64,000 bases of DNA from Arthrobacter sp. MYb23 (GTDB lineage: Bacteria > Actinomycetota > Actinomycetes > Actinomycetales > Micrococcaceae), in the NCBI RefSeq assembly GCF_002979775.1, contig NZ_PCPR01000025.1:1-64000 (forward strand). The letters are read 5' to 3'. Made by a program: the position numbers and the translations under genes. Positions 1-64,000 of the stretch are shown piece by piece. Each line of letters begins with the position of its first letter. Position 1 is the stretch's first letter. The notes under the pieces are model-generated. The model saw only the letters and a program-made list of their open reading frames with translations, was not told where the DNA came from and searched no databases.

Positions 1-76
1 CGTACTCCGCAACCTGACCAGCCAGCTCAAGAGCAGCCTCGGTAGTGAGCAAATCAATAGCAACCTGGAGTTTCAT
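1..76 (-). CDS. hxlA: 3-hexulose-6-phosphate synthase, N-terminal 25 residues (partial)
   Basis: Only the start of the gene lies in the window; it runs off the left edge on the minus strand. The visible peptide begins MKLQVAIDLLTTEAALELA, which matches the first beta strand and helix of hexulose-phosphate synthases, including the conserved early Asp. The enzyme condenses formaldehyde with ribulose 5-phosphate in the ribulose monophosphate pathway. An AAGG-type ribosome site lies about 7 nt ahead of the ATG. The gene is divergent from GAPDH and phosphofructokinase genes, consistent with formaldehyde carbon entering glycolysis. Only 25 residues are visible, so the call rests on sequence recognition of that short stretch plus context. 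Confidence 0.72.
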   Translation of the reverse strand, partial: MKLQVAIDLLTTEAALELAGQVAEY

Positions 77-155
77 GATGGTGTCGCCTTTCAGTAAGAA
101 GTGAGGTTCCTCATCAATCGTCCCTAAGCGGACGGGCAGGGGTAACGCTGTTTTT

Positions 156-256
156 GGATGGTTGGAACTACCCTTTCGGACTGGGAAGCGTGAGGGCGTG
201 GAGGCCAGTTCCCTGGATGTCATCCTGCCCACCCGAAAGGGTGGTGATAACCATCC
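156..256. repeat. 24-bp motif in two inverted copies between hxlA and gap
   Basis: Left copy 156-179 and right copy 233-256 are inverted relative to each other. They match at 18 of 24 positions: an outer block GGATGGTT/AACCATCC and an inner block ACCCTTTCGG/CCGAAAGGGT, separated by 6 unmatched bases. The centre spacer is 53 bp. The arrangement lies in the 290-bp divergent promoter region and could be a paired operator for a regulator of hxlA and gap, or a long RNA stem. I see no other gene in this stretch. Confidence 0.6.
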
Positions 257-366
257 TGAATTAGCGTTCCGCATCCTTGGCCCTGGAACGACGATGGATG
301 GGTAGCCCCTGGATCATCCCGGAAGGCCGCTGAACAGACCCGCCCCTCCACTGGAAAGGTAGCTCC

Positions 367-1854
367 ATGCAAACCTCAGATCCGTATCTTGCTGAGTGGA
401 TGGGCCGGGAGGCCCTGGCCGAAGCCATGATTCCGGTGATCGGCCGGCTCTACCGCGAATACAACGTGGTGACCACCATCCACGGACGCAGCCTGGTCAA
501 CAAGTCCACCATGAGCATCCTTAAGGCCCACCGTTTCGCCCGCCGGATCAGCAAGGAAGAGCTGCTTCTGGATGAGACCGCGCCGCTTCTGGAGGCCTTG
601 ACAAGGCTCCAGCTCGGTTCAGCCACCATAGACATCGCCCGGCTGAACCAGAAATTCAAGGAAGAGGGCAACGGAGCCGACCTTGAGGAATTCCTTCGTT
701 CTGAACTGGCCGGAGTGGTGGGCAAGAGCGTGAGCGGTTACGGCGGGAGCACCGACGTCGTGCTTTATGGCTTTGGCCGGATCGGCCGCCTGCTGACCCG
801 TATTCTCGTGGAACAAGCAGGTGGGGGCCACGGGCTGCGGCTTCGCGCGATCGTGGTCCGCAAGGGCGCGGACCACGATCTCACCAAACGCGCCAGCCTG
901 CTGCGGCGAGATTCAGTCCATGGGTCCTTCGAAGGGTCCATCAAGGTGGATGCGGCGGCCAACACGATCACTGCCAACGGTGTACGGATCCAGGTCATTT
1001 ATTCGGACAACCCCGCCACGATCGACTACACCGCGTTCGGAATCAAGGACGCCCTGATTGTTGACAACACAGGCCGCTGGCGGGACGCCGATGGCCTGTC
1101 TCAGCATCTCCTGAGCAAGGGGGCGGCCCGTGTTTTGCTGACTGCACCGGGCAAGGGCGATTTGAAGAACATCGTGCATGGCATCAACCACAGCAGCATC
1201 AACGACGCCGACAAGATTGTGACCGCGGCTTCCTGTACAACGAACGCCATCTCACCTGTCCTGCAAGCCATCAACGACAAGTACGGCATTATTCACGGCC
1301 ACGTGGAAACGGTGCACTCGTTCACGAACGACCAGAACCTGATCGACAACTTCCACAAGGGTGACCGCCGGGGCAGGTCCGCTGCACTCAACATGGTGAT
1401 CACTGAGACGGGCGCCGCCAAGGCTGTGGCCAAAGCCCTTCCTGAGTTGGAGGGAAAGCTCACCGGCAGCTCCATCCGTGTGCCCACTCCCGACGTTTCG
1501 ATGGCCATCCTGAACCTGAACTTGGAAAACGACACCACCAAGGATGAGGTCAATACGTACCTGCGGGAGATGGCGCTGCACTCGGTCCTGCGGCAGCAGA
1601 TCGATTACATGGATTCGCCGGAGGTGGTGTCCACCGATTTCGTGGGCTCCCGGCACACCGGAATTGTTGACGGCCTCGCCACCATTTCCAACGGCAAAAA
1701 CCTGGTGCTGTACGTCTGGTACGACAACGAATTTGGCTACAGCTGCCAGGTGGTCCGCGTGATGGAGGAGATGGCCGGCGTGAACCGTCCGTCGTTCCCG
1801 GCAGCAAATGTGGTTGAGGAAGCCATGTCGGTGCTTGCTGCCGTGGGTTCCTGA
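367..1854 (+). CDS. gap: Glyceraldehyde-3-phosphate dehydrogenase, long form
   Basis: The enzyme oxidises glyceraldehyde 3-phosphate to 1,3-bisphosphoglycerate with NAD(P) in the cytoplasm. The Rossmann motif GFGRIG is at residues 135-140 and the catalytic motif ASCTTN has its Cys at 290. At 495 residues it is about 150 longer than the usual 335; the extra part is an N-terminal helical extension (residues 1-130), known from the long GAPDH class of actinobacteria and some proteobacteria. The start has an AAAGG site about 9 nt upstream. The pfk gene follows after 35 bp, suggesting co-transcription. Divergence from hxlA suggests a role with the RuMP pathway. A second, standard gap gene probably exists elsewhere (inference). 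Confidence 0.93.
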   Translation: MQTSDPYLAEWMGREALAEAMIPVIGRLYREYNVVTTIHGRSLVNKSTMSILKAHRFARRISKEELLLDETAPLLEALTRLQLGSATIDIARLNQKFKEEGNGADLEEFLRSELAGVVGKSVSGYGGSTDVVLYGFGRIGRLLTRILVEQAGGGHGLRLRAIVVRKGADHDLTKRASLLRRDSVHGSFEGSIKVDAAANTITANGVRIQVIYSDNPATIDYTAFGIKDALIVDNTGRWRDADGLSQHLLSKGAARVLLTAPGKGDLKNIVHGINHSSINDADKIVTAASCTTNAISPVLQAINDKYGIIHGHVETVHSFTNDQNLIDNFHKGDRRGRSAALNMVITETGAAKAVAKALPELEGKLTGSSIRVPTPDVSMAILNLNLENDTTKDEVNTYLREMALHSVLRQQIDYMDSPEVVSTDFVGSRHTGIVDGLATISNGKNLVLYVWYDNEFGYSCQVVRVMEEMAGVNRPSFPAANVVEEAMSVLAAVGS

Positions 1855-1889
1855 CCGTCACTTCCAGGCCTAACAAAGCGAGCTGAAGC

Positions 1890-2915
1890 ATGAAAATTGG
1901 GATCCTTACCAGTGGCGGAGATTGCCCGGGACTGAACGCCGTCATCCGCGGCGCGGTTCTGAAGGGCATCGCCATCAAAGGCCATGAATTCGTCGGATTC
2001 CGCGACGGTTGGCGCGGGGTTGTCCAGGGTGACGTCATGGACATACCGCGCACCATGGTGCGCGGTATTGCCAAGCAGGGCGGTACTATCCTGGGCACCT
2101 CGCGCACCAACCCTTTTGAGAATGGTGGCGGCCCGGACGTCATCAAGGACAACCTGGATCGTCTGGGGATTGACGCGATCATCGCAATCGGCGGCGAAGG
2201 CACCCTTGCGGCTGCCAAGCGCCTCACTGATGCCGGGCTCAAAATTGTGGGCGTGCCCAAGACCGTGGATAACGACCTCGACGCTACGGACTACAGCTTC
2301 GGCTTCGACACGGCCGTCCACATCGCGACCGAGGCCATCGATCGCCTCCGGACCACCGGCGAATCCCATCACCGCTGCATGATTGCCGAGGTAATGGGAC
2401 GGCACGTCGGATGGATCGCACTGCATGCCGGCATGGCTGCCGGAGCCCACGCCATCCTGATTCCCGAGCAGAAGGTCAGTATTGAGCAAGTGGCCCAATG
2501 GGTGAAGGAAGCTCACGCCCGCGGGCGGGCACCGCTTGTTGTAGTGGCGGAGGGCTTCGTTCCGGAACACATGGACTCCCCGCACTCGGAGCGTGGCCTT
2601 GACACTTTTGGCCGGCCCAGGATGGGTGGCATCGCGGACCAACTGGCACCAGAGCTGGAAGCCCGGACCGGCATCGAGACCCGGACCACGATCCTTGGCC
2701 ACGTGCAGCGCGGAGGTGTGCCCACTGCCTACGATCGGGTTCTGGCAACCCGCCTTGGCATGGCCGCTGTCCACTCGGTAGCGGAGGGGCGCTGGGGCAC
2801 CATGGTGGGGCTCAAGGGAACGGATATTGAGCAGGTGGATTTCCAAGAGGCCCTCGGGAAACTCAAAGTGGTCCCCCAGCGCCGGTACGACGAAGCCGCC
2901 GTCCTGTTCGGGTGA
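1890..2915 (+). CDS. pfkA: 6-phosphofructokinase
   Basis: Phosphorylates fructose 6-phosphate to the 1,6-bisphosphate. The glycine-rich TSGGDCPGLN loop is at residues 7-16, GGEGT at 101-105 and PKTVDND at 123-129. In this family Gly after GGE/GGD (E. coli position 104) indicates ATP as donor. Lys in PKT (E. coli position 124) is typical of pyrophosphate-dependent enzymes, but is also found in ATP enzymes of Streptomyces type. The pairing seen here therefore suggests the ATP-dependent actinobacterial group, without proving it. Length 341 fits the family. It lies 35 bp behind gap, probably in the same operon. Confidence 0.93.
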   Translation: MKIGILTSGGDCPGLNAVIRGAVLKGIAIKGHEFVGFRDGWRGVVQGDVMDIPRTMVRGIAKQGGTILGTSRTNPFENGGGPDVIKDNLDRLGIDAIIAIGGEGTLAAAKRLTDAGLKIVGVPKTVDNDLDATDYSFGFDTAVHIATEAIDRLRTTGESHHRCMIAEVMGRHVGWIALHAGMAAGAHAILIPEQKVSIEQVAQWVKEAHARGRAPLVVVAEGFVPEHMDSPHSERGLDTFGRPRMGGIADQLAPELEARTGIETRTTILGHVQRGGVPTAYDRVLATRLGMAAVHSVAEGRWGTMVGLKGTDIEQVDFQEALGKLKVVPQRRYDEAAVLFG

Positions 2916-2978
2916 GCTGCCCCGCGCCAGCTGAGGCCACCCATGGCGCAGAAGATTCCATAAGCGCACTATGGGGGG

Positions 2979-3866
2979 ATGAACGCCTACTCTGCGGATG
3001 GCTCGGCCCGGGGCGGTTCCGCTCGCTTCGGGGCCGGCCCGCACCCGTGGAGCCGTTATGTGGCTTTGGGCGACTCGTTCACGGAAGGTTTGGGTGATCC
3101 CGAACCGCGGAGCCCAGGCGGCCTCCGAGGCTGGGCGGACCGTGTAGCGGAAGAATTGAGCACTGGTCACGAAGATTTCGCCTACGCCAATCTGGCTGTC
3201 AGCGGAAAGCTGCTCCACCAAATACTCGACGAGCAGGTGGGCCCGGCAATCGAGCTGCACCCTGATCTGATCACCCTCAACGCCGGGGGAAACGACATCC
3301 TCTTCCACAGGAGCGATCCGGACAAACTCGCCCTCGAACTGGACGCGGGTGTGGAACGGCTGGCAGCTACCGGTGCGACCATCCTGCTCTTTGCCGGGCC
3401 GGACTTTGGCGCTACCCCTGTGCTGGGGTTAGCCCGCGGGAAGGTGGCCATCTTCAACGAGAACATGCGGGTCATTGCGGCCCGGCATGATGCCCTGATC
3501 GCCGATCTCTGGGCATTGCGCCAGCTCACGGACCCCCGCATGTGGAATGCGGACCGGCTGCACTTTTCCCCGCTTGGCCAGCACACCATCGCCATCATGG
3601 TGCTCGATGCACTCAACGTCCCACATTCCCTGGAGCCGTTGACTCCGAAGGCCCTGCCCGAGCGGAACTGGCGTGAGGCACGCACGGGCGACATAATCTG
3701 GGCCCGGGAACATCTTTTTCCGTGGGTGGTGCGCCGCTTGACGCAGCGAAACGCCGACGACGGGCGGCACGCAAAGCGGCCAGAGCCCGGGCCCGTATTC
3801 GGAGCAAGTATGCCTCCGGGGGCATATGTTGGCCGCGCCCCTGGGAGCATGCCGGATCAGTCATGA
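2979..3866 (+). CDS. SGNH/GDSL-family hydrolase
   Basis: The block I GDSFTEG motif at residues 31-37 carries the nucleophile Ser33. A block III-like NAGGNDI follows (GxND, oxyanion Asn) and a C-terminal block V DRLHFSPLGQH supplies the Asp/His pair, so the catalytic set is complete. There is no signal peptide, so the protein is probably cytoplasmic. Residues beyond 210 form a basic, proline-rich tail without recognisable domain. A GGGG ribosome site precedes the ATG. It follows pfkA in the same direction after 63 bp, but no metabolic link is evident. The substrate (ester, acyl group or other) cannot be told. Confidence 0.88.
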   Translation: MNAYSADGSARGGSARFGAGPHPWSRYVALGDSFTEGLGDPEPRSPGGLRGWADRVAEELSTGHEDFAYANLAVSGKLLHQILDEQVGPAIELHPDLITLNAGGNDILFHRSDPDKLALELDAGVERLAATGATILLFAGPDFGATPVLGLARGKVAIFNENMRVIAARHDALIADLWALRQLTDPRMWNADRLHFSPLGQHTIAIMVLDALNVPHSLEPLTPKALPERNWREARTGDIIWAREHLFPWVVRRLTQRNADDGRHAKRPEPGPVFGASMPPGAYVGRAPGSMPDQS

Positions 3867-4053
3867 AATCCGGGGAACATCCCGCGGCATAACGATCCCT
3901 CGCTATGGAGTCCGTCACCCTTTGCCGCGCCTGTGGTGGTGTTGGCTGGATCGACGCTAAAATTTCACTTGCCGCAAGTACAAGCTCTTCGGCTTCAATC
4001 CGCGTTTCATTTTCTTGGAAGCGCCATACCGTGAGTGGGGGAACCGACCAGTC

Positions 4054-5664
4054 ATGACGGCAGGCAGTACCCCCAGCCCACTTCCAGAGACCTCAGCAGG
4101 AGCAGCACGCCAGCCTTCCGCCACTGCTACCAAGTCCCCCAAACCGACAACACCGGCAACAAAGCCCGTAGCGTATCCCGCTATCCTGCAGGGGTTCCTT
4201 GGCTCCCTGTTCATGTTTGCCGGGTCGATTGGCATCGGCTGGATCGCCAACGGGTCCCCCATGATCCGCCACCCCATAGTCATTGCCCTGCGCACTGAGG
4301 GCTGGGGCGTAACGGTCTCCGCCGTCCTCCTGACCGTGGGTGCCATGTTGCTGGTCCGGTCCTGGCTGCGTTTGGGCCAACGGATGGGCAGCTGGGAGGG
4401 GAACTCCCTCAAACCGATCGTCGCTGCGATCGGAGCCTGGTCTCTTCCCCTGTTGTTCGCCGTGCCCGTCTATTCGCGTGACGTCTACGCCTATATAGGC
4501 CAGGGCCGGCTGATGATGGAAGGCCAGGACCCTTACGACGTCGGCATCTCGGCTTTAAACAACTGGTTTGCCTTGGGCGCGGACCCGGCATGGGCGGAAG
4601 CCCGTACTCCGTACGGGCCCTACTTCTTGTGGATGGCCCACGCGGTGGTTGCCATCACGGGCGCCCAGCCGGACGTATCAGTCCTGCTCTTCCGGCTACT
4701 GGCCGCAGGCGGGGTGCTGTTGTGCGTTATTTACGTTCCCAAGCTCGCGGAGCTCCACGGGATCAACGGTGCCCGGGCGCTCTGGATTGCGGTGGCTAAT
4801 CCTCTCTTTCTCATCAGCTTTGTGGCCAGCGCGCACAACGACGCCATCATGGTGGGCTTCGCCGTAGCGGGAACTTACTTCGCGGCCACCAAGCGGCCGC
4901 TCCTGGGCATCCTGCTGGTGACACTTTCCATCGGGATCAAACCGGCCACCGTTTTGTTGCTGCCCTTCATTGGCCTGATGTGGGCTGGCGCCGGGGCGTC
5001 CTGGCCGCGTAAGTTCGGAATCTGGGCAGCAACGGCGAGCATCAGCTTCGCCATCCTGGTGGTCAGCGGTATCCCTTACGGCCTGGGACTGGGCTGGGCG
5101 TGGGCCATCACGGATCCCACTCCCGGTTTCACGGGTTACTCCCCGTCAGGCTTCATTGGCCAGCAGATTGAGTTCCTCGGCAACGCCTTGGGGCTGCCGG
5201 GCAATGCCATGGCGGACATCCTGCGGGCCGCCATGAAGTGGGGCGCCGTAGCCTTGGTCCTTGTGCTGATGTTCCGCGGCGACCATTCGCGTGTGGTGCG
5301 GAGGATGGCCCTTGCCTTCGCGGCGATCGTGCTGCTCTCCCCCATCATTCAGCCTTGGTACATCCTGTGGTTCGTGCCGTTCCTGGCCGTCACGGGGATC
5401 AGGGACGACTGGCAGATGCGGTGCCTCTACGTGGGCGTGACGTTCTTTGTGGTCTTCGGCGCGCAGGACCAACTATCGGTGTGGTCCTTTGTGGAGGTCT
5501 CTGTGGACCTGTCCTCGTTGGCTTTCGCCATTGCGCTGCTGTTCGCGTTCTACCTGGTGTTCCTGGACATTCATACACGCAGGCTGCTGGTCCAGGGCAA
5601 GTTATCGCGCTGGGTGGGGCAGACTGACCGCCGCCTGCTCCACCGACCCCCGACTATCCGTTAG
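4054..5664 (+). CDS. GT-C polyprenol-phosphomannose-dependent alpha-1,6-mannosyltransferase-like protein (MptB type)
   Basis: A polytopic membrane protein of about 536 residues with a Pro/Thr-rich cytoplasmic N-terminus and roughly a dozen hydrophobic segments. An early loop carries YSRDVYAYIGQGRLMMEG and TPYGPYFLWM, the acidic signature of the MptA/MptB group that elongates the mannan core of lipomannan/lipoarabinomannan-type glycolipids using polyprenyl-phosphate mannose on the outer face of the membrane. The ATG at 4054 with an upstream GGGGG is preferred over an in-frame TTG at 4015. It converges with two other GT-C-like genes, so the three may form a surface-glycan group. The 187 bp upstream (3867-4053) hold no recognisable gene. 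Confidence 0.8.
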   Translation: MTAGSTPSPLPETSAGAARQPSATATKSPKPTTPATKPVAYPAILQGFLGSLFMFAGSIGIGWIANGSPMIRHPIVIALRTEGWGVTVSAVLLTVGAMLLVRSWLRLGQRMGSWEGNSLKPIVAAIGAWSLPLLFAVPVYSRDVYAYIGQGRLMMEGQDPYDVGISALNNWFALGADPAWAEARTPYGPYFLWMAHAVVAITGAQPDVSVLLFRLLAAGGVLLCVIYVPKLAELHGINGARALWIAVANPLFLISFVASAHNDAIMVGFAVAGTYFAATKRPLLGILLVTLSIGIKPATVLLLPFIGLMWAGAGASWPRKFGIWAATASISFAILVVSGIPYGLGLGWAWAITDPTPGFTGYSPSGFIGQQIEFLGNALGLPGNAMADILRAAMKWGAVALVLVLMFRGDHSRVVRRMALAFAAIVLLSPIIQPWYILWFVPFLAVTGIRDDWQMRCLYVGVTFFVVFGAQDQLSVWSFVEVSVDLSSLAFAIALLFAFYLVFLDIHTRRLLVQGKLSRWVGQTDRRLLHRPPTIR

Positions 5665-5678
5665 GGCGAGTTGGTTCG

Positions 5679-6974
5679 CTAGAGCGCTTTCGGGACCACG
5701 GGGGCGCCGTCGTGCTTGACCCGCCGCCCGAGTTCGATGGTCCGCTGCACCGACCACCACAGCAGTACCACCAGCAGGACATTCCGGGTGGTAAGCACCG
5801 CAGCCATAACGGGGTGGGCGTGAATGAGCGGGGTGTAGAACAGCGGATAGATCACGAACGTTGTCATGGCAATGGCCATCAGCAAGGCCGCCGGCACCTT
5901 CCAACGGTTCCAATCGTGAGTCAGTCCGGCAATGATCACAGGGGCGAGCCAGATGATGAACTGCGGTGAGCCCACCTTGTTGAACACGATGAACGCCGTA
6001 GTCATCATCAGAGCGCCCTCGAGGAACAGTTCCTCGCGCTCCGCCCCCCGCCTCAGTGCACGGATCAGGAGGATGGCGGCTGCGATCGCAGCAACTATCA
6101 GCAACGGCTGCATCAGGAACGCGGCAACGTCGGCACCGGGCCCGTAAACCTCCGTGGAGTTGATGGCCGTGTTGTCCGCCATTTTGGATCCGGCCACGTT
6201 GAAGACACTGAGCCACACCCAGGGCGTGGAGAAGGTGGCTTCCAGTTGTATGCCCCGCTCGCCCTGGTTGATCAGGAAGTCCAGGATATGGCTGAAGCCA
6301 CCGGCGAGGTACGTTCCAAGGCCTACGACGGCAGTAACGCCCACCCCGGCAGCGACCATCTGCAGCCGGTTCTTCGAAGCGATGATCATGGGTGCCAGCA
6401 CAGCTGCCGGCCACACCTTGATCCACGTCGCGATGCTCAGCAGAACTGAGGCAACAACGGGCCTTTGGGCGGCACAAATCAACGCAATCAACACGATGGG
6501 GGCTGTGATGCCCTCAACGCGGGCAAAGCTGAGATAGCCCATGAACACTGTGAAGAACAGCCACCACCATGCGGGCGCGATCCCTGTGACCCGCCGTGGG
6601 CCGCGCGTCAGGTACCAGAGACCCAGCGCGTTGAGGGCCGTGATTCCCAGGTACCACATCAACAAGTAAAGATCCGGACCGGCAATGCCTGCCAGGAAGA
6701 TGGGGATCTGGGCCAGCACGGGGTAGACCCAGGGGCTGATTTTCCCGCTGAGACTCTCCGGGTTGTAGCCCTCCATGGCCCACTGCCGGTATTGCTCAGT
6801 GTCGCTGAAGGTGTTGCCACTGAGGAAGAAGGACGCCATCCAGCACAGGAAGTAGAAGTGGACCGCGGCGAATCCCCACCACACGCTGGAAGGGCGGGCG
6901 AACCACCCAATAACGGCAGGAGGCAGGACCCGGCTGCGGATTCGGACCAGCCGGTCGAAGAACGTCGCTGAAAT
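5679..6974 (-). CDS. GT87-type membrane glycosyltransferase, paralogue B (apparent ATT start)
   Basis: An integral membrane protein of about 431 residues with 10 or more hydrophobic segments, of the DUF2029/GT87 mannosyltransferase type. Motifs shared with the next gene include SPWVYPVLAQIP, AWWWLFF...FARVEG and FNKVGSPQFIIWLAP. No ATG lies near the expected N-terminus. An AAGGAG site is followed 7 nt later by ATT at 6974, one base after the TAA of the upstream gene. The only earlier start in frame is a TTG at 7064, which would overlap the upstream gene by 89 bp and lacks a good ribosome site. I therefore place the start at ATT. It is downstream of its paralogue in one operon; substrate unknown. 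Confidence 0.78.
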   Translation of the reverse strand: MSATFFDRLVRIRSRVLPPAVIGWFARPSSVWWGFAAVHFYFLCWMASFFLSGNTFSDTEQYRQWAMEGYNPESLSGKISPWVYPVLAQIPIFLAGIAGPDLYLLMWYLGITALNALGLWYLTRGPRRVTGIAPAWWWLFFTVFMGYLSFARVEGITAPIVLIALICAAQRPVVASVLLSIATWIKVWPAAVLAPMIIASKNRLQMVAAGVGVTAVVGLGTYLAGGFSHILDFLINQGERGIQLEATFSTPWVWLSVFNVAGSKMADNTAINSTEVYGPGADVAAFLMQPLLIVAAIAAAILLIRALRRGAEREELFLEGALMMTTAFIVFNKVGSPQFIIWLAPVIIAGLTHDWNRWKVPAALLMAIAMTTFVIYPLFYTPLIHAHPVMAAVLTTRNVLLVVLLWWSVQRTIELGRRVKHDGAPVVPKAL

Positions 6975-6975
6975 C

Positions 6976-8280
6976 TTAGTGCTCCTTGCCTGCAGGTGCC
7001 GTGACCACGGAGGGCTTACGGCCCAGTGAATACAAGCGACGCGCTGACCAGAAGAAGAGGACAACCAGCAGGACGTTACGGATAGTAAGGACCAGGGCCA
7101 TCCATGGGTTGTTGTGGCTCAACGCATCATAAAAGAGCGGGTAAATGAAGTAGGTGGCAACCGCAATCACTATCAGCATGGTGGCCGGCACGCGCCACTC
7201 TTTCCAGTTGTGCGCAAGCCCCACAGCCACGGCCGGAGCCAGCCACACCATGAACTGCGGCGAACCCACCTTGTTGAAAACGATGAAGGCGGTCACCAAG
7301 GTGAGGGCTCCTGAAAGGAGGAGTTCCGTGCGGTCCACGCCTCCGCTGAGCTTTCCTTTGTGCAATGCCCAGAAGGTCAAAGCGGCGACCGCGGCCGCGG
7401 CCAGGAGCAGCAGCGGCTGCATCAGCACGGACATGAATGCCGTACCGGGTCCGTCAACCTGCATGGAGTTGATGTCAGTGTTCATGTACATGCGGGAATC
7501 CCCGACGCCCAGGACCGACAACCACAACCATGGCGTGGTGAAGGTCGCCTCGAGCTGCATGCCACGGTCTCCCTGTTGGGTCAGGAAGTTCAGCAACTTG
7601 GGTACGGCACCAACTGACGCAGCCAGCCCAACCACCACCGCCGTCGTCGCAATTCCTGCCGCCACAACGTGCAGGCGTTTCCTGACCACGGCGAACAGGG
7701 CCAGCATGACGGCTGCGGGCCAGACCTTCACCCAAGTGGCGACGCTCAGGAGGATCGACGCGACGAAGGGCCGCGTGACGCCGTAAACAAGGGCCACCAG
7801 GACAAGGGGGGCCGTCAACCCGTCAACGCGGGCGAAGCCCAGCCAGCCCATGAGGAAGACGAAAACCAGCCACCACCAGGCAGCGGGAATCGCTTCCTGC
7901 CGACGGCCGCGGTCAGTGAGCTTGAGCACCGCCCAACCGTTCAGCAGCGTGGTGAGCAGGACCCACAGGAAGAAGAAAGGGCCAGGGCCGGCAACTGCTG
8001 CCAAACCCATGGGAATCAGCGCCAGGATGGGATAAACCCAGGGGCTGGGTCCGCCGGTCAAGTTGGCATCGTTGAACCCCGCGAGCGCCCATTCACGGTA
8101 GATAAAGGTGTCGCTGAAGGCCTCCCCGCGCAACGACAACACGGCGGCGAAGACCAGGAACACCAGGTGAATCACCACGAAGCCCCACAAAAGGCCCCGC
8201 GGAGAGTTCATGCGTGCCGCCAACCTCGCTGGGATTGTTTTATCGCGAAGATCCGCGAGCATACTGAAAAAACTGTCCAT
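6976..8280 (-). CDS. GT87-type membrane glycosyltransferase, paralogue A
   Basis: A protein of 434 residues with about 11 predicted membrane segments. The first periplasmic loop carries SDTFIYREWALAGFN, the place where GT-C enzymes keep acidic catalytic residues, followed by SPWVYPILALIP, a WWW aromatic cluster, FARVDG and FNKVGSPQFMVWLAP. It is clearly a tandem duplicate of the downstream gene. The family transfers mannose or a similar sugar from a polyprenyl-phosphate carrier outside the membrane. ATG 8280 is preferred over the adjoining TTG at 8283; a GGAAG site lies about 10 nt upstream. Which glycan is made cannot be told from sequence. Confidence 0.82.
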   Translation of the reverse strand: MDSFFSMLADLRDKTIPARLAARMNSPRGLLWGFVVIHLVFLVFAAVLSLRGEAFSDTFIYREWALAGFNDANLTGGPSPWVYPILALIPMGLAAVAGPGPFFFLWVLLTTLLNGWAVLKLTDRGRRQEAIPAAWWWLVFVFLMGWLGFARVDGLTAPLVLVALVYGVTRPFVASILLSVATWVKVWPAAVMLALFAVVRKRLHVVAAGIATTAVVVGLAASVGAVPKLLNFLTQQGDRGMQLEATFTTPWLWLSVLGVGDSRMYMNTDINSMQVDGPGTAFMSVLMQPLLLLAAAAVAALTFWALHKGKLSGGVDRTELLLSGALTLVTAFIVFNKVGSPQFMVWLAPAVAVGLAHNWKEWRVPATMLIVIAVATYFIYPLFYDALSHNNPWMALVLTIRNVLLVVLFFWSARRLYSLGRKPSVVTAPAGKEH

Positions 8281-8395
8281 CAACGAAGAACTTCCTGGCT
8301 AGGTGGGTCCCTGCCTTGGCAGTCCCCGATTTTCTTGGGACCGAAAAACCCCCGCATGCCACTTTACGCGAGTCACCCAAAAGCCGGGCAGTCGG

Positions 8396-9496
8396 CTAGC
8401 CTGCGGGCTGCGCTTCCGTCTGCGCACGGATGCTCCATGTGGACCAATCCAAGGGGTGAACGGAGGGGCGGCCCAAGAGGTATCCCTGTGCTGCCGTAAC
8501 CTGCAGGGCAGTGACTTCATCAAGTTCGGCAGCTGTTTCGATGCCTTCCGCAATGATGTCCGCACCGATCTCCCGCGCGAGCTCCACGATGGCCTTGGCC
8601 CGGGTTTTTTGGCCTTCGTTGCTTTCAATTCCTTCAATCAAGTGGCGATCCAGCTTGATGATGTCCGGGCGCAGCTGTTCAATCCGTTCCATGGAAACCA
8701 AAGCGGCTCCGGACGCGCTGATGGCCACGCGCAAACCCAGGGCGCGCAGGGGGCCCAGGCCGTCGTTGCCGGTTTGTCCTCCAACGGCGTCCAAGCTGCC
8801 CGTGAGTTCAACAATGATCCGGTCCGGGGCGAGCGCCGCCGCAGCCAACAGGTTCCGCACACGGGGATCGCTTGACGTTGCGGGAGTGAGGTTCAGCGCA
8901 ACAGACATCCTTTCCGGGACATCATGGGCTGCGGTCAGGGCGCAATGCAGCGCAGCAATTTCGAGTTCCGTGCCCAAGCCGGCTGCCGCAGCCTCGTTGA
9001 ACCACACATCGGCTCCGGCGCCATCTTCACCGACGAACCTGGTCAACGCCTCCACACCCACCACCTCGCCACCGGGGAGCGCATGAACCGGCTGGAAGGC
9101 TGTCAGCAGGAGCTTGTCCGCAAGGATCGATTGGATGCTTTCGCGGACTTCATGGCTGACGGGCACGGATACGGTCCGCGCTATGTCCGAAGACTCCAGG
9201 TGCAGGCTGGCAGCTTCACGCTGGACCGGGACCTTGACCGGTGAGCCCGGCGTCTTGCGGGTCTCCAGCAAGTGCTCCAAAAGAACGCGCTCCGGGTTGT
9301 CGGGGCGTGCTTCAAGCAACGCGCGAAGATTGTTCCTGACGCCTTCGCTCCGGGCATCGCTATCGGCAAGGATGGATTCGATGATGTCCAGCACTTGTTC
9401 GCGCATGGTCATTTCTTCGCTGGCCGGAGATGCCACAGCATCGTCCTCCGGTGAGTTTCCGCTTTCCGGTATTGAAGAGCCCGCGTCTTGAGCCAT
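8396..9496 (-). CDS. EAL-domain protein, probably catalytically inactive
   Basis: A 366-residue cytoplasmic protein with an acidic N-terminal helical region (1-120) and an EAL domain (125-350). EAL is at 149-151, the metal-ligand Asn at 202 in NLTP, Glu230 in ELTG, Lys281 in IKLD, AEGIET at 316-321 and AQG at 336-338. The central metal-binding DDFG motif is replaced by ISASG at 259-263, so both aspartates required for cyclic di-GMP hydrolysis are gone. Loss of DDFG usually means a c-di-GMP receptor or protein-interaction module. There is no GGDEF domain or membrane anchor. AAAGGA lies 8 nt before the ATG. It is transcribed away from the CPBP gene. Confidence 0.87.
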   Translation of the reverse strand: MAQDAGSSIPESGNSPEDDAVASPASEEMTMREQVLDIIESILADSDARSEGVRNNLRALLEARPDNPERVLLEHLLETRKTPGSPVKVPVQREAASLHLESSDIARTVSVPVSHEVRESIQSILADKLLLTAFQPVHALPGGEVVGVEALTRFVGEDGAGADVWFNEAAAAGLGTELEIAALHCALTAAHDVPERMSVALNLTPATSSDPRVRNLLAAAALAPDRIIVELTGSLDAVGGQTGNDGLGPLRALGLRVAISASGAALVSMERIEQLRPDIIKLDRHLIEGIESNEGQKTRAKAIVELAREIGADIIAEGIETAAELDEVTALQVTAAQGYLLGRPSVHPLDWSTWSIRAQTEAQPAG

Positions 9497-9680
9497 TAAT
9501 TATTCCTTTGTGTGTCCCCCCACTGGCAAAAGCCAGCCATGACCTGGCGCCACGAAAACGTGTGGGCCTTGTCACGAATCTTACAGAGGAATCGTTGCAC
9601 CTGAGACACCCGGATGACTCCTGACGAGGGAAAACGTGTTGCAAAACGGGAAGCCCTGAGATGCTGGAGGAGTGACACCC

Positions 9681-10490
9681 ATGTCAAAGGAGTTACCCCG
9701 GACCGCACTGACGTGGAAGCTGCTGCCGGCGGCACTGCTTTCTTTGTCCGGCGTGCCGCTCTATGCGTTGGGTAACGGGCTGCTCGGCTATGGCCTGCTG
9801 GTGGCGAGCATGGCGACTGCAGCGTTCATCGACCACCGACTGATGCGGCATCTCGCCTTGATTGCAGCAGGTATGACTATTTTCAGCCTGGTACCCCTCA
9901 ACGCTGACCTCAGCAATGAGCACATGGCGCTCATGGGCGGTGCTTTGGCCCTGGCTGTGCTGGTGCCCTGGCTGGTGTCCCGGTTCCTCTACCGGGAAGA
10001 CATCATCAGATTCCCGGTGAATACGGGCCGTAAGTGGCCGCTGGCCGCGAAGCTCTACCTCATCGGCGTGGTTGCCCTCGGGTACTTCATTCTGCCGGTG
10101 TACCTGATCAGGACGGGCGTCTACCAAAACTGGCCGGATGCCGCCGATCCCCAGATCTTCTGGCGGCTCTTCCTGGGCGTTAACGCCGTGGGAATCTGGG
10201 ACGAACTGTTCTTCATCTGCACCACGTTCACCCTGCTGCGCCAACATTTTCCGGACTGGCTGGCCAACCTCCTGCAAGCTGTGGTGTTCTCGTCATTCCT
10301 GTGGGAGATCGGCTACCAGTCGTGGGGTCCGCTGTTGACGTTTCCCTTCGCCTTGCTCCAGGGCTATACGTTCAAGCTCACCAAATCCTTCACCTACGTG
10401 GTGTCCGTGCACCTGCTCTTCGACCTGGTGCTGTTCCTCGCGCTGGTTCATGCGCACAACAGGGACTGGCTGCCGATCTTCCTGTACTAG
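9681..10490 (+). CDS. CPBP-family intramembrane protease-like protein
   Basis: A 269-residue membrane protein with about eight hydrophobic segments. The C-terminal half resembles the CPBP (Abi/CAAX protease) domain: an acidic pair in WDELFFI where EE is usual, a WEIGY segment, and HLLFD as the last motif. The change from EE to DE keeps two acids, so activity is possible. GGAGGAG ends about 8 nt before ATG 9681, which is preferred over the GTG at 9672. It converges with the MarR gene of the carotenoid cluster; related proteins occur near actinobacterial isoprenoid genes, but a functional link is only a guess. Confidence 0.72.
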   Translation: MSKELPRTALTWKLLPAALLSLSGVPLYALGNGLLGYGLLVASMATAAFIDHRLMRHLALIAAGMTIFSLVPLNADLSNEHMALMGGALALAVLVPWLVSRFLYREDIIRFPVNTGRKWPLAAKLYLIGVVALGYFILPVYLIRTGVYQNWPDAADPQIFWRLFLGVNAVGIWDELFFICTTFTLLRQHFPDWLANLLQAVVFSSFLWEIGYQSWGPLLTFPFALLQGYTFKLTKSFTYVVSVHLLFDLVLFLALVHAHNRDWLPIFLY

Positions 10491-10533
10491 GCCAGCTTTC
10501 TTGGACTAGGCCGTCTTTCCTGTACTAGGAACC
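10478..10533. repeat. Three imperfect 18-19-bp direct repeats
   Basis: Units start at 10478, 10496 and 10515 and share CTTTCYTGKACTAGG. They span the stop codon of the CPBP gene and the stop codon of the convergent MarR gene; each unit contains TAG in the CPBP frame direction. They look like a local duplication of the 3' end. Confidence 0.6.
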
Positions 10534-11115
10534 CGCGGTCCCCGCCCACGCTTCGTCCGAAACTTCGATCTCCTGCGCCATGTCGTCCAAAAAGCGCTTC
10601 ACCGTTTCCCGTTCGGAAGGAGTGAGGCGGGCTGCCGCCAGGAACCGTTTGGCCTGCTGCCGGCCAACGGTCTCCATGGCGGCTTCGTGCGTTTCGGGGG
10701 TGATGGCGATTGCGAGCGCGCGCCGGTCCGAGGGGTGTGCGTGTCGCGTGACGTGTCCCGCGCGTTCCAGCCGGTCGAGCAGCTTGGTGGTGGACGCCGT
10801 CGAGATGTGCAGGCGGGACGCTATTGCGCCGGGTGTGGCAATGACGCCGTGGTTGGCGCAGACAATCAGATAGTGCAGGGCGCGCATGTCGGATTGGTTG
10901 AGCTTCATGTATCTGAGTGATGCGTCGGAGAGGCGTTCTTCTGCCTCGCGCAGTCTTCCCAGCGCTGCCATGAGTTCGCTTATTTGCTCTACGTCCGCTC
11001 CGGAAAGGCCGGAGCGACCCACCAATTCCTGATGAGGATCGTTGGCCTCCAGATGATAGATGCCGGCGGAAACCGGGGTGCCGGCTTCTTCGGGTATCTC
11101 TTCAGATCTGGACAT
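10525..11115 (-). CDS. MarR-family regulator of the carotenoid operon (CrtR-like)
   Basis: A 196-residue protein with a winged-helix core at about 75-150: TPGAIASRLHISTASTTKLL is the recognition region and HPSDRRALAI the wing. The N-terminal 45 residues are an extra acidic segment. It is divergent from idi-crtE with 131 bp between. In Corynebacterium glutamicum the MarR-type CrtR sits in the same position, represses the crt operon and responds to geranylgeranyl diphosphate; the same role is inferred here. There is no ribosome site. A TAACAT box (11123-11128, minus strand) ends 7 nt before the ATG, so the mRNA may be leaderless. Confidence 0.85.
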   Translation of the reverse strand: MSRSEEIPEEAGTPVSAGIYHLEANDPHQELVGRSGLSGADVEQISELMAALGRLREAEERLSDASLRYMKLNQSDMRALHYLIVCANHGVIATPGAIASRLHISTASTTKLLDRLERAGHVTRHAHPSDRRALAIAITPETHEAAMETVGRQQAKRFLAAARLTPSERETVKRFLDDMAQEIEVSDEAWAGTAGS

Positions 11116-11246
11116 GTTTGGTATGTTACACCCAACTTCCTACATGGTAGCCTTTCTTCTAGCTTGTCTAGCAATGTTGGGATTTAGCCAGCAGGTTCAG
11201 TCAGAAACGGCTTGGCTGGAAACAAAGGTGTGGAGGAAGGCGCAAC
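11116..11246. promoter_or_regulatory. Divergent promoter region between the MarR gene and idi-crt
   Basis: It contains a candidate leaderless -10 for the MarR gene (TAACAT, minus strand, 11123-11128), a short dyad CTAC-ATG-GTAG near 11140-11150, and the word AGCTTGT followed by CTAGCA near 11160-11173. The same two words occur in front of the second MarR gene at 17684-17699. A GGAGGAAGG ribosome site for idi ends the region. Operator assignment is inference. Confidence 0.5.
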
Positions 11247-11801
11247 ATGAACGCGACAGAGATGGTGGTCCTCCTTGACGACGCCGGAGCGCCCATTGGG
11301 CAGGCCCCGAAAGCAGGAGTGCACACGCTGGACACTCCTCTCCATCTGGCCTTCTCCTGCTACCTGCTCAACGACGCCGGGGAAGTCCTCCTCACCCGCC
11401 GTTCACCAGAGAAGAAGACGTGGCCCGGAGTGTGGACCAACAGCTTCTGCGGCCACCCGGCCCCCGGCGAAGAATTCGAGGAAGCCGTCCAACGGCGGGC
11501 ACAGTTCGAACTCGGAGTCGATGCCACCAGGATCGAACTGGCCCTCCCCCACTTCCGTTACAGGGCTGTGGACCCCACCGGGATCGTAGAAAACGAAGTC
11601 TGCCCCGTCTACGTAGCCCGCATCACCGGCGTCCTGAAGCCCAACCCCGCAGAGGTTGCGGACTGGGCCTGGATCTCACCTGCGCTGCTAGCTGACGCCC
11701 TGGACCACACACCCGCCGCTTTCAGCCCTTGGCTAGGGCTGCAATTCCCACAACTACTTGAGGCCGGCGCTTTGCCGCTCCAAGCCGGAGCTGAAGCATG
11801 A
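11247..11801 (+). CDS. idi: Isopentenyl-diphosphate delta-isomerase, type 1
   Basis: Interconverts isopentenyl and dimethylallyl diphosphate, supplying the starter for carotenoid synthesis. It is a Nudix-fold enzyme of 184 residues, the usual length. The catalytic Cys lies in NSFCGHP and the catalytic Glu in ENEVCPV; His ligands sit in the LHLAFSCYL and GHP stretches, and the Nudix helix is PAPGEEFEEAVQRR. A strong GGAGGAAGG site precedes the ATG. The stop overlaps the crtE start by ATGA, so idi is the first gene of the coupled crt operon. Confidence 0.95.
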   Translation: MNATEMVVLLDDAGAPIGQAPKAGVHTLDTPLHLAFSCYLLNDAGEVLLTRRSPEKKTWPGVWTNSFCGHPAPGEEFEEAVQRRAQFELGVDATRIELALPHFRYRAVDPTGIVENEVCPVYVARITGVLKPNPAEVADWAWISPALLADALDHTPAAFSPWLGLQFPQLLEAGALPLQAGAEA

Positions 11802-12940
11802 CCATCACCTCAAGCACCGTCCGGAGCCGGACCGATCTCTGCACCGCGATTGAAAACGAACTCGGCGGGCTGATCGGCAAGAGGGCCAGCGCAGCGACGG
11901 TCTACGGCCCGGACTTCGCCAGGCTCTGGGAGCTCGCCGGCCAGAACGTCCTGGGCGGCAAGTTTGTCCGGCCACTCCTGCTCATGGAGACGTACGACGC
12001 CCTGAACCAAACTCAGCAGAGTCACCAGAATCATCAGGAAACTGGCACCGCGGAATCACGCCACCGCGAAACCGCCATCAGCATCGCCGCTGCCATCGAG
12101 CTCCTGCACTACGCCTTCCTCCTGCATGATGACGTGATCGACGGCGACCTCGTCCGCCGCGGGCACCCCAACCTGATCGGTTCCCTCCTGGAGGAAGCCG
12201 GCGAAACTGCTCGTGAGACGTCCGGCGCAGACGGCACCCGCGCCGGGAGCGTCCTCCACTGGGCTCAGACCGGCGGAATCCTGATGGGCGACATGCTCCT
12301 CGCAGCCACGCACCAGTCCTTTGCCCGGGCAGATCTCCCTCACGAGCTTCGCCTGCGGCTCCTGGACCTCCTGGAACACACCATTAACGAGACCGTGGCC
12401 GGCGAGCAATTGGACGTGGGCCTCGGTGACGGCGTCATTGCCCCGGATCTCCAGACCATCCTGGTGATGTGCGGCTATAAAACGGCGACGTACACCTTCG
12501 AACTCCCCCTGCGTGCCGCCGCTGCGCTGGCAGGCGCCGACTTCGCCGTCGAGAATGCGCTCGCAACAGCCGGCAGGCACCTTGGCCTCGCTTTCCAACT
12601 CCAGGACGATCTCCTGTCCACCTTCGGGGATCCTCGCCGCCACGGCAAGGATCCCTTTTCCGATCTCCGTGAGGGGAAGGAGACGGCCATCATCGCCCAT
12701 GCCCGGACCACCACGGCCTGGCCGGACATTGAGCCCTTCTTTGGCAGGCCCGAGCTGAGCGTCGGAGACGGCGAGCATGTCCGCCGGCATCTCACCCGCT
12801 GCGGGGCCGAGGCTTTTGTTGAGGGCCTTATCGAGGAACAAATGCAGGCATTCAACCATCAACTGACCAGCACCATCCCGGCAAGTGTGCGCAACGTGCT
12901 GCTCGATCTCGCGGTACAGCTGGAGGGACGGCAGTCATGA
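11798..12940 (+). CDS. crtE: Polyprenyl (geranylgeranyl) diphosphate synthase
   Basis: Builds the C20 (possibly also longer) isoprenoid diphosphate from IPP and DMAPP. Both Asp-rich motifs are present: DDVID at 111-115 and DDLLSTFGD beginning at 270. The conserved GGKFVRPLL is near 53-61. A Gln/His/Asn-rich insertion at 70-90 is unusual. The 380-residue length suits actinobacterial CrtE. It overlaps idi and crtB by ATGA at either end. Exact chain length cannot be read from sequence, but crtB downstream demands GGPP. Confidence 0.94.
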   Translation: MTITSSTVRSRTDLCTAIENELGGLIGKRASAATVYGPDFARLWELAGQNVLGGKFVRPLLLMETYDALNQTQQSHQNHQETGTAESRHRETAISIAAAIELLHYAFLLHDDVIDGDLVRRGHPNLIGSLLEEAGETARETSGADGTRAGSVLHWAQTGGILMGDMLLAATHQSFARADLPHELRLRLLDLLEHTINETVAGEQLDVGLGDGVIAPDLQTILVMCGYKTATYTFELPLRAAAALAGADFAVENALATAGRHLGLAFQLQDDLLSTFGDPRRHGKDPFSDLREGKETAIIAHARTTTAWPDIEPFFGRPELSVGDGEHVRRHLTRCGAEAFVEGLIEEQMQAFNHQLTSTIPASVRNVLLDLAVQLEGRQS

Positions 12941-13872
12941 GCGTCGCAACAGACACCTCGTTCACACATTTCACGCGAACGGCCGAGCGTGCCGCCAACC
13001 AGGTCATCTCCGCATACTCCACCTCGTTCGGCTTGGCCTGCAGGTTGCTGGGATCCAGGCACCGCCAGCACGTCCGCAACATCTACGCCCTGGTGCGGGT
13101 GGCCGACGAACTCGTTGACGGTGTCACGGCGGAGGCCGGCCTGAGCTACCAGGAGCAGTGCGACGCCCTGACCCACTTCATTGACGAGACACACAGGGCA
13201 GTCCAGCTCGGCTACAGCAGCGACCTCATCATCCACGCGTTCGCCCAGACAGCCCGCGCCGCAAGGATTGATCAGTCGCTCATTGACCCGTTCTTTGACT
13301 CCATGCGCATGGACCTCGGCGAGCACACTGACGTTGGCGGCCGGACGGCTCCCGCTGCCGGTCAACAGCCGGCGCCCCTGCGTTTCGACGCCGATGCCCA
13401 CGATGGCTACGTCCACGGTTCCGCCGAGGTGGTGGGGCTGATGTGCCTGCGGGTCTTCATGCGGGACGAGAAAATCGACGACGCCGACGCCACGGCTTTG
13501 GAGTACGGCGCCAGCAGGTTGGGCGCTGCTTTCCAGAACATCAACTTCCTCAGGGACCTGGCCGATGACACCACGCGCCTGGGCCGCAGTTACCTTGGCA
13601 CTTCGGACCATCTTGAGGACCACCAGCGCATGGAGTGGGTCAGCACCATCCGGGCGCAGCTGGCCGACGCCAACGCCGTCATTCCCTTGCTGCCCCGCGA
13701 CGCCCGCGCTGCAGTCCGGAGTGCCTCTGCATTGTTCCAGGCGCTGACGGACAAAATTGAACAGACCACCGTGGACGAGCTCTACCGCTCCCGGGTCCGT
13801 GTACCGGATGCCGTCAAAGCCGGACTGGCCGCCCGCGCTGTCGCCTCAACCTGGATGGAGCTGCACCGATGA
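12937..13872 (+). CDS. crtB: Phytoene synthase
   Basis: Condenses two GGPP into 15-cis-phytoene. It is a trans-isoprenyl diphosphate synthase, head-to-head class, of 311 residues. YSTSFGLACRLL is near 27-38, the first Asp motif DELVDG at 57-62, and the second Asp motif in FQNINFLRDLADD. Overlaps with crtE and crtI (ATGA) indicate translational coupling. An Ala/Pro-rich stretch near 130-145 (GGRTAPAAGQQP) is a likely loop insertion. Confidence 0.95.
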   Translation: MSVATDTSFTHFTRTAERAANQVISAYSTSFGLACRLLGSRHRQHVRNIYALVRVADELVDGVTAEAGLSYQEQCDALTHFIDETHRAVQLGYSSDLIIHAFAQTARAARIDQSLIDPFFDSMRMDLGEHTDVGGRTAPAAGQQPAPLRFDADAHDGYVHGSAEVVGLMCLRVFMRDEKIDDADATALEYGASRLGAAFQNINFLRDLADDTTRLGRSYLGTSDHLEDHQRMEWVSTIRAQLADANAVIPLLPRDARAAVRSASALFQALTDKIEQTTVDELYRSRVRVPDAVKAGLAARAVASTWMELHR

Positions 13873-15521
13873 CCCGGACAGTAGTGATCGGCGGTGGCAT
13901 CGCTGGGCTTGCCACCGCTGCACTCCTCGCCCACGAAGGACATGAGGTCCAGCTCCTTGAGCAACGCGACCGGGTGGGTGGCCGTGCGGGCAGCCTCGAA
14001 CGGGAGGGCTTCCGCTGGGACACCGGTCCCTCCTGGTACCTGATGCCCGGCGTCTTCGATCACTTCTTCAATCTGCTCGGCACCAGCACCGCCGAACAGC
14101 TGGATCTGCGCACCCTCAGTCCTGCGTACCGCATCTTCAGCGAACCAAACCACGACGGCGTACGGCCGGACCCGCTGACAATTCCCCTTGGCAGCGAGCA
14201 GGTTTTGGACACCTTCGAAAGCGTTGAGCCCGGCAGCGCCAAGGAACTCCGCTCCTACCTCGCCTCGGCGCAGCACACCACGGAGATGGCCGAACGGTTC
14301 TTCCTCTACAACCCGTTCACCAAACTGCAGGCACTGCTTCATCCGGAGGTTGTGCGCAGCCTGCCCAAGCTCGCCCAACTGCTCCTGACACCGCTGGACA
14401 AATACGTTTCCCAGCGGTTCCAGCACCCAGTGCTTCGGCAGGTGCTCGGATACCCGGCGGTATTTCTGGGTACCAGTCCGTCCGCTGCTCCAGCGATGTA
14501 CCACCTGATGAGCGCCTTGGACCTCGGCGATGGCGTGCAGTACCCGATGGGCGGTTTTTGGGCCCTGGTTGAACGTCTGGAAGCCTTGGCCCTTGACGCC
14601 GGAGTCAGGATCCACACGGGGGCCGAAGCCCTCAAGATCACCACCCGCGAAGCGGCCCACCCCAAGAAACTGGGGCGCTTTGACGGCCTGGACCTCCCCG
14701 CATGGTTTACCGGCAAGGACAGCCGGGAAGTCACCGGCGTGAAATGGCGGGACAACACCGGTGTTGAGCACTACAGCGTCGCCGATCAGGTGGTCTCCGG
14801 CGCTGATCTGCATCACACAGAAACCCAACTGCTGGGCGTCCGTGACCGGAGCTACAACAAGAAGTACTGGCAGAGCCGCACCAGCGGCCCCGGTGCAGTG
14901 CTGGTGATGTTGGGAGTGAAGGGCTCCCTGCCGGACCTCCCCCACCACTCCCTGTTCTTCACCCGAGATTGGGAGGCCAACTTCGCCTCGATCTACGGTG
15001 ACGATCCAAGCATTCCGGATCCCGCCTCCATCTACGTCTGCAAACCCACCGCCACTGACCCCGGCGTCGCACCGCAGGACCACGAGAATCTCTTTGTCCT
15101 GGTTCCCATCCCCGCCGACCCCTCGCTCGGAGCAGGTGGACCTGACGGCAGCGGCGATGAGCTGATCGAACGGACAGCCGACGCCGCCCTGGACCAGATT
15201 GCCCAGTGGGCCAACATCCCGGACCTCCGCGAACGCGTGGTGGTCCGGCACACCATAGGCCCGGCCGACTTCGCGCGCGACTACAACTCGTGGCGCGGCG
15301 GCATGCTGGGACCTGCACACACCCTGAGGCAAAGCGCCATGTTCCGGGCGCAGAATGCCTCCAAGCGTGTTCGCGGCCTGTACTACGCAGGCGCAACCAC
15401 CGCTCCGGGCGTTGGCGTGCCCATGTGCCTCATCAGCGCCGAACTTGTTCTGAAGCGGATCCGCGGCGATCACAGCACTGGCCCTACCACTGTGAGGCCT
15501 GTAGCTAGCAGGATCGGCTAA
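13869..15521 (+). CDS. crtI: Phytoene desaturase
   Basis: An FAD-dependent enzyme that introduces four double bases-pairs of conjugation into phytoene to give lycopene (four desaturation steps). The N-terminal dinucleotide-binding motif VVIGGGIAGLATAALLA is at 4-20, with Glu at the end of the second strand. The C-terminal FAD signature includes YYAGATTAPGVGVPMCL. Its 550 residues are slightly longer than the usual 490-520 because of a linker near residues 420-440 (GAGGPDGSGDEL). It overlaps crtB by ATGA and abuts crtYe by one base. Confidence 0.95.
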   Translation: MTRTVVIGGGIAGLATAALLAHEGHEVQLLEQRDRVGGRAGSLEREGFRWDTGPSWYLMPGVFDHFFNLLGTSTAEQLDLRTLSPAYRIFSEPNHDGVRPDPLTIPLGSEQVLDTFESVEPGSAKELRSYLASAQHTTEMAERFFLYNPFTKLQALLHPEVVRSLPKLAQLLLTPLDKYVSQRFQHPVLRQVLGYPAVFLGTSPSAAPAMYHLMSALDLGDGVQYPMGGFWALVERLEALALDAGVRIHTGAEALKITTREAAHPKKLGRFDGLDLPAWFTGKDSREVTGVKWRDNTGVEHYSVADQVVSGADLHHTETQLLGVRDRSYNKKYWQSRTSGPGAVLVMLGVKGSLPDLPHHSLFFTRDWEANFASIYGDDPSIPDPASIYVCKPTATDPGVAPQDHENLFVLVPIPADPSLGAGGPDGSGDELIERTADAALDQIAQWANIPDLRERVVVRHTIGPADFARDYNSWRGGMLGPAHTLRQSAMFRAQNASKRVRGLYYAGATTAPGVGVPMCLISAELVLKRIRGDHSTGPTTVRPVASRIG

Positions 15522-15877
15522 TGGGTGTTCTCTACTTGGTCTCGTTGCTCTTGGGCATCACCTGCATGCTCCTGCTCGATCACCGTTTCCGCCTGTTCTT
15601 CTGGCGGGACGCCAAAGCGGCGGCAATCGTGACCGCCGTCGGAGTCTTGTTCCTCCTCGGCTGGGACTTGGCCGGAATAGGGCTGGGAATTTTCCTGCGC
15701 GGCGAAGGAACCATCGCCACCGGGTTGCTGCTCGCACCGGAATTGCCCATCGAGGAACCCGTGTTCCTGCTTTTCCTGGTGCTCTGCACCATGGTGCTTT
15801 ACACGGGCGCGCGGCGCATTATGGAGCGGATCCCTGCCAAGCGCCGTGAAAACGAGCGGGAGCGTGAGAACGTATGA
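15521..15877 (+). CDS. crtYe: C50 carotenoid epsilon-cyclase subunit
   Basis: A small membrane protein of 118 residues with three hydrophobic segments and the lycopene cyclase-domain signature PIEEPVF at 76-82. In C50 pathways CrtYe acts as a heterodimer with CrtYf to form epsilon rings on flavuxanthin, giving decaprenoxanthin. The charged C-terminus (RRENERERENV) is cytoplasmic. The ATG overlaps the crtI stop by one base, and its own stop overlaps the next gene by ATGA, so stoichiometric expression with the fused partner is expected. Confidence 0.9.
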   Translation: MGVLYLVSLLLGITCMLLLDHRFRLFFWRDAKAAAIVTAVGVLFLLGWDLAGIGLGIFLRGEGTIATGLLLAPELPIEEPVFLLFLVLCTMVLYTGARRIMERIPAKRRENERERENV

Positions 15878-17127
15878 CCTACCTGTGGCTCGCGCTCGCG
15901 TTCATCGCAGCAGCAGTCATCGCGGGCGTGATGTTTGCCCGTGCGGGTGCCAGGCCTGGTGGAGCCCAACGAGGTGGTGCCCAACGAGGTGGTGCCCAAA
16001 TCGGTGAGACAGCCAGGCATTGGAAGGCCGTTGGGTTGGCCTTCGCCGCCCTTGCTGTCCTCACGGCGGTGTTCGACTCCGTCATGATCGGCATGGAGCT
16101 CTTCCACTACGACGCCTCGCACATTCTTGGCCTCAAAATTGGTTTGGCACCCATCGAGGATTTTGCCTACCCGCTGGCCGGCGTCGTGGCGCTGCCTGGC
16201 CTGTGGATATGGCTGACGCGCAAGCGCAACGATGCCAGCCCCCGCGCTTCCCGGAACTTCAAGGGCCTCGTCCCGCAGGCTTTGCTCGCATCGCGGCCGG
16301 TCAGCTGGATCAACACCGCCTACCCGTTTGCCGCGGCCATGCTTCTTACCACGCGCGACATCGACTGGGTGTTGATCGTGGGCACCTTCTACTTCCTGAT
16401 CCCCTACAACCTGGCCATGTATGGCATCAACGACGTCTTTGACTATGAGTCGGACCTCAAGAATCCGCGCAAGGGCGGCATCGAAGGCGCACTGCTCCAG
16501 CCTCATCTCCACCGGCCCATGCTGTGGCTCGCGGCGATCACCAACGTCCCGTTCCTGTTGGTGTTGGCGTTCGCGGGCGGACCGGCTGCATGGATCAGCC
16601 TGGGCGTAAGCGCATTCGCCGTGGTGGCCTACTCCGTGGCCGGTCTCCGCTTCAAGGAACGCCCTGTCCTGGACTCTCTGACGTCCAGTACGCACTTCGT
16701 GAGTCCCGCCGTCGTCGGCTTGGCGCTGGCAGGCGCTGATGTAACACCCGGGCTGCTCATCCTGCTGGCCGCGTTCTTCCTCTGGGGTATGGCCGCTCAC
16801 GCTTTCGGCGCCGTCCAGGACATCGAACCCGACCGTCAGGCCGGCATCGGCTCCATAGCAACCGTCATCGGTGCCCGCCGGACGGTGCGGCTCGCCGTCG
16901 GACTCTGGCTTGTGGCGGGCCTGGCGATGCTGGCCACGCCGTGGCCCGGGCCGCTCGCGGCGATCATCGCCGTCCCGTACATCATCAATTGCGCCCCGTA
17001 TTGGAACGTGACGGATACGACGGCGGCGCGCACCAACGTGGCATGGCGGCGGTTCATCTGGCTCAACTACGGTTCAGGATTCCTGGTGACGCTCATTTTC
17101 ATCCTGCAGTGGAGCCTCACGTCATGA
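15874..17127 (+). CDS. crtYf-crtEb: Fused CrtYf (cyclase subunit) and CrtEb (lycopene elongase)
   Basis: A 417-residue membrane protein. Residues 1-118 are a lycopene cyclase-domain half with PIEDFAYPL at 93-101, corresponding to CrtYf. Residues 125-417 are a UbiA-type prenyltransferase corresponding to the lycopene elongase CrtEb, with NDVFDYESD at 186-194 and DIEPDRQAG from 316 as the two Asp-rich motifs. In most described clusters these are separate genes; a similar fusion (LbtBC) is known from Dietzia. The elongase adds two C5 units to lycopene and the cyclase half closes the rings with CrtYe. The first cytoplasmic loop carries a GGAQR repeat. The end overlaps the convergent MarR gene by 6 bp. 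Confidence 0.9.
   Translation: MTYLWLALAFIAAAVIAGVMFARAGARPGGAQRGGAQRGGAQIGETARHWKAVGLAFAALAVLTAVFDSVMIGMELFHYDASHILGLKIGLAPIEDFAYPLAGVVALPGLWIWLTRKRNDASPRASRNFKGLVPQALLASRPVSWINTAYPFAAAMLLTTRDIDWVLIVGTFYFLIPYNLAMYGINDVFDYESDLKNPRKGGIEGALLQPHLHRPMLWLAAITNVPFLLVLAFAGGPAAWISLGVSAFAVVAYSVAGLRFKERPVLDSLTSSTHFVSPAVVGLALAGADVTPGLLILLAAFFLWGMAAHAFGAVQDIEPDRQAGIGSIATVIGARRTVRLAVGLWLVAGLAMLATPWPGPLAAIIAVPYIINCAPYWNVTDTTAARTNVAWRRFIWLNYGSGFLVTLIFILQWSLTS
15958..16002 (+). repeat. Three 15-bp tandem repeats inside crtYf-crtEb
   Basis: Units at 15958, 15973 and 15988 (core GGTGGTGCCCAACGA) encode GGAQR, GGAQR and GGAQI in the loop after the first membrane helix of the CrtYf half. The in-frame unit length suggests slippage; copy number may vary between strains. 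Confidence 0.85.
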
Positions 17128-17658
17128 CGGGGACGTCCCAGGGTTCTCGGCGTGCTCAGGCTCTTCGTCGATGGTGTCCAGGGCTTCGCGCATGTGCTGC
17201 AGGAAGTTCACCACGATCTGCGACTCGTCCGGGTTCAAGGCACAGGCCGCATCCAGCATCCGCCGGTGCATTCCACCCAGGGTATGACGCACTTCCTGGT
17301 CCGAACCCGGGGTTGCCCTCAGGATCAGCGCACGACGATCGGTGGGATGGGGTTCGCGGCGGATGTGGCCGGACTCCACCAGTCGGTCGATCAGCGTGGT
17401 CATGGACGCCGATGTTATCCCGAGCTTGTCGCCCAGATCCTTCGGCTTCATCATTTTTCCGTCGGCCTCCGCCTCGAACAGGTAGCGCAGGGCCAGCAGG
17501 TCCTTCTCACCCATCCCCATGGATGACCGGGTCCGGCGACGCATCGCTTGCTCGGAGGCGCGATAATCCCGGAGGGCGTTCAGCACGTCAATGGCAATGG
17601 CCTTCTGACCTGGGTCTTTGCCGTACCAATAGCCCTTAGCGTGGCCTTCCGTTTCCAT
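17122..17658 (-). CDS. MarR-family transcriptional regulator
   Basis: A 178-residue winged-helix regulator. The helix-turn-helix is at KPKDLGDKLGITSASMTTLI and the wing at HPTDRRALILRA. The start ATG at 17658 is chosen because GAAGGAACG lies 6 nt upstream; an upstream ATG at 17700 lacks a site and would run through the likely operator. It converges with the crt operon and is divergent from the TspO-like gene. The domain resembles the first MarR of the cluster, so one may control the pathway and the other the TspO-like protein. Ligand unknown. Confidence 0.86.
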   Translation of the reverse strand: METEGHAKGYWYGKDPGQKAIAIDVLNALRDYRASEQAMRRRTRSSMGMGEKDLLALRYLFEAEADGKMMKPKDLGDKLGITSASMTTLIDRLVESGHIRREPHPTDRRALILRATPGSDQEVRHTLGGMHRRMLDAACALNPDESQIVVNFLQHMREALDTIDEEPEHAENPGTSPS

Positions 17659-17689
17659 CCGACGTTCCTTCGATAAGCGTAAAGCTTGT

Positions 17690-17716
17690 GTGACTAGCAT
17701 TTTGATACTAAGTCAC
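17690..17716. promoter_or_regulatory. Candidate MarR operator upstream of the second MarR gene and tspO
   Basis: Inverted repeat GTGACT (17690-17695) and AGTCAC (17711-17716) with 15 bp between, AT-rich centre, in the 111-bp divergent region. It overlaps CTAGCA, a word also present ahead of the first MarR gene. Confidence 0.45.
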
Positions 17717-17769
17717 CCAGCCCACTAATGCATGACACCGCACATCCCACAAGGAAAGAGGCCCAGCAT

Positions 17770-18597
17770 ATGAAAACTCAAAGCCCGGATCTTATGCGGC
17801 AGATCGCAGTCACCGTGAGCTTGGTGGTCTGCATTGTTGGTTCCATGATCGGCGTCGGAGTCTTCGGCGGAACCCCCATTGCGCAGGCTGCCGGCGGCGC
17901 CCTGGCCGCCGACTCCACACTGCTTGCCCCGGCCACGCCCGCCTTCTCCATCTGGTCCGTGGTGTACACCGGACTTGTTGCCTACACGGTGTGGCAGTGG
18001 TTGCCTTCACAGCGGACCGGTTCCCGTCAGCGTTCCCTCGGCTGGATCGTGGCTCTGTCCATGATTCTGAATGCGGCCTGGATTTTGTCCGTTCAGGCCG
18101 GCCTTCTTGTTGTCAGCGTGCTGGTGATCCTGGCCCTGCTGGTGACTCTTGTCCTCGCGTTTCTGCGGTACAGCCAGAGCCGCGCGGCCTCGTGGGTTGA
18201 GGCTGTGGTGGTGGACGGGACCCTGGGTTTGTACCTCGGCTGGACCAGTGTGGCCGTGTGCGCCAACATCGCGGCGGCTTTGAAGGCATCTGGTTTTCAG
18301 GGCTTTGGGTTGCGTCCCGAAATCTGGTCAGTGGCTGTGCTCGTGGTGGTCGCCGTCGTCGGAATCGCCTTGGCAATCAAGGGTCACGGCCGGCTCGCCT
18401 TGGCGGCGGCTATCGCGTGGGGCCTCGTGTGGATCACCGTCGGCCGCAGCGCCGACGCACCTGAGTCATTCCCGACGGCGGTCGCCGCGGCTGTTGCTGC
18501 TGCCCTTGTTCTCGGGGCAGCCATCACGGTGCGGGCCCGGAGTGTGATGGCTGGGGCCGGAACCGGGGTTGGCGCAGGGGTTTCCGCCGGCCAGTGA
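17770..18597 (+). CDS. Tryptophan-rich sensory protein (TspO/MBR-related)
   Basis: A 275-residue membrane protein with about seven hydrophobic segments. Aromatic motifs such as FSIWSVVYTGL, WQWLPSQR, LNAAWIL and LYLGWTSVA match the TspO/MBR core (FxxxWxxxY, NxxW), extended by two C-terminal helices, as in the long actinobacterial variant. TspO proteins bind tetrapyrroles and in Rhodobacter regulate pigment synthesis. Its place beside the carotenoid cluster and a MarR gene suggests light or redox-linked control (inference). ATG 17770 is preferred over 17728 because AGAGG lies 8 nt upstream and the membrane segment starts soon after. The Gly/Ala tail is low complexity. Confidence 0.78.
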   Translation: MKTQSPDLMRQIAVTVSLVVCIVGSMIGVGVFGGTPIAQAAGGALAADSTLLAPATPAFSIWSVVYTGLVAYTVWQWLPSQRTGSRQRSLGWIVALSMILNAAWILSVQAGLLVVSVLVILALLVTLVLAFLRYSQSRAASWVEAVVVDGTLGLYLGWTSVAVCANIAAALKASGFQGFGLRPEIWSVAVLVVVAVVGIALAIKGHGRLALAAAIAWGLVWITVGRSADAPESFPTAVAAAVAAALVLGAAITVRARSVMAGAGTGVGAGVSAGQ

Positions 18598-18626
18598 CGC
18601 GCTGAGGTTATGCCGGGGCTTCCGCA

Positions 18627-18686
18627 CACCGGTGACGAGCCCGGATTGACCGGTAAGCCGCGGTTTCGGCCCACCGGTGACGAACC
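18627..18686. repeat. Direct repeat CACCGGTGACGARCC
   Basis: Two 15-bp copies (18627-18641 and 18672-18686) differ at one base and are 45 bp apart in the 236-bp gap before the DUF222 gene. A half copy ACCGGT lies between. Each contains the palindrome CACCGGTG. Nothing else is seen in the gap. Confidence 0.6.
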
Positions 18687-18833
18687 GGGGTGGCCGTCTT
18701 GACCACGGAAGGGCAGGCCCCCGGTTCGACGCGCTGAAGGCGCGAATCTGGGCGCTTTTCCACATAGGTCTTGGTTTCCACATACGGAAGTTGCGGTCTT
18801 ATAGCGCCTGCCGCCTGCTGGAAGAGTTGAGGC

Positions 18834-20432
18834 ATGAAGCAGATTCGGGCCACGCAAACGCCGTCAGGCGATGTGCTCGATCGAGCCGCGAAACCTCTGC
18901 CGGGCGACTCCACTCCCCCAGCCTCAGTGCCTCTGTCTGGTTCTTCAGCGCCCCGGGTTTCTGACCTGATCGCGCTCCTTGGGTCTGTCCCTCTTGGTAG
19001 CTCCAGCCGCGAGCTGATCGAACAGATCCGCGGGTTGGAGGACCTGAAGTCTGCCATCACCGCTCTGCAGGCTCGAATTGCTGTGGCGTTTGACCTTGCC
19101 CAACGCCAAGAGCAGGCCGCAGCTGGTGTTCCGAAGGCTGAGCAGGGTCAGGGCGTCGGAGCGCAGGTTGCGTTGGCTCGGCGGGAGTCCCCAAACCGGG
19201 GATCCCGGTTGTTGGGCTTCGCGAAGGCTGTGGTGGCGGAGATGCCCCGAACACTGGCCGCCCTGGAATCCGGACAGCTCAATGAATGGCGGGCCGCGCT
19301 GCTGGTGAAGGAAACAGCGTGTCTGTCGGTTGAGGACCGGTTTGCGGTGGATGAGGAACTCGCCCCCGATGCCGGGACTTTCGAAGGGAAAGGCGACCGG
19401 GCAATCATCGCTGCTGCGAAGGCTGCCGCGTACCGTCGTGATCCCCGCTCGGTGGTTCGTCGTGCCAGTCACGCAGCCACCGAACGAACAGTGAGCCTGC
19501 GACCCGCTCCGGACACCATGACCTACCTCACGGCATTGCTTCCGGTGGCTCAGGGGGTGTCTGCGTATGCGGCGTTGACCCGGGCCGCGGACTCAGCCCG
19601 TTCCAGCGGCGATTCCCGTCCCCACGGCCAGGTCATGGCCGATACCTTGGTGGAGCGGGTCACCGGAACCCCGGGCGGGTTCTCCGGGATCAACCTGGAC
19701 CTTGTGATGACGGACCCTACCCTGTTCCAAGGTGACAGCGAACCAGCACGGCTCAAGGGGTACGGAATCGTCCCGGCACAGTGGGCCAGAACCCTGCTTG
19801 GTGAGCGTCAGGTTGGGGAACGTCAGGTTGGTGAACGTCAGGCAGCCGAAGCAAGTGGTTTGGCGACCGGCCAGGAAGGCGCGTCAGATCCGCACCTTGA
19901 CTTCAATGTGTGGCTGCGACGGCTCTACACGGCACCCGGAACGGGCGAGCTCCTCAGCATGGACTCCAAAGCCCGGCTCTTCCCCACAAGGTTAAGACGA
20001 TTCATCGAAGCCCGGGACGATACCTGCCGCACCCCCTACTGCGACGCGCCCATCCGACACATCGACCATGTGGTCCCCTGGCACTCGGGCGGAACCACCA
20101 CCTTGAACAACGGCGCAGGACTCTGCGAAGCCTGCAACCACACCAAGGAAAATCCGGGCTGGACGGCGAAAACCACACCTGGCGACGTACATACCCTTCG
20201 CATGAGCACTCCCACAGGGCATAGCTACCAATCCACTGCGCCACCACTGCCGGGGTATAAGCGTGGCTCAGGACGCGAGCGCAGTGATCATTCATCACAG
20301 GCGACGGTGGCGGCAGTCGAAGCAACGCCGACGCGAGCCACGCAGGCAACAGTCCTGGCGACGACGGCAAAACAGTCCAAAGCCAAACGGGGATCACCTC
20401 AACAGGAAAGTCGGGACCTCACCCGGGTTTAG
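18834..20432 (+). CDS. DUF222 / 13E12-repeat family HNH endonuclease
   Basis: A 532-residue protein with an N-terminal helical DUF222 domain (about 40-300) and a C-terminal HNH nuclease (about 385-435) containing CRTPYCDAPIRHIDHV, an Asn in LNNGAGLC and CEACNHTKE. The paired cysteines bind structural zinc; His-Asp-His and Asn form the beta-beta-alpha metal site. These genes are multi-copy in actinobacteria and are thought to be mobile or toxin-like, but function is not established. Residues near 323-337 carry a GERQV tandem repeat just before the nuclease. The tail (450-532) is Ser/Thr/Ala-rich and basic. GC and codon use look like the surroundings. Confidence 0.88.
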   Translation: MKQIRATQTPSGDVLDRAAKPLPGDSTPPASVPLSGSSAPRVSDLIALLGSVPLGSSSRELIEQIRGLEDLKSAITALQARIAVAFDLAQRQEQAAAGVPKAEQGQGVGAQVALARRESPNRGSRLLGFAKAVVAEMPRTLAALESGQLNEWRAALLVKETACLSVEDRFAVDEELAPDAGTFEGKGDRAIIAAAKAAAYRRDPRSVVRRASHAATERTVSLRPAPDTMTYLTALLPVAQGVSAYAALTRAADSARSSGDSRPHGQVMADTLVERVTGTPGGFSGINLDLVMTDPTLFQGDSEPARLKGYGIVPAQWARTLLGERQVGERQVGERQAAEASGLATGQEGASDPHLDFNVWLRRLYTAPGTGELLSMDSKARLFPTRLRRFIEARDDTCRTPYCDAPIRHIDHVVPWHSGGTTTLNNGAGLCEACNHTKENPGWTAKTTPGDVHTLRMSTPTGHSYQSTAPPLPGYKRGSGRERSDHSSQATVAAVEATPTRATQATVLATTAKQSKAKRGSPQQESRDLTRV

Positions 20433-20466
20433 GTGCGCGTTGGAGGAAGGCAGAGGGCAGCAGCAG

Positions 20467-20802
20467 CTACGGTGCGCAGGCGTCCTTCAGTGCCTGAACC
20501 GACTCAGCCGGCACTTCGTCTCCTGCTTGCGCGATCTGGTTCAACGGCGTCGTAATTTCTGCGGGAACGCCGGCAGCGTCGGCGGCGGAGACCAAACCGG
20601 CAAGTACTTGCTTGTCCTGAACGCTGACCAAGCCGTCCTGGACTGCGGCGCAGACCTGCTTGGTCACTTCATCTGCGGCCGCCGTGGCCACCTTGGAGGC
20701 GGCGTCGCTGGCTGCGTTGGTAGCTGCTTCCTCCACGGCTCCGCAGCCTACGAGCAGCAGCAAAAGGGGGACGGCGGACAGTGCTGCGAGTCGACGGGTC
20801 AT
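20467..20802 (-). CDS. Small lipoprotein, unknown function
   Basis: A 111-residue protein with a signal peptide and lipobox LLVGC (Cys at about 20), then an Ala-rich helical region and a Cys pair (QVCAAV and DACAP) that could form a disulfide. No named domain is recognised. It is probably anchored to the outer face of the cytoplasmic membrane. It follows the srmL transcription unit in the same direction after 129 bp that contain a terminator-like hairpin, so it is likely transcribed separately. Confidence 0.75.
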   Translation of the reverse strand: MTRRLAALSAVPLLLLLVGCGAVEEAATNAASDAASKVATAAADEVTKQVCAAVQDGLVSVQDKQVLAGLVSAADAAGVPAEITTPLNQIAQAGDEVPAESVQALKDACAP

Positions 20803-20882
20803 GATTCCAGACTAGCAATCACAGGCCAGCCCACTGACGCGCCGACTGGAGGGTGGCCGCGATGCTCCCAGTCATGCCAGGA

Positions 20883-20922
20883 TGCTGTGCCGGCAGCACA
20901 CGAGGCAACCACCGGCACAGCA
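20883..20922 (-). terminator. Hairpin after srmL
   Basis: Perfect 11-bp arms TGCTGTGCCGG / CCGGCACAGCA with an 18-nt loop, 10 nt beyond the srmL stop on the minus strand. There is no T run, so it may stop transcription weakly or protect the 3' end. Confidence 0.6.
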
Positions 20923-20931
20923 CGGGAGGAC

Positions 20932-22050
20932 CTAACCGGCAATGAGCTCCTTGACGGGGCCTTCGTGCAGGGCAAGGTAGACATCATCCCGGATCTGGTT
21001 GGCTTGCTGATCCGTCATGGTCCGCGTGAGAGGACGCATCACCACCCGGATCAGGGCATTGGACTGCCCCTCGCGGATGCGGAGCCGTTCCTGCGCTGCC
21101 GGCGGAAGCGACCCGCAGGGTGTCAGGGCCAGCAGTTCCACCCTTTCAAGATCCTCGGCCAGGTCTCCCAGCGCAGTCCGGACCCTGTCCCCAAGCAATT
21201 CAGCATCCAGGCCTTCCCCAACCACAATCGAGAGATCCCGGCTGATGGATGGCATGTGAGAGACCGGCTTCCAAGGTTCCAGGTCCATCATCTGCTGTTG
21301 AATTCTTGGGTCCGCGGACCTCAGCAATCTGATGTCTGGGATGCCCTTGCGTAGCATCAACGCGCGGTCCAGCCCCATCCCTAGGGCCAGCCCTGACCAC
21401 TTCACGGGATCCAAACCAGCGTCCAGGAAAAGTTGTGGCGACATCAGCCCACACTCCGCAAGTTCCAACCATTCGCCGTCCATACGGACATCGATCTGCA
21501 GGCCGTGGTCCGTGTAGGGATGGACGGCCGGAGCTGCCCTCCAGTCCGCGCCCGGAAGTACAGCTGCCACAAGGGCCTCGACCATGTCCTGCAAGTGGCG
21601 CGGGCTCAGAGCCGTGCGGGAACTGACCCTCCACAGGTCCACTTGATGGGGAGTCCCCACGTGGGTACGGTCAATGGAATCACGGCGGTAGACCAAGCCA
21701 GGGATGGCCCAGAGCTCGTCGATGGACTCTTCAGGATCCAGACCACGCAACAGTGACGGGATGGACGCTGAGGTGTGGCTGCGCAGCATGACGGTGGGGC
21801 TGATGTAGCGGGAGTACCTTTGGTCGCGCGTGACGTCCGCTGGGCTGAACCCCAGCCGATCGTAGTTGTCCGCAACGCTGACCAAGGGACTGTGGCGGAT
21901 GGTTCGTTCCGGTACGTCCCCCTTGTCGCTCAGGGCACGCACTACGTCCCGCAACAGAATCTGCATGGCGTGTGGACGGTGGTCAGGATTGGAGAGGTCC
22001 CTGACATTCAGGGCGTTGTGAAGCTCGTCCGGGCTTAAATACGTGGGCAT
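20932..22050 (-). CDS. srmL: PheS-related ligase-like protein of unknown role (SrmL type)
   Basis: A 372-residue protein with a class II aminoacyl-tRNA synthetase core resembling the phenylalanyl-tRNA synthetase alpha chain: motif 2-like YRRDSIDRTH with HQVDLW (121-140), ELAECGLM (196-203) and motif 3-like GMGLDRALML (224-233). Residues 261-372 (SISRDLSIVV onward) look like the ferredoxin-fold anticodon-binding domain normally at the end of PheT. The layout is therefore like the single-chain mitochondrial enzyme. The family is distinct from true PheS and its substrate is not known; a normal pheST pair should exist elsewhere. RBS AAGGACC lies 6 nt before the ATG. The 5' leader is structured and holds a short ORF, suggesting attenuation-type control. 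Confidence 0.8.
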   Translation of the reverse strand: MPTYLSPDELHNALNVRDLSNPDHRPHAMQILLRDVVRALSDKGDVPERTIRHSPLVSVADNYDRLGFSPADVTRDQRYSRYISPTVMLRSHTSASIPSLLRGLDPEESIDELWAIPGLVYRRDSIDRTHVGTPHQVDLWRVSSRTALSPRHLQDMVEALVAAVLPGADWRAAPAVHPYTDHGLQIDVRMDGEWLELAECGLMSPQLFLDAGLDPVKWSGLALGMGLDRALMLRKGIPDIRLLRSADPRIQQQMMDLEPWKPVSHMPSISRDLSIVVGEGLDAELLGDRVRTALGDLAEDLERVELLALTPCGSLPPAAQERLRIREGQSNALIRVVMRPLTRTMTDQQANQIRDDVYLALHEGPVKELIAG

Positions 22051-22183
22051 AGCTGGTCCTTACTGTGTGGAATGAGTGGGTTTCCTCCCCCGACTCACTC
22101 CGCGCCAGGACCTAGGCGCGCGCCAATAAGCCCTCGCGACCGGAGACCGGTCGGGGGCAAGTAAATCGGCGCATGGAGAGCAT
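22051..22183 (-). promoter_or_regulatory. Structured leader of srmL
   Basis: In transcript order it holds CGACCGG/CCGGTCG with a 3-nt loop (22137-22153), then CGCGCC/GGCGCG with an 8-nt loop (about 22103-22122), then GGAGTGAGT/ACTCATTCC, a 9-bp stem with one G-U pair whose loop contains GGGGGAGG (about 22069-22101), and finally the AAGGACC ribosome site. The last two stems could exchange with partial pairings as the leader ORF is translated. There is no U-run, so control would act on translation or through Rho. Confidence 0.6.
22112..22183 (-). CDS. 23-residue leader ORF upstream of srmL
   Basis: It encodes MLSMRRFTCPRPVSGREGLL plus three residues and has no ribosome site. The -10-like TATAGT (22190-22195, minus strand) ends 6 nt before its ATG, the spacing of leaderless actinobacterial mRNAs. 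The first leader hairpin lies wholly inside it, and its stop codon lies in the loop of the second hairpin. The peptide has five Arg, one Phe, one Cys and no run of a single amino acid, so the sensed signal is not obvious. Coding status is inferred from position. Confidence 0.5.
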   Translation of the reverse strand: MLSMRRFTCPRPVSGREGLLARA

Positions 22184-22189
22184 GGGCCG

Positions 22190-22195
22190 ACTATA
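22190..22195 (-). promoter_or_regulatory. Candidate -10 box of the srmL transcript
   Basis: TATAGT on the minus strand, 6 nt before the leader ORF. No clear -35 is seen; instead CCTGTGCC repeats lie directly upstream. Confidence 0.5.
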
Positions 22196-22199
22196 CCCC

Positions 22200-22232
22200 G
22201 GCACAGGGCTTCGGCACAGGTGCCGGCACAGG
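22200..22232. repeat. Three GGCACAGG direct repeats upstream of the srmL promoter
   Basis: Copies begin at 22200, 22213 and 22225, one every 12-13 bp, just upstream of the -10 box. Regular spacing near one helical turn suggests a regulator array. The same word GGCACAG forms the stem of the hairpin after srmL. Confidence 0.55.
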
Positions 22233-22278
22233 CACGTGCGAACTTCGCGTTGCCTGCTAACCACGGGTTGCTTGGTCA

Positions 22279-22845
22279 CTACGGATTGCTCGGAAGCCGG
22301 ACAGTGTCCGCCCCGCATCGTAAAGCCAGGCCTGAAGAGTCGGAGGAGAGAGCACAGTCTCCCCCAATCGCCGCACCCAGGTCAGTGATCTCCGGTTGGC
22401 GTTGCCACTCGTAAAAGGGGCCCTGATAAGGCGTGAAGATGTCCGACCCATAGGTCTGGGTAGCCACCAGCACATGTTGTCCGTCTGGGGCTGTGTATGC
22501 GGAATAGTTCCAGACCGAGGCTAAGAGAGACAACAAGAAAATGCCGACTAACCAGCACAGTGTCGCACCAGCCAGCAACAGGCCGAGCAGTATTTTAAGG
22601 CCCCGCCTCACCCAAATCACCGCAAGTTTGTTCACTGGTGGCGGCACCAAGCAAAACCCAGCAGCGAACACCAAGAGACCACCGAGACCGAACAGGAAGA
22701 GCGACCACCAGTCCTCGTCAACAAGCAGGTAAAACAGGAGCGGCTCTCCCTGCGGCCCCTTGAAGGGGTGGGCCGCCAGCACGGCGTACGCAGCCAAACA
22801 AAGAGCCGCAAGGATCAAGGCGGCCAGGCCCCACTTCTTCCTCAA
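22279..22845 (-). CDS. Membrane protein of unknown function
   Basis: A 188-residue protein with four hydrophobic segments (about 7-28, 45-68, 78-100 and 103-115) and an extracytoplasmic C-terminal domain containing two cysteines (DCALSS, ALRCG), probably disulfide-bonded. No named domain is recognised. It starts with TTG, 6 bp after the stop of the LysM gene, so the two are probably one transcript. The end lies about 100 bp before the srmL promoter region. Confidence 0.65.
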   Translation of the reverse strand: MRKKWGLAALILAALCLAAYAVLAAHPFKGPQGEPLLFYLLVDEDWWSLFLFGLGGLLVFAAGFCLVPPPVNKLAVIWVRRGLKILLGLLLAGATLCWLVGIFLLSLLASVWNYSAYTAPDGQHVLVATQTYGSDIFTPYQGPFYEWQRQPEITDLGAAIGGDCALSSDSSGLALRCGADTVRLPSNP

Positions 22846-22851
22846 CCCGTG

Positions 22852-23889
22852 CTACCTGTTGATCGGCTTGTTCAGGGCGAGGCTGATGGTCTGGCCGGCC
22901 GCCAGCTCCCCGGTGGAAAGTTCAGTGAATTCATACCAGGTCGCGTCAGTCCCGGCGAGAGGCCTGTTGGCAGATCTGAGGTCGACCACACTGAAACGGA
23001 AGGAGACCTGCCCCTCCGTGTCTCCCGCCGCCGTCGTGTAGGTCATGGGGATGCCATCAGCGTCGGAGGTGAAGGTGCCCCGGGCGCCGTCGATTGGGAG
23101 GTCCCCTGGAATCAGCCGCACTTTGGTGCCTGCGGGGATGGACTTGTCGGCCAGCAGAGTGGGGTTGTACATCAGCAGCTGCTCCGTGGTGGACCGGAAT
23201 TTGTAACCGAGACTGTCGAAGGAATCACCGTCAACACTGGTGTAGAAGATGGTCTGGCCGAAGGAGTTGTTGATCGTGGCGCCGGAACCGGACCTGCTGT
23301 CCACCGGTTTTTTCTGCAGCTGGATGAGGTGCCCTTCACGGATGAAGTACGTATTGCCTTGCTCATACACGTAAGGGACCTTGTTCGCTTCGGCCAGCTG
23401 TTTGCTGCTGAGCCCGAACCGGTAGATGATCCCGTCCAGCGTGTCGCCGGTTTCGATCATGTAGGTCATAGGGACGCCCTGCGCGTCCTCGGTTGCCGCT
23501 CCCTTGGCGCCCGTGATCGGACCCGGTGCAGGAATCAGCCGGAGTTTGGTGCCCGGCACCAAAGACGCCCCGGCCGGCAGACCGTTGAATTGCGCGAGCT
23601 TCGCTGCGGAGAGCTTAAAGGCGTCCGCCACGCTCGCAAGGGTGTCGCCGTCGACCGTTGAATAGAAGTCCACGTTCCCGAACGAATCAGTGACCGTGGC
23701 CCCTTTGAGGGACGCATCGTCGACGGCGGTAGTTGCACCGGGCGCGCCGCTCGCCGACCGTGCCTGGTCGGGTGATGGTGCCGGGTCAGGTGATGATGCA
23801 GAGTCAGGTGATGCATCCGCGAAGGTACAGGCGGCCAGCCCTGTAGTCAGCGCTACCGCAAGCAGGACAGATCGAACCGCAAACTTCAT
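22852..23889 (-). CDS. LysM-like repeat lipoprotein
   Basis: A 345-residue exported protein. The signal peptide ends in a lipobox-like LAACT (Cys about 21), followed by a Ser/Pro/Asp linker (25-50). Four LysM-like modules follow, recognised by DGDTLASVADAFKLSAAKLAQ, GDTLDGIIYRFGLSSKQLAE, DGDSFDSLGYKF and a weaker GDTEGQVSFRF. LysM binds N-acetylglucosamine glycans, so the protein is probably wall-associated. No catalytic domain is present. Modules alternate with a conserved spacer (DxxGxPMTY) suggesting repeat duplication. Confidence 0.82.
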   Translation of the reverse strand: MKFAVRSVLLAVALTTGLAACTFADASPDSASSPDPAPSPDQARSASGAPGATTAVDDASLKGATVTDSFGNVDFYSTVDGDTLASVADAFKLSAAKLAQFNGLPAGASLVPGTKLRLIPAPGPITGAKGAATEDAQGVPMTYMIETGDTLDGIIYRFGLSSKQLAEANKVPYVYEQGNTYFIREGHLIQLQKKPVDSRSGSGATINNSFGQTIFYTSVDGDSFDSLGYKFRSTTEQLLMYNPTLLADKSIPAGTKVRLIPGDLPIDGARGTFTSDADGIPMTYTTAAGDTEGQVSFRFSVVDLRSANRPLAGTDATWYEFTELSTGELAAGQTISLALNKPINR

Positions 23890-23951
23890 GTTTCCCCCAA
23901 AGCACCCGTGTTACCGCGGGCGAATTCCTCCAATAAACAGTCACTAAGACC

Positions 23952-24641
23952 CTAGCGTTCCGTGAGCCGGTAGACGGACACGTGGCTGCGGGACTCCGCC
24001 GTGAACTCACTGCGGTCCCAGTCAGCCCACCTGGACTCCAGCTCGAACCCGGCTATCCGCGCCATGAGATCGAGTTCGCTCGGCCAGATGTAGCGGTGAG
24101 GTGTCCGACCAATCCGCGCGTCGCGGCCGTCCGAAAGGTCAGGGCCGAACCTCACGTGATGCGAGACGACATGTTGGCGCAGCACGTCGTAGGCATCCAC
24201 CAGCAGATATCCGGGCTGGCTCACCTCCACTGTTCCGCCATGCCCGGGAGGCAGCGAGCGCAGTTGCGGCACCCAGAGCTCAATGACGAAGCGTCCGCCG
24301 GGCGCAAGGTGGCGTGCAGCGTTCTGGAAGCACCGGACTTGCTCGTCCTGCGTGAGCAGGTTGGAGATGGTGTTGAAGACCAGGAAGGCCAGCCTGAAGG
24401 TCCCATCCACCCTAGTTTGGGACATGTCGCCCTGGACTACTGGAATCCGGTCCTCGCCCACTTTTTCGCGGAGTCGGGCGATCATCGCGTGGGACAGTTC
24501 GATGCCGCTGACGCGCACCCCCGCTTCGGAGAGGGGAATGGCCACGCGGCCAGTACCGATCGCGAATTCAATGGCGGCCCCGTCACCGGCGAGTTCGGAC
24601 AAGACTTCCACAGTGGGGTCTAGGACGTCGGGAGAGAACAT
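23952..24641 (-). CDS. Class I SAM-dependent methyltransferase (5' end frameshifted)
   Basis: A Rossmann-like methyltransferase. Motif I is AIEFAIGTGRVAIPL (Glu and GxGxG-like), followed by GIELSHAMIARL for the ribose-binding acid, VVQGDMSQ and FRLAFLVFNTISNLL. The substrate is unknown. The ATG at 24641 is a weak start. Upstream, on the same strand, ATG 24708 opens MINQQQLWDDDAAKQYDTPG in a frame one base off, the usual N-terminus of this family. The frames join if one G is removed from the C5G5 run at 24647-24656. The gene is therefore either recently broken or the run is miscalled. Confidence 0.82.
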   Translation of the reverse strand: MFSPDVLDPTVEVLSELAGDGAAIEFAIGTGRVAIPLSEAGVRVSGIELSHAMIARLREKVGEDRIPVVQGDMSQTRVDGTFRLAFLVFNTISNLLTQDEQVRCFQNAARHLAPGGRFVIELWVPQLRSLPPGHGGTVEVSQPGYLLVDAYDVLRQHVVSHHVRFGPDLSDGRDARIGRTPHRYIWPSELDLMARIAGFELESRWADWDRSEFTAESRSHVSVYRLTER

Positions 24642-24708
24642 GCCGTCCCCCGGGGGTGTCGTACTGCTTGGCGGCGTCGTCGTCCCAGAGCTGCTGCTGG
24701 TTGATCAT
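24642..24708 (-). pseudogene. Out-of-frame N-terminal piece of the methyltransferase gene
   Basis: It encodes MINQQQLWDDDAAKQYDTPG before losing frame at the C5G5 run. WDDDAAKQYD is the typical opening of this methyltransferase group, supporting one original reading frame from 24708 to 23952. Confidence 0.6.
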
Positions 24709-24770
24709 CGTTCCACTATTGCACCTGGGTACCGGCCGCTTGGCGAGGCGGCCACACCTATGCTTGTCGG

Positions 24771-25241
24771 ATGGGAGAAAAGCCAGTGGACCATGTGGCG
24801 TTGGCCGTCTGCATGATCGACATCTCGTCAGATATCCGGCGTAAGTCGCTCAATGAGACGGGCCTCCGCCCCATCTCGAACGGCGTCCTGGAGATTCTCC
24901 GTGTGGTTGAAAGCCATCCGGGGGTGACGGTTGCGGAGGTCGCAGCTCGTCTGGGCCGGCAACTCAGCAACGTGAGCGTGCAATTGCGTGAGCTCGTGGC
25001 GGCGGGCTTGGTGACCAGGGTCAAGGATGCCGCGGACAAGCGCTATGTGTCGCTTCACCCCACTGAGGAGTCCAAGAGGATCAAGGCTCTCCTTGAGGGG
25101 GAATGGGCCGAGGCGCTCACAAGAGCCAGCGAACGCCTCCTTCCCGAGGAACGGGATCAGATCGCGGCCAGCCTTCCCGCGCTGGAGCGGCTGGCGTCGT
25201 TCCTTGCGGAGCCGGAAAAGGCGCCGGAACTACATCACTAG
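24771..25241 (+). CDS. MarR-family transcriptional regulator
   Basis: A 156-residue winged-helix protein: VTVAEVAARLGRQLSNVSVQ is the helix-turn-helix and DAADKRYVSLHP the wing. It lies 88 bp upstream of a drug-exporter-like MFS gene on the same strand, the usual layout of a repressor with its pump. A perfect 7-bp dyad sits in the gap between the two genes. It may also control itself. The ligand is unknown. Confidence 0.85.
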   Translation: MGEKPVDHVALAVCMIDISSDIRRKSLNETGLRPISNGVLEILRVVESHPGVTVAEVAARLGRQLSNVSVQLRELVAAGLVTRVKDAADKRYVSLHPTEESKRIKALLEGEWAEALTRASERLLPEERDQIAASLPALERLASFLAEPEKAPELHH

Positions 25242-25283
25242 GACGTAAGTCACTGCCTCATGGCTTACAAGAGTCACCAAAAG

Positions 25284-25303
25284 TACTTATACTTTCATAA
25301 GTA
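25284..25303. promoter_or_regulatory. Candidate MarR operator before the MFS exporter gene
   Basis: Perfect inverted repeat TACTTAT / ATAAGTA with a 6-bp AT-rich spacer. Further TTAC/GTAA words flank it. It ends 26 bp before the exporter start, so bound protein would block transcription. Confidence 0.65.
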
Positions 25304-25329
25304 TTACTACTTACAAGAATGGGTGACGC

Positions 25330-26805
25330 GTGGCATCACAACTACTCGAATCGGCGGGCGTCCAAGCCCAACCGGGCAAAGACAACAAGAAGAGCATCGG
25401 CTGGCGGGCCCTGCCCTTCCTTGCCCTCGCCCAGTTCATGGTGGTCCTGGACGGCACCATCGTGAACCTGGCGCTACCGCGCCTTCAACTGGAAATGGGC
25501 ATCAGCGATTCCACCCGCTCGTGGGTAGTCACCGCCTACGCCCTCGTTTTCGGCGCCTTCCTTCTGCTGGGTGGCCGGATCTCGGATTTCTGGGGCCGGA
25601 AACGAACGTTCATCACAGCCTCTGCAGGCTTCGCGGTTGCCTCCCTCATCGGCGGACTCGCGCAGCAGCCATGGGAACTGATTGGAGCACGTGCGCTGCA
25701 GGGCATCTTCGCAGCGCTGCTCGCACCGGCGGCGCTGGCGCTCCTGACGGTTGCTTTCCCGGGCGGCAAGGATCGGGGCACGGCGTTCGCGATCTTCGGC
25801 TCCATCAGCGGAGTGGGCGCGGCGGCAGGAGTCTTGCTCGGTGGCTTCCTCACCGAGTTCGTCTCTTGGCGCTGGTGCTTCTTCGTCAACGTCCCCATCG
25901 CCATCATCGCGCTCATCGGCGTCTGGACTCTGGTGAGTGAAAGCAAAGCCGGCGGCTCCACCAAGTACGACTGGCCCGGCGTCGTACTGGCCGCCTTGGG
26001 CCTCGGCTCCCTGGTGTACGGCTTCGCCAATGCCGAACACGGCTGGGATGCTATCGAATCATGGGGCTTCATCGCCGCAGGAGTGATTTTGCTGGTTCTG
26101 TTCGTCGCCGTAGAACGCAAAGTCAAGAACCCGCTGCTTCCGCTTCGAGTTGCAACAGAACGCAACAGGGGCGCGGCCTTCCTGGCGTCATTCCTGGCCG
26201 GGGCCGTCCTGATCGGCGGCATCCTGTTCATCAACTTCTACCTCCAAATAGTCCTGGGTTTCGCGCCATTCGCCGCCGGCATCGCATCCTTGCCCATGAC
26301 GGTGGTGCTGATCGTGACCGCGGGCTTGGTTGCGAAGAACCTGCCCAGGCTGGGAGCGAGGATCCCCAGCGCGCTGGGACCGGTCTTTATGGCAGCGGCA
26401 ATGCTGTGGCTCACTCAAGTCACGCCGGATGGCACGTACACGGTCAACATGCTGCCGGCACTGATCCTGATGGGCGTCGGCCTGGGAATGGTCTTTGTTC
26501 CCATGCAGAATCTGGCCCTGTTCGGCGTGGACAAGGATGACGCCGGAGTGGCCAGCGCCCTGGTCAACGCGTCGCAGCAGATCGGCGGCTCACTGGGCAT
26601 TGCCCTGTTCAGCACTATTGCGGCCTCAGCCACCGCCGCAGTTGGTGGCGGCACGCTGGCCGCGCTCACGTCCGGCTACTCATTGGTCTTCCTTTGGGCC
26701 GCAGCTGTGGCCATACTGATTGCCCCGATTGCGCTGCTCCTCATCAGGATCGATCGCAAAACCTTCAGCGGAACAGGCGATAAACCGCAGGTCCACTTGG
26801 GCTAG
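25330..26805 (+). CDS. MFS drug exporter, DHA2 (14-TM, EmrB/QacA) family
   Basis: A 491-residue transporter with 14 predicted membrane helices. Motif D1-like LDGTIVNLALPRLQ is in helix 1, motif A LGGRISDFWGRKR in loop 2-3, and motif C-like SGVGAAAGVLLGG in helix 5. The family exports lipophilic drugs or cations by proton antiport. The GTG start at 25330 follows a weak GGGTGA site. It is paired with the MarR gene upstream. Substrate range cannot be predicted. Confidence 0.9.
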   Translation: MASQLLESAGVQAQPGKDNKKSIGWRALPFLALAQFMVVLDGTIVNLALPRLQLEMGISDSTRSWVVTAYALVFGAFLLLGGRISDFWGRKRTFITASAGFAVASLIGGLAQQPWELIGARALQGIFAALLAPAALALLTVAFPGGKDRGTAFAIFGSISGVGAAAGVLLGGFLTEFVSWRWCFFVNVPIAIIALIGVWTLVSESKAGGSTKYDWPGVVLAALGLGSLVYGFANAEHGWDAIESWGFIAAGVILLVLFVAVERKVKNPLLPLRVATERNRGAAFLASFLAGAVLIGGILFINFYLQIVLGFAPFAAGIASLPMTVVLIVTAGLVAKNLPRLGARIPSALGPVFMAAAMLWLTQVTPDGTYTVNMLPALILMGVGLGMVFVPMQNLALFGVDKDDAGVASALVNASQQIGGSLGIALFSTIAASATAAVGGGTLAALTSGYSLVFLWAAAVAILIAPIALLLIRIDRKTFSGTGDKPQVHLG

Positions 26806-26889
26806 CCGCATGGGCGCCGTCACTCCATCGCAAGTGGCGGCGCCGCGGCCAGTGTCCGGCGGCCAAAGAGCCACAAGATTCAGGCCGGA

Positions 26890-27572
26890 TCAAGGGCGAT
26901 GGAGTGTACTTTTAGTGGCAAGACCGGACTGACAACAGGAACGGTCAGGCATCCCCACCGCTGCAGGGGCATTCACCAAGCAGGTAGTGCCGTCCGGGAG
27001 AGGTTTCGGTTTGACACCCGGCCAGGAACCGTCCAGCTTGAACTTCATGAGGTTGCGGGCGCCCTCGGGATCGTCAGCACTGAGCGGGATGATGACGGTG
27101 CTGTGCTGCGAGGGTGTGGAGGAAGAGGAAGCTGCTGGGCGGAGCCAGGCCGCACCCACGGCTGCGGCTGTAAGGTCGAACAGCGGCTCCCCGCCAGCAG
27201 TGCTCGCACTGATCTGGATCTGCGTGTTCGGCATGCAGCCTTCCGCAACGGCCCAAATGTTGCGGATGATGTAGTCGATCAGCAAGTCGCCGTATAAAAC
27301 GATGTATCCGGGATCGATGCGGAACGCAACGACGTATCCGGTATTTCCCTTTACGTTCGGCGGCCCTCCGCCGGCAAAGTTGGTAACGGAGATTCCAGGG
27401 ACGGCGTCTATGGCCTCCCGGCTTCCGCGATGGTCTATCCGGTGCCTGCGTCGTGTGGGATGGATTGGGACGCCGGCTCGGGCAATGGTGCTGGAGGGGT
27501 ACATGAGATGCGCGCGAGAAGGATAACGGCAATGATGGCGGCCTGAGTGACAGGTCGGTTGGCGCGGCTCAT
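26890..27572 (-). pseudogene. Frameshifted lipoprotein gene, unknown function
   Basis: The 5' part (27572 to 27435) encodes MSRANRPVTQAAIIAVILLA followed by RISC, a signal-peptide-like segment with a possible lipidated Cys, and stops at TAG 27435-27437. The 3' part (from about 27440 to 26890), one base out of frame, encodes a coherent extracytoplasmic domain including EAIDAVPGISVTNFAGGG and Cys residues near the end. Adding one base near 27437 (giving GTGIDHRG) restores a single protein of about 225 residues. The 3' frame has its own ATG at 27504, but no signal peptide. The lipobox is imperfect (Arg at -3). Confidence 0.55.
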
Positions 27573-27751
27573 TGTTTCAGTGTGCGTTCGCGGTTCTGCT
27601 CATTCGACTCTGACCCGCCGAGGATATCGGAGGCTTCGCCGCACACCGCACAGCGACCGCGAAAGCTGAATCCCAGTGTCCGACCGCGACGATTTTGCGT
27701 AATGATTGACATGACATAACTCACATTCTGTAAGCTGAATTCTATAGTCAC
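27569..27751 (-). CDS. Possible 60-residue CxxC protein
   Basis: A GTG start at 27751 has AAGGAAG 8 nt upstream. The product contains FSFRGRCAVCGEASDILGG, a single CxxC, and a polar tail. Its TGA overlaps the ATG of the downstream lipoprotein gene (ATGA), suggesting translational coupling. It could also be chance: one zinc half-site is not a known domain and the + strand carries promoter-like sequence here. Confidence 0.4.
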   Translation of the reverse strand: MTIEFSLQNVSYVMSIITQNRRGRTLGFSFRGRCAVCGEASDILGGSESNEQNRERTLKQ

Positions 27752-27789
27752 GCAGCCGGCTTCCTTCGCACTTATCAGGGAGGTCCGCT

Positions 27790-28182
27790 TTGGCCCCCAA
27801 TCCCCTCAAATCAGATCTCCTCCTCGCCCACGGGGTCGCGACTGCCGCGGCCAGCGTTGCTCGACGAAGAGCAGCCGCAAACCATGGAAATCACGGAGTA
27901 TCCAACAAACCCGATGCCCTCCTTGGAGCCATAGCCGTCAGGCAACTGTTTCACCGCTGGCCGTTGGTCCCGTCCCGTGAACTGGAACGGATCCGCCACG
28001 TGCTCCTGCACTGCGACCAGCTGGGCTCCCCCGATACCCACCATTTGTCCGAGCCGGCACAAGCGCTGCTGGAGCTGATCAACTGCGAGTTGGAACGGCG
28101 TCGGCGTTTAGTGGGGAATCAGGCATCCGGTGGAAACCGGGCGACTGATGCGGATCAAGTAAGCAGCCCCGAGGCCGGCTAG
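27790..28182 (+). CDS. Hypothetical protein, 130 residues
   Basis: A soluble protein rich in Ala, Arg and Leu, with a helical middle (LGAIAVRQLFHRWPLVPSRE) and two later helices; no domain recognised. A TTG start at 27790 is chosen because AGGGAGG lies about 6 nt upstream. A possible promoter (TATAGT at 27743-27748) precedes it. It converges with the sigma factor gene, 2 bp between stops. Its high hydrophilicity and lack of signal peptide suggest a cytoplasmic role. Confidence 0.5.
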   Translation: MAPNPLKSDLLLAHGVATAAASVARRRAAANHGNHGVSNKPDALLGAIAVRQLFHRWPLVPSRELERIRHVLLHCDQLGSPDTHHLSEPAQALLELINCELERRRRLVGNQASGGNRATDADQVSSPEAG

Positions 28183-28184
28183 GA

Positions 28185-28988
28185 TTACGATTCCGGCTGG
28201 TCCGGCTGCTGCGGCTGGTCGATCGCCTTGGTGCGCATGGAAGCCTGAAGCTCCCGGAGTTCCGCCAGGACGGCCGAGCAATGGGTGCAGCGTTCAGTAT
28301 GCTGCCGCACCCGGGCCTGGGCGTTTCCCCGCAGACCGTTCCGCACGTACCTGCCCATATACCTCAGGTATTCTCTGCACGACTGAACGGTGGCCTCGCC
28401 AACATGCTTCTGCAAGTACATCTGGCGTAGCCCTTCACGAGCCCGCATGGCCAAAGCAGAGAGGGCGTTGGGGGTCAAGCCGAGCAGCGGCCCTGCCTGG
28501 GCCGGTTTAAGTCCTTCAACGTCGACATACCAGAGCACATCCTGCCAGCGCCTGGGAAGTTCACGGAAGGCTCGGACCAAAATGATGGACTCGTGGGTAC
28601 CCAGCACATGATCGTGGCCGGCAAAGGACAAGGCATCCACAGTATCGGAATCGACTACCACCAGGCGCGTTTCCTTCTGGTTCCTTCGGTGCGCCATCCG
28701 CCTGATGGTGGTCAAAAGATAGGGCCTGAACGACTCCACAGGACCTCTGCCCTCGAGGATCGCTTGGAACACGGCGGCAAACGCTTCACCCACAACGTCT
28801 GCGGCATCACTGGGATTATCGGATTCCGTGCGAGCCACGAACTCTCCCAGCCGCCGGTGCCGGAGGAACAGTTCGCCGAAGGCAGCAACGTCACCTCCAC
28901 GCACCATCGCCAGCAGCTGATGGTCGCTCAAGGGTGCTGTGGAAGCGGGGTCACCGCGGCTTGGGTGGGGCAAGGCTTGGGCTGACAT
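28185..28988 (-). CDS. ECF-type RNA polymerase sigma factor with C-terminal zinc-finger anti-sigma-like tail
   Basis: A 267-residue protein. Region 2 spans about 35-105 (FGELFLRHRRLGEFVART through RRMAHRRNQ), region 4 about 140-190 (ELPRRWQDVLWYVDVEGL, then LGLTPNALSALAMRAREG). Beyond region 4 a tail contains Cys204 and HTERCTHC (His230, Cys234, Cys237), the HxxxCxxC of zinc-binding anti-sigma domains. Sigma and redox-sensing parts may thus be in one chain. No separate anti-sigma gene adjoins. The signal and target promoters are not visible. Confidence 0.82.
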   Translation of the reverse strand: MSAQALPHPSRGDPASTAPLSDHQLLAMVRGGDVAAFGELFLRHRRLGEFVARTESDNPSDAADVVGEAFAAVFQAILEGRGPVESFRPYLLTTIRRMAHRRNQKETRLVVVDSDTVDALSFAGHDHVLGTHESIILVRAFRELPRRWQDVLWYVDVEGLKPAQAGPLLGLTPNALSALAMRAREGLRQMYLQKHVGEATVQSCREYLRYMGRYVRNGLRGNAQARVRQHTERCTHCSAVLAELRELQASMRTKAIDQPQQPDQPES

Positions 28989-29074
28989 GACGGCCTTTCA
29001 AAGGTGGGGTATGGCGTGGACGGAAGCGCCGGGGCCTGATGTGATTCAGGCGTGTCATGGGCGCAGTCAAGTAA

Positions 29075-29114
29075 GGCCCCGCCTAATGCGCAGTGACATG
29101 CATCGGACGGGGCC
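29075..29114 (-). terminator. Possible second terminator of the ridA operon
   Basis: GGCCCCG / CGGGGCC, 7-bp arms with a 26-nt loop, followed on the minus strand by TTACTT. It lies about 80 nt after the ridA stop. It is weaker than the hairpin closer to ridA. Confidence 0.35.
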
Positions 29115-29155
29115 GCCTGAGAAATTCGAGGGCTCCTGAGAATCGCTGGGGGCTT

Positions 29156-29180
29156 CCCGGCCAGGGCTTCCCTGACCGGG
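29156..29180 (-). terminator. Hairpin after ridA
   Basis: Eleven-bp arms 29156-29166 and 29170-29180 with one G-U pair on the minus strand and a 3-nt loop, starting 10 nt beyond the ridA stop. No T run follows. Confidence 0.55.
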
Positions 29181-29190
29181 GGGATGTCGG

Positions 29191-29571
29191 CTACGGAATA
29201 ACGGCTACGGCATCGATCTCCACCAGGAAGTCGCCCAGGAATGAACCCACGGTGGTGCGCGCCGGGTAGGGGGCCACCATGTACTTTTGGTAGACGGCGT
29301 TGAAGCCCTCAAAGTCCCGGCCCGGGTGGTGCAGGTGTACGGTGGCTTTCACTACGTGGGAGAAATCCAGACCGTGAGCGTCCAGTACCGCACTCAGGTT
29401 CTCCATGGCCTGAACGGTCTGTTCTTCGATGGTGATCCCCACGCGCGCGTCAGTGCGGGGGTCGTGGGGCGTCTGCCCCGCGGTGAAGAGGAATCCGTTG
29501 GCCACAATGGCCTGGGAGTAGGGGCCGGCCGGGCTTGGTGCGAGGTCAGTGGTGACCTGGAGGCGAGTCAT
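29191..29571 (-). CDS. RidA-family (YjgF/YER057c) enamine/imine deaminase
   Basis: A 126-residue protein with the RidA fold: AGPYSQAIVANGFLFTAGQ, then the helix QTVQAMENLSAVLDAHG, and the conserved Arg in PYPARTTVG followed by VEIDAVAV. These residues form the trimeric active site that hydrolyses reactive enamine/imine intermediates made by amino-acid-degrading enzymes. It is the last gene of the ABC-transporter/hydroxy-acid dehydrogenase operon, so it probably cleans up an imine from catabolism of the imported compound (inference). Confidence 0.9.
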   Translation of the reverse strand: MTRLQVTTDLAPSPAGPYSQAIVANGFLFTAGQTPHDPRTDARVGITIEEQTVQAMENLSAVLDAHGLDFSHVVKATVHLHHPGRDFEGFNAVYQKYMVAPYPARTTVGSFLGDFLVEIDAVAVIP

Positions 29572-29611
29572 GGTGGTTAAGGCCTTTCGTTGTTATTGAA
29601 AAAACAGGTTG

Positions 29612-30376
29612 CTAAAGAACCTTGGACAGGAACGCTTTGGTGCGCTCGTGCTGCGGGTTGCCCAACACCTGCCCGGGCGGCCCGCTTTCCACCACAACGC
29701 CACCGTCCATGAACACCACCTGGTCCGCTACCTGCCGGGCGAACCCGAGTTCGTGGGTCACCACCACCATGGTCATTCCGGCCTCGGCCAAGGACTTCAT
29801 CACGTCCAAAACCTCGCCAACCAGTTCGGGGTCCAGCGCGGACGTGGGCTCGTCGAAAAGCATGAGCTTGGGTTTCATGGCCAACGCCCTGGCAATTGCG
29901 ATCCGTTGCTGCTGCCCGCCGGAGAGTTCCTGCGGGTAGGAGTGGCCGCGGTCGCCCAAGCCAACCCGGTCCAGGAGTGCTTGGGCTTCCACAACAACTT
30001 CCTTGCGGGGACGGCCGAGCACATGTACCGGCGCTTCAATGATGTTCTCCAGCACAGTCATGTGCGGGAAAAGGTTGAAGCGTTGGAACACCATGCCTGC
30101 GTTGAGCCGTGAGCGGGCAGTCTGGCGTTCCTTCATCTCGTAAAGCTTTCCGTTGCGCTCCGCGTAGCCAACCAGGTGCTCGTCAACGCAGAGGCGCCCG
30201 GCGTCCACCTTTTCGAGGTGGTTGATACAGCGCAGGAAAGTGGTCTTGCCTGAACCGGACGGTCCGATCAGGCACGTCACTGATCCCTTTTCAACCCTGA
30301 GGTCTATGCCCTTCAGGATTTCGATCACGCCGAAGTTCTTCCGGACTCCCCGGGCTTCCACCATTGCGGTAGTCAT
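29612..30376 (-). CDS. Polar amino acid ABC transporter, ATP-binding protein
   Basis: A 254-residue nucleotide-binding subunit: Walker [11 protein letters not shown]-loop [14 protein letters not shown], signature LSGGQQQR, Walker [13 protein letters not shown] and switch His in VVTHELGF. It is of the HisP/GlnQ polar amino acid type. The ATG at 30376 overlaps the permease stop (TGATG), preferred over the GTG at 30379. The 3' neighbour is ridA. Substrate probably an amino acid or derivative. Confidence 0.94.
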
Positions 30377-31296
30377 CACACTGTCCTTGTCTTAGGCTTG
30401 CGCATCCGCCGCGGTGCTGAGTCGAAACCGCGCCCGTATCTGCGTTCAAGTTTGTTTTGGAAGAAGCTCAGGATGCTCGTCATGAGCAGGTACCAGAGGC
30501 TGGCCACAATCAGCAGCGGAATGGTCTGGTAGTTGTTGGCGTAGATGATTTGGGCGGAGTAGAGCAGGTCCGAGATCGCCAGGACGCTCACCAGTGATGT
30601 GCCCTTGAGCATGGAGATGACCTGGTTGCCGGTGGGCGGAAGCACTACTCGCATCGCTTGAGGCAGGATCACCCGGTTCATCAACTTGCCACCGCTCATA
30701 CCCAGTGCACGGGCAGCATCGTACTGGCCCTTGTCCACTGAACCGATGCCGCCACGGATGATCTCGGCCATGTACGCAGCTTCGTTCAAGGACAAACCCA
30801 GGAGCGCTGCACCCAAGGGTGAGATCAGGACGTTCGCGGAACCCAGAACCATGGACGGTCCGCCGAAGGGCAGCCCGAAAGCGATCACCGGATAGAGGGC
30901 CGCAATGTTGTACCAAAAGATCAGCTGCACCAGCAGTGGCGTTCCCCGGAAGAACCAAATGTAGCCGCGGCTGATGGTGCTCAGGATCGGGTTGTCGGAG
31001 AGCCGCATGATGGCCAGCAAGGTACCCAGCGCTATGCCGACAGTCATGGACACTACGGTCAGCAGGAGCGTCAGTCCGGCGCCGGCCAGAATCTGAGGTG
31101 CGAACAGGTAGGACGCCACAACGTCCCATCGGTACCGCTCGTTCACTGCAACATCCCAGGCGGCACCGAGGGCCACCACAATGAGGACGATCGCCAGAGC
31201 CCAACGGACCGGGTGCCTCAGCGGGACTACGGGGATGGAGTCATTGGCCGCAGTGGCCGGCTCCTTGGTATCAGGAATTGAGGGTTGCTGCTGCAT
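30376..31296 (-). CDS. Polar amino acid ABC transporter permease
   Basis: A 306-residue HisM/GlnP-type permease with about six membrane segments and the EAA-like loop [20 protein letters not shown] that docks with the ATPase. ATG 31296 is chosen because AAAGAGGTG lies 8 nt upstream; an earlier ATG at 31326 lacks a site. A single permease probably forms a homodimer. It overlaps the ATPase gene and follows the binding-protein gene by 44 bp. Confidence 0.92.
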
Positions 31297-31340
31297 AGCC
31301 GTCACCTCTTTATTGGAGGAATTCATTACTGTGTAGTTCT

Positions 31341-32267
31341 CTACTGGGCAAAGTTGACGCGGGCGTCGGTGATGGCACTGGATTCAAGGCCATACTTTCC
31401 CAGGACCTTGACGTAGGACTCGCTCTTGATGACGGCGTCCAGGGCAGCGGAAACGGACTTCACCAGGCCGGACTCCTTGGGCACCCCCACGCCCACTGGA
31501 GCGAAATCGAACGTCCTGGCTACCTCGATCTGCGGGTTTTGGGAAGCTGCGTAGTCCAAGATGGGTGAATCGGCCAGCACCGTGTCCAGGCGTCCGCTGG
31601 TCAGTGCGGAAATGGCCTGCCGGGTGTCCTGGAATTCGCTCCGTTGGATGGCGTCCTTGCCGGCAGCCGCGCAGGCTTCGTCATAGGAAGGAACGTTCAC
31701 GGTCAACTGGTACGAGCCCGTCAGGAACCCTACCTTCTTGCCGCACAGGGCATTCTCATCCTTGATGCCTGCGGGGTTGCCTTTGGGTACGGCGATCGCA
31801 CTGCCGATCTGCAGGTAGTCAACAAAGTCCAGGACTTCCATGCGCTTCTCCGTGGGCGTCATGGAGGAAACGGTCATATCGTAACGGTCAGCCGCAAGGC
31901 CTGGAATGATCGAATCGAAGTTGGCCACCTGGATCTCCACTTTGACACCCAAGGCCTCTCCGATGAGACGGGCCACGTCCGGGTTGGTACCGGTCATGTC
32001 CTGCGTGCCTTCGCGGAAAAACTGAGTCGGCGGCTCGTTGGTGGGAATGGCAACCCGCAGCACTTTGGAGGCCTTGATGGACTCCGGAAGGAGGTCGGCT
32101 GCAGCCTGGTTGACTTCCAGCCCCGGGACGCCGGTACCCCCAGCAGCATCACCGGACGGGTTCGACGGCGAGGCGTTGCCGGTGGGGCTGCACGCCGTGA
32201 CGGATAGCATCAGTGCTGCCGTGACAAGCAACGCGGGTAACGCAGGCTTGAGTGAAAAGCTCTTCAT
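31341..32267 (-). CDS. Amino acid-type ABC transporter substrate-binding lipoprotein
   Basis: A 308-residue periplasmic-binding-protein-fold lipoprotein (SBP family 3). The signal peptide ends in VTACS (Cys about 26); a Ser/Pro/Gly linker follows. Ligand-domain features include VAIPTNEPPTQFF, MTGTNPDVARLIGEALGVKVE, and DMTVSSMTPTEKRMEVLDF (the T..R site for alpha-carboxylate). Start ATG overlaps the dehydrogenase stop by one base, so the two are translationally coupled. Confidence 0.93.
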   Translation of the reverse strand: MKSFSLKPALPALLVTAALMLSVTACSPTGNASPSNPSGDAAGGTGVPGLEVNQAAADLLPESIKASKVLRVAIPTNEPPTQFFREGTQDMTGTNPDVARLIGEALGVKVEIQVANFDSIIPGLAADRYDMTVSSMTPTEKRMEVLDFVDYLQIGSAIAVPKGNPAGIKDENALCGKKVGFLTGSYQLTVNVPSYDEACAAAGKDAIQRSEFQDTRQAISALTSGRLDTVLADSPILDYAASQNPQIEVARTFDFAPVGVGVPKESGLVKSVSAALDAVIKSESYVKVLGKYGLESSAITDARVNFAQ

Positions 32268-33565
32268 CAGGGGGTCCTCATTTCTTCAAGGCTCACAGTG
32301 GCCTCAGGGGTGATGTCTGGTTGGGTGCGGGTGAAAGCTTCATTGCGGTGCCGGATCAAATCCCGGCCTTCGGTACGCAGTTCCTCTATGGTGGACACTC
32401 CGAGGAGCATCATGGTGCGGGTCATTTCGGCTCGGAACATCTTCAGGACGTGAGCCACGCCGGACTCGCCCGCGGCAGCCAGGCCGTACAGGTAGGGGCG
32501 TCCGATGGAGCAGGCATCGGCGCCCAGGGCAAGAGCCTTGACGACGTCGGAGCCCCGGCGGATGCCGCCGTCGACGATGATTTCCATCTGCCCGGCAGTC
32601 CTCTCAACGATGTCCGCCAGGACATCCAGCGGTGCAGCCATGTGGTCCAGCTGCCGTCCGCCGTGGTTACTGACCTGGATGGCGTCGATTCCCATGGCAG
32701 CTGCCAGTGCGGCGTCGTTCGGGTTAACCACTCCCTTCAGGACGATCGGCCCGTTCCAACGCTCCCGCAGGTCCCGGATGTCGTCCCAGTCGGTGGGCTC
32801 GTAGGAACCGGCCAGCAGTGTCCGCCACATGTCCGGCGAGCTGGCCAGAGGTCCCTCGGGAACGTCGGCGTCCAGGTTGGGGAAAGCGATTGCGTCGTTG
32901 GCCAGGAATCCCAGCGCCCATGCCGGGTGCAACATTCCCTCCACAACGGTCTTCGGCTTGATGGAAGGCGGGGCGGTGAACCCGTTGCGGTAGTCGCGCT
33001 CGCGGTGTCCGATGGCCCGGCAGTCAACGTTGACCAACAGGGCTTCGTAGCCTGCGTTGGATACCCGGTCCAGCACGGCCTGCAGGAGGCCCTTGTCCGG
33101 GGTGGGTTCCAGGTTGAACCACCGGCGAAGTCCCGGCGCCGCAGCGCTGACATCTTCCATGGTGGTGGTGCTCAGATGGGCCAGTCCATAGGGAACGCCT
33201 GCGGCAAGCGCAGCACGGGCCACGGCGGACTCACCCTGGGGGTGGAACAGCCTGGTCCCACCGGTGGGAGAGAGTGTCACCGGCATGGAAACCGGGCTGC
33301 CGAAGAGGTTTGAAGCGAGGTCCAGGTTGTCCACGGAGCCCCACTTGGGGAGGAAGGACCATTCATCGAACGAGGACCGGTTGCGGCGCAGTGAGACCTC
33401 GTCTTCCCCTCCGCCTTCGATGTATTCAAAGATGCTCTTGGGCAGGCGCCTGGCGGCCAGCTTCCGCATATCCTCCACGCTGTAGCACGTGCGCTGCAGC
33501 CGTTCGGAGACTGTCCGGGCAGGCGCCTGCACCGAGGCGAGCGCCCTGATGTCCTTGAGTTTCAT
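32267..33565 (-). CDS. FMN-dependent alpha-hydroxy-acid dehydrogenase/oxidase
   Basis: A 432-residue (beta/alpha)8 FMN enzyme of the lactate oxidase/dehydrogenase, glycolate oxidase group. Catalytic His is in VSNHGGRQLD, FMN phosphate site in VDGGIRRGSDVVKALALGA and IGRPYLYG; Lys in IVLKGVV. An LPKSIFEYIEGGGEDE N-terminal segment is typical. The ATG at 33565 has AAAGGA about 9 nt upstream. It is the first gene of an operon with an amino-acid transporter and RidA, so its substrate may be a hydroxy acid formed from, or imported with, an amino acid; I cannot name it. It is divergent from the PucR regulator. Confidence 0.9.
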   Translation of the reverse strand: MKLKDIRALASVQAPARTVSERLQRTCYSVEDMRKLAARRLPKSIFEYIEGGGEDEVSLRRNRSSFDEWSFLPKWGSVDNLDLASNLFGSPVSMPVTLSPTGGTRLFHPQGESAVARAALAAGVPYGLAHLSTTTMEDVSAAAPGLRRWFNLEPTPDKGLLQAVLDRVSNAGYEALLVNVDCRAIGHRERDYRNGFTAPPSIKPKTVVEGMLHPAWALGFLANDAIAFPNLDADVPEGPLASSPDMWRTLLAGSYEPTDWDDIRDLRERWNGPIVLKGVVNPNDAALAAAMGIDAIQVSNHGGRQLDHMAAPLDVLADIVERTAGQMEIIVDGGIRRGSDVVKALALGADACSIGRPYLYGLAAAGESGVAHVLKMFRAEMTRTMMLLGVSTIEELRTEGRDLIRHRNEAFTRTQPDITPEATVSLEEMRTP

Positions 33566-33693
33566 GGTGTTTCCTTTACATTCCTGCTGGGGTAACCCGT
33601 CCAGCTCCTTTCCCAATAGTGACGTAGATCTCCCCCGCTCTATATGTGAATTAGTCCACAAGATGCTCATCGAGCTTGTGATAACGTCCAGCT
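33566..33693. promoter_or_regulatory. Divergent promoter region of the dehydrogenase operon and PucR gene
   Basis: A 128-bp region. For the minus strand, TATAGA lies in ATATAGAGCGG with TTGTGGAC upstream. GTCCAGCT occurs twice, about 75 bp apart (near 33599 and 33680). These could be half-sites for the PucR-type activator; assignment is tentative. Confidence 0.4.
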
Positions 33694-35385
33694 ATGGAGA
33701 ATGCAGCGTCGCTTCCAGGTCCTCAGCAGTCAGAACGTTCCGGGATGCAGCCATCCCCAGTGCGGCTGTCCGACTGCATCCAACTCATGCAGGCCGATCT
33801 GGTGCACGCCAACCCCACGCCGAAGAACCTCGGGCATCCGGTATCTGACGTGTTGATGTACGACCCCCTGGACCATTGGTCCAGCGTGGACGGCCGCATC
33901 ATCCTGGCGGTGGGATGCACTTACGGCTCACCTGATTTTGATCAACTCCTCCACAGGGCAGCCAACAGCAACGCGGCGGCGGTAATCGTCAAGGCCCACG
34001 GCGCCAAAATGGAGCAACTGCGTTCTGCGGCGATCGGGTACAGCCTGTCCGTGTTGGTGGCACCCGATGACGCGGACTGGACGCGCCTGGTGGCTTTGGC
34101 CAGGGCTTCAGTGATGGGCGCGGCGGCCGATTCGGTGTCCGGCGTGCGTCTGGGAGACCTTTACGCTTTTGCCAATGCGGCGGCTTCCATCACCAATGGC
34201 GCCGCGAGCATTGTGGACCCGATGGGCCGCATCATTGGGTACTCCACCCTCCCCGGCCAGCCCATTGATGAGCTCCGGCGCATCACCACGCTCACCCTGG
34301 AGGAGACCACCCCGCCGGCCTTTGACCAGGACTTCAAAATTGTCTACGCCTCCCCGGGCGCGGTGCTGGTGCCGGCGCCCGACGACGGCATGGCCCGCCT
34401 TGCGCTGGCCGTCCGGGCCGGTGGCGAGCTGCTCGGTTCAATCTGGATCATCGATCCCGGCGAGGAAAATCGGGCCACTGCGTTGAATGCGCTGGACCGC
34501 ATGGCCCCGTTGGCCGGACTGCACATGCTGCATGCCCGCTCTGCCTCGGACTTTGGCGAACGGCGCAATGCCGATCTTCTCCGGACGCTCATGGACGACA
34601 CTCCGCATGCTGCGTTCGCGGCAGCCCAATTGGGGCTTGATACCGTCAACGGCCTGGCCGTGGCGGCCTTTTCCATAGTCCGTCCGGAGACCGGGAGCCT
34701 GGAATCCGTGCGGGACATCCACCGGCTGCTGCACTTGGTGACCACGGTATGCACTGTGCAGTTCGGGACCAGCCACAGTGCTCTGATCGGATCAGTGGTC
34801 TATGCGCTTCTGCCCTGTAACGGGACCGCGCCGCGTGCGGCGCACGGCCGCATCATCCAGGAAATTGAGGCGTATTCGCACACCATCAGTTCCTTCCCTG
34901 TCATTGCAACAGTGGGTGGCATCGCTCACGAGATCGAGGATCTGCCCCGTTCCAGGTCCGAGGCCATCCAAACCCTGCACTATCTGCTGAACCTGCAGTC
35001 GCGCGAGGGCAAGGCACGCGATGGGAAGGCCCTCGGTAAGGAAAAAACGCAGGGTGTGGCACTCTACGAAGACTTCCAGATTCCGCTGAACCTGCTCAAG
35101 ATCGGGGCGTTCATTGAGGACAACGGGCTGGCTGGCGCGGATGAGATCGCCAGGATCCAAGCCCACGACGCCGCGCAGCAAACAGATTACCTGGACACAC
35201 TCCGCGCCTATTTGGCCTTCAACGGAAACATCTCCGCCATGGCCGCCGAACTCCACGTGCACAACAACACCGTCCGGTACCGCGTGGCCCGCCTGGCCGA
35301 GGACTTCAACCTGGACCTGGCGGACCCGCAGAAACGGTTATGGCTGTGGTTGCGCGTGACCACCATGGACCTCGCCGCGAAGTAG
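33694..35385 (+). CDS. PucR-family transcriptional regulator
   Basis: A 563-residue protein with a PucR-like N-terminal domain (residues 25-160), a GAF/GGDEF-like middle region (about 170-420), and a C-terminal PucR helix-turn-helix (about 495-555; LAFNGNISAMAAELHVHNNT VRYRVARL region). Such proteins activate catabolic operons in response to purine or amino-acid intermediates. It is divergent from the dehydrogenase/ABC/ridA operon, so it is the likely activator of that operon. An in-frame second ATG at M18 is possible. Confidence 0.85.
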   Translation: MENAASLPGPQQSERSGMQPSPVRLSDCIQLMQADLVHANPTPKNLGHPVSDVLMYDPLDHWSSVDGRIILAVGCTYGSPDFDQLLHRAANSNAAAVIVKAHGAKMEQLRSAAIGYSLSVLVAPDDADWTRLVALARASVMGAAADSVSGVRLGDLYAFANAAASITNGAASIVDPMGRIIGYSTLPGQPIDELRRITTLTLEETTPPAFDQDFKIVYASPGAVLVPAPDDGMARLALAVRAGGELLGSIWIIDPGEENRATALNALDRMAPLAGLHMLHARSASDFGERRNADLLRTLMDDTPHAAFAAAQLGLDTVNGLAVAAFSIVRPETGSLESVRDIHRLLHLVTTVCTVQFGTSHSALIGSVVYALLPCNGTAPRAAHGRIIQEIEAYSHTISSFPVIATVGGIAHEIEDLPRSRSEAIQTLHYLLNLQSREGKARDGKALGKEKTQGVALYEDFQIPLNLLKIGAFIEDNGLAGADEIARIQAHDAAQQTDYLDTLRAYLAFNGNISAMAAELHVHNNTVRYRVARLAEDFNLDLADPQKRLWLWLRVTTMDLAAK

Positions 35386-35403
35386 CCCCGCGAAAAGCCG
35401 AAA

Positions 35404-37758
35404 CTACCGGATGATGGGCAGTCCCGCCGTCGGGAAGACGCTGGGGAAGATCGACGGCGGCGGGACCGGCACGGTGTCCAACGGCACCGTGACAGTGCTG
35501 GTCCCAACGGCGACGTCTTGTCCCCGCACATCAAGGTGGAGCGGCTCGTCGCTGTAATCCTCGCCGGAAACGAGCGTCAGCGCGATGGAGCCTTGCGAGA
35601 GGTCAACGGCCAGCAAACGCCCATGCACCTTGAGCCTGAACGACAGTCCTTCCCACTCCACAGGCAGGCGCGGATCGAAGCGCAACACTTCGCCTTGGTC
35701 CCGCATACCGGCGAAACCACACACCAAGGAGCTCCAGATGCCGCCGGTTGAGGCGATGTGGACGCCGTCGATGGTGTTGCCGTGTGAATTGTCGAGGTCG
35801 ATGAACAGTGCCTCGGTGAAGTGCTGCAACGCGACGTCCCCGTACCCGACTTCGGCCGCCATGATGCCCTGCACGCAGGCGGACAGGGTGGAGTCGCCGG
35901 TGGTGATGGGATCGTAGAAATCGAAGGCGCGCTGCTTCTCCTCTGCAGTGAAGTCCTGCCACTGCAGGAACATTGCCAGCACAGTATCGGCCTGCTTGAG
36001 GACTTGGTGGCGGTAGATCACCAAAGGATGGAAATTCAACAGCAGCGGGTACTTGGACTTGGGCGTGTTCCAGTCCCAGGGCTCCAGGGTCATGAAGTCG
36101 TTGTCCTGGCTGAACACCTGCAGGTGCGGATCGTACGGAAGGGACATTCGCTCGGCCGCCTGCCGCCACACCATGCGCTCGGTGTCGGCGATGCCATCGT
36201 GCTCCAACGCGGCCGCTGCACGCAGGTTAAAGCGGGCCATGACGTTGGTGTACAGGTTGTCATTGACCACGGCCGTGTACTCATCCGGGCCGGTGACACC
36301 GTGGATGTGGAACATGCCGTCCTTGCCGAAGAACCCCAGCGAAGCCCACATGCGTGCCGTTTCAATGAGCAGATCGGCACCCAACTCACCACGGAAGGTA
36401 GAGTCGCCGCTGGCCCATTCGTAACGGTTGGCCGCGAAAGCGATGGCAGCCGCGATGTGGAACTGGGCAGTTCCTGCAGCGTAGTAGGCGCTGGCTTCCA
36501 GACCATTAATGGTCCGCCAAGGGAACAGCGCACCATCAACACTGAGCTCCTTGGCCCGCACGCGGGCGTCCGGCAGCATGGCGTGCCGTGATTCCAACAC
36601 CTTCCTGGCGCCAGATGGGTTGGTGTAGGTCAGGTAGGGCAGGAGGTAGACCTCCTGGTCCCAGAAATAGTGGCCCTCGTAACCGGACCCGCTCACTCCC
36701 TTGGCCGGGATGCCCGCCACACCGGCACGCGCAGTGGCTTGAGCCAATTGGAACAAACCCCACCGCACAGCCTGTTGCATTTCCGGCTGCCCGCCGATGG
36801 AGATGTCCGCAGTGGTCCAGTACTCGGCGTAGTGCGCCTTGCTCTGGTCCAGGATTTCAGCGAAGGACACCAGGTTGGCCTCGGCTTCGGTTGCGAGGCT
36901 TTCGCCGCGGTCTTCTGCGTCGCTGGAGCCGGCCACCACGTAGCTGACGGTTTTCTCCACACGGAAAGTGTCGCCGTCGTGAATGGCCAAAACGTAGCGG
37001 ACGGACGAGTCGTCTTCCGCCACCAGCGTCTCAAACGGCTGGCCCTCGGCGGAGATCCAGTGATCCACGGCCATGGCCACGCGCTGACGCGATTCGGAGG
37101 TCTCCCACGCGAGGCGGAGCGAACCGTCGGCACCCTGGAGGTGCAGCGGCAACAGGACACGGCCGGCGTGCCGGCCCGAGCGGCGCGGGTCATGGACCGA
37201 GTGGTCCTCCACAGGCTGGTCCTGACGGTTCACGACGCCGGAGGTGATGTCCGCGGACACGTCCCGGTCAGCTGTCAGCGACAGTTCCAGGCCAAGACAT
37301 CCGCGGGCATCGAAGCCCACCGCGCGTCGCTCAGCCGTGGTGACAGTAGCGCCGGAGCGGCACGCCCACGTAATGGTTTCCTCGTAGATACCCGTGGCAA
37401 AGTCCACGCTGCGGTGGTAGTCCAGCACGGTGGACTCGGCCAGGCTCAAGGCCTCGCCATCAATGGAAACGGTGAAATTGTTGGCGTCCGGCACGTAGAC
37501 GATCCTCTGGCCGGTGCGGGCAAAGCCGTAGGCATTCTCGGCGTGCTTGATGTCCCAGATCTCATGGAAACCGTTAACGAACGTGCCAGGAAGCTCGCCG
37601 TCGCCCGCCGTGGAATGCGAGCCACGGATGCCGAGGTGTCCGTTGCCAAGCGCGAACAGCGTTTCCAGCGTTCCCTCGTCACCAGGGACGTGGATGTTTT
37701 CCACGAGCTTCCAGGGCTCGCAGGGGAAGCGGAGCCGATCGGAGCTGATGAGTGCCAT
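35404..37758 (-). CDS. Glycoside hydrolase family 65 disaccharide phosphorylase
   Basis: A 784-residue GH65 enzyme with an N-terminal beta-sandwich (1-290), an (alpha/alpha)6 barrel (about 330-680) and a C-terminal sandwich. The general acid Glu493 is in HGVTGPDEYTAV, and the phosphate-site region includes GSGYEGHYFWDQEVYLLP. Phosphorolysis of maltose, trehalose, kojibiose or nigerose gives beta-glucose 1-phosphate; which disaccharide is used is not clear. The beta-phosphoglucomutase gene just upstream (transcriptionally) turns the product into glucose 6-phosphate. It is the last gene of the LacI-headed operon. Confidence 0.92.
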   Translation of the reverse strand: MALISSDRLRFPCEPWKLVENIHVPGDEGTLETLFALGNGHLGIRGSHSTAGDGELPGTFVNGFHEIWDIKHAENAYGFARTGQRIVYVPDANNFTVSIDGEALSLAESTVLDYHRSVDFATGIYEETITWACRSGATVTTAERRAVGFDARGCLGLELSLTADRDVSADITSGVVNRQDQPVEDHSVHDPRRSGRHAGRVLLPLHLQGADGSLRLAWETSESRQRVAMAVDHWISAEGQPFETLVAEDDSSVRYVLAIHDGDTFRVEKTVSYVVAGSSDAEDRGESLATEAEANLVSFAEILDQSKAHYAEYWTTADISIGGQPEMQQAVRWGLFQLAQATARAGVAGIPAKGVSGSGYEGHYFWDQEVYLLPYLTYTNPSGARKVLESRHAMLPDARVRAKELSVDGALFPWRTINGLEASAYYAAGTAQFHIAAAIAFAANRYEWASGDSTFRGELGADLLIETARMWASLGFFGKDGMFHIHGVTGPDEYTAVVNDNLYTNVMARFNLRAAAALEHDGIADTERMVWRQAAERMSLPYDPHLQVFSQDNDFMTLEPWDWNTPKSKYPLLLNFHPLVIYRHQVLKQADTVLAMFLQWQDFTAEEKQRAFDFYDPITTGDSTLSACVQGIMAAEVGYGDVALQHFTEALFIDLDNSHGNTIDGVHIASTGGIWSSLVCGFAGMRDQGEVLRFDPRLPVEWEGLSFRLKVHGRLLAVDLSQGSIALTLVSGEDYSDEPLHLDVRGQDVAVGTSTVTVPLDTVPVPPPSIFPSVFPTAGLPIIR

Positions 37759-37788
37759 GAGCTGATGAAATCCTTCGAAAAAGTAGGG

Positions 37789-38520
37789 TTAGAGAAGATC
37801 GTTGAGGTCGTCGACCACCAGCGTGGCGCCGGCGTCCAGCAGGGTTTGGCGGCCCGCTCCGCGGTCCACGCCGATCACGGCGTAAAAGTTGGCGCCCGCC
37901 CCGGCCTGCACGCCGGACACCGCATCTTCAACCACGATGCATTGCTCCACAGGCACCTCCAACAGTCCCGCTGCGTACACATACGTGGCCGGGTCCGGCT
38001 TACCGGGAAGTCCGACGCCGGCAGCCACCTGGCCGTCCACCACCACCTCGAAGTGGTGGTCAAGTCCGGCGGCCTTCAGTACCGCGGGTGCGTTGCGGGA
38101 TGAGGACACCACCGCCACTTTCAATCCCAGCTCCACCGCGGCATTGATGAACTTGACCGAACCCTCATATGGCTCAACACCACGGGAGTTCACAATCTCG
38201 TTGAAGATGGCGTTCTTCCGGTTGCCCAAGCCCTGCACGGTCTGGTTGTCAGGGTGGTCATGGACCGGCCCCTCAGGCAGGGTGATGCCGCGTGACGCCA
38301 GGAAATCCCGGACCCCATCGAAGCGCGGCTTCCCATCAATGTGGTCGAAATAGTCGCTCTCCTGGTAACCCTGGGGGTGGCCGGCCTCGGACAGGTAGCT
38401 ATCGAACAGTTCCTGCCACGCATGCTCATGCACCACGGCGGTGGGCGTCAGCACGCCGTCGAGATCGAACAACAGCGCCGAAGCGCCAGTCCAGGCATTA
38501 CGAAGATCAGTCATGTGCAT
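37789..38520 (-). CDS. Beta-phosphoglucomutase-like HAD hydrolase
   Basis: A 243-residue HAD subclass I protein. Motif I is LLFDLDGVLTPT (nucleophile and acid/base Asp), then a helical cap, motif II VVSSSRNA, Lys in motif III AAGLDHHFEVV region, and motif IV VEDAVSGVQAG. It converts beta-glucose 1-phosphate to glucose 6-phosphate, the partner reaction of GH65 phosphorolysis. It lies between lacI (8 bp) and GH65 (30 bp), so is cotranscribed. An alternative ATG is at 38514. Confidence 0.9.
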   Translation of the reverse strand: MHMTDLRNAWTGASALLFDLDGVLTPTAVVHEHAWQELFDSYLSEAGHPQGYQESDYFDHIDGKPRFDGVRDFLASRGITLPEGPVHDHPDNQTVQGLGNRKNAIFNEIVNSRGVEPYEGSVKFINAAVELGLKVAVVSSSRNAPAVLKAAGLDHHFEVVVDGQVAAGVGLPGKPDPATYVYAAGLLEVPVEQCIVVEDAVSGVQAGAGANFYAVIGVDRGAGRQTLLDAGATLVVDDLNDLL

Positions 38521-38528
38521 AGTTCCGT

Positions 38529-39548
38529 TCAGCGCTTGTGGCGCGTGGTTTTGCGTTCGATGAGCTTGGTATCGAGCAGGTGGTTGGAGGGTTGATGGGA
38601 GGCTTCAGTATTCAGCAGGCGTTCACACAGCAGGTTCGCTGCGAAGGCACCTTGATCGGCAACGGGCTGCGCCACTGTGCTCAGCCCAAGGAACCAACTC
38701 ATGGGGTGGTCGTCGATGCCGATCACGGAGACGTGCTTCGGGACGGACAGTCCGTGTTCGCGGAGCGCCGTCAAGGCCCCGAAGGCGGCTTCGTCACAGT
38801 GGGCGAAAACTGCAGTGGGTTTTGCGCCCCGGGCGATGAGTTCAGTCATCGCCCGCCTGCCGTCGTCGATACTTGGCCCGGTGCCCACCACGAAGTCCGG
38901 ATGGACGGTGAGGTGGTGTTCATCCAGTGCACGCTTGAAGCCACGGAACCGAGGGGTCTCAGTCACAACGGAGTGTTCATTGCTCGAGAGAACGGCCAAG
39001 TCCCAATGGCCCAGCCTCAGCAGGTGTTGGGTTGCCTGCCAGGCCGCATGCTCGTCATCGATACCTACATTGTCCCACGGAACATTTCCCATACCCACGC
39101 TGGCTACGGCCATCCCGCAGGCTTCCAACGCTTCCACTTCCTGGGACGTGAGGTCAACATTGAGCAGGAGCAGTCCATCCACACGCTGCGCAAGTTCCTC
39201 GAGGTCCGCAAAGAACTGCCGCCGAACACTGGCCTTGTTTCGGAGGCTGATCAGAACGGTGTCGTAACCGCTGTCGCCAAAGACTTCCTCTGCTGCTTCC
39301 ACAGCCTGGGCGAAGAACCAAGCCGTGGCGGTCGGGGCAACGATGGCCACCGAACCCGTCGTGCCGCCCGCCAATCTGGACGCCGCGGCTGAGGCTTTGT
39401 AGCCAAGTTTGCTGGCGGCTTCCGCCACCTGTCGTTGTGCTTTTTCAGAAACATTGGGGAGATTCCTGAGAGCCCGCGACACCGTGCAAATGGACAATCC
39501 GGAGAGAACGGCAACGTCCTGGATTGTCACTCTATGAGTTCTAACCAT
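38529..39548 (-). CDS. LacI-family transcriptional regulator
   Basis: A 339-residue repressor with N-terminal LacI helix-turn-helix TIQDVAVLSGLSICTVSRAL, hinge VAEAASKLGYKASAAASRL and a periplasmic-binding-like effector domain. ATG 39548 fits the usual LacI N-terminus; the reading frame extends further without support. It heads the GH65 operon, so it probably senses the disaccharide or a sugar phosphate. A perfect 14-bp palindrome 76 bp upstream is the likely operator, implying autoregulation. Confidence 0.9.
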   Translation of the reverse strand: MVRTHRVTIQDVAVLSGLSICTVSRALRNLPNVSEKAQRQVAEAASKLGYKASAAASRLAGGTTGSVAIVAPTATAWFFAQAVEAAEEVFGDSGYDTVLISLRNKASVRRQFFADLEELAQRVDGLLLLNVDLTSQEVEALEACGMAVASVGMGNVPWDNVGIDDEHAAWQATQHLLRLGHWDLAVLSSNEHSVVTETPRFRGFKRALDEHHLTVHPDFVVGTGPSIDDGRRAMTELIARGAKPTAVFAHCDEAAFGALTALREHGLSVPKHVSVIGIDDHPMSWFLGLSTVAQPVADQGAFAANLLCERLLNTEASHQPSNHLLDTKLIERKTTRHKR

Positions 39549-39623
39549 GCAACACGGCCTCAGCCCTTTCCATCCTCGCCTGACGCCTTGGCGTGGGACC
39601 CGGTCCGGGCCACAAGCCAAAAG

Positions 39624-39637
39624 TGTAAGCGCTTACA
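39624..39637. promoter_or_regulatory. LacI-type operator
   Basis: Perfect palindrome TGTAAGCGCTTACA with the central CG typical of LacI-family sites, upstream of the lacI-pgm-GH65 operon and facing the hydrolase gene end. Confidence 0.8.
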
Positions 39638-39735
39638 ATTTCGTCATTCAATAGAGTGCAGTCGAATGCGATTTTGTGACGCGAATCTCACCACGGGGTT
39701 GATTCCAGAGGCTGAATGCCTTCTAATCCCGGGGC

Positions 39736-40353
39736 CTACCTCAGGACGTAGTACTTCAGGAAGGCGCTCACGTCCACCAACTCGGGCGGCTCGATCCTGT
39801 GCCCCATTCCCGGATAGGTCCGTGCCGTCAGGGCCACATTGGCGTTCAACCACTCCTCCGTGTGCTCTATGGCGTCCTCATTGATCACGGGATCGGCTTT
39901 GTCCCGCCCCCAGAAGAAGGGTGGCGGGGTGTCAAAGGATTCACTCAGGGCCAGGAGATCGTTGTCCAGGACGAACCCGGACAGGCCCACGGTTGCCTTG
40001 AACGCGGTGGGCCGCAGACGGAGGAGCGTACTGGCCATGGCCATGCCCTGCGAGTAGCCCAAGAGGCTGACGCTGCTGTGATTGTCCTTGACGGAATTGA
40101 TCCAATCGAACACCGAGTTGGTGGACACGATGACATCCGAGAAGTCGTTGGTCAGGAAGTAGTCCAGCAGGAACCAGCCGTAATCGTCGCCAATGACCTT
40201 GGGGCCGCGCAGCGCGGCACAGCTGAACTCACCGGGAAGGTGCGGGAAGAGATTGACCATGCGCTGCTCGCTGGTGCCATAACCGTGCATCATCACCAGC
40301 AACGGCGTGCCCTTGCGCTGGTTTTCGGGCTTCGACCACACCACTGATTCCAT
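39736..40353 (-). CDS. Alpha/beta hydrolase (phospholipase/carboxylesterase type)
   Basis: A 205-residue single-domain hydrolase: MMHGYGTSEQ oxyanion loop, nucleophile elbow LLGYSQGMAM, Asp in DKADPVI and catalytic His in GMGHRI. This set matches the YpfH/carboxylesterase group acting on small esters or lysophospholipids. ATG 40353 is chosen because the domain begins just after it. It is divergent from an AraC regulator with 63 bp between, so may be its target. Localisation cytoplasmic. Confidence 0.88.
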   Translation of the reverse strand: MESVVWSKPENQRKGTPLLVMMHGYGTSEQRMVNLFPHLPGEFSCAALRGPKVIGDDYGWFLLDYFLTNDFSDVIVSTNSVFDWINSVKDNHSSVSLLGYSQGMAMASTLLRLRPTAFKATVGLSGFVLDNDLLALSESFDTPPPFFWGRDKADPVINEDAIEHTEEWLNANVALTARTYPGMGHRIEPPELVDVSAFLKYYVLR

Positions 40354-40416
40354 GGGCACGAGCCTAGTGGACTGCGCCCTCCTGGAAGACTGTGCCTCAC
40401 CGAGTAGACTGTGCCC

Positions 40417-40872
40417 ATGACTCCGCAGGAACTGGCCAACCTGGCCCATCTGCGGCGCGCCCGCGACTTCATCGATCGCGAATACGCCCGTCCCTTGGAT
40501 GTGCCCACCATGGCCGCCGGCGCACTGATGTCCCCCGCGCATTTCTCCCGCCAGTTCAAGGCTGCCTACGGCGAATCGCCGTATAACTACCTCATGACCA
40601 GGCGGATCGAACGGGCCATGGCTCTGCTCCGGGCGGGAACATCCGTCACCGACGCCTGCATGGAGGTCGGTTGTACATCATTGGGGTCCTTCAGCACGCG
40701 CTTCACCGAAATCGTCGGCATCAACCCCAGCGAATACCGCGCCCGGGAGCACCACGGCGTCAAGGCCATGCCCAGCTGCATTGCCAAGCAGCACACACGT
40801 CCGGAAAGAACCGGTAGCAAGAAAACCAGTAGCAAGAACCTGAGCAGGATTGAAGAAGCGCCCGCGTCGTAG
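40417..40872 (+). CDS. AraC-family regulator, DNA-binding domain only
   Basis: A 151-residue protein with two helix-turn-helix units: DVPTMAAGALMSPAHFSRQF and VTDACMEVGCTSLGSFSTRF with the VGINPSEYR end of the AraC signature. No ligand domain is present; the C-terminal 40 residues are basic and low complexity. It is divergent from the hydrolase and 19 bp upstream of the VOC gene, which is probably cotranscribed. GTG 40411 is an alternative start. Confidence 0.86.
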   Translation: MTPQELANLAHLRRARDFIDREYARPLDVPTMAAGALMSPAHFSRQFKAAYGESPYNYLMTRRIERAMALLRAGTSVTDACMEVGCTSLGSFSTRFTEIVGINPSEYRAREHHGVKAMPSCIAKQHTRPERTGSKKTSSKNLSRIEEAPAS

Positions 40873-40891
40873 CTGCAATAGCGTGTGATTC

Positions 40892-41293
40892 ATGAACATT
40901 TCATTGAAATACGCACACGTCACCGTCAACGATCTCGACGAGTCACTTGCCTTCTACCGCGACGCCCTGGGCTTCGACGTCCGGAACGACGTCGGCTCCG
41001 ACGGCCAGCGTTGGGTCACGCTGGGCAGCGATGCCCAGCCGGACCTGGAACTGGTCTTGTCCCCTCCGCATGCCGGCCGCTCCCAGGCCGACGGCGACGC
41101 GATCCAGGAACTCCTGACCAAGGGCGTCATGCCCATGCTCGTGTTCACCACGGACGATCTGGATGGCACCTTCGAGAAGCTCCGTGCATCCGGCGCCGAA
41201 GTCCTCCAGGAACCGATCGACCAGCCGTGGGGCCCGCGGGACTGCGCCTTCCGCGACCCGTCCGGCAACATGATCCGCATTAACCAGGGCTGA
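40892..41293 (+). CDS. VOC-family (glyoxalase/bleomycin resistance-like) protein
   Basis: A 133-residue protein with two beta-alpha-beta-beta-beta modules: KYAHVTVNDLDESLAFYRD and MPMLVFTTDDLDGTFEKLR. Metal-ligand candidates are His9, Glu near 53 (LELVL) and a Glu in AEVLQEP; the end CAFRDPSGNMIRI is typical. The reaction (isomerase, dioxygenase or binding) cannot be told. The pairing of an AraC-like DNA-binding protein with a VOC protein is common in actinobacteria and suggests a shared response. Confidence 0.87.
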   Translation: MNISLKYAHVTVNDLDESLAFYRDALGFDVRNDVGSDGQRWVTLGSDAQPDLELVLSPPHAGRSQADGDAIQELLTKGVMPMLVFTTDDLDGTFEKLRASGAEVLQEPIDQPWGPRDCAFRDPSGNMIRINQG

Positions 41294-41312
41294 GTTACCA
41301 GCCGCCGGCCCG

Positions 41313-42464
41313 CTAATGACTCAGCAGGCCGGCGTCGGAAAGCTCTCCGCCCTGATGGGTGGTCGCGATGGCGGCGGACACGACGTCGGACAACCGCAGC
41401 CGCCGGCTGTAGGCCTGCCGCTGCAGCCTCTCTCCGGTGCCGCGGCGCAGGATAGTGGCCACGCCGGTGCGGGCGAGCGCCAAGTCACCGGCAGCAATGA
41501 GGGCCGGGCTGACGTGCCGGAGCAGCGCAGCCGCCACGTCCGACGTCGAACGGGGCTGTTGCTCCAGCGGGTGCAGCAGCTGGTGGTTGACGCCAAAGCG
41601 GCTGGCCTTCCAGTTGGCCATGCGCAGGACCGGCGTCACCATGCTCGACGCCGGAACCCCCTTCCGCCATTCCTCCGCCGAGGTTTCCACCAGTGCGCGG
41701 GCGATGACCGCGATGGTCAGAGCATCTTCGGCGTAAAGGCAGACGTCCGCAATCCTGACTTCGACAGTGGGCTGCCCCCTGGACAGGCGGGCATCGAAGT
41801 AGATCATGCCCTCATCCAGCGGCACTCCCGTCCCCAGAAGCGCGGACAGCACCGCACGGTAGCCGTCCGCGGAACCGAAAACATCCATGGGACCAGCCGT
41901 TGGCCACCTGTTCCAGATCTGCGTCCGGTAGCTCGCAAAACCGGTATCCGATCCCATCCAATACGGAGAATTGGCGCTGAGGGCCAGGAGTACGGGCAGC
42001 CAGTGGCGCATGCGGTCCAGAACCGCAACGCCTTCCTCGGGCGAATCGATGGATACGTGGACATGGAAGCCGCAAGTGAGTTGTTCACGCGCTATCAGCC
42101 CAAACTCGTTGCCCATGGTGGCGTACCGCAGGTTGCCCACTGTAGGCGTGGCATGAAACACCGGAGGCGTGGCCAGCGCGGCAACCCGCGCACCCAACGA
42201 CCTGGCTGCGGCATCAGCCGCTGCGCGGCCGTTGCGAATCTCGGACCGCAACTCCCCTGCCGTGCTGCACGGGCGCGAGTTGACCTCAACCTGTTCCTGT
42301 TTGAACTCGGATTTCAGCGCCGGACCACCGGAGCCCAACCCACCTTCTTCAGCCAACACACCGTCGGAGGCTTCTACATTCAGGATGTCGGGGGCCAATG
42401 CCATGGGTGAGCCGTCCAAAGGATCGGCAATCAGCAGTTCCTCTTCAACTCCAAACGTACGCAT
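41313..42464 (-). CDS. GCS2-family carboxylate-amine ligase (YbdK-like glutamate-cysteine ligase)
   Basis: A 383-residue ATP-grasp-like glutamine-synthetase-fold ligase. The N-terminal MRTFGVEEELLIAD is the GCS2 hallmark; EQVEVNSRPCST and CGFHVHVSI carry metal and substrate ligands, and PTVEVRIADV follows. It joins glutamate, or a similar acid, to an amine; actinobacteria use mycothiol instead of glutathione, so the true product is uncertain. ATG 42464 is chosen because GGGAGGGG lies 6 nt upstream. The cysteine-rich gene 38 bp upstream is on the same strand and may be cotranscribed. Confidence 0.88.
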   Translation of the reverse strand: MRTFGVEEELLIADPLDGSPMALAPDILNVEASDGVLAEEGGLGSGGPALKSEFKQEQVEVNSRPCSTAGELRSEIRNGRAAADAAARSLGARVAALATPPVFHATPTVGNLRYATMGNEFGLIAREQLTCGFHVHVSIDSPEEGVAVLDRMRHWLPVLLALSANSPYWMGSDTGFASYRTQIWNRWPTAGPMDVFGSADGYRAVLSALLGTGVPLDEGMIYFDARLSRGQPTVEVRIADVCLYAEDALTIAVIARALVETSAEEWRKGVPASSMVTPVLRMANWKASRFGVNHQLLHPLEQQPRSTSDVAAALLRHVSPALIAAGDLALARTGVATILRRGTGERLQRQAYSRRLRLSDVVSAAIATTHQGGELSDAGLLSH

Positions 42465-42502
42465 TGCCACCCCTCCCGCGATATATGAATTAGAGACGGC
42501 GG

Positions 42503-42961
42503 TCATCCAACGTGGCGCGGAACCTCCATTTGGAAACCACAACGGCAGTGCAGCACTTGGGTCTGCAGGTAGACCTCAAGGAGGCTGGGACCATCCGGAT
42601 TATCTGTGGTCCGCGGCGCCTCGATTATTCGTTCCGCAGGGCGCCCCAAGGTCATGGGGTCACCGCAATGGGTGCAACTGAACCAGAGCCCGGCAGCGGA
42701 TGTGGCGAGAAATTCACTCTGGATCGCGGGCACCAAGGCATCCAGCCGGACAGAGTGGGCGTAAAACGTATCGCATTCGCTACAGGTGTAGCTGACTTCA
42801 ACAATCTCCGACTGATTCGGGGTTGCTTCCACCACAGTCTCTACGAAAATGTGGGAATCAGTATCGCAAACAGTGCACCAAGGGCGCGCTCCGGTATCGA
42901 CAGTGGCAGCTGCCCGTCGGCTTGCAGGCTTCGGGGCGGGAATCGGGGAGCCAAGCGTCAT
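42503..42961 (-). CDS. Multi-cysteine (zinc-ribbon-like) protein, paralogue 1
   Basis: A 152-residue soluble protein of unknown function with four Cys pairs. Counting from the codon two residues earlier, they are CTVC (31/34), CSEC (62/65), CTHC (98/101) and CRC (141/143). Framing words are CDTDSH, EVEVSYTC-like VEVSYTC and CRCGFQMEVP. The pattern suggests two or more zinc ribbons. ATG 42961 is used because AAGGAG lies 7 nt upstream; the ATG at 42967 would be too close. A clear paralogue lies at 44127-44558. It is upstream of the GCS2 ligase in the same direction. Confidence 0.7.
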   Translation of the reverse strand: MTLGSPIPAPKPASRRAAATVDTGARPWCTVCDTDSHIFVETVVEATPNQSEIVEVSYTCSECDTFYAHSVRLDALVPAIQSEFLATSAAGLWFSCTHCGDPMTLGRPAERIIEAPRTTDNPDGPSLLEVYLQTQVLHCRCGFQMEVPRHVG

Positions 42962-43177
42962 TGCCATTCTCCTTTTGCTCCTTCAAGGAACCTGCATGGA
43001 GGCACGCTGTGGGCCGGCCGAAAAGGGCCTCGGCTATAGAGGTGCAGTTTTTGGACCATCTCGGATGGCTCCAACTCATGAGGTTCCAAGGGCTATCTGC
43101 TTAACCCATGTATGAATGTAGTTCACCAGTGGCGGCCGTCACAAGTGGTGGAGCCGCCAGGAACCCGCTGGCGCGCC

Positions 43178-43951
43178 TTAAGCTTCGAAGTGGGCCACGG
43201 GAGCTTGCTTGGCCACACTCTTGACGAGGGATTCCGCGACGTCCCGCAACTTCTGGTTGCGGGTACTGGATGCTTTCTTCAGGATCTGGAACGCTTCCTC
43301 CTGCGTACAGCGGTTTTGACCCATGATGATTCCGCTGGCCAAGTCGATCACCGTTCGCGTCCTCATGGCATCCTGGAGGTCCTCAGCATGCTGCTGCTTG
43401 ACACCGATCCGAACAGCCAACCGCAACGACCGCTCCGCCTGGCTCGCATACAGTTCGCAATTACGAATGGTTGCTTCGTCAAAAGCGTGGGCTTGCGGAG
43501 CGAAGAAGTTCAAGGCCGCCGTGGCTCCTTCATCCAATTCCAAGGGCACGCAAAGCGCCGAAAGATGCCCCCGTTCGGCAATGACGGTGCAGTACTCGGA
43601 CCACCGGTCCTCGGCGGACGTGTCAGGAACATGCTGGGTCCCATGGCTGCGCATGGCCTCCAAGCACGGGCCATCCCCGTACGCCTGCTGAACTTCATCG
43701 ATCAGCCTGGCCTCGTGGGTGCTTCCCGCCACCGTGGCGGTGCGGCGGCGACGGCTGAGGGTGATGCCGCAGAGCACATCCAAGCCAACGGCCTGCGACA
43801 CAGCGGAAGCCGAAAAAACGGCGAGCTCATGCAGGAATCCGCCCACATCCTCGCTGTCTATCACCAAGTCCTGTAGTCGTTCAGGCACCGAAACATCGTC
43901 GGGCGCAGAGACAGCATCAGGCACCGCAAAATCAACGTTCATTTCGTCCAT
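43178..43951 (-). CDS. GAF-ANTAR RNA-binding antiterminator protein
   Basis: A 257-residue protein with an N-terminal GAF domain (about 35-175, DGPCLEAMRSHGTQHVPD typical) and a C-terminal ANTAR domain (about 190-245, TRTVIDLASGIIMGQNRCTQ EEAF region). ANTAR proteins bind tandem RNA hairpins and suppress termination. It lies between two paralogous cysteine-rich genes, both facing away or downstream of it. The signal sensed by the GAF domain is unknown. No obvious haem or Cys ligand is seen. The 210-bp gap between it and paralogue 1 (42968-43177) has no other gene. Confidence 0.88.
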   Translation of the reverse strand: MDEMNVDFAVPDAVSAPDDVSVPERLQDLVIDSEDVGGFLHELAVFSASAVSQAVGLDVLCGITLSRRRRTATVAGSTHEARLIDEVQQAYGDGPCLEAMRSHGTQHVPDTSAEDRWSEYCTVIAERGHLSALCVPLELDEGATAALNFFAPQAHAFDEATIRNCELYASQAERSLRLAVRIGVKQQHAEDLQDAMRTRTVIDLASGIIMGQNRCTQEEAFQILKKASSTRNQKLRDVAESLVKSVAKQAPVAHFEA

Positions 43952-44126
43952 GCCTCATTTTACGGTCGCTCCGCACCAACTGCTCACCCTTTCGGCAACG
44001 GATACAGAATCCTTGCATCTCAGGTGCACCTATGTGCACAATCGACGTAGTCCACATCACAGGACCCACGCTTTCCAGCTCATGCAGACGGGCACCCCGC
44101 ATTTTTTGATGCAGAGGTTTAGACCC

Positions 44127-44558
44127 ATGCCGGCTCAGCCAGCGTCCAGAGTCCCGGACGAAGCACATCAACCACCTGACGAACCGTTGTGGTGCTCACG
44201 TTGCGATACGGACCAGCACCTCCTGGTGAACTCGATTCAATCGCACTATCCACCCGCACCCAACATGGTGGAAGTTTCGTACGAATGCCATACCTGCAAG
44301 TACTCCTATGAACACGTTGCCTCCGTCGGGCGGGTGGCAGCGGTCCTGAACCGCCCGGGCGTCCCGCAAGGCGTGCTGCAGTTCGGCGGACAGTACCTGC
44401 ATTGCGGTGAACCGATGAAGACCAAAAGCTGCGAGTTGCGCAGGATCCAGGCCCCCTTGGCGCTGACTCCGGGAGCTCAGCTGCGGATTTACGAGGTACT
44501 TATCAACACCCGCATTCTTGGGTGTCATTGCGGTTTCCGCATGGAAATCCCCGACTAA
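44127..44558 (+). CDS. Multi-cysteine (zinc-ribbon-like) protein, paralogue 2
   Basis: A 143-residue protein sharing with paralogue 1 the sequence WCxxCDTDxH, VEVSYxC, xHCGxP and CHCGFRMEIP. Cys pairs: 23/26, 54/57, 133/135; in the third pair only Cys93 remains because the first Cys is replaced by Tyr. ATG 44127 has AGAGG 9 nt upstream. Divergent from the GAF-ANTAR gene with about 175 bp between. Function unknown. Conservation of the ribbons in both copies suggests a real role. Confidence 0.7.
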   Translation: MPAQPASRVPDEAHQPPDEPLWCSRCDTDQHLLVNSIQSHYPPAPNMVEVSYECHTCKYSYEHVASVGRVAAVLNRPGVPQGVLQFGGQYLHCGEPMKTKSCELRRIQAPLALTPGAQLRIYEVLINTRILGCHCGFRMEIPD

Positions 44559-44636
44559 TGGCGGGGGCACCATGGGGAGCGATGCCGTGAGAATCCGAGC
44601 CACACCAACAGTTCTGGAGCCACCGGGAGGGGCAGC

Positions 44637-44840
44637 ATGCACGCAGATTCGCAAAGAAAAGAGCCTTCGACGACGGGTGGGAAGCCCGGGCAGGCCGGCA
44701 AACGCAGCCTTCCCGATCCCCCCGACCCGGACAATCTGCCCATCGACTATCCCGGCTCGGGGTGGGACTCCAGCAGGTACCCATCCACTGTTCCGGGAAG
44801 CCTCCGGCCGCAACGCTCCACTCACCGGCGGAGCGCCTGA
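44637..44840 (+). CDS. Small polar protein, unknown function
   Basis: A 67-residue hydrophilic peptide rich in Pro, Ser, Gly and charged residues (PDPPDPDNLPIDYPGSGWD) with no domain or membrane segment. GGGAGGGG 5-6 nt before the ATG supports translation. It follows the cysteine-rich gene and is 2 bp ahead of another small Pro-rich ORF. Likely disordered. Confidence 0.5.
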   Translation: MHADSQRKEPSTTGGKPGQAGKRSLPDPPDPDNLPIDYPGSGWDSSRYPSTVPGSLRPQRSTHRRSA

Positions 44841-44842
44841 TC

Positions 44843-45016
44843 ATGAGCGGATTCCCACCTAACCCCTCATATCCGGACCCCACCCATCCTGACCCCACCC
44901 GCGAACCCGGCCCTACACCTGAGCCAGTTCCGCTGCCGGAGCCGGGCCCGCCGCCCGTTCCGGAGCCGACCCCAGGGCCTCCAACGCCCGGCGAACCGCC
45001 GGGAACGTTGACTTAG
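44843..45016 (+). CDS. Small proline-rich protein
   Basis: A 57-residue protein, more than a third proline, in PxP and PxPEP repeats (EPGPTPEPVPLPEPGPP); no signal peptide. It begins 2 bp after the previous stop and ends ahead of a strong terminator, consistent with the last gene of a small operon. Could be a spurious frame in GC-rich DNA. Confidence 0.45.
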   Translation: MSGFPPNPSYPDPTHPDPTREPGPTPEPVPLPEPGPPPVPEPTPGPPTPGEPPGTLT

Positions 45017-45043
45017 CCCTATTTCCCAGTCGGGATCCGAACG

Positions 45044-45079
45044 AGGGCGTGCCGCGCTACAGGGAGCGCGGCACGCCCT
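45044..45079 (+). terminator. Intrinsic terminator before the fructose operon
   Basis: Perfect 15-bp arms AGGGCGTGCCGCGCT / AGCGCGGCACGCCCT with a 6-nt loop and a TTTT tail on the plus strand. It insulates the fruR promoter from upstream transcription. Confidence 0.9.
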
Positions 45080-45114
45080 TTTCGCGTACTCGGGGAACCT
45101 GCGCCGTCATTGAA

Positions 45115-45160
45115 TCTGTGTTTATGTTGATTTCCCTTGACTTGCCAACATAAACACAGA
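45115..45160. promoter_or_regulatory. fruR operator: FruR operator and promoter of the fructose operon
   Basis: Perfect 15-bp inverted repeat TCTGTGTTTATGTTG / CAACATAAACACAGA with a 16-bp spacer. A -35 TTGACT (45137-45142) lies in the spacer and the -10 TAGAGT (45161-45166) directly after the right arm, spacer 18. A bound repressor would cover the promoter. The direct partner is the DeoR-type gene just downstream. Confidence 0.8.
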
Positions 45161-45242
45161 TAGAGTCAAGCAATTCCACATCGTTGTGACAGTAGTCACT
45201 GATGTGGCTGCACCGCTAAGCAGCTTGACCAATGGAGGGTAA

Positions 45243-46034
45243 GTGTTCGCCGAAGAGCGCCAGCATCTGATCTCCGCACTCGTCGCAGAGCGCGGACGGG
45301 TGAGTGTCACAGACCTCGCCGACCGTTTCAGCATCACCACTGAGACAATCCGCCGCGACCTCGCGGCCCTTGAAGTCTCCGGTAATCTACGACGCGTACA
45401 CGGCGGCGCCGTTCCCTCGGATCGCCTGAGCACCCGCGAAGAGAGCATCCTGGAGCGCGCCATTCAGCGTCAGGTGGAAAAACACCGCATCGCCGAGGCA
45501 GCACTCGCCCTGATCCCCCAGCTCACCACCGGGAGCATTCTCCTGGACGCTGGCTCCACCACGGAAATACTCGCAGACCTGCTGGCCCAGCAGACGTCCT
45601 CGGCCAAGGGAACCGATGAGCTCGTGGTCATCACCCACGCCATTCCCATCGCCGGCAAGCTGTCCTCCACGCAAGGGATAGCACTCCAAATCCTTGGTGG
45701 CCGCGTCCGCGGACTGACCCAGGCCGCCGTCGGGCAGTCCACCGTGGAGGCGGCGTACAAACTTCGCCCGGACATCGCCTTCGTCGGAGCCAACGGAATC
45801 CACGCAACGTTCGGGCTCAGCACCCCCGATCCAGAGGAAGCCGCGGTCAAAGCCGCCTTCGTCACCTCAGCCCGCCGCGTAGTGGCCCTTGCCGACTCTT
45901 CCAAGCTGGACGCCGAAACCCTGGTCCAGTTCGCCAACCTGAAGGATGTTGACACCTTGATTACAGACGGCGAACCGTCCCCGGAACTCGCGGCAGCCCT
46001 GGCCGATGCCGGCGTCGACGTGGTGATCGCATGA
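45243..46034 (+). CDS. fruR: DeoR-family regulator of fructose utilisation
   Basis: A 263-residue DeoR-type regulator: N-terminal winged helix VSVTDLADRFSITTETIRRDL with GNLRRVHGGAV, then a sugar-phosphate-binding ISOCOT-like domain containing LLDAGSTTEI and FVGANGI. Such repressors are usually released by fructose 1-phosphate or 1,6-bisphosphate. A GTG start at 45243 follows GGAGGG closely. It overlaps fruK by ATGA, so regulator and enzymes share a transcript and self-control is likely through the upstream dyad. Confidence 0.9.
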   Translation: MFAEERQHLISALVAERGRVSVTDLADRFSITTETIRRDLAALEVSGNLRRVHGGAVPSDRLSTREESILERAIQRQVEKHRIAEAALALIPQLTTGSILLDAGSTTEILADLLAQQTSSAKGTDELVVITHAIPIAGKLSSTQGIALQILGGRVRGLTQAAVGQSTVEAAYKLRPDIAFVGANGIHATFGLSTPDPEEAAVKAAFVTSARRVVALADSSKLDAETLVQFANLKDVDTLITDGEPSPELAAALADAGVDVVIA

Positions 46035-47023
46035 TCGTCACCTTGACCGCCAATCCCAGCCTGGACCGCACTGTTGAGCTTTCCGCTGCTTTGGCCCGCG
46101 GCGAAGTGCAGCGCGCTGTGGCCGTCCACCAGGAATCCGGCGGAAAGGGCGTCAATGTTTCCCGGGCACTCGTGGCCTCCGGCCTGGACACCCTGGCCGT
46201 CCTTCCGGGCGCCGACTCGGACCCGGTTCTTTCAGGGCTGCACGACGGCGGCGTACCGTTCGCGGCGCTGCCTATTGGTCAGGCGCTGCGCAGCAATGTC
46301 ACGCTCACCGAACCCGATGGCGTCACCACCAAGATCAACGAACCCGGCCCGGAGCTGAGCGGTGAACAGCAGGAAGCCCTGATCGGGCTGCTGCTGGAAC
46401 GCTCCCGTGGCGCCAGCTGGGTGGTTCTCGCCGGATCTCTCCCACCAGGAGTGCCCGCGGATTTCTACGCCACCATCGCTCGTCGGCTCCGGTCGAGAGC
46501 GGACGGAACGGCCTCCCCAAGTATCGCCATTGACTCCTCCGGGGCGCCGCTCGCGGCCGCTTTGGCAGGCGACGCCGCAGGGAAGCCGGACCTCCTCAAG
46601 CCGAACGCGGAAGAGCTTGCAGAACTTGCTGCCGCGGCCGGTTTCACCAACGTCTCCACTGCTGACGAACTGGAAGCGGATCCGGCCAAAGCCGCCGAAG
46701 CTGCAGCCGCCGTCGTCGCCAGCGGTGTAGGCGCCGTTCTAGCAACACTCGGGTCCAAAGGAGCAGTCCTGGTGACGGCGGACGGAGCATGGCTCGCCAC
46801 GCATCCGCCCATCAAAGCCGTCAGCACGGTGGGCGCCGGGGACTCTTCACTGGCCGGCTACTTGCTGGCTGCAACCCAAGGCGGCTCCGCGCAGGACTGC
46901 CTTCGTCAAGCCGTGGCACATGGTGCCGCTGCTGCTTCGCTGCCGGGCTCCACTGTCCCGGCAGTCCACCAGACAACCCCCGATGCCGTAACCATCACGG
47001 CCCTCCAGAAGGACTCACAGTGA
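46031..47023 (+). CDS. fruK: 1-phosphofructokinase
   Basis: A 330-residue PfkB-family kinase converting fructose 1-phosphate (the PTS product) to fructose 1,6-bisphosphate. Substrate motif ESGGKGVNVSRAL is at about 36-48 and the catalytic VGAGDSSLAGYL near 270. An Ala-rich helix around 215-230 is a typical loop. The stop overlaps the fruA start by GTGA, indicating coupled translation. Confidence 0.94.
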   Translation: MIVTLTANPSLDRTVELSAALARGEVQRAVAVHQESGGKGVNVSRALVASGLDTLAVLPGADSDPVLSGLHDGGVPFAALPIGQALRSNVTLTEPDGVTTKINEPGPELSGEQQEALIGLLLERSRGASWVVLAGSLPPGVPADFYATIARRLRSRADGTASPSIAIDSSGAPLAAALAGDAAGKPDLLKPNAEELAELAAAAGFTNVSTADELEADPAKAAEAAAAVVASGVGAVLATLGSKGAVLVTADGAWLATHPPIKAVSTVGAGDSSLAGYLLAATQGGSAQDCLRQAVAHGAAAASLPGSTVPAVHQTTPDAVTITALQKDSQ

Positions 47024-49044
47024 CCCAGCTGATCACAACCCAATTGGTCACCCTCGACCAAAACCTGGGCGACTCCCCCGCCGACGTCATCCGCGTACTG
47101 GCCGGCAAAGTTGCCGCCAGCGGCCGTGCTTCCGAGGTTGAAGGGCTCTTCGCCGACGCCTTCGCCCGTGAGCAGAAGACCGCAACCGGCGTCCCTGGTG
47201 GCATCGCCATTCCACACTGCCGCTCCGCGGCGGTCCAGGAGCCTGCCTTAGCCATGGCCCGCCTGTCCCACAAGGTGGACTTCGGCGCCAAAGACGGTCC
47301 CGCTGACCTGATCTTCTTCATCGCAGCCCCGGACGGCGCGGACCAAGAGCACCTGAAGCTGCTCTCCAAGCTGGCCCGCTCGCTGATCAAAAAGGACTTC
47401 ACTGCAGCGCTGCGTGCGGCCGCCACCGAGCAGGACATTGTTGACCTCGTGGACGGCGCCCTGGCTGATAGGCCTGCTGCTGCACCTGCGGAGGCTGCAC
47501 CTGCCGCTGCCGCAGGTCCTGATGAAAGCACGACGACGGCTGCCGCCCCCAAGCGCATCGTGGCCGTGACGGCCTGCCCCACCGGCATTGCGCACACTTA
47601 CATGGCGGCTGATTCGTTGGTTGCCGCTGCCAAGGAGATGGGTGTTGACCTCCAAGTGGAGACCCAGGGTTCCTCCGGCGCCAAGCCTCTTGACCCGGCA
47701 GTGATCGCAGCGGCGGACGCAGTGATCTTCGCCGTCGACGTCGATGTTCGCGGCAAGGAGCGCTTCGCCGGCAAGCCGGTCATCAACGCACCGGTCAAGC
47801 GTGGCATTGACGAGCCGGAGAAGATGGTCCGGGAAGCACTTGCAGCTGCCGAAGACCCGCACGCCCGCCGCGTGCCGCACTCCGGTGCTGAAGAGCAGGC
47901 AGAGCGCGCCGAGGATGAGAAGGGCGAGCACATCGGCCAGAAGCTGAAGCGCGCACTCCTCACCGGCGTCTCATACATGATCCCGTTCGTGGCTGGCGGC
48001 GGTCTGCTGATTGCCCTGGGCTTCCTGCTGGGCGGCTACGAAATCACTGAGGTTGCGGACAAGGTGGTGTTGGAGAACAACTTCGGCAACCTGCCTGAAG
48101 GCGGGCTCACCATTTACCTCGGTGCGGTCCTGTTCAAGATCGGCGCCCTATCCATGGGCTTCCTGGTCCCGGCGCTGGCCGGTTACATTGCCTACGCCAT
48201 CGCCGACCGTCCGGGCATTGCGCCGGGCTTCGTCGCCGGTGCGGTATCAGGCTTCATGGGCGCCGGGTTCCTCGGCGGCATCGTGGGCGGTCTTCTGGCC
48301 GGCTACATCGCACATCTGATCGGGACCTGGCAGGTACCCCGCTGGCTCCGCGGCTTGATGCCGGTTGTCATCATCCCGCTCCTGGCCTCCATCGTCGCTT
48401 CAGGCCTGATGTTCCTGGTCCTCGGCGGTCCCATCGCCGGTCTCACCGTGGCTCTCAACACCTGGCTCACAGGCATGAGCGGCGCCTCTGCCGTAGTCCT
48501 CGGCATCATCCTTGGCCTCATGATGTGCTTCGACCTCGGCGGCCCGGTCAACAAAGTTGCCTACGCCTTCGCAGTCGCCGGGCTCAGCGCCGGCAGCGCT
48601 GACAATCAGGCACCGTGGCTCATCATGGGCACCGTCATGGCAGCGGGCATGGTTCCGCCGCTGGCCATGGCCCTCGCAACGGTCCTGAACAAGAAGCTCT
48701 TCAGCCTCGCAGAGCGCGAAAACGGCAAGGCCGCCTGGTTGCTCGGCGCATCCTTCATCTCCGAAGGCGCCATTCCCTTTGCCGCAGCCGACCCGCTGCG
48801 TGTCATCCCGGCCAGCATGGTGGGCGGCGCACTGACAGGCGCACTCTGCATGGCTACCGGGGTCACCTCCCAAGCTCCCCACGGTGGGCTCTTCGTCTTC
48901 TTCGCCATTGGCAACCTGCCGATGTTCCTCATCTCCATCGTGGCCGGAATGGTGGTCAGCGCGCTGGCCGTCATCGCCCTGAAGCGCTTCGCAGTCAAGA
49001 AGCCAGTAGAAGCGGAAGCCACCCCGGCCACCGTCAGCGTCTAG
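47020..49044 (+). CDS. fruA: Fructose-specific PTS enzyme IIABC
   Basis: A 674-residue PTS permease with domains in the order IIA (1-145, active His66 in IPHCRS), Ala-rich linker, IIB (about 178-280, active Cys186 in TACPTGIAHT) and IIC (about 305-660, eight or more membrane helices). It takes up fructose and releases fructose 1-phosphate, the fruK substrate. GTG 47020 overlaps fruK. HPr, its phosphate donor, is the next gene. The usual enzyme I (ptsI) is not in the window. Confidence 0.95.
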   Translation: MTQLITTQLVTLDQNLGDSPADVIRVLAGKVAASGRASEVEGLFADAFAREQKTATGVPGGIAIPHCRSAAVQEPALAMARLSHKVDFGAKDGPADLIFFIAAPDGADQEHLKLLSKLARSLIKKDFTAALRAAATEQDIVDLVDGALADRPAAAPAEAAPAAAAGPDESTTTAAAPKRIVAVTACPTGIAHTYMAADSLVAAAKEMGVDLQVETQGSSGAKPLDPAVIAAADAVIFAVDVDVRGKERFAGKPVINAPVKRGIDEPEKMVREALAAAEDPHARRVPHSGAEEQAERAEDEKGEHIGQKLKRALLTGVSYMIPFVAGGGLLIALGFLLGGYEITEVADKVVLENNFGNLPEGGLTIYLGAVLFKIGALSMGFLVPALAGYIAYAIADRPGIAPGFVAGAVSGFMGAGFLGGIVGGLLAGYIAHLIGTWQVPRWLRGLMPVVIIPLLASIVASGLMFLVLGGPIAGLTVALNTWLTGMSGASAVVLGIILGLMMCFDLGGPVNKVAYAFAVAGLSAGSADNQAPWLIMGTVMAAGMVPPLAMALATVLNKKLFSLAERENGKAAWLLGASFISEGAIPFAAADPLRVIPASMVGGALTGALCMATGVTSQAPHGGLFVFFAIGNLPMFLISIVAGMVVSALAVIALKRFAVKKPVEAEATPATVSV

Positions 49045-49142
49045 GGTCCACACGGCCTAGCTCCCCCGGGTCCAGGCTCCGCACGGTCTAGACTTCCCAC
49101 AAAGCCACTCACCTAACCGCCACCCTTCAAAAAGGAGCACCA

Positions 49143-49421
49143 ATGCCAGAACGTACAGCAACCATCGCAAGCCGTGTGGGCCTCCACGCCCGCCCGGCAG
49201 CCATCTTCGCCGAGGCAGCCGGAGACCTGGACATCGACGTCACCATCGCACGTCAGGGTGAGCCCGCCGATGACGCCATGGACGCAGCCAGCATCCTGTC
49301 CCTGATGAGCCTGGGCGCCTCCCACGGCGACGTTGTGGTGCTGCGCGCCGAGGGCGAAGGTGCGGACGCCGCGCTGGACAGCCTGGTAAAAATCCTCGAA
49401 ACGGACCACGACGCCGAGTAA
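49143..49421 (+). CDS. ptsH: Phosphocarrier protein HPr
   Basis: A 92-residue HPr: His15 in SRVGLHARPA is phosphorylated by enzyme I and passed to FruA His66. Length and fold motifs (ILSLMSLGASHGD) are typical. The gene is separated from fruA by 98 bp that include an approximate repeat of GGTCCA/CACGG..CTAG words, and has AAAAGGAG ahead of the ATG. It is last in the operon. Confidence 0.95.
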   Translation: MPERTATIASRVGLHARPAAIFAEAAGDLDIDVTIARQGEPADDAMDAASILSLMSLGASHGDVVVLRAEGEGADAALDSLVKILETDHDAE

Positions 49422-49441
49422 GAAACCTTTCAGCGACACGG

Positions 49442-49485
49442 AAAGAGCCTGGCGATACCCGGAAAGGGGTATCGCCAGGCTCTTT
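49442..49485 (+). terminator. Strong terminator after ptsH
   Basis: Perfect 19-bp arms (49442-49460 and 49467-49485) with a 6-nt loop GGAAAG. Arms end in CTTT and AAAG, so it can also end transcription from the converging TetR gene. Confidence 0.92.
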
Positions 49486-49495
49486 GCGTCTTTCC

Positions 49496-50083
49496 TTACG
49501 GTTCGGCGAGCTGGTCGAGGTGGCGTGCGAGCACAGTGGGCAGCTCACTGGACGCCGGCAGCTCCCCGCTCCACAACCCGCCCATCGCGATTCCATCAAG
49601 GAGAGCGCGTAACCGCTGTGCTTCATACTCGGGATCGCGGCCCCGGTGGAACTGACCCGCTTCCGTCAGGATCTGGATAGCGGCGTGGCTTGCGCGAGCG
49701 ACGCCGTCGCTCAGCCGGACCGCAGCAGGACGCAGCTCGCTGTCGGTGAGGGAAAGCACGCCGAGCTGGACTTGCGCCACCAGTTCCAGGCGCCGCTCTT
49801 TGTCGAGAGGTAGCAACTGCAACAGCAACTCATCAACCAGAGCTCGCCCGGTGACCTCGAGTGCCATCACCCTGGCGATGACGCGATTCTCAATGAGCTG
49901 CAGGCAGTACTCCCTGAGGGCATGTTGCGTGGCGAACGCACGCCGCAGCGAGGCCGCGGCGATGCCGGCTTCCGCTGCGACCCCCCGCACGGACAGGCCA
50001 GACAATCCATCACGTTCGAGGACACGCAGGGAAGCATCAGCAATTGCTGCGGTACGTGCCTCTGCGTCGATTCTGCGGGGCAT
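49496..50083 (-). CDS. TetR-family transcriptional regulator
   Basis: A 195-residue protein with an N-terminal helix-turn-helix (LSGLSVRGVAAEAGIAAASL) and an unrelated helical ligand domain. The recognition helix reads AAASLRRAFATQ. It overlaps or abuts the membrane gene upstream (4 bp between) on the same strand, so probably controls its own operon. Ligand unknown. Confidence 0.85.
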   Translation of the reverse strand: MPRRIDAEARTAAIADASLRVLERDGLSGLSVRGVAAEAGIAAASLRRAFATQHALREYCLQLIENRVIARVMALEVTGRALVDELLLQLLPLDKERRLELVAQVQLGVLSLTDSELRPAAVRLSDGVARASHAAIQILTEAGQFHRGRDPEYEAQRLRALLDGIAMGGLWSGELPASSELPTVLARHLDQLAEP

Positions 50084-50087
50084 GGTC

Positions 50088-50645
50088 TCAGCGTGAAGGA
50101 GTAGCAGCCGGCAGTGCCCGGGCGGACTTCTTCGGCCAGATCGTGTAGCTCACAGCCCACAGGAAATCGATGGCAAAGATGAGGCCCAGAATACGAAAGA
50201 ACTCGGACAGGGCAGCGGTTCGTTCTGCGTCATCTACGAGAAGGATGATCGCTCCCAGCGTCGCCGCTGCGATAACCACCGCCAACGCGGTGAGAAGTAC
50301 ATCCCGCCAGCATTTGACCGTGTAACGGGTTCCTGTGAGCCGTTCAGGCGCGGGTCCGCCGGCGAACCGGTGCTGGAAATGCGCGTCGGCCCATGACACC
50401 ATGCGTTTTCCGTAAGCGATTGAGACGCCAATGTAGATTGCCGCTAATCCGTGGTGCCACGAGGCCGTCCCTCCGCCCAGCAGATCCACAGCGACCAAGG
50501 CAAGCAGAACGGCATCGATCACCGGAGCAAGGAGCAGGAGAGCTCCACCAAGGCGAGGCATCCGCAGCAGGTACCGTGCTCCCAGTCCGGCGACAATCGC
50601 CACCCAGAACGCAACTTCGCACACCACTATTGCGATCAGAATCAT
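50088..50645 (-). CDS. Membrane protein of unknown function (TetR-linked)
   Basis: A 185-residue protein with about five hydrophobic segments (2-28, 32-58, 65-85, 118-140 and 148-170) and a polar loop HFQHRFAGGPAPERLTG. Repeated aromatic His motifs (SWHHGLAAIYIG) could be ligand-binding. No named family is certain. Cotranscribed with the TetR gene; candidate dyad 39 bp upstream. Confidence 0.65.
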   Translation of the reverse strand: MILIAIVVCEVAFWVAIVAGLGARYLLRMPRLGGALLLLAPVIDAVLLALVAVDLLGGGTASWHHGLAAIYIGVSIAYGKRMVSWADAHFQHRFAGGPAPERLTGTRYTVKCWRDVLLTALAVVIAAATLGAIILLVDDAERTAALSEFFRILGLIFAIDFLWAVSYTIWPKKSARALPAATPSR

Positions 50646-50683
50646 TCACTGCTCCCCAAGGCTCGTTCATGCCGATCTTTATT

Positions 50684-50697
50684 AGTACGAGTGTACT
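50684..50697. promoter_or_regulatory. Candidate TetR operator
   Basis: AGTAC-GAGT-GTACT dyad, 39 bp upstream of the membrane-protein start and in an AT-rich region. Confidence 0.45.
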
Positions 50698-50758
50698 CAC
50701 AAAGTTTGCAGGAGCCAGGGGTGCTACAGCGTGGCGATGTGGCCTCCGGGTCGCGTCC

Positions 50759-51712
50759 TTACATTTCGCCGTTCAGGTAAGCCGCAATTGACGCCTCGGT
50801 GGGCTTCACGTCCTTGAGTTCGTCGGACAGGTAGCCCTCAATGATCCGTGGGTCCACGTAGGAGGACCGGGCCACGGAAGGGGTGTTGCCCAGCAGCTCC
50901 GAGGTCTCCTTGATGGCCCGCACAATCGCTTGGCGGGGCGTTCCTTTGTGGCCGGATTTGATCAGGGAGAGCGCAGCCGCGGCCGTCCCCTTCCACGTCC
51001 GGAAATCCTTGGATGTGTAGGCCTCGCCGGCGATCCCGCGCAGGTATTCGTTGATCATGGACGCGTCTACGAACACCCATGTTCCGTTGGCTTGGTAGGC
51101 CAGCAGACGTTCCTTGCCTGGACGCTCCGCCAACGGTTCCAGGAACGCTGCCAGCGCGGGATCATGGATGGACGTGTCCCAGAGCTGGCCGCTCTTGCCG
51201 GGAAACTTGAGGAAGACGTCCGGCCCGTCCACCCTCGCGTGGCGGCAACGGAGAGTGGTGAGCCCGTAAGAGCCGTTCTGCTTCATATAGATCTCTGAGC
51301 CGACACGCAGGGCGCCCAGATCCATGAACCGCACTGCGGCTGCAAGCGTCTGCTGCCGGGGGTCGGCAGCGTCTTGCAGGTGGACCGTGACGTTGCGGCG
51401 AACCGCGGGCAGGACCGATCCCAACTTGGCGGCACGGATGAATTTCTCGGTGTCCTTCCGCTCCCGCCAACCAGGATGGTAGATGTACTGGCTGCGCCCC
51501 GCAGCATCCACCCCTGTGGCGAGGATGTGCCCGTGGTCAAAGGGGCTGATCCATACATCGGTCCACGCAGGCGGGATCGCCAGCGCATTAATGCGCTGGC
51601 GGTCCTCTTTGCTGACCAAGCTCCCGTCCGGGTGGCGGTAGCTGAATCCCTTCCCTACCTTGCGTCTAACGATGCCGGGCTTGGAGAGGTCACTCCGCTT
51701 CAACCTGGGCAT
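50759..51712 (-). CDS. DNA topoisomerase IB (poxvirus-type)
   Basis: A 317-residue eukaryote/poxvirus-type topoisomerase I. The N-terminal domain includes INALAIPPAWTDVWISP; the catalytic domain has the Arg/Lys set in LRCRHARVDG and TSKDFRTWKG, His in SGHKGTPRQAI region and the active Tyr285 in SSYVDPRI. It relaxes supercoils by a 3'-phosphotyrosine nick. It is found in bacteria chiefly as an accessory enzyme and here lies within a Dps/Ku/LigD stress island. Confidence 0.93.
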   Translation of the reverse strand: MPRLKRSDLSKPGIVRRKVGKGFSYRHPDGSLVSKEDRQRINALAIPPAWTDVWISPFDHGHILATGVDAAGRSQYIYHPGWRERKDTEKFIRAAKLGSVLPAVRRNVTVHLQDAADPRQQTLAAAVRFMDLGALRVGSEIYMKQNGSYGLTTLRCRHARVDGPDVFLKFPGKSGQLWDTSIHDPALAAFLEPLAERPGKERLLAYQANGTWVFVDASMINEYLRGIAGEAYTSKDFRTWKGTAAAALSLIKSGHKGTPRQAIVRAIKETSELLGNTPSVARSSYVDPRIIEGYLSDELKDVKPTEASIAAYLNGEM

Positions 51713-51755
51713 GGTCTATCGGCCCTGTCCGCGATCAGCTGCGTCCGGGGGCCGG

Positions 51756-52235
51756 CTAGGCCTCGTCCGGATCCGTCACGGCAGCGCCGGCGTTCATGAT
51801 TTCCGCATTGATCATCCACACCAGTTGTTCCAGGCGGGAGATGAAGGCGTGCAGCAGGTCCGCCGTCGTGGGATCTTCCTCATCCACTTCGTCGTGTACG
51901 TCGCGCATGGTCTGAACTGCGCGTTCCACGCGGTCGGTGACCAGTTTGACGGCGTTCTTGGTGTTCACCAGACCTGCCGGGAATTCCTCCAGGCGTGTGC
52001 CCTTGGCGATGGTCGCACTGCGGCCGTCCGGAAGGGCGTGGAGTGCCCGCATACGTTCGGCGGTGTCATCAGCGAACTCCCGCGTGGCCACTACCAGCTC
52101 GTCCAGCTGGAGGTGAAGGTCGCGGAAGTTGGGCCCTACAATATTCCAGTGCGCCTGCTTTCCTTGAAGCTGCAGCTCAATAAGGTCTGTCAGGACGATC
52201 TGAAGGTTGTCTGCAAGCTGCTGTGACGCTTTCAT
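51756..52235 (-). CDS. dps: Dps-family ferritin-like DNA protection protein
   Basis: A 159-residue four-helix-bundle protein. Ferroxidase-site residues lie in KQAHWNIVGPNFRDLHLQLD and EFADDTAERM, typical of Dps dodecamers that bind DNA and oxidise iron with peroxide. The acidic C-terminus ends DPDEA. It is upstream of the topoisomerase gene on the same strand with 43 bp between; the long region ahead contains promoter-like sequence. Confidence 0.92.
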   Translation of the reverse strand: MKASQQLADNLQIVLTDLIELQLQGKQAHWNIVGPNFRDLHLQLDELVVATREFADDTAERMRALHALPDGRSATIAKGTRLEEFPAGLVNTKNAVKLVTDRVERAVQTMRDVHDEVDEEDPTTADLLHAFISRLEQLVWMINAEIMNAGAAVTDPDEA

Positions 52236-52546
52236 GTGTTCCTCTCATAGACATTCATGTGAGCCTAAAACGTGCCGCAAAAGGTTCTGCGGCAACTGCC
52301 CCATCATCAAATGACGACTTCCATAAGCCTTTCATAAGGGTGCTTAGTAGTACAATGAAGAGTGTTGCTGTTCACGACTGGCGAACTTCTTCTCAGGGCG
52401 AAGGCCGGCACGTGATACATGAAAAGGCACTTTGAGGCCGTGGAACGCCTCCAAGTACCGGCATAACTAAATCGAAGTAAGTAGGAATGCATAGTTGGGA
52501 ATCCACGACGATCATCAAAGATTCCCTTGAAAGGAACGTGCTGACC
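52236..52546. other. 311-bp divergent region ahead of dps and a small membrane-protein gene
   Basis: No convincing gene. It holds a 7-bp hairpin TGCCGCA/TGCGGCA (52273-52294) inside the dps leader, an inverted repeat TAAGC/GCTTA around AAGG near 52325-52348, and TACAAT as a possible -10 near 52350. Two strong promoters are expected here. Confidence 0.45.
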
Positions 52547-52717
52547 ATGAATACGCTTCTGATCATTGCTGGTGTAGTAGCAATTGTTCTTCTTATTGTG
52601 GGTGGCTTCACCCAGGCCCTCAACTGGTTGCTGTGGGTAGGCGTCATCTTGCTCGTTGTCGCAGCCATCGGCTGGTTGCTGAGCTTCATGTCGGGCCGCA
52701 GAGGCCACACGGTATAA
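52547..52717 (+). CDS. Small two-helix membrane protein
   Basis: A 56-residue protein of two membrane helices (IIAGVVAIVLLIVGGF and LLWVGVILLVVAAIGWLL) and a short basic tail GRRGHTV. ATG 52547 is chosen because GAAAGGAACG precedes it. Similar small proteins are common in stress-induced actinobacterial loci (for example hydrophobic DUF-type proteins). Function unknown. Confidence 0.7.
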   Translation: MNTLLIIAGVVAIVLLIVGGFTQALNWLLWVGVILLVVAAIGWLLSFMSGRRGHTV

Positions 52718-52793
52718 AGCAGCCGGACCTGCTCCGCCCGGACCCATCGGGCTGACACCGAGCCCTAGAAGACACCGAGCACTTACAGACAGT

Positions 52794-52836
52794 GAGGGCT
52801 GTTCCCGGCATTGCACGTGCGGCCGGAACAGCCCTC
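52794..52836. terminator. Bidirectional terminator
   Basis: Perfect 12-bp arms GAGGGCTGTTCC / GGAACAGCCCTC with a 19-nt loop between two converging genes. A 10-bp direct repeat GACACCGAGC lies just upstream (52754 and 52771). Confidence 0.7.
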
Positions 52837-52844
52837 CGGCATCA

Positions 52845-53084
52845 TCAATTGCCGTCCGTGCCTTCTCCTGTGGCCGAGGGTGGTGGTGCCGCATCCGGAT
52901 CCTGAGGCGTGGGAAACTCGTCAGCCGGGGCGTCAGGTATTCCCGGGGCGTCAGGTACTCCTTGGGCGGGCCGTTCCGGCGTCTCGCGTTCATCACCCTG
53001 ACCGGGCATTTCCTGTTCCGGCGTGGGCGTTCCGTAACCGCCGGGCTCGTTGTCCGGGTCTACGCGGTGTTCGTCCTGGTTCAT
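52845..53084 (-). CDS. Small acidic proline-rich protein
   Basis: A 79-residue very acidic Pro/Glu/Asp-rich protein (PTPEQEMPGQGDERETPERP) with no hydrophobic segment; probably disordered. AAGGAGG 5 nt before the ATG is an excellent ribosome site, so it is probably translated. Unknown function. Confidence 0.65.
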   Translation of the reverse strand: MNQDEHRVDPDNEPGGYGTPTPEQEMPGQGDERETPERPAQGVPDAPGIPDAPADEFPTPQDPDAAPPPSATGEGTDGN

Positions 53085-53201
53085 TGCTTCCTCCTTGGAA
53101 ATCCGATGAGGCCCCGATAAAAAAGATCGAGGAATGCTGACAGTTCGACCGTAGTCCCACGTATGGTCGGCGTCCATCAAAACCACCCTGGAGGTGTACG
53201 A

Positions 53202-53714
53202 ATGGTAGAGCCGGAGCAGGCCCCCAGATTCGGCAGGAACGAATCCACCGAAGAACGGATGGACCGCAACTGGATGGAACTGATCCAGGAATTGCGGGTG
53301 CTCCAGACCGGCGTGCAGATTCTGGGCGGCTTCCTGCTGACGCTGCCCTTCCAGGAGCGATTTGGAGAGTTGGATGACTGGCAAAGGAGCCTCTATCTCT
53401 TCAACGTGATGGTGGCAGCGCTGACCACCGTCCTCATTGTGCTTCCTGTCAGCGTGCACCGCCGGCTCTTCCGACGAGGTCTCAAATCTGTACTCGTCTC
53501 CAGCGCCGACACCATCACCAAGTGGGCGCTAGCCGGTGTAACTATCCTGATTACCGGCTCGGCATCGCTGGTCTTCGATGTCACTGCAGGCAGGACCGCC
53601 GGATTGGTGGCGGGCAGCTTCATCATCTTGGTGCTGCTGGTTTTGGTGGTCGGAATGCCGCTGTGGCTGCAGCGGCAGGGAATGCGCAGCAACGGCGATT
53701 CGCGGGAAGAGTGA
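53202..53714 (+). CDS. DUF6328-like four-helix membrane protein
   Basis: A 170-residue protein with a conserved opening, ESTEERMDRNWMELIQELRV, followed by four hydrophobic segments in pairs (about 37-57, 60-85, 104-127, 132-152). This pattern fits the actinobacterial DUF6328 group. The ATG at 53202 has GGAGG 8 nt upstream. The next gene follows by 3 bp, so the two are an operon. Function unknown. Confidence 0.75.
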   Translation: MVEPEQAPRFGRNESTEERMDRNWMELIQELRVLQTGVQILGGFLLTLPFQERFGELDDWQRSLYLFNVMVAALTTVLIVLPVSVHRRLFRRGLKSVLVSSADTITKWALAGVTILITGSASLVFDVTAGRTAGLVAGSFIILVLLVLVVGMPLWLQRQGMRSNGDSREE

Positions 53715-53717
53715 GCA

Positions 53718-54428
53718 ATGCTGCGCCCCAACAAAGACCATGAGGACTCTGCGAAAAGAGGGCCAGTGGCTCAGTGGACTAAGAACCACGGGCTTTTGCT
53801 GGCCAACGTGGGTCTGTTCGTGGTGTTCTTCGGCGGCATGATCATCTCCGGGACAGCGAGTTACAGCGAGGAGCAGCAGAGCCACGGCGGGCCACCCCTC
53901 GGCATCCTGGAGTACCTGACCACAGGACATTTCGTAGAAGCTCTCTTTGAGAACTGGGAGTCGGAGTTCCTTCAAATGGCCATGTACGTGGTCCTTACCG
54001 TCTTCCTGTTCCAAAGAGGCTCCTCCGAGTCAAAGCCCGTAGACAAGGACGCGCCCCAAGACGAAGATCCCCGTGATGCCAAGAAGTCAGCCAAGACCCC
54101 TTGGCCGGTGAGGCGCGGCGGTTGGGTGCTGAAGGTCTATGAGCACTCACTCTCCGGCCTGCTGGGCCTGTTGTTCCTGGCCTCCTTCACCTTGCACGCA
54201 GTAGGTGGCGCGGCCGCTTACAACGAAGAGCAGCTCAGCCATGGCCTGCCCGAAGTCTCCACCTGGCAATACATGGGTTCAAGCCAGTTCTGGTTCGAAT
54301 CCTTCCAGAACTGGCAAAGCGAGTTCCTGGCCGTGGCGGTCCTGGTGGGCGCCTCCGTGTACCTCCGCGAACGTGGTTCACCGGAATCCAAGCCGGTGGC
54401 CGAACCCCATTACGAAACCGGCGCCTAG
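53718..54428 (+). CDS. DUF6766-like membrane protein with internal duplication
   Basis: A 236-residue protein of four hydrophobic segments built as two homologous halves. The first half (about 20-106) and the second (about 140-226) share the sequence pattern YxEEQxSHG...W(E/Q)SEFL and end in RGSxESKPV. A charged linker (KDAPQDEDPRDAKK) joins them. The length and repeats match the DUF6766 group. It is between DUF6328-like and a Rho-N-like gene in one transcript. Unknown function. Confidence 0.75.
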   Translation: MLRPNKDHEDSAKRGPVAQWTKNHGLLLANVGLFVVFFGGMIISGTASYSEEQQSHGGPPLGILEYLTTGHFVEALFENWESEFLQMAMYVVLTVFLFQRGSSESKPVDKDAPQDEDPRDAKKSAKTPWPVRRGGWVLKVYEHSLSGLLGLLFLASFTLHAVGGAAAYNEEQLSHGLPEVSTWQYMGSSQFWFESFQNWQSEFLAVAVLVGASVYLRERGSPESKPVAEPHYETGA

Positions 54429-54452
54429 CCCAATAGAGAAAGGAAACACATC

Positions 54453-54719
54453 ATGCCAGGGAAGAAGAATTCCAGTTTGAAGGACCCCAAGCTCTATGAA
54501 GAGCTCCGCGATGATGGTGCATCCAAGGAAAAGGCTGCCCGCGTGTCGAATGCCGCTGCTGCCCGTGGCCGCAAAGAGGTGGGCCGCAAGGGAGGAAAGT
54601 CCGGTGACTACGACGAATGGACAGTGGACAAATTAAAAACCCGCGCCAAGGAACTTGGCTTGAAGGGTTATTCAGATAAGAAAAAGTCCGAACTAATCTC
54701 CATGCTGCGCGATCATTAG
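54453..54719 (+). CDS. Small basic protein with Rho-N/SAP-like tail
   Basis: An 88-residue protein: N-terminal KDPKLYEELRDDGASKEKAARV, a Gly/Lys-rich middle (RKEVGRKGGKSGDY), and a C-terminal helix-hairpin (VDKLKTRAKELGLKGYSDKK) typical of Rho-N/SAP-like nucleic-acid-binding modules. It fits the DUF7218 group. A good AGAAAGGA site lies 9 nt upstream. It converges with the Ku gene. Putative DNA/RNA binder. Confidence 0.75.
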   Translation: MPGKKNSSLKDPKLYEELRDDGASKEKAARVSNAAAARGRKEVGRKGGKSGDYDEWTVDKLKTRAKELGLKGYSDKKKSELISMLRDH

Positions 54720-54734
54720 CCTCGCCGGGAACCC

Positions 54735-54768
54735 AGGTAGCGGCCGTCCGACGGGGCGGCCGCTACCT
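54735..54768. terminator. Bidirectional terminator between the Rho-N-like gene and ku
   Basis: Perfect 12-bp arms AGGTAGCGGCCG / CGGCCGCTACCT with a 10-nt loop, between the two converging genes. Confidence 0.75.
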
Positions 54769-54805
54769 CCGTTGACGTCGAGGCAGTGAAAATGTCGACG
54801 CCGGT

Positions 54806-55672
54806 TCACGCCTTTTTCTTGGCCCGCGCCTTCGGTTTGCTGGCCGTTTTGCTGGCGGCAGCGTCGTCGTCGTCCGCTTTTTCCTTGCCGCGCTTCTTGT
54901 CCAGGCTGCGCTTCAGCGCTTCCATGAGGTCGATGACGTCGCCGCCTTCACCCTCGCCTTCCACCACACCAAAGGTGGCCTCGGTGTCCAGGGCTTCGCC
55001 CTTCTCCAGCTTGGCCTCGATCAATGTTTTCAGCTGAGCCTGATAGTCATCGGTGTAGGAATCGGGGTCAAAGTCGTGCGCCATGGATTCCACCAGCGCG
55101 GATGACATTTCCAGCTCTTTGTCCGAAATTTTGATATCCGTCTCCAAGGACGGGAACTTGGCTTCGCGGACTTCATCCCCCCACAGGAGCGCCTGGAGCA
55201 ACAGCACGTCGTCGCGAACGCGCAGGGCCCCCAGCCGTGTCTTCTGCCGGAGCGCATACTGCACAATGGCGATCCTGTCCGTGTCCTCCAGCGTCTGCCG
55301 GAGCAACATGTAGGCTTTCGGCGATTTGGAATCCGGCTCAAGGAAATAGCTGCGTTCGTACATGATGGGGTCCAGCTGCTCGGCGGGGATAAACTCCACC
55401 ACCTCAATTTCGCGACTGTTCTCCTCCGGCAAGGATTTCAATTCAGCCGCGGTAAGGACCACGGTGCGGCCTTCTTCTTCGTAGGCCTTATCAATATCCT
55501 CGTACGCCACAACGTCGCCGCAAATTTCGCATTTCCGCTGGTACCGGATACGCCCGCCGTCCTTATTGTGGACTTGGTGCAGGCCAATATCGTGATCCTC
55601 TGTGGCGCTGTAGAGCTTCACTGGTACGTTGACCAGACCGAATGCGATAGATCCCTTCCAAATGGCCCTCAT
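54806..55672 (-). CDS. ku: Non-homologous end joining protein Ku
   Basis: A 288-residue bacterial Ku core: opening MRAIWKGSIAFGLVNVPVKL, then CEICGDVVAYEDIDKAYE and LTAAELKSLPEENSREIEV. It forms a dimeric ring that binds DNA ends and recruits LigD. A Lys/Ala-rich C-terminal tail (KPKARAKKKA) is typical of mycobacterial-type Ku. ATG 55672 gives the conserved start. It is divergent from ligD with 38 bp between, forming an NHEJ pair. Confidence 0.96.
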   Translation of the reverse strand: MRAIWKGSIAFGLVNVPVKLYSATEDHDIGLHQVHNKDGGRIRYQRKCEICGDVVAYEDIDKAYEEEGRTVVLTAAELKSLPEENSREIEVVEFIPAEQLDPIMYERSYFLEPDSKSPKAYMLLRQTLEDTDRIAIVQYALRQKTRLGALRVRDDVLLLQALLWGDEVREAKFPSLETDIKISDKELEMSSALVESMAHDFDPDSYTDDYQAQLKTLIEAKLEKGEALDTEATFGVVEGEGEGGDVIDLMEALKRSLDKKRGKEKADDDDAAASKTASKPKARAKKKA

Positions 55673-55710
55673 GCACCCAGTCAACAGCACAACACAGCAG
55701 AGGAGAAGAG

Positions 55711-58275
55711 GTGGCAGGCAAGCAACAGGAGCGGGTGAACGTGGAAGGCCACGAGCTCACCCTCACCAATCTGGGAAAAATCATCTACCCGGAAACCGGC
55801 ACCACCAAGGCCGAAGTGCTGGAGTACTACGCCGCTGTGGCACCTTTCCTGATCCCCGCGGCTGCCAATCGTCCTGTCACCCGCAAGCGCTGGGTCAACG
55901 GAGTGGGCACCGCCGAACACCCTGGGCAGGTCTTCTTCCAGAAAAATCTTGAGGACTCCGCACCCAAGTGGATTCCCCGTGCCGCCATCCAGCATTCGGA
56001 CCACGCCAATGTGTATCCCCTGGTCAACAACTTGGCCACGCTCACATGGATGGCGCAGATCGCATCCTTGGAAATCCACGTTCCGCAGTGGCAAGTGGAC
56101 GCTGCCGGGAAGCCGCTCCGGCCCGACCGCTTCGTCCTGGACCTCGACCCCGGGCCCGGCGCCGGCCTTCCCGAGTGCGTTGAAGTGGCCAAGCTGGCCC
56201 GGTCCATCCTGCAGGACATGGGCATGGACCCGGTCCCCGTCACCAGCGGCAGCAAGGGTATCCACCTCTACACTGGCCTGGACGGGACACTGAAGTCCGA
56301 GCAAGTCTCCGCCTTCGCCCACGAACTCGCCCGCGCGTTGGAGTCCGACCATCCGGAGCTGGTGGTCAGCGACATGAAAAAGTCCCTACGCAAGGGCAAA
56401 GTGCTGGTGGACTGGAGCCAGAACAGCGGCAACAAGACCACCATCGTGCCCTACTCACTCCGTGGCCGCGCCTTCCCCACGGTGGCTGCGCCGCGCACCT
56501 GGCGGGAGCTCACCTCTGCCTCGTTGGAGCACTTGGACTTTCGTTCCGTGATGAAACGCGTCAAGACAGGCAAGGACCACTTCGCGTCCATCTCCGAACG
56601 GCACCTGCCGCCGCACGGCGAGGATGAGAAGGACGACGGCGGTGCTGCCGCAGGCAGTTCAGGCACCGGCAGCTCGGGCACAGGCCGTGGGCAGGTGGTG
56701 ACTGTGGAGAACCGTCTCGCCAAGTACGTCGGGATGCGCGATCCGGACAAAACCCCGGAGCCGTTCCCGTCGTCGTCGGCTGTTTCCAGCGGCGCAGCCG
56801 GCCACTCGTCCTCAGACCAGCCCAAGCCGGGCGAGCCTCCGCCACCCGGCGGCATCTTTGTCATCCAGGAGCACCATGCCCGCCGCTACCACCTGGACTT
56901 CCGGCTGGAGCATGAGGGCGTCCTGGTCTCTTGGGCGCTCCCCCGCGGCGTCCCCGAAACAACGGACCGGAACAACCTGGCCGTTCACACCGAAGACCAT
57001 CCCATGGACTACGCCACGTTTGCCGGCGTCATTCCCAAGGGCGAGTACGGCGCTGGGACGGTCACCATCTGGGACCGCGGCGAATACACCTGCGAGAAAT
57101 GGCGCGATGGCAAGGAAGTGATCGCGACCCTCACAGGCGAGCCCGGTGGCGGACTTGGTGGCACCAGGCGGTTCGCGCTCATCAACACGGGCCAGAACTG
57201 GCTGATCCACCTGATGAAGGAGCAACCGGGTGGGCGGCATGGGGCCCCGGCTGCTGGCCAAGCTGCACCGAAGCCCGAGCCGACGCAGCCCACTCCCTCC
57301 ACTCCCCAGCCCATGCCTAACTACACCCCCATGCTCGCCACCTCCGGCACCACCGCCGAACTCCGCGGCGACGATTGGCTGTATGAACTGAAGTGGGACG
57401 GGATCCGGGCGATCATTACCGGCACGGAAGGCAAAATCCGGCTCATGAGCCGCAACGCGAACGACCTCACGGCAACCTACCCTGAGGTGACTGACCGCGG
57501 ATGCTGGCCTGAGGGCGACTTCGTAGCGGACGGTGAAATTGTGGCTCTTGGGAAGGGATCCAGGCCTGATTTCGGGCGGTTGCAGCTCAGGATGAACCTG
57601 GTCAAGACCGCTGACATCGAGCGTGCCAGGGCATCGGTTCCGGTGCAGCTCATGCTGTTCGATCTTCTCTACGAGGACGGCACGGACCTGAGCGGACTGC
57701 CGTTCAGTGAACGCCGCGAGAAGCTCTCCGGGTTTGCAGGGCGTTTGCGCAAAGGTAGCCCGGTGCATCTCTCTGCCGTGCTGGATCACGACGTTGAGGA
57801 TCTCATGACCAGCGCCGCCGAGCTTGGTCTGGAGGGTGTCATGGCCAAGAAGGCAGACAGCCGTTATGTGATCGGCCGCCGCAGCAGGTCCTGGATCAAG
57901 CTCAAGCTGGAGCAAAGCCAGGAAGTGGTGGTGGGCGGTTGGCGGCCTGGCGCGGGGGCCCGGAGTGGGACTTTCGGCGCGTTGCTGCTGGGCATCCCCG
58001 ACGGCGGCAAACTGCACTATGTGGGCAGGGTCGGCACTGGCTTTAAGGACTGGCAACTGCGGGATGTCATGGAGCATCTTGAGCCCCGCGTGGTGGGCGA
58101 GTCGCCGTTCGCGGACATTCCCCGGGAGGATGCAGCGGGTGCCACGTGGGTGAGTCCTGAGTTGGTGGCCGAGGTAACTTTCGGTGAATGGACGGGTCCT
58201 GGCCGGCTGCGTCATCCCGTGTGGCGCGGGTGGCGTCCGGACAAGTCCCCTGACGACGTAAGCCAGCCCAACTGA
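55711..58275 (+). CDS. ligD: ATP-dependent DNA ligase LigD (polymerase-phosphoesterase-ligase)
   Basis: An 854-residue three-domain NHEJ enzyme. The N-terminal primase-polymerase (about 1-300) has DLDPGPGAG at about 143-151; the central 3'-phosphoesterase (about 375-520) has HHARRYHLDFRLEHEG beginning near 387; the C-terminal ligase (about 540-850) has nucleotidyl Lys561 in YELKWDGIRAI. Gly/Ser-rich linkers separate the domains, so length exceeds the mycobacterial form. The GTG start has AGGAGAAGAG upstream. The end overlaps one arm of a long inverted repeat. Confidence 0.96.
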   Translation: MAGKQQERVNVEGHELTLTNLGKIIYPETGTTKAEVLEYYAAVAPFLIPAAANRPVTRKRWVNGVGTAEHPGQVFFQKNLEDSAPKWIPRAAIQHSDHANVYPLVNNLATLTWMAQIASLEIHVPQWQVDAAGKPLRPDRFVLDLDPGPGAGLPECVEVAKLARSILQDMGMDPVPVTSGSKGIHLYTGLDGTLKSEQVSAFAHELARALESDHPELVVSDMKKSLRKGKVLVDWSQNSGNKTTIVPYSLRGRAFPTVAAPRTWRELTSASLEHLDFRSVMKRVKTGKDHFASISERHLPPHGEDEKDDGGAAAGSSGTGSSGTGRGQVVTVENRLAKYVGMRDPDKTPEPFPSSSAVSSGAAGHSSSDQPKPGEPPPPGGIFVIQEHHARRYHLDFRLEHEGVLVSWALPRGVPETTDRNNLAVHTEDHPMDYATFAGVIPKGEYGAGTVTIWDRGEYTCEKWRDGKEVIATLTGEPGGGLGGTRRFALINTGQNWLIHLMKEQPGGRHGAPAAGQAAPKPEPTQPTPSTPQPMPNYTPMLATSGTTAELRGDDWLYELKWDGIRAIITGTEGKIRLMSRNANDLTATYPEVTDRGCWPEGDFVADGEIVALGKGSRPDFGRLQLRMNLVKTADIERARASVPVQLMLFDLLYEDGTDLSGLPFSERREKLSGFAGRLRKGSPVHLSAVLDHDVEDLMTSAAELGLEGVMAKKADSRYVIGRRSRSWIKLKLEQSQEVVVGGWRPGAGARSGTFGALLLGIPDGGKLHYVGRVGTGFKDWQLRDVMEHLEPRVVGESPFADIPREDAAGATWVSPELVAEVTFGEWTGPGRLRHPVWRGWRPDKSPDDVSQPN

Positions 58276-58336
58276 GTAACAGATAACGCTCCATTGAAGG
58301 TTCAGTAGGACGTTTGCTGTTACTCAGTTGGGCTGG
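58263..58336. repeat. 20-bp perfect inverted repeat at the 3' end of ligD
   Basis: Arms 58263-58282 and 58317-58336 (CCAGCCCAACTGAGTAACAG and its complement) with a 34-bp spacer whose ends also pair imperfectly (AACGCTCC/GGACGTT). The left arm contains the ligD TGA. There is no T run. It could be a transcription-ending cruciform or a dispersed palindromic element. Confidence 0.85.
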
Positions 58337-58366
58337 GTACGCGGGATGGTGCGGGAGGCGGGGTTA

Positions 58367-58615
58367 TCAGGAGGAGTGCGGCATTTGCGGGCGGCTGGTC
58401 CTGTGGACCGCCGTCACAGCTGCTCCCTGGCCCATGCGGCCGTGGGCTTGATCGCGTTCCTTCGGATGGCGGCGTTTACCGTTGCCGTCCGGCCACTGCC
58501 TGCTTTGGTCGGTACCCAAGGCAACCGCGATGGCTGTTGGTTCGGGCATGGGCGCCATGTCCATGGACTCCACCAAGTGGCTTGCAACCTCAGGATTGAT
58601 GCGTTCAGCAGTCAT
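58367..58615 (-). CDS. Small hypothetical protein, 82 residues
   Basis: It encodes a 20-residue hydrophobic/acidic start (MTAERINPEVASHLVESMDM) and a basic hydrophilic remainder (KRRHPKERDQAHGRMGQG). AAGGGAAG 6 nt before the ATG supports translation. No domain is recognised; the C-terminal half could be out of the real frame. It lies 45 bp downstream of another small gene on the same strand. Confidence 0.45.
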   Translation of the reverse strand: MTAERINPEVASHLVESMDMAPMPEPTAIAVALGTDQSRQWPDGNGKRRHPKERDQAHGRMGQGAAVTAVHRTSRPQMPHSS

Positions 58616-58660
58616 GATTCTTCCCTTTCAGTGTGCGGATTGTGCTGTGCGGGTAAGGAT

Positions 58661-58861
58661 TTACCAGCGGACCTTCTTCTCGGTCTTGGCCTGCTTGCCG
58701 CTGGCGGAGGTGGGCTTGTGCCCCTTGCCGGTGCTTTGCCAGCCGGCCGGAGCGCCGCCCCCGGACTTGCTTGCCAGCATGGCCTTCTGGGCGTCGGTCA
58801 ACTTGGACTTGATGCCACCGTCGGCCGGGGTCTTTTTGTTTTCGGAAGGGTTGGCAGTCAT
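58661..58861 (-). CDS. Small basic lysine-rich protein, 66 residues
   Basis: A hydrophilic protein beginning MTANPSENKKTPADGGIKSK, with a short helix LTDAQKAMLASKSGGG and a Gly/Ser/Lys tail ending AKTEKKVRW. TAGGAGT 7 nt before the ATG is a good ribosome site. No named domain is certain. Composition suits a small nucleic-acid- or ribosome-associated protein. Confidence 0.55.
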   Translation of the reverse strand: MTANPSENKKTPADGGIKSKLTDAQKAMLASKSGGGAPAGWQSTGKGHKPTSASGKQAKTEKKVRW

Positions 58862-59147
58862 ATGTGGACTCCTAGAAGTGTGAGTCCTGAAGAGACACGT
58901 ATCCCATGTCGTTGCGGTTCGGGAAAAAGGCGTCGAGAACGGGAACGGCATGGAGGCAGGGCCTCAACAGGCGTGGATTTTTGTCAGGTTAAACTCGGCA
59001 GTGCAGCTCAGGCAAAGGCCGGTCTACTCAAAAATCAGTGTTCCCATGCCTCATACCCTAGCCAAGTCCCGGCGGATTTGTGAACCCCTCACCTGCAGCA
59101 TCTTTGAACCCGGCTTCCAACCCGATCCGGATTCTTCCTCGGCTAGC

Positions 59148-59951
59148 ATGGCAAACGTGACCCGGAGAGCTTCCATCGCCACCACATTGCGTGCCGCCGG
59201 CTGCGTTTTCGCGGAGGACGAAGCCCGCCTCCTCGTCGACGCCGCCCGCCATCCGGACGAGCTCCGACACATGGTGGACCAACGCCTTAGCGGACTGCCC
59301 CTGGAACATATAGTGGGCTGGGCGGATTTCTGCGGGAAGCGCATGACCGTCAGACCCGGGGTGTTTGTGCCCAGGCGTCGCACGGAGTTCCTGGTCCGCC
59401 AGGCGGCGATGATCGCCAAGCCGGGAGCCGTCGTCGTGGATCTCTGCTGCGGTTCCGGGGCAATAGGTGCAGCGTTGAACGATCTCTTGGGGAGCTGCGA
59501 GCTGCACGCCTCGGACATCGACTCTGCCGCGGTTCAGTGCGCGCGACGCAACGTTGAGCCCCGCGGCGGGCAGGTCCATCAGGGCGATCTCTATGAAGCA
59601 CTCCCCAAAACCTTGCGCGGGAAGGTGGACGTACTGCTGGCGAACGCGCCGTATGTCCCCACAAGTTCAATCGGAATGATGCCGCCGGAAGCACGCCTCC
59701 ACGAGCCGAGGGTAGCGCTCGACGGCGGCGCTGACGGTTTGGAGGTGCAGCGGCGGGTTGCGCTGGGGGCGGCCGAGTGGCTTGCGCCGGGCGGGTTCCT
59801 GATGGTCGAAACCTCGGGGCAGCAGGCGCCGGAGACCGCCGGCGTCATGGTCGAGTCAGGGCTGCTCGCGGACGTGGTCTCGGATGAGGATATGGGCGCC
59901 ACGATTGTGGTCGGATCGGACCGCGAAACCGGCGGATCCATCAGCTTTTAG
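59148..59951 (+). CDS. PrmC/HemK-related N5-glutamine methyltransferase
   Basis: A 267-residue SAM-dependent methyltransferase. An N-terminal helical region (1-70) with LRAAGCVFAEDEARLLV and LSGLPLEHIVGWADFCG; motif I VVDLCCGSGAIGAAL; a catalytic loop NAPYVPTSS where PrmC has NPPY. The NAPY variant marks a PrmC-related group whose target may not be release factors. ATG 59148 follows a long untranslated stretch; a further in-frame extension to 58950 is not supported. It may modify a protein glutamine. Confidence 0.86.
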   Translation: MANVTRRASIATTLRAAGCVFAEDEARLLVDAARHPDELRHMVDQRLSGLPLEHIVGWADFCGKRMTVRPGVFVPRRRTEFLVRQAAMIAKPGAVVVDLCCGSGAIGAALNDLLGSCELHASDIDSAAVQCARRNVEPRGGQVHQGDLYEALPKTLRGKVDVLLANAPYVPTSSIGMMPPEARLHEPRVALDGGADGLEVQRRVALGAAEWLAPGGFLMVETSGQQAPETAGVMVESGLLADVVSDEDMGATIVVGSDRETGGSISF

Positions 59952-60213
59952 GCCCGAATCCGGCGTGTTAAGTGGGCTCAGCTAAACAATTTGGTAACAA
60001 CGCCGTTCTTGGGCAAAAACGAGTCAACTTCCGCATGATAGCGGGGCAAGATCGGGCAATGAGATGGAACACACCTAGGCAAACTGCACTCCTAAACGGC
60101 CCATAAATCGGATCTTAACTCGGGTTTTCGTGCAAAACCCCGTAAAATTGAAGGCCTGCCCAGAGCGGGGCAGCAGAAGTCGCAAGCAAATGACCTCCCT
60201 AGGAGAAGCCCAA
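59952..60213. promoter_or_regulatory. Promoter region of the MHS transporter gene
   Basis: A 262-bp stretch with no gene. It holds a 7-bp hairpin GGGTTTT/AAAACCC (60122-60140) and a TAAAAT box (60143-60148) that may be the -10 for the transporter. AGGAGA at 60200-60205 is its ribosome site. Confidence 0.4.
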
Positions 60214-61848
60214 ATGCCTACAGACCAAAGCAACACCGTCTCTCCGGATGGCGCAAGGAACGCCACCGGGACCCAGGTATCGGCAGGCCCCACCCCGGCC
60301 GCCACAAACGCAGCAAATGCAGTAAAGAACGCAGCAAAGAAAGCAAAGCTTCTCCCGAAGCGCCGGCTCAAAGAGTCCGACGTCAACGTGGTGAACAAGC
60401 CGATGCTGCGCAAAGCACTCGGCGGCACCATCGTCGGCAACACCATGGAATGGTACGACGTCGGCGTCTTTGGCTACCTCATCACCACCATGGGCCCTGT
60501 CTTCCTGCCGGAAGCAGACAAGTCCGTCCAGACACTCTTCCTTCTGGGCACCTTCGCCGCAACCTTCATCGCGCGCCCCCTCGGTGGCGTCGTGTTCGGT
60601 TGGCTGGGCGACAAGGTGGGCCGCCAGAAGGTCCTCGCAGCAACGCTGATGATCATGGCGGCAAGTACGTTCGCCGTCGGCCTCCTGCCCGGCTACGCGC
60701 AGATCGGCATCTGGGCCGCCGCCTTACTGGTGATCTTGAAGCTCATCCAAGGCTTCTCCACCGGTGGCGAGTACGCCGGTGCCACAACCTTCGTGAGCGA
60801 ATACGCCCCGGACAAGCGCCGCGGTTACTTCGCCAGCTTCCTTGATATGGGCAGCTACATCGGCTTCGCCCTCGGCGCCGCCCTGGTTTCGGTCCTGCAG
60901 CTCACGCTCGGACAGGCAGCCATGGAGGAATGGGGTTGGAGGATTCCGTTCCTGATCGCTGGTCCGCTGGGCCTCATCGCGGTCTACTTCCGTAGCAAGA
61001 TTGAGGAATCCCCCCAGTTCCAGGCAACCCTGGACGCCCAGGAAGCCTCCGCCAAGGATGCAGCGTCACAGGACGCTGCAGTCGCCAAGGGCCCCGTGGG
61101 CATCATCAAGGCCTACTGGCGCCAGATCGTGCTGGCCATGATCCTGGCAGCAGCTGCCAACACCGTCGGCTACGCACTGACCTCCTACATGCCCACGTAC
61201 CTCACGGATTCCAAGGGCTACGACCCCGTCCACGGCACCTTGCTGACCATCCCGGTCCTGGTGATCATGGCCGTTTGCATCCCGCTGACCGGTAAGTTGT
61301 CCGACCGCATCGGACGCCGTCCAGTGCTGTGGGTTGGCGCAGGCAGCACCATCGTCTTCTCCATCCCTGCCTTCATGCTGATCGGCATCGGCGAGATCTG
61401 GTCCACGCTGGCCGGACTTGCATTGATCGCCTTCCCGGTGACGTTCTACATCGCCAACCTGGCCTCGGCCCTGCCGGCCTTGTTCCCGACGTCCAGCCGT
61501 TACGGCGGAATGGGCATCGCTTACAACTTCTCGGTGGCGATCTTCGGTGGAACCACGCCGTTCATCGTCCAGGGCCTCATCGAAGGCACCGGCGATGACA
61601 TGATGCCCGCGTACTACCTGATGGCCACGTCAATTGTGGGCGCGATTGCCATTTACTTCCTGCGTGAATCCGCCCAGCGTCCGCTGCCGGGCTCCATGCC
61701 CAGCGTTGACACCCAGGCTGAAGCACGCGAGCTCGTGGCAACCCAGGACACCAACCCGCTCATCAACCTGGACGAGATGCCGTTCGACGGCCAGCCCATT
61801 GATGACGCCGTGTTCGGCAAAGGCGACAAGGACCTGACTCCCGCTTAG
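60214..61848 (+). CDS. MFS transporter, metabolite:H+ symporter (MHS, ProP-like) family
   Basis: A 544-residue transporter with 12 predicted membrane helices between hydrophilic ends (N-terminal Ala/Lys-rich, residues 1-65; C-terminal acidic). TMEWYDVGVFGYL is the conserved helix-1 motif, GWLGDKVGRQK motif A, and GFSTGGEYAGATTF the family mark. MHS members import proline/betaine, citrate, shikimate, alpha-ketoglutarate and similar compounds; substrate unresolved. ATG 60214 has AGGAGA 9 nt upstream. Confidence 0.88.
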   Translation: MPTDQSNTVSPDGARNATGTQVSAGPTPAATNAANAVKNAAKKAKLLPKRRLKESDVNVVNKPMLRKALGGTIVGNTMEWYDVGVFGYLITTMGPVFLPEADKSVQTLFLLGTFAATFIARPLGGVVFGWLGDKVGRQKVLAATLMIMAASTFAVGLLPGYAQIGIWAAALLVILKLIQGFSTGGEYAGATTFVSEYAPDKRRGYFASFLDMGSYIGFALGAALVSVLQLTLGQAAMEEWGWRIPFLIAGPLGLIAVYFRSKIEESPQFQATLDAQEASAKDAASQDAAVAKGPVGIIKAYWRQIVLAMILAAAANTVGYALTSYMPTYLTDSKGYDPVHGTLLTIPVLVIMAVCIPLTGKLSDRIGRRPVLWVGAGSTIVFSIPAFMLIGIGEIWSTLAGLALIAFPVTFYIANLASALPALFPTSSRYGGMGIAYNFSVAIFGGTTPFIVQGLIEGTGDDMMPAYYLMATSIVGAIAIYFLRESAQRPLPGSMPSVDTQAEARELVATQDTNPLINLDEMPFDGQPIDDAVFGKGDKDLTPA

Positions 61849-61927
61849 GAACTCACTGCCTGCAACTTCTGCATAGCGACGCTTACTACAAGCGATTCAG
61901 TTAGTTCGCGGCAGCTTGCCGCCCAGC

Positions 61928-61971
61928 GTAGCCACCAATCCCAAGGCGCTCTCCTTGGTGTTGGTGGCTAC
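61928..61971. terminator. Nested hairpin terminator
   Basis: Outer arms GTAGCCACCAA / TTGGTGGCTAC (11 bp) and inner arms CCAAGG / CCTTGG around a 6-nt loop, between the two converging genes. A short T run follows on the plus strand. Confidence 0.75.
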
Positions 61972-61976
61972 TGCTG

Positions 61977-63392
61977 TTAAGTCCCCAGCTGGGCTTGCAC
62001 TGCCTCGCCAATGATCCGGGCGCCTTCCGGGAAACGGCCAGGGTTGGGGCCGGCGTAGTTAAGCCGGATATACGGCCCTTCCGGTTCCGCGGGGAACCAT
62101 TCAGTACCCGCGGCTATGAGCACACCGGCCGCTTCGCAATCTTTGGTGAGCTGATCAACGTCAAACCCGTCCGGCATCCGCAACCACAGGTTCAAGCCGC
62201 CCTTGGGCAGGTGGCTGAGGTGGGCCTGCGGAACGTGTTCGCGAAGGCTGGTGACCAGGAGATCTCGACGCGACTGCAGCTGATGGCTGAGCCCTCGGAG
62301 GTGAGTTTGCCACCCGGGCTGCGTGACGACGTCGAGCGCTGCCGCCTGGAGCACGCCGCTGACGTACATTGACTCGGCGGCTTGGGCACCCATGATGCGT
62401 TCGCGCGCCGGACCCCGGGCAATGACGGCCGCAATGCGGATGGACGGCGAAACGCTCTTGGTCAGGGAACGGATGTACACCACATGGCCGGAATCGTCCT
62501 TGGCAGCAAGCGGCACTGAAGACGAGGTGATGCCGAAGTCGTGTGCCCAGTCGTCCTCCACAAGGAAAGCTCCGTGGCGCTGGACTATACCCAGCACCTC
62601 TTCGCAACGCTCGACGGACCACTGCGCTCCCGTGGGATTGGCGAAATTGGGCTGGGCGTAAAACAACCGCGCGCCCGATTCCTCGAAGGCCCTGTCCAGT
62701 TCTTCCGGGTCCGGCCCCTCCGGGCCACTGGGAACAGGAATGACCTGCACGCCCGCCTGGCCCGCCGCCAGAAGCGCGCCCCAGTAACTGGGCGATTCCA
62801 CGAGCAGCGGCTGCCCATGCCCCACCAATCCGCGAAAAATCGAGCTGAGCCCGCTTTGGCTTCCAGGAAGGACCACGACGTCGCTGGGCTGGGGAGGCGT
62901 GACGCCCACCGGCGTGGAGGTACTCAGTTCCTGCGCAAACCAGGACTGGAGCTCGGGAAGTCCCTGCGCCGGAGGCCGGGACAAAGCAGCGTCTCCCCTT
63001 GCGGTCCGCGCGAGAGCTGCGCGGACGAGCCGTTCCGGGAGAAGTTCGCGGTCCGGATACCCGGAGTGGAACGCGATGACGTCATTGGAGGCGCTCCGCA
63101 TAGCTCCGGAGTTGAGCGGGCGGGCGGTTTGGGCTGCCCGCAAGGCCGCTGTTTGCCAACCGTAATCCGAGGGCCTGGCCGTGCGATAGGCGCGCACGAA
63201 GGTCCCCACCCCCGGGCGGCTCTCGATGAGGCCCTGAGCCGTGAGCGTCCTCAACGCTTTCTGCACTGTGACGGGGCTGGCTTGGTACTCGGCCACAAGT
63301 TGGCGGGTGGATGGCAGTTTGGCTCCCGGCGCAGCCCCGGCGATCCATTCTTTTAGTCGCGAGACGATTCGGGAACTGCTATCGTTGTTCAT
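61977..63392 (-). CDS. MocR-type regulator (GntR helix-turn-helix plus aminotransferase domain)
   Basis: A 471-residue protein with an N-terminal GntR winged helix (LPSTRQLVAEYQASPVTVQK at 26-45) and a PLP-dependent class I aminotransferase-like domain (about 100-471). The PLP lysine is Lys312 in IRSLTKSVSPS, with the Asn/Asp pair in AQPNFANPTG and VEDDWAHDF. Such regulators usually act on vitamin B6, GABA or exporter genes. It is divergent from an EamA-family exporter and shares start-codon bases with it. A TATTAT box (63398-63403, minus) sits 5 nt from the ATG, suggesting a leaderless mRNA. Confidence 0.92.
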   Translation of the reverse strand: MNNDSSSRIVSRLKEWIAGAAPGAKLPSTRQLVAEYQASPVTVQKALRTLTAQGLIESRPGVGTFVRAYRTARPSDYGWQTAALRAAQTARPLNSGAMRSASNDVIAFHSGYPDRELLPERLVRAALARTARGDAALSRPPAQGLPELQSWFAQELSTSTPVGVTPPQPSDVVVLPGSQSGLSSIFRGLVGHGQPLLVESPSYWGALLAAGQAGVQVIPVPSGPEGPDPEELDRAFEESGARLFYAQPNFANPTGAQWSVERCEEVLGIVQRHGAFLVEDDWAHDFGITSSSVPLAAKDDSGHVVYIRSLTKSVSPSIRIAAVIARGPARERIMGAQAAESMYVSGVLQAAALDVVTQPGWQTHLRGLSHQLQSRRDLLVTSLREHVPQAHLSHLPKGGLNLWLRMPDGFDVDQLTKDCEAAGVLIAAGTEWFPAEPEGPYIRLNYAGPNPGRFPEGARIIGEAVQAQLGT

Positions 63393-64000
63393 GAGTCATA
63401 ATAGTAGCGCTACTACACTTTTGCGACCAGTGGTATCCACCCGGACATCGACCGGAATCTGGTGGGGCCTCCTCGGCGTCGTTGCTTTTTCCTTCACCGT
63501 TCCCTTGACCCGGGTGGCGGTGGAGGGCCTTTCGCCGCTTTTCATCGGCGCTGGCCGGGCGGTGGTTGCCGCCATCCTCGCGGCCCTGGCACTGGCACTG
63601 ACCCGGCAACGTTTTCCGCGCGGCCGCCAATGGCTCCGGTTGGCCGTTGTGGCCGGAGGAATCGTGGCAGGGTTTCCGTTACTCACCACCTTCGCCCTCA
63701 CCAGCACCTCCGCCAGCCACGGAGCCGTGGTGATCGCGCTACTGCCCGCAGCCACGGCGACTGTCGCAGTAATCAGGGGACGCGAACGTCCCCGCCTGCT
63801 GTTCTGGGTTCTGACGGTGGTGGGAGTGATCGCTGCTGTGGCGTTCGCCGTGGTTCAATCCGGCGGCTTCGGTTCTCTGCACTGGGCTGACCTTCTGCTG
63901 CTCGCTGCCGTGGTTGCCGCCGCCATTGGTTATGCCGAAGGCGGCTTGCTGGCCCGGGAACTTGGTGCATGGCAAACCATCTCCTGGGCGTTAGTGGTGG
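63391..64000 (+). CDS. EamA/DMT-family transporter (partial)
   Basis: The first 203 residues of a 10-helix drug/metabolite transporter; six hydrophobic segments are visible, starting at TGIWWGLLGVVAFSF. The usual FxxxxxLT/GAGR features occur early (PLTRVAVEGLSPLFIGAGR). It runs off the right edge. It is probably exported-metabolite related and controlled by the divergent MocR. ATG 63391 has no ribosome site but TATCGT (63380-63385) ends 5 nt before it, fitting a leaderless transcript. A GTG near 63430 is an alternative start. Confidence 0.85.
   Translation, partial: MSHNSSATTLLRPVVSTRTSTGIWWGLLGVVAFSFTVPLTRVAVEGLSPLFIGAGRAVVAAILAALALALTRQRFPRGRQWLRLAVVAGGIVAGFPLLTTFALTSTSASHGAVVIALLPAATATVAVIRGRERPRLLFWVLTVVGVIAAVAFAVVQSGGFGSLHWADLLLLAAVVAAAIGYAEGGLLARELGAWQTISWALVV
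63402..63415. promoter_or_regulatory. Candidate MocR operator
   Basis: Perfect 14-bp palindrome TAGTAGCGCTACTA, 11 bp inside the EamA reading frame and overlapping the possible MocR -10 box. Confidence 0.65.

Follow-up and report, generated by a model that had tools for sequence, protein, structure and literature searches.

We found that the leader of srmL, a gene for a PheS-related ligase in Arthrobacter sp. MYb23, is probably (at a rough probability of 0.7) a translational attenuator that works through the ribosome and senses how well tRNA-Phe is charged, with SrmL as an auxiliary PheRS-like enzyme. This reading draws on the conservation of a short leader ORF and of the Phe codon within it, on RNA segments that change together with their pairing partners, on a ligase that is in most cases free of Phe, and on Phe-rich leaders before viral copies of the gene. 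The window is the whole stretch of DNA analyzed (64,000 nt; NCBI RefSeq assembly GCF_002979775.1, contig NZ_PCPR01000025.1, positions 1–64,000), and all parts of the locus lie on its minus strand.

In the window, srmL (20932–22050) encodes a 372-aa protein with 2 Phe residues, a class II core, and an FDX-ACB-like C-terminal domain, and is preceded by a 23-codon leader ORF (22112–22183; peptide MLSMRRFTCPRPVSGREGLLARA) that ends 61 nt before the srmL start at 22050. A TATAGT −10 box (22190–22195) stands 6 nt upstream of the leader start codon and no ribosome site precedes the ORF, as a sequence-only reading of this stretch had described; the predicted transcription start is the A of the leader ATG (22183), and if transcription begins there, no room is left for a ribosome site, so that the ORF is probably leaderless. 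The proposed regulatory Phe codon, TTT, is codon 7 (22163–22165). Directly 3′ of it lies segment A (segment 1; GCCCCCGACCGG, 22147–22158), which can pair with A′ or with B, and segment A′ (segment 2; CCGGTCGCGAGGGC, 22130–22143), likewise within the ORF, can pair with A or with the anti-Shine–Dalgarno segment C (segment 3). The GGTCCT core of C (22107–22112) overlaps the leader stop codon and is complementary to AGGACC at 22060–22055, in the Shine–Dalgarno (SD) region of srmL (segment 4; AAGGACC, 22055–22061). Segment B (GTCGGGGG, 22087–22094) is the complement of CCCCCGAC in A (22157–22150) and is enclosed in hairpin 3 (B:B′, 22069–22101).

The folded region 22195–22030 is more stable than 200 of 200 shuffles (z = −4.27). 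Three successive stems had been noted here: the first does lie within the ORF and the second holds the leader stop codon, in its loop, whereas the third (22101–22069), which was said to present GGGGGAGG in its loop, keeps this sequence partly paired and only partly in the loop. Stem 3 was rejected as a terminator because it has no U run, and inspection by eye of 22112–22050 found no U run after a hairpin and thus no intrinsic terminator before srmL in the window. The three GGCACAGG repeats reported upstream of the −10 box are present at 22200, 22213, and 22225 (within 22200–22232; 12–13 bp apart). Among 17 leaders listed, including that of the window, five relatives have 1–2 copies and 11 have none, and the repeats were rejected as a component of the switch for lack of conservation.

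The distribution of srmL is patchy. With the window's own genome part of every count, it was found in 35 of 101 genomes of the same genus and, past the cut-off, in 9 of 297 genomes sampled from the order, 26 of 394 from the class, and 2 of 396 from the phylum; a scan of contigs from close relatives gave two loci. Outside its own phylum the gene was sought in plasmids, phages, and viral contigs, and among the latter a single phage query gave no matches and an alignment query gave three. For the comparison of leaders, 66 srmL loci were read (L003–L042 and L064–L088, 65 in all, plus L089 from another class). Left out before counting were L002 (the window's genome, represented by L036), 21 PheS-like loci that are not SrmL (L043–L063), and five srmL genomes of the genus that were not given as loci; L032 and L005 are probably one strain. 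A leader was present at 64 of the 66 loci, 61 of them detected by pattern (with the srmL start of L078 set by hand), two by hand (L022 and L088, with −10 boxes outside TANNNT), and one at L089. TANNNT lies 6–7 nt upstream of the leader start in 62 of the 64, and the set comprises 62 distinct leaders among 63 and 54 distinct ORFs among 64. Different genera, families, and one other class share the ORF, the stems, and their spacing, so that the comparison with relatives that the sequence-only reading had proposed as a check on itself came out in its favor.

Two loci, L017 and L019, carry srmL without a leader and were left out of the codon and Phe counts. The L019 leader looks deleted, since the flanks resemble those of its relative L016; the L017 protein contains 2 Phe. 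A covariance model of the leader matched 41 of 121 genomes of the genus, at most once each, and 33 of the 35 that bear srmL have a leader, one per genome. Among the srmL genomes, G019 gave no match to this model and G025 gave a weak one away from srmL, while in G028 the match lies on a different contig from srmL, which begins at a contig end. An intact-scoring leader directly precedes only the C-terminal half of srmL (residues 189–372) in G032 (C12:20974–21653), and G1108 (L115:723–832; C62:3222–3331) has a decayed leader with broken reading frame and helices and no srmL seen in the 3-kb stretch read. In another genome (G022:C1:1785730–1786844), the srmL match falls into two pieces, each in its own frame, and the leader in front still has a score of 80 bits. 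With strict filters, none of the 121 genus or 118 class genomes gave more than one leader match; the class scan did not recover the leader known from G398 (L088), a sequence absent from the model. No common operon partner of srmL was seen in nine neighborhoods, whose mechanically called ORFs were judged by eye, and no tRNA gene lies beside srmL in ten loci. The loci L097 and L102, both from the window's family, have two flanking genes in common.

A Phe codon (TTT in 52, TTC in 2) is present in all 54 distinct leader ORFs, immediately ahead of the helix that switches; it is codon 7 in 47 ORFs, codon 8 in four, codon 6 in two, and codon 11 in one. TTC occurs in distant families (L081 and L089), which argues that the amino acid is kept and not the letters. 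TTT is the minor Phe codon, used for 12 of 81 Phe codons in seven likely CDSs of the window and for 1 of 44 in srmL CDSs. The ORFs are 21–29 codons long, with mixed stops (TGA 22, TAG 21, TAA 11) and starts (ATG 45, GTG 8, CTG 1), which argues that the leader frame is translated. Pro at +3 from the Phe codon is also invariant and lies in segment A. It had been observed that the leader peptide has no amino-acid run, which is true of the window peptide and misses its single invariant Phe codon. The leader thus lacks the run of regulatory codons expected of an attenuator, and one such codon is few, which counts against the attenuator reading.

The signals previously suggested, namely Arg codons, Cys codons, or ribosome speed in general, are the least probable of the explanations we weighed. 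CGA stands directly before the Phe codon in 35 of the 54 ORFs, and Arg occupies +9 in 47, as an Arg signal would favor. The residue at −1, however, is Arg in only 37 ORFs and is replaced in the other 17 by Trp (7), Leu (7), Ser (2), or Thr (1), and Cys reaches no more than 21 of 54 in its commonest column (+2), compared to 54 of 54 for Phe. Two viral copies of srmL, with unrelated Phe-rich leader peptides, speak against ribosome speed as well as against Arg or Cys. What stands from the sequence-only reading is the probable leaderless ORF, the stacked competing stems, and ribosome-dependent attenuation; the suggested signals do not.

The first of these viral copies (L127), in an uncultured 635-kb phage record, is preceded by the leader peptide MNTNTTFNFFFSHKMV and a terminator hairpin with a T run, and the second (L130), in a 181-kb viral contig, by MNMLNKNNFSFFMFDFFGTQARGAILLKE and a terminator. 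Both peptides are encoded with clusters of Phe codons and are unrelated to the window peptide. In the folding of L127, a ribosome on codons 5–11, which include Phe codons, forms a competing helix before the 3′ arm of the terminator is made. A short ORF (MESDFTHFKSFTT) and a hairpin before a ribosome site (L130:1406–1497) lie between the Phe-rich leader of L130 and srmL, possibly as a second control step. The other two viral genes (L128 and L129) have no Phe leader in the 420 nt before the gene; in L128, srmL directly follows the apparent end of a histidyl-tRNA synthetase gene. The four carriers (L127–L130) are large viral contigs of 181–635 kb.

Plasmid copies were also found. In an Azotobacter plasmid (NZ_CP066311.1, L125; a gammaproteobacterium), the ORF before srmL encodes MNNRSHRFSRPWVRSDQDRAARA, does not look leaderless, and has TTT two codons before CCC, the same spacing as in the usual leader; it is followed by an intrinsic terminator, as in L127 and L130, with a 3′ arm complementary to A. 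As long as this 3′ arm is yet to be made, A′ remains paired to the 5′ arm when the ribosome is at Phe, and is covered when the ribosome is at codons 16–23. Since A′ pairs with the 5′ arm when no ribosome is present, an OFF state would need a translating ribosome. None of the 12 features listed around this srmL is a resistance gene. A Glutamicibacter plasmid (NZ_CP142605.1, L124) has the usual leader and carries srmL near a Cmx (cmx) exporter gene, and a Corynebacterium diphtheriae plasmid (OV884290.1, L126) has a partial srmL match flanked by erm(X) and tet(65). Such neighbors hint at a possible role in surviving inhibitors. Phe codons therefore precede srmL in three different leader settings, and in this way the leaders tie the family to Phe-tRNA.

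The pairing of the RNA segments is supported by their joint variation. In 31 representative leaders, 95.8% of cells in the A:B helix are paired and three pairs changed on both sides, whereas slid controls were 35–67% paired with no both-side changes. Compared to column shuffles, A:B scored higher in 500 of 500 for percentage paired, for cells changed on both sides, and for the covariation score, and did not exceed them for the number of both-side pairs (251 of 500) or of pair types (421 of 500). RNAalifold chose the same helix unprompted. Segment C, which lies at the leader stop codon or beyond it, and the SD also differ together between clades (the window has GGTCCT/AGGACC; pairs in other leaders include GGGGTCC/GGACCCC and CCTTCGCGG/CCGCGAAGG). 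Duplex tests of own against other segments were weak, as these are GC-rich and related. The two sides of A:B change in step, and C changes with the SD.

A structured RNA such as a riboswitch or a T-box that works without translation, with an incidental ORF, would fit these strong and conserved helices. It is nonetheless extremely unlikely: the frame is kept despite TAA, TAG, or TGA stops, ATG, GTG, or CTG starts, and a synonymous change of the Phe codon, and the leader matched no Rfam family by covariance model, whether T-box or other.

The segments are complementary in the arrangement known from ermC, with 1:2 and 3:4 against 2:3 and the SD in segment 4; in 31 of 32 leaders, A′:C and C:SD have two or more nucleotides of C in common, the exception being L088. 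This four-segment layout, together with the resistance genes near srmL on one plasmid (cmx) and on either side of the partial match on a second (erm(X) and tet(65)), could also indicate an arrest-peptide or drug-sensing leader of the erm kind, where ribosome stalling would come from the nascent peptide, perhaps together with an antibiotic. We consider this very unlikely, because the residues before Phe vary and the peptides of the two viral leaders are unrelated, with Phe codons alone in common.

Under the preferred reading, that of an attenuator sensing Phe-tRNA, a ribosome would begin on the leaderless ORF and, with Phe-tRNA plentiful, run through it; A:A′ would then close behind the ribosome, leaving C to pair with the srmL SD (OFF). 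When Phe-tRNA is short, the ribosome would wait at the single Phe codon and cover the 5′ half of A, so that the freed A′ could capture C before the SD is transcribed and srmL would be translated (ON). A:B could latch the ON state after the ribosome leaves. As a monomeric PheRS-like protein that is nearly or wholly free of Phe, SrmL could still be made without Phe-tRNA. The direction of regulation and the enzyme activity in this scheme are those that we infer, and the flip between its two states is that of the folding models.

In folds up to B, A′:C exceeded A:A′ in 2 of 32 leaders without a ribosome, and, with the ribosomal A site at the Phe codon, in 29 of 32 (footprint +12; median 11.0 A′:C pairs) or 32 of 32 (footprint +15; 14.4 pairs); median A′:C pairing was nearly gone once the ribosome was at +8 codons. 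In folds up to the SD, with B present, no ribosome was needed for A′:C to exceed A:A′ in 20 of 32 leaders (median 10.7 pairs), and a ribosome placed four codons ahead of Phe gave this result in 29 of 32, which would confine the specificity for the Phe codon to a short time before B. When A′:C was forced, a mean of 1.3 C:SD pairs formed, compared to 9.1 with forced A:A′, and 24 of 32 leaders had a freer SD than in the OFF state (10 of them by >0.2; in one leader the SD was less free by >0.2); L039 has no A′:C pair to force, and L023 and L035 have only three. After A′:C was held and the ribosome removed, A:B formed (mean 7.9 pairs).

In full-length equilibrium folding of the leaders, a ribosome at Phe failed to release the SD (C:SD 8.5 pairs, compared to 7.9 without a ribosome; mean SD access 0.37 and 0.35, respectively), and there was no clear peak at Phe; C:SD pairing was lowest, and SD access highest, with the ribosome near the leader stop codon. 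This last result would favor the reverse logic, in which read-through of the leader, or its lack of translation, turns srmL ON and a ribosome waiting at Phe turns it OFF, as would the unaided win of A′:C once B is present and the Azotobacter terminator, which forms at full-length equilibrium with a ribosome at Phe. The reverse logic is nevertheless unlikely. Folds up to B give the opposite result, the competing helix of L127 forms with the ribosome on the Phe codons, and it would make little sense to shut off a Phe-free enzyme when Phe-tRNA is lacking. The equilibrium method appears blind to the switch, since the same calculation fails on L127, a textbook-like viral attenuator.

The PheS-like ligase that had been recognized downstream of the leader is a member of NCBIfam NF051887, "PheS-related mystery ligase SrmL" (527.5 bits; cut-off 300), and two plasmid and four viral relatives also score above this cut-off (387–524 bits). 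It falls far below that of canonical PheS (TIGR00468; 92.8 compared to 237.45 bits). In Pfam, the PheRS class II core scores above its cut-off and FDX-ACB just under, and by both sequence (with full-length similarity) and fold the closest solved structures are of human mitochondrial PheRS. A structure model built from six sequences has a mean pLDDT of 73.9 and gave TM-scores of ~0.45 with large rmsd to solved relatives, and its domain packing is not to be trusted. The host of the window has a second PheS-like gene, which reads as an ordinary pheS followed by pheT.

Motifs 2 and 3 belong to the class II synthetases, and FPF is the Phe-binding motif of PheRS. The arginines of motifs 2 and 3 (R122, R123, and R229) are present in >93% of 64 SrmL proteins and are invariant in two alignments that include plasmid and viral members (A3 and A4), and HQ is kept. 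In the pocket, HPY replaces FPF and ECG replaces GCG; the FPF motif is absent, both of its Phe positions being His and Tyr in 64 of 64 proteins, and H177, Y179, E199, D138, and W140 are each found in >93% of the 64 and are invariant in A3 and A4. These conserved changes, some of them beyond the avoidance of Phe, may point to a substrate other than Phe. Along with the low PheS score, they give some weight to the possibility, which we regard as doubtful, that Phe sensing is kept and SrmL charges another amino acid onto tRNA-Phe or acts on a substrate that is not tRNA. Against it, the class II motifs, the similarity to mitochondrial PheRS, and the FDX-ACB-like domain are kept, His and Tyr are the natural aromatic stand-ins if Phe must be avoided, and the gene is preceded by Phe codons.

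We collected 70 SrmL proteins, 68 of them distinct (the L124 protein equals that of L037). Of these 68, 45 have no Phe at all, plasmid and viral members included (42 of 63 in the first set), and the others have 1–6 residues; apart from Phe, every amino acid occurs in each of the 68, except for Lys, which three lack. Phe makes up 0.17% of first-set SrmL and 5.07% of 20 PheS proteins of the order, which hold 16–26 Phe each. These PheS came from the 21 PheS-like loci (L043–L063), all except L063, and were trimmed a set distance upstream of a motif, so that their lengths are approximate. At the 18 positions where the host PheS has Phe, SrmL has other residues, chiefly Tyr, His, Leu, Val, Met, or Ile, and a single alignment column keeps Phe to a notable extent (19 of 64). 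Three of the four viral SrmL proteins have no Phe even though their loci have 28–32% GC and most mechanically called ORFs next to them contain 3–8% Phe; the fourth (L129, 48% GC) has 6 Phe. A baseline of 30 such neighboring ORFs has 2.74% Phe and includes a 574-aa Phe-free ORF that may be spurious.

From these sequences, we infer that SrmL may be an auxiliary or emergency enzyme for charging tRNA-Phe, encoded by a mobile cassette of gene plus switch. More tentatively, and with somewhat less than even confidence, we suggest that leader and gene together form a mobile bootstrapping module: a synthetase relative purged of its own amino acid, armed by the loss of charged tRNA, with an altered pocket that would work when PheRS is inhibited or tRNA-Phe is attacked, and carried on plasmids (in two cases beside resistance genes) and large phages to counter poisons or defenses. 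The leaders that tie srmL to Phe-tRNA are the first functional handle that we found on the NCBI "mystery ligase" family. If true, a zero-Phe synthetase relative would be an extreme answer to the problem of an enzyme that needs the very item it restores, and its occurrence in soil bacteria, on plasmids, and in large viral contigs leads to the prediction of natural agents that attack PheRS or tRNA-Phe.

Attenuation mechanisms are well established for pheST and pheA, for ermC, and for trp. Like the pheST and pheA attenuators, the srmL leader has a short ORF in which Phe codons would time the ribosome against alternative helices, before a gene for Phe-tRNA or Phe, and the leaders of L127 and L130, with their Phe codon clusters and terminators, look alike to them. 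The window leader differs in its single Phe codon, its probably leaderless ORF, its lack of a terminator with the SD as output, and its target, a Phe-poor paralogue rather than pheST. With the translational attenuator of ermC it shares 1:2 and 3:4 pairing as the OFF state, 2:3 as the ON state, and an SD in segment 4, and differs in that the proposed stall is caused by Phe-tRNA and not by a drug, in the additional A:B helix, and in the leaderless ORF. Reportedly, the auxiliary TrpRS of Streptomyces is encoded by a synthetase gene controlled by its own amino acid, and srmL would likewise be a synthetase gene of Actinobacteria under such control. Human mitochondrial PheRS (FARS2), a monomeric enzyme, is the best match of SrmL in sequence and fold and has the same class II core and FDX-ACB domain, and SrmL differs from it in HPY for FPF and in being Phe-poor or Phe-free.

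A search of open-access papers found nothing on SrmL or on a Phe-free synthetase. A survey of Actinobacteria (PMC1262725) names pheST and phenylalanine attenuators. It lists trp, trpS, and leuS as having attenuators and cys and ilv genes as having leader peptides, and it reports that phenylalanine operons of the Actinobacteria studied show no conserved RNA structures. The ilvB1 attenuator of mycobacteria is discussed in PMC13236596, in which "phenylalan" and "pheS" are absent. In mycobacteria, attenuation by leaderless polycysteine ORFs is known (Canestrari et al. 2020, as described in PMC9031893), and these are like the window leader in being leaderless short ORFs of actinobacteria that serve as amino-acid attenuators, and unlike it in having a Cys run before other genes where the window has one Phe codon. 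The low cognate bias of biosynthetic enzymes, by which starvation enzymes avoid their own amino acid, is in PMC4209129 a statistical trend, and "tRNA synthetase" has no occurrences in that text; in SrmL, a synthetase relative, the avoidance is total in 45 of 68 proteins. If the proposed mechanism is true, it would show that an attenuator may rest on one codon when the helix follows at once.
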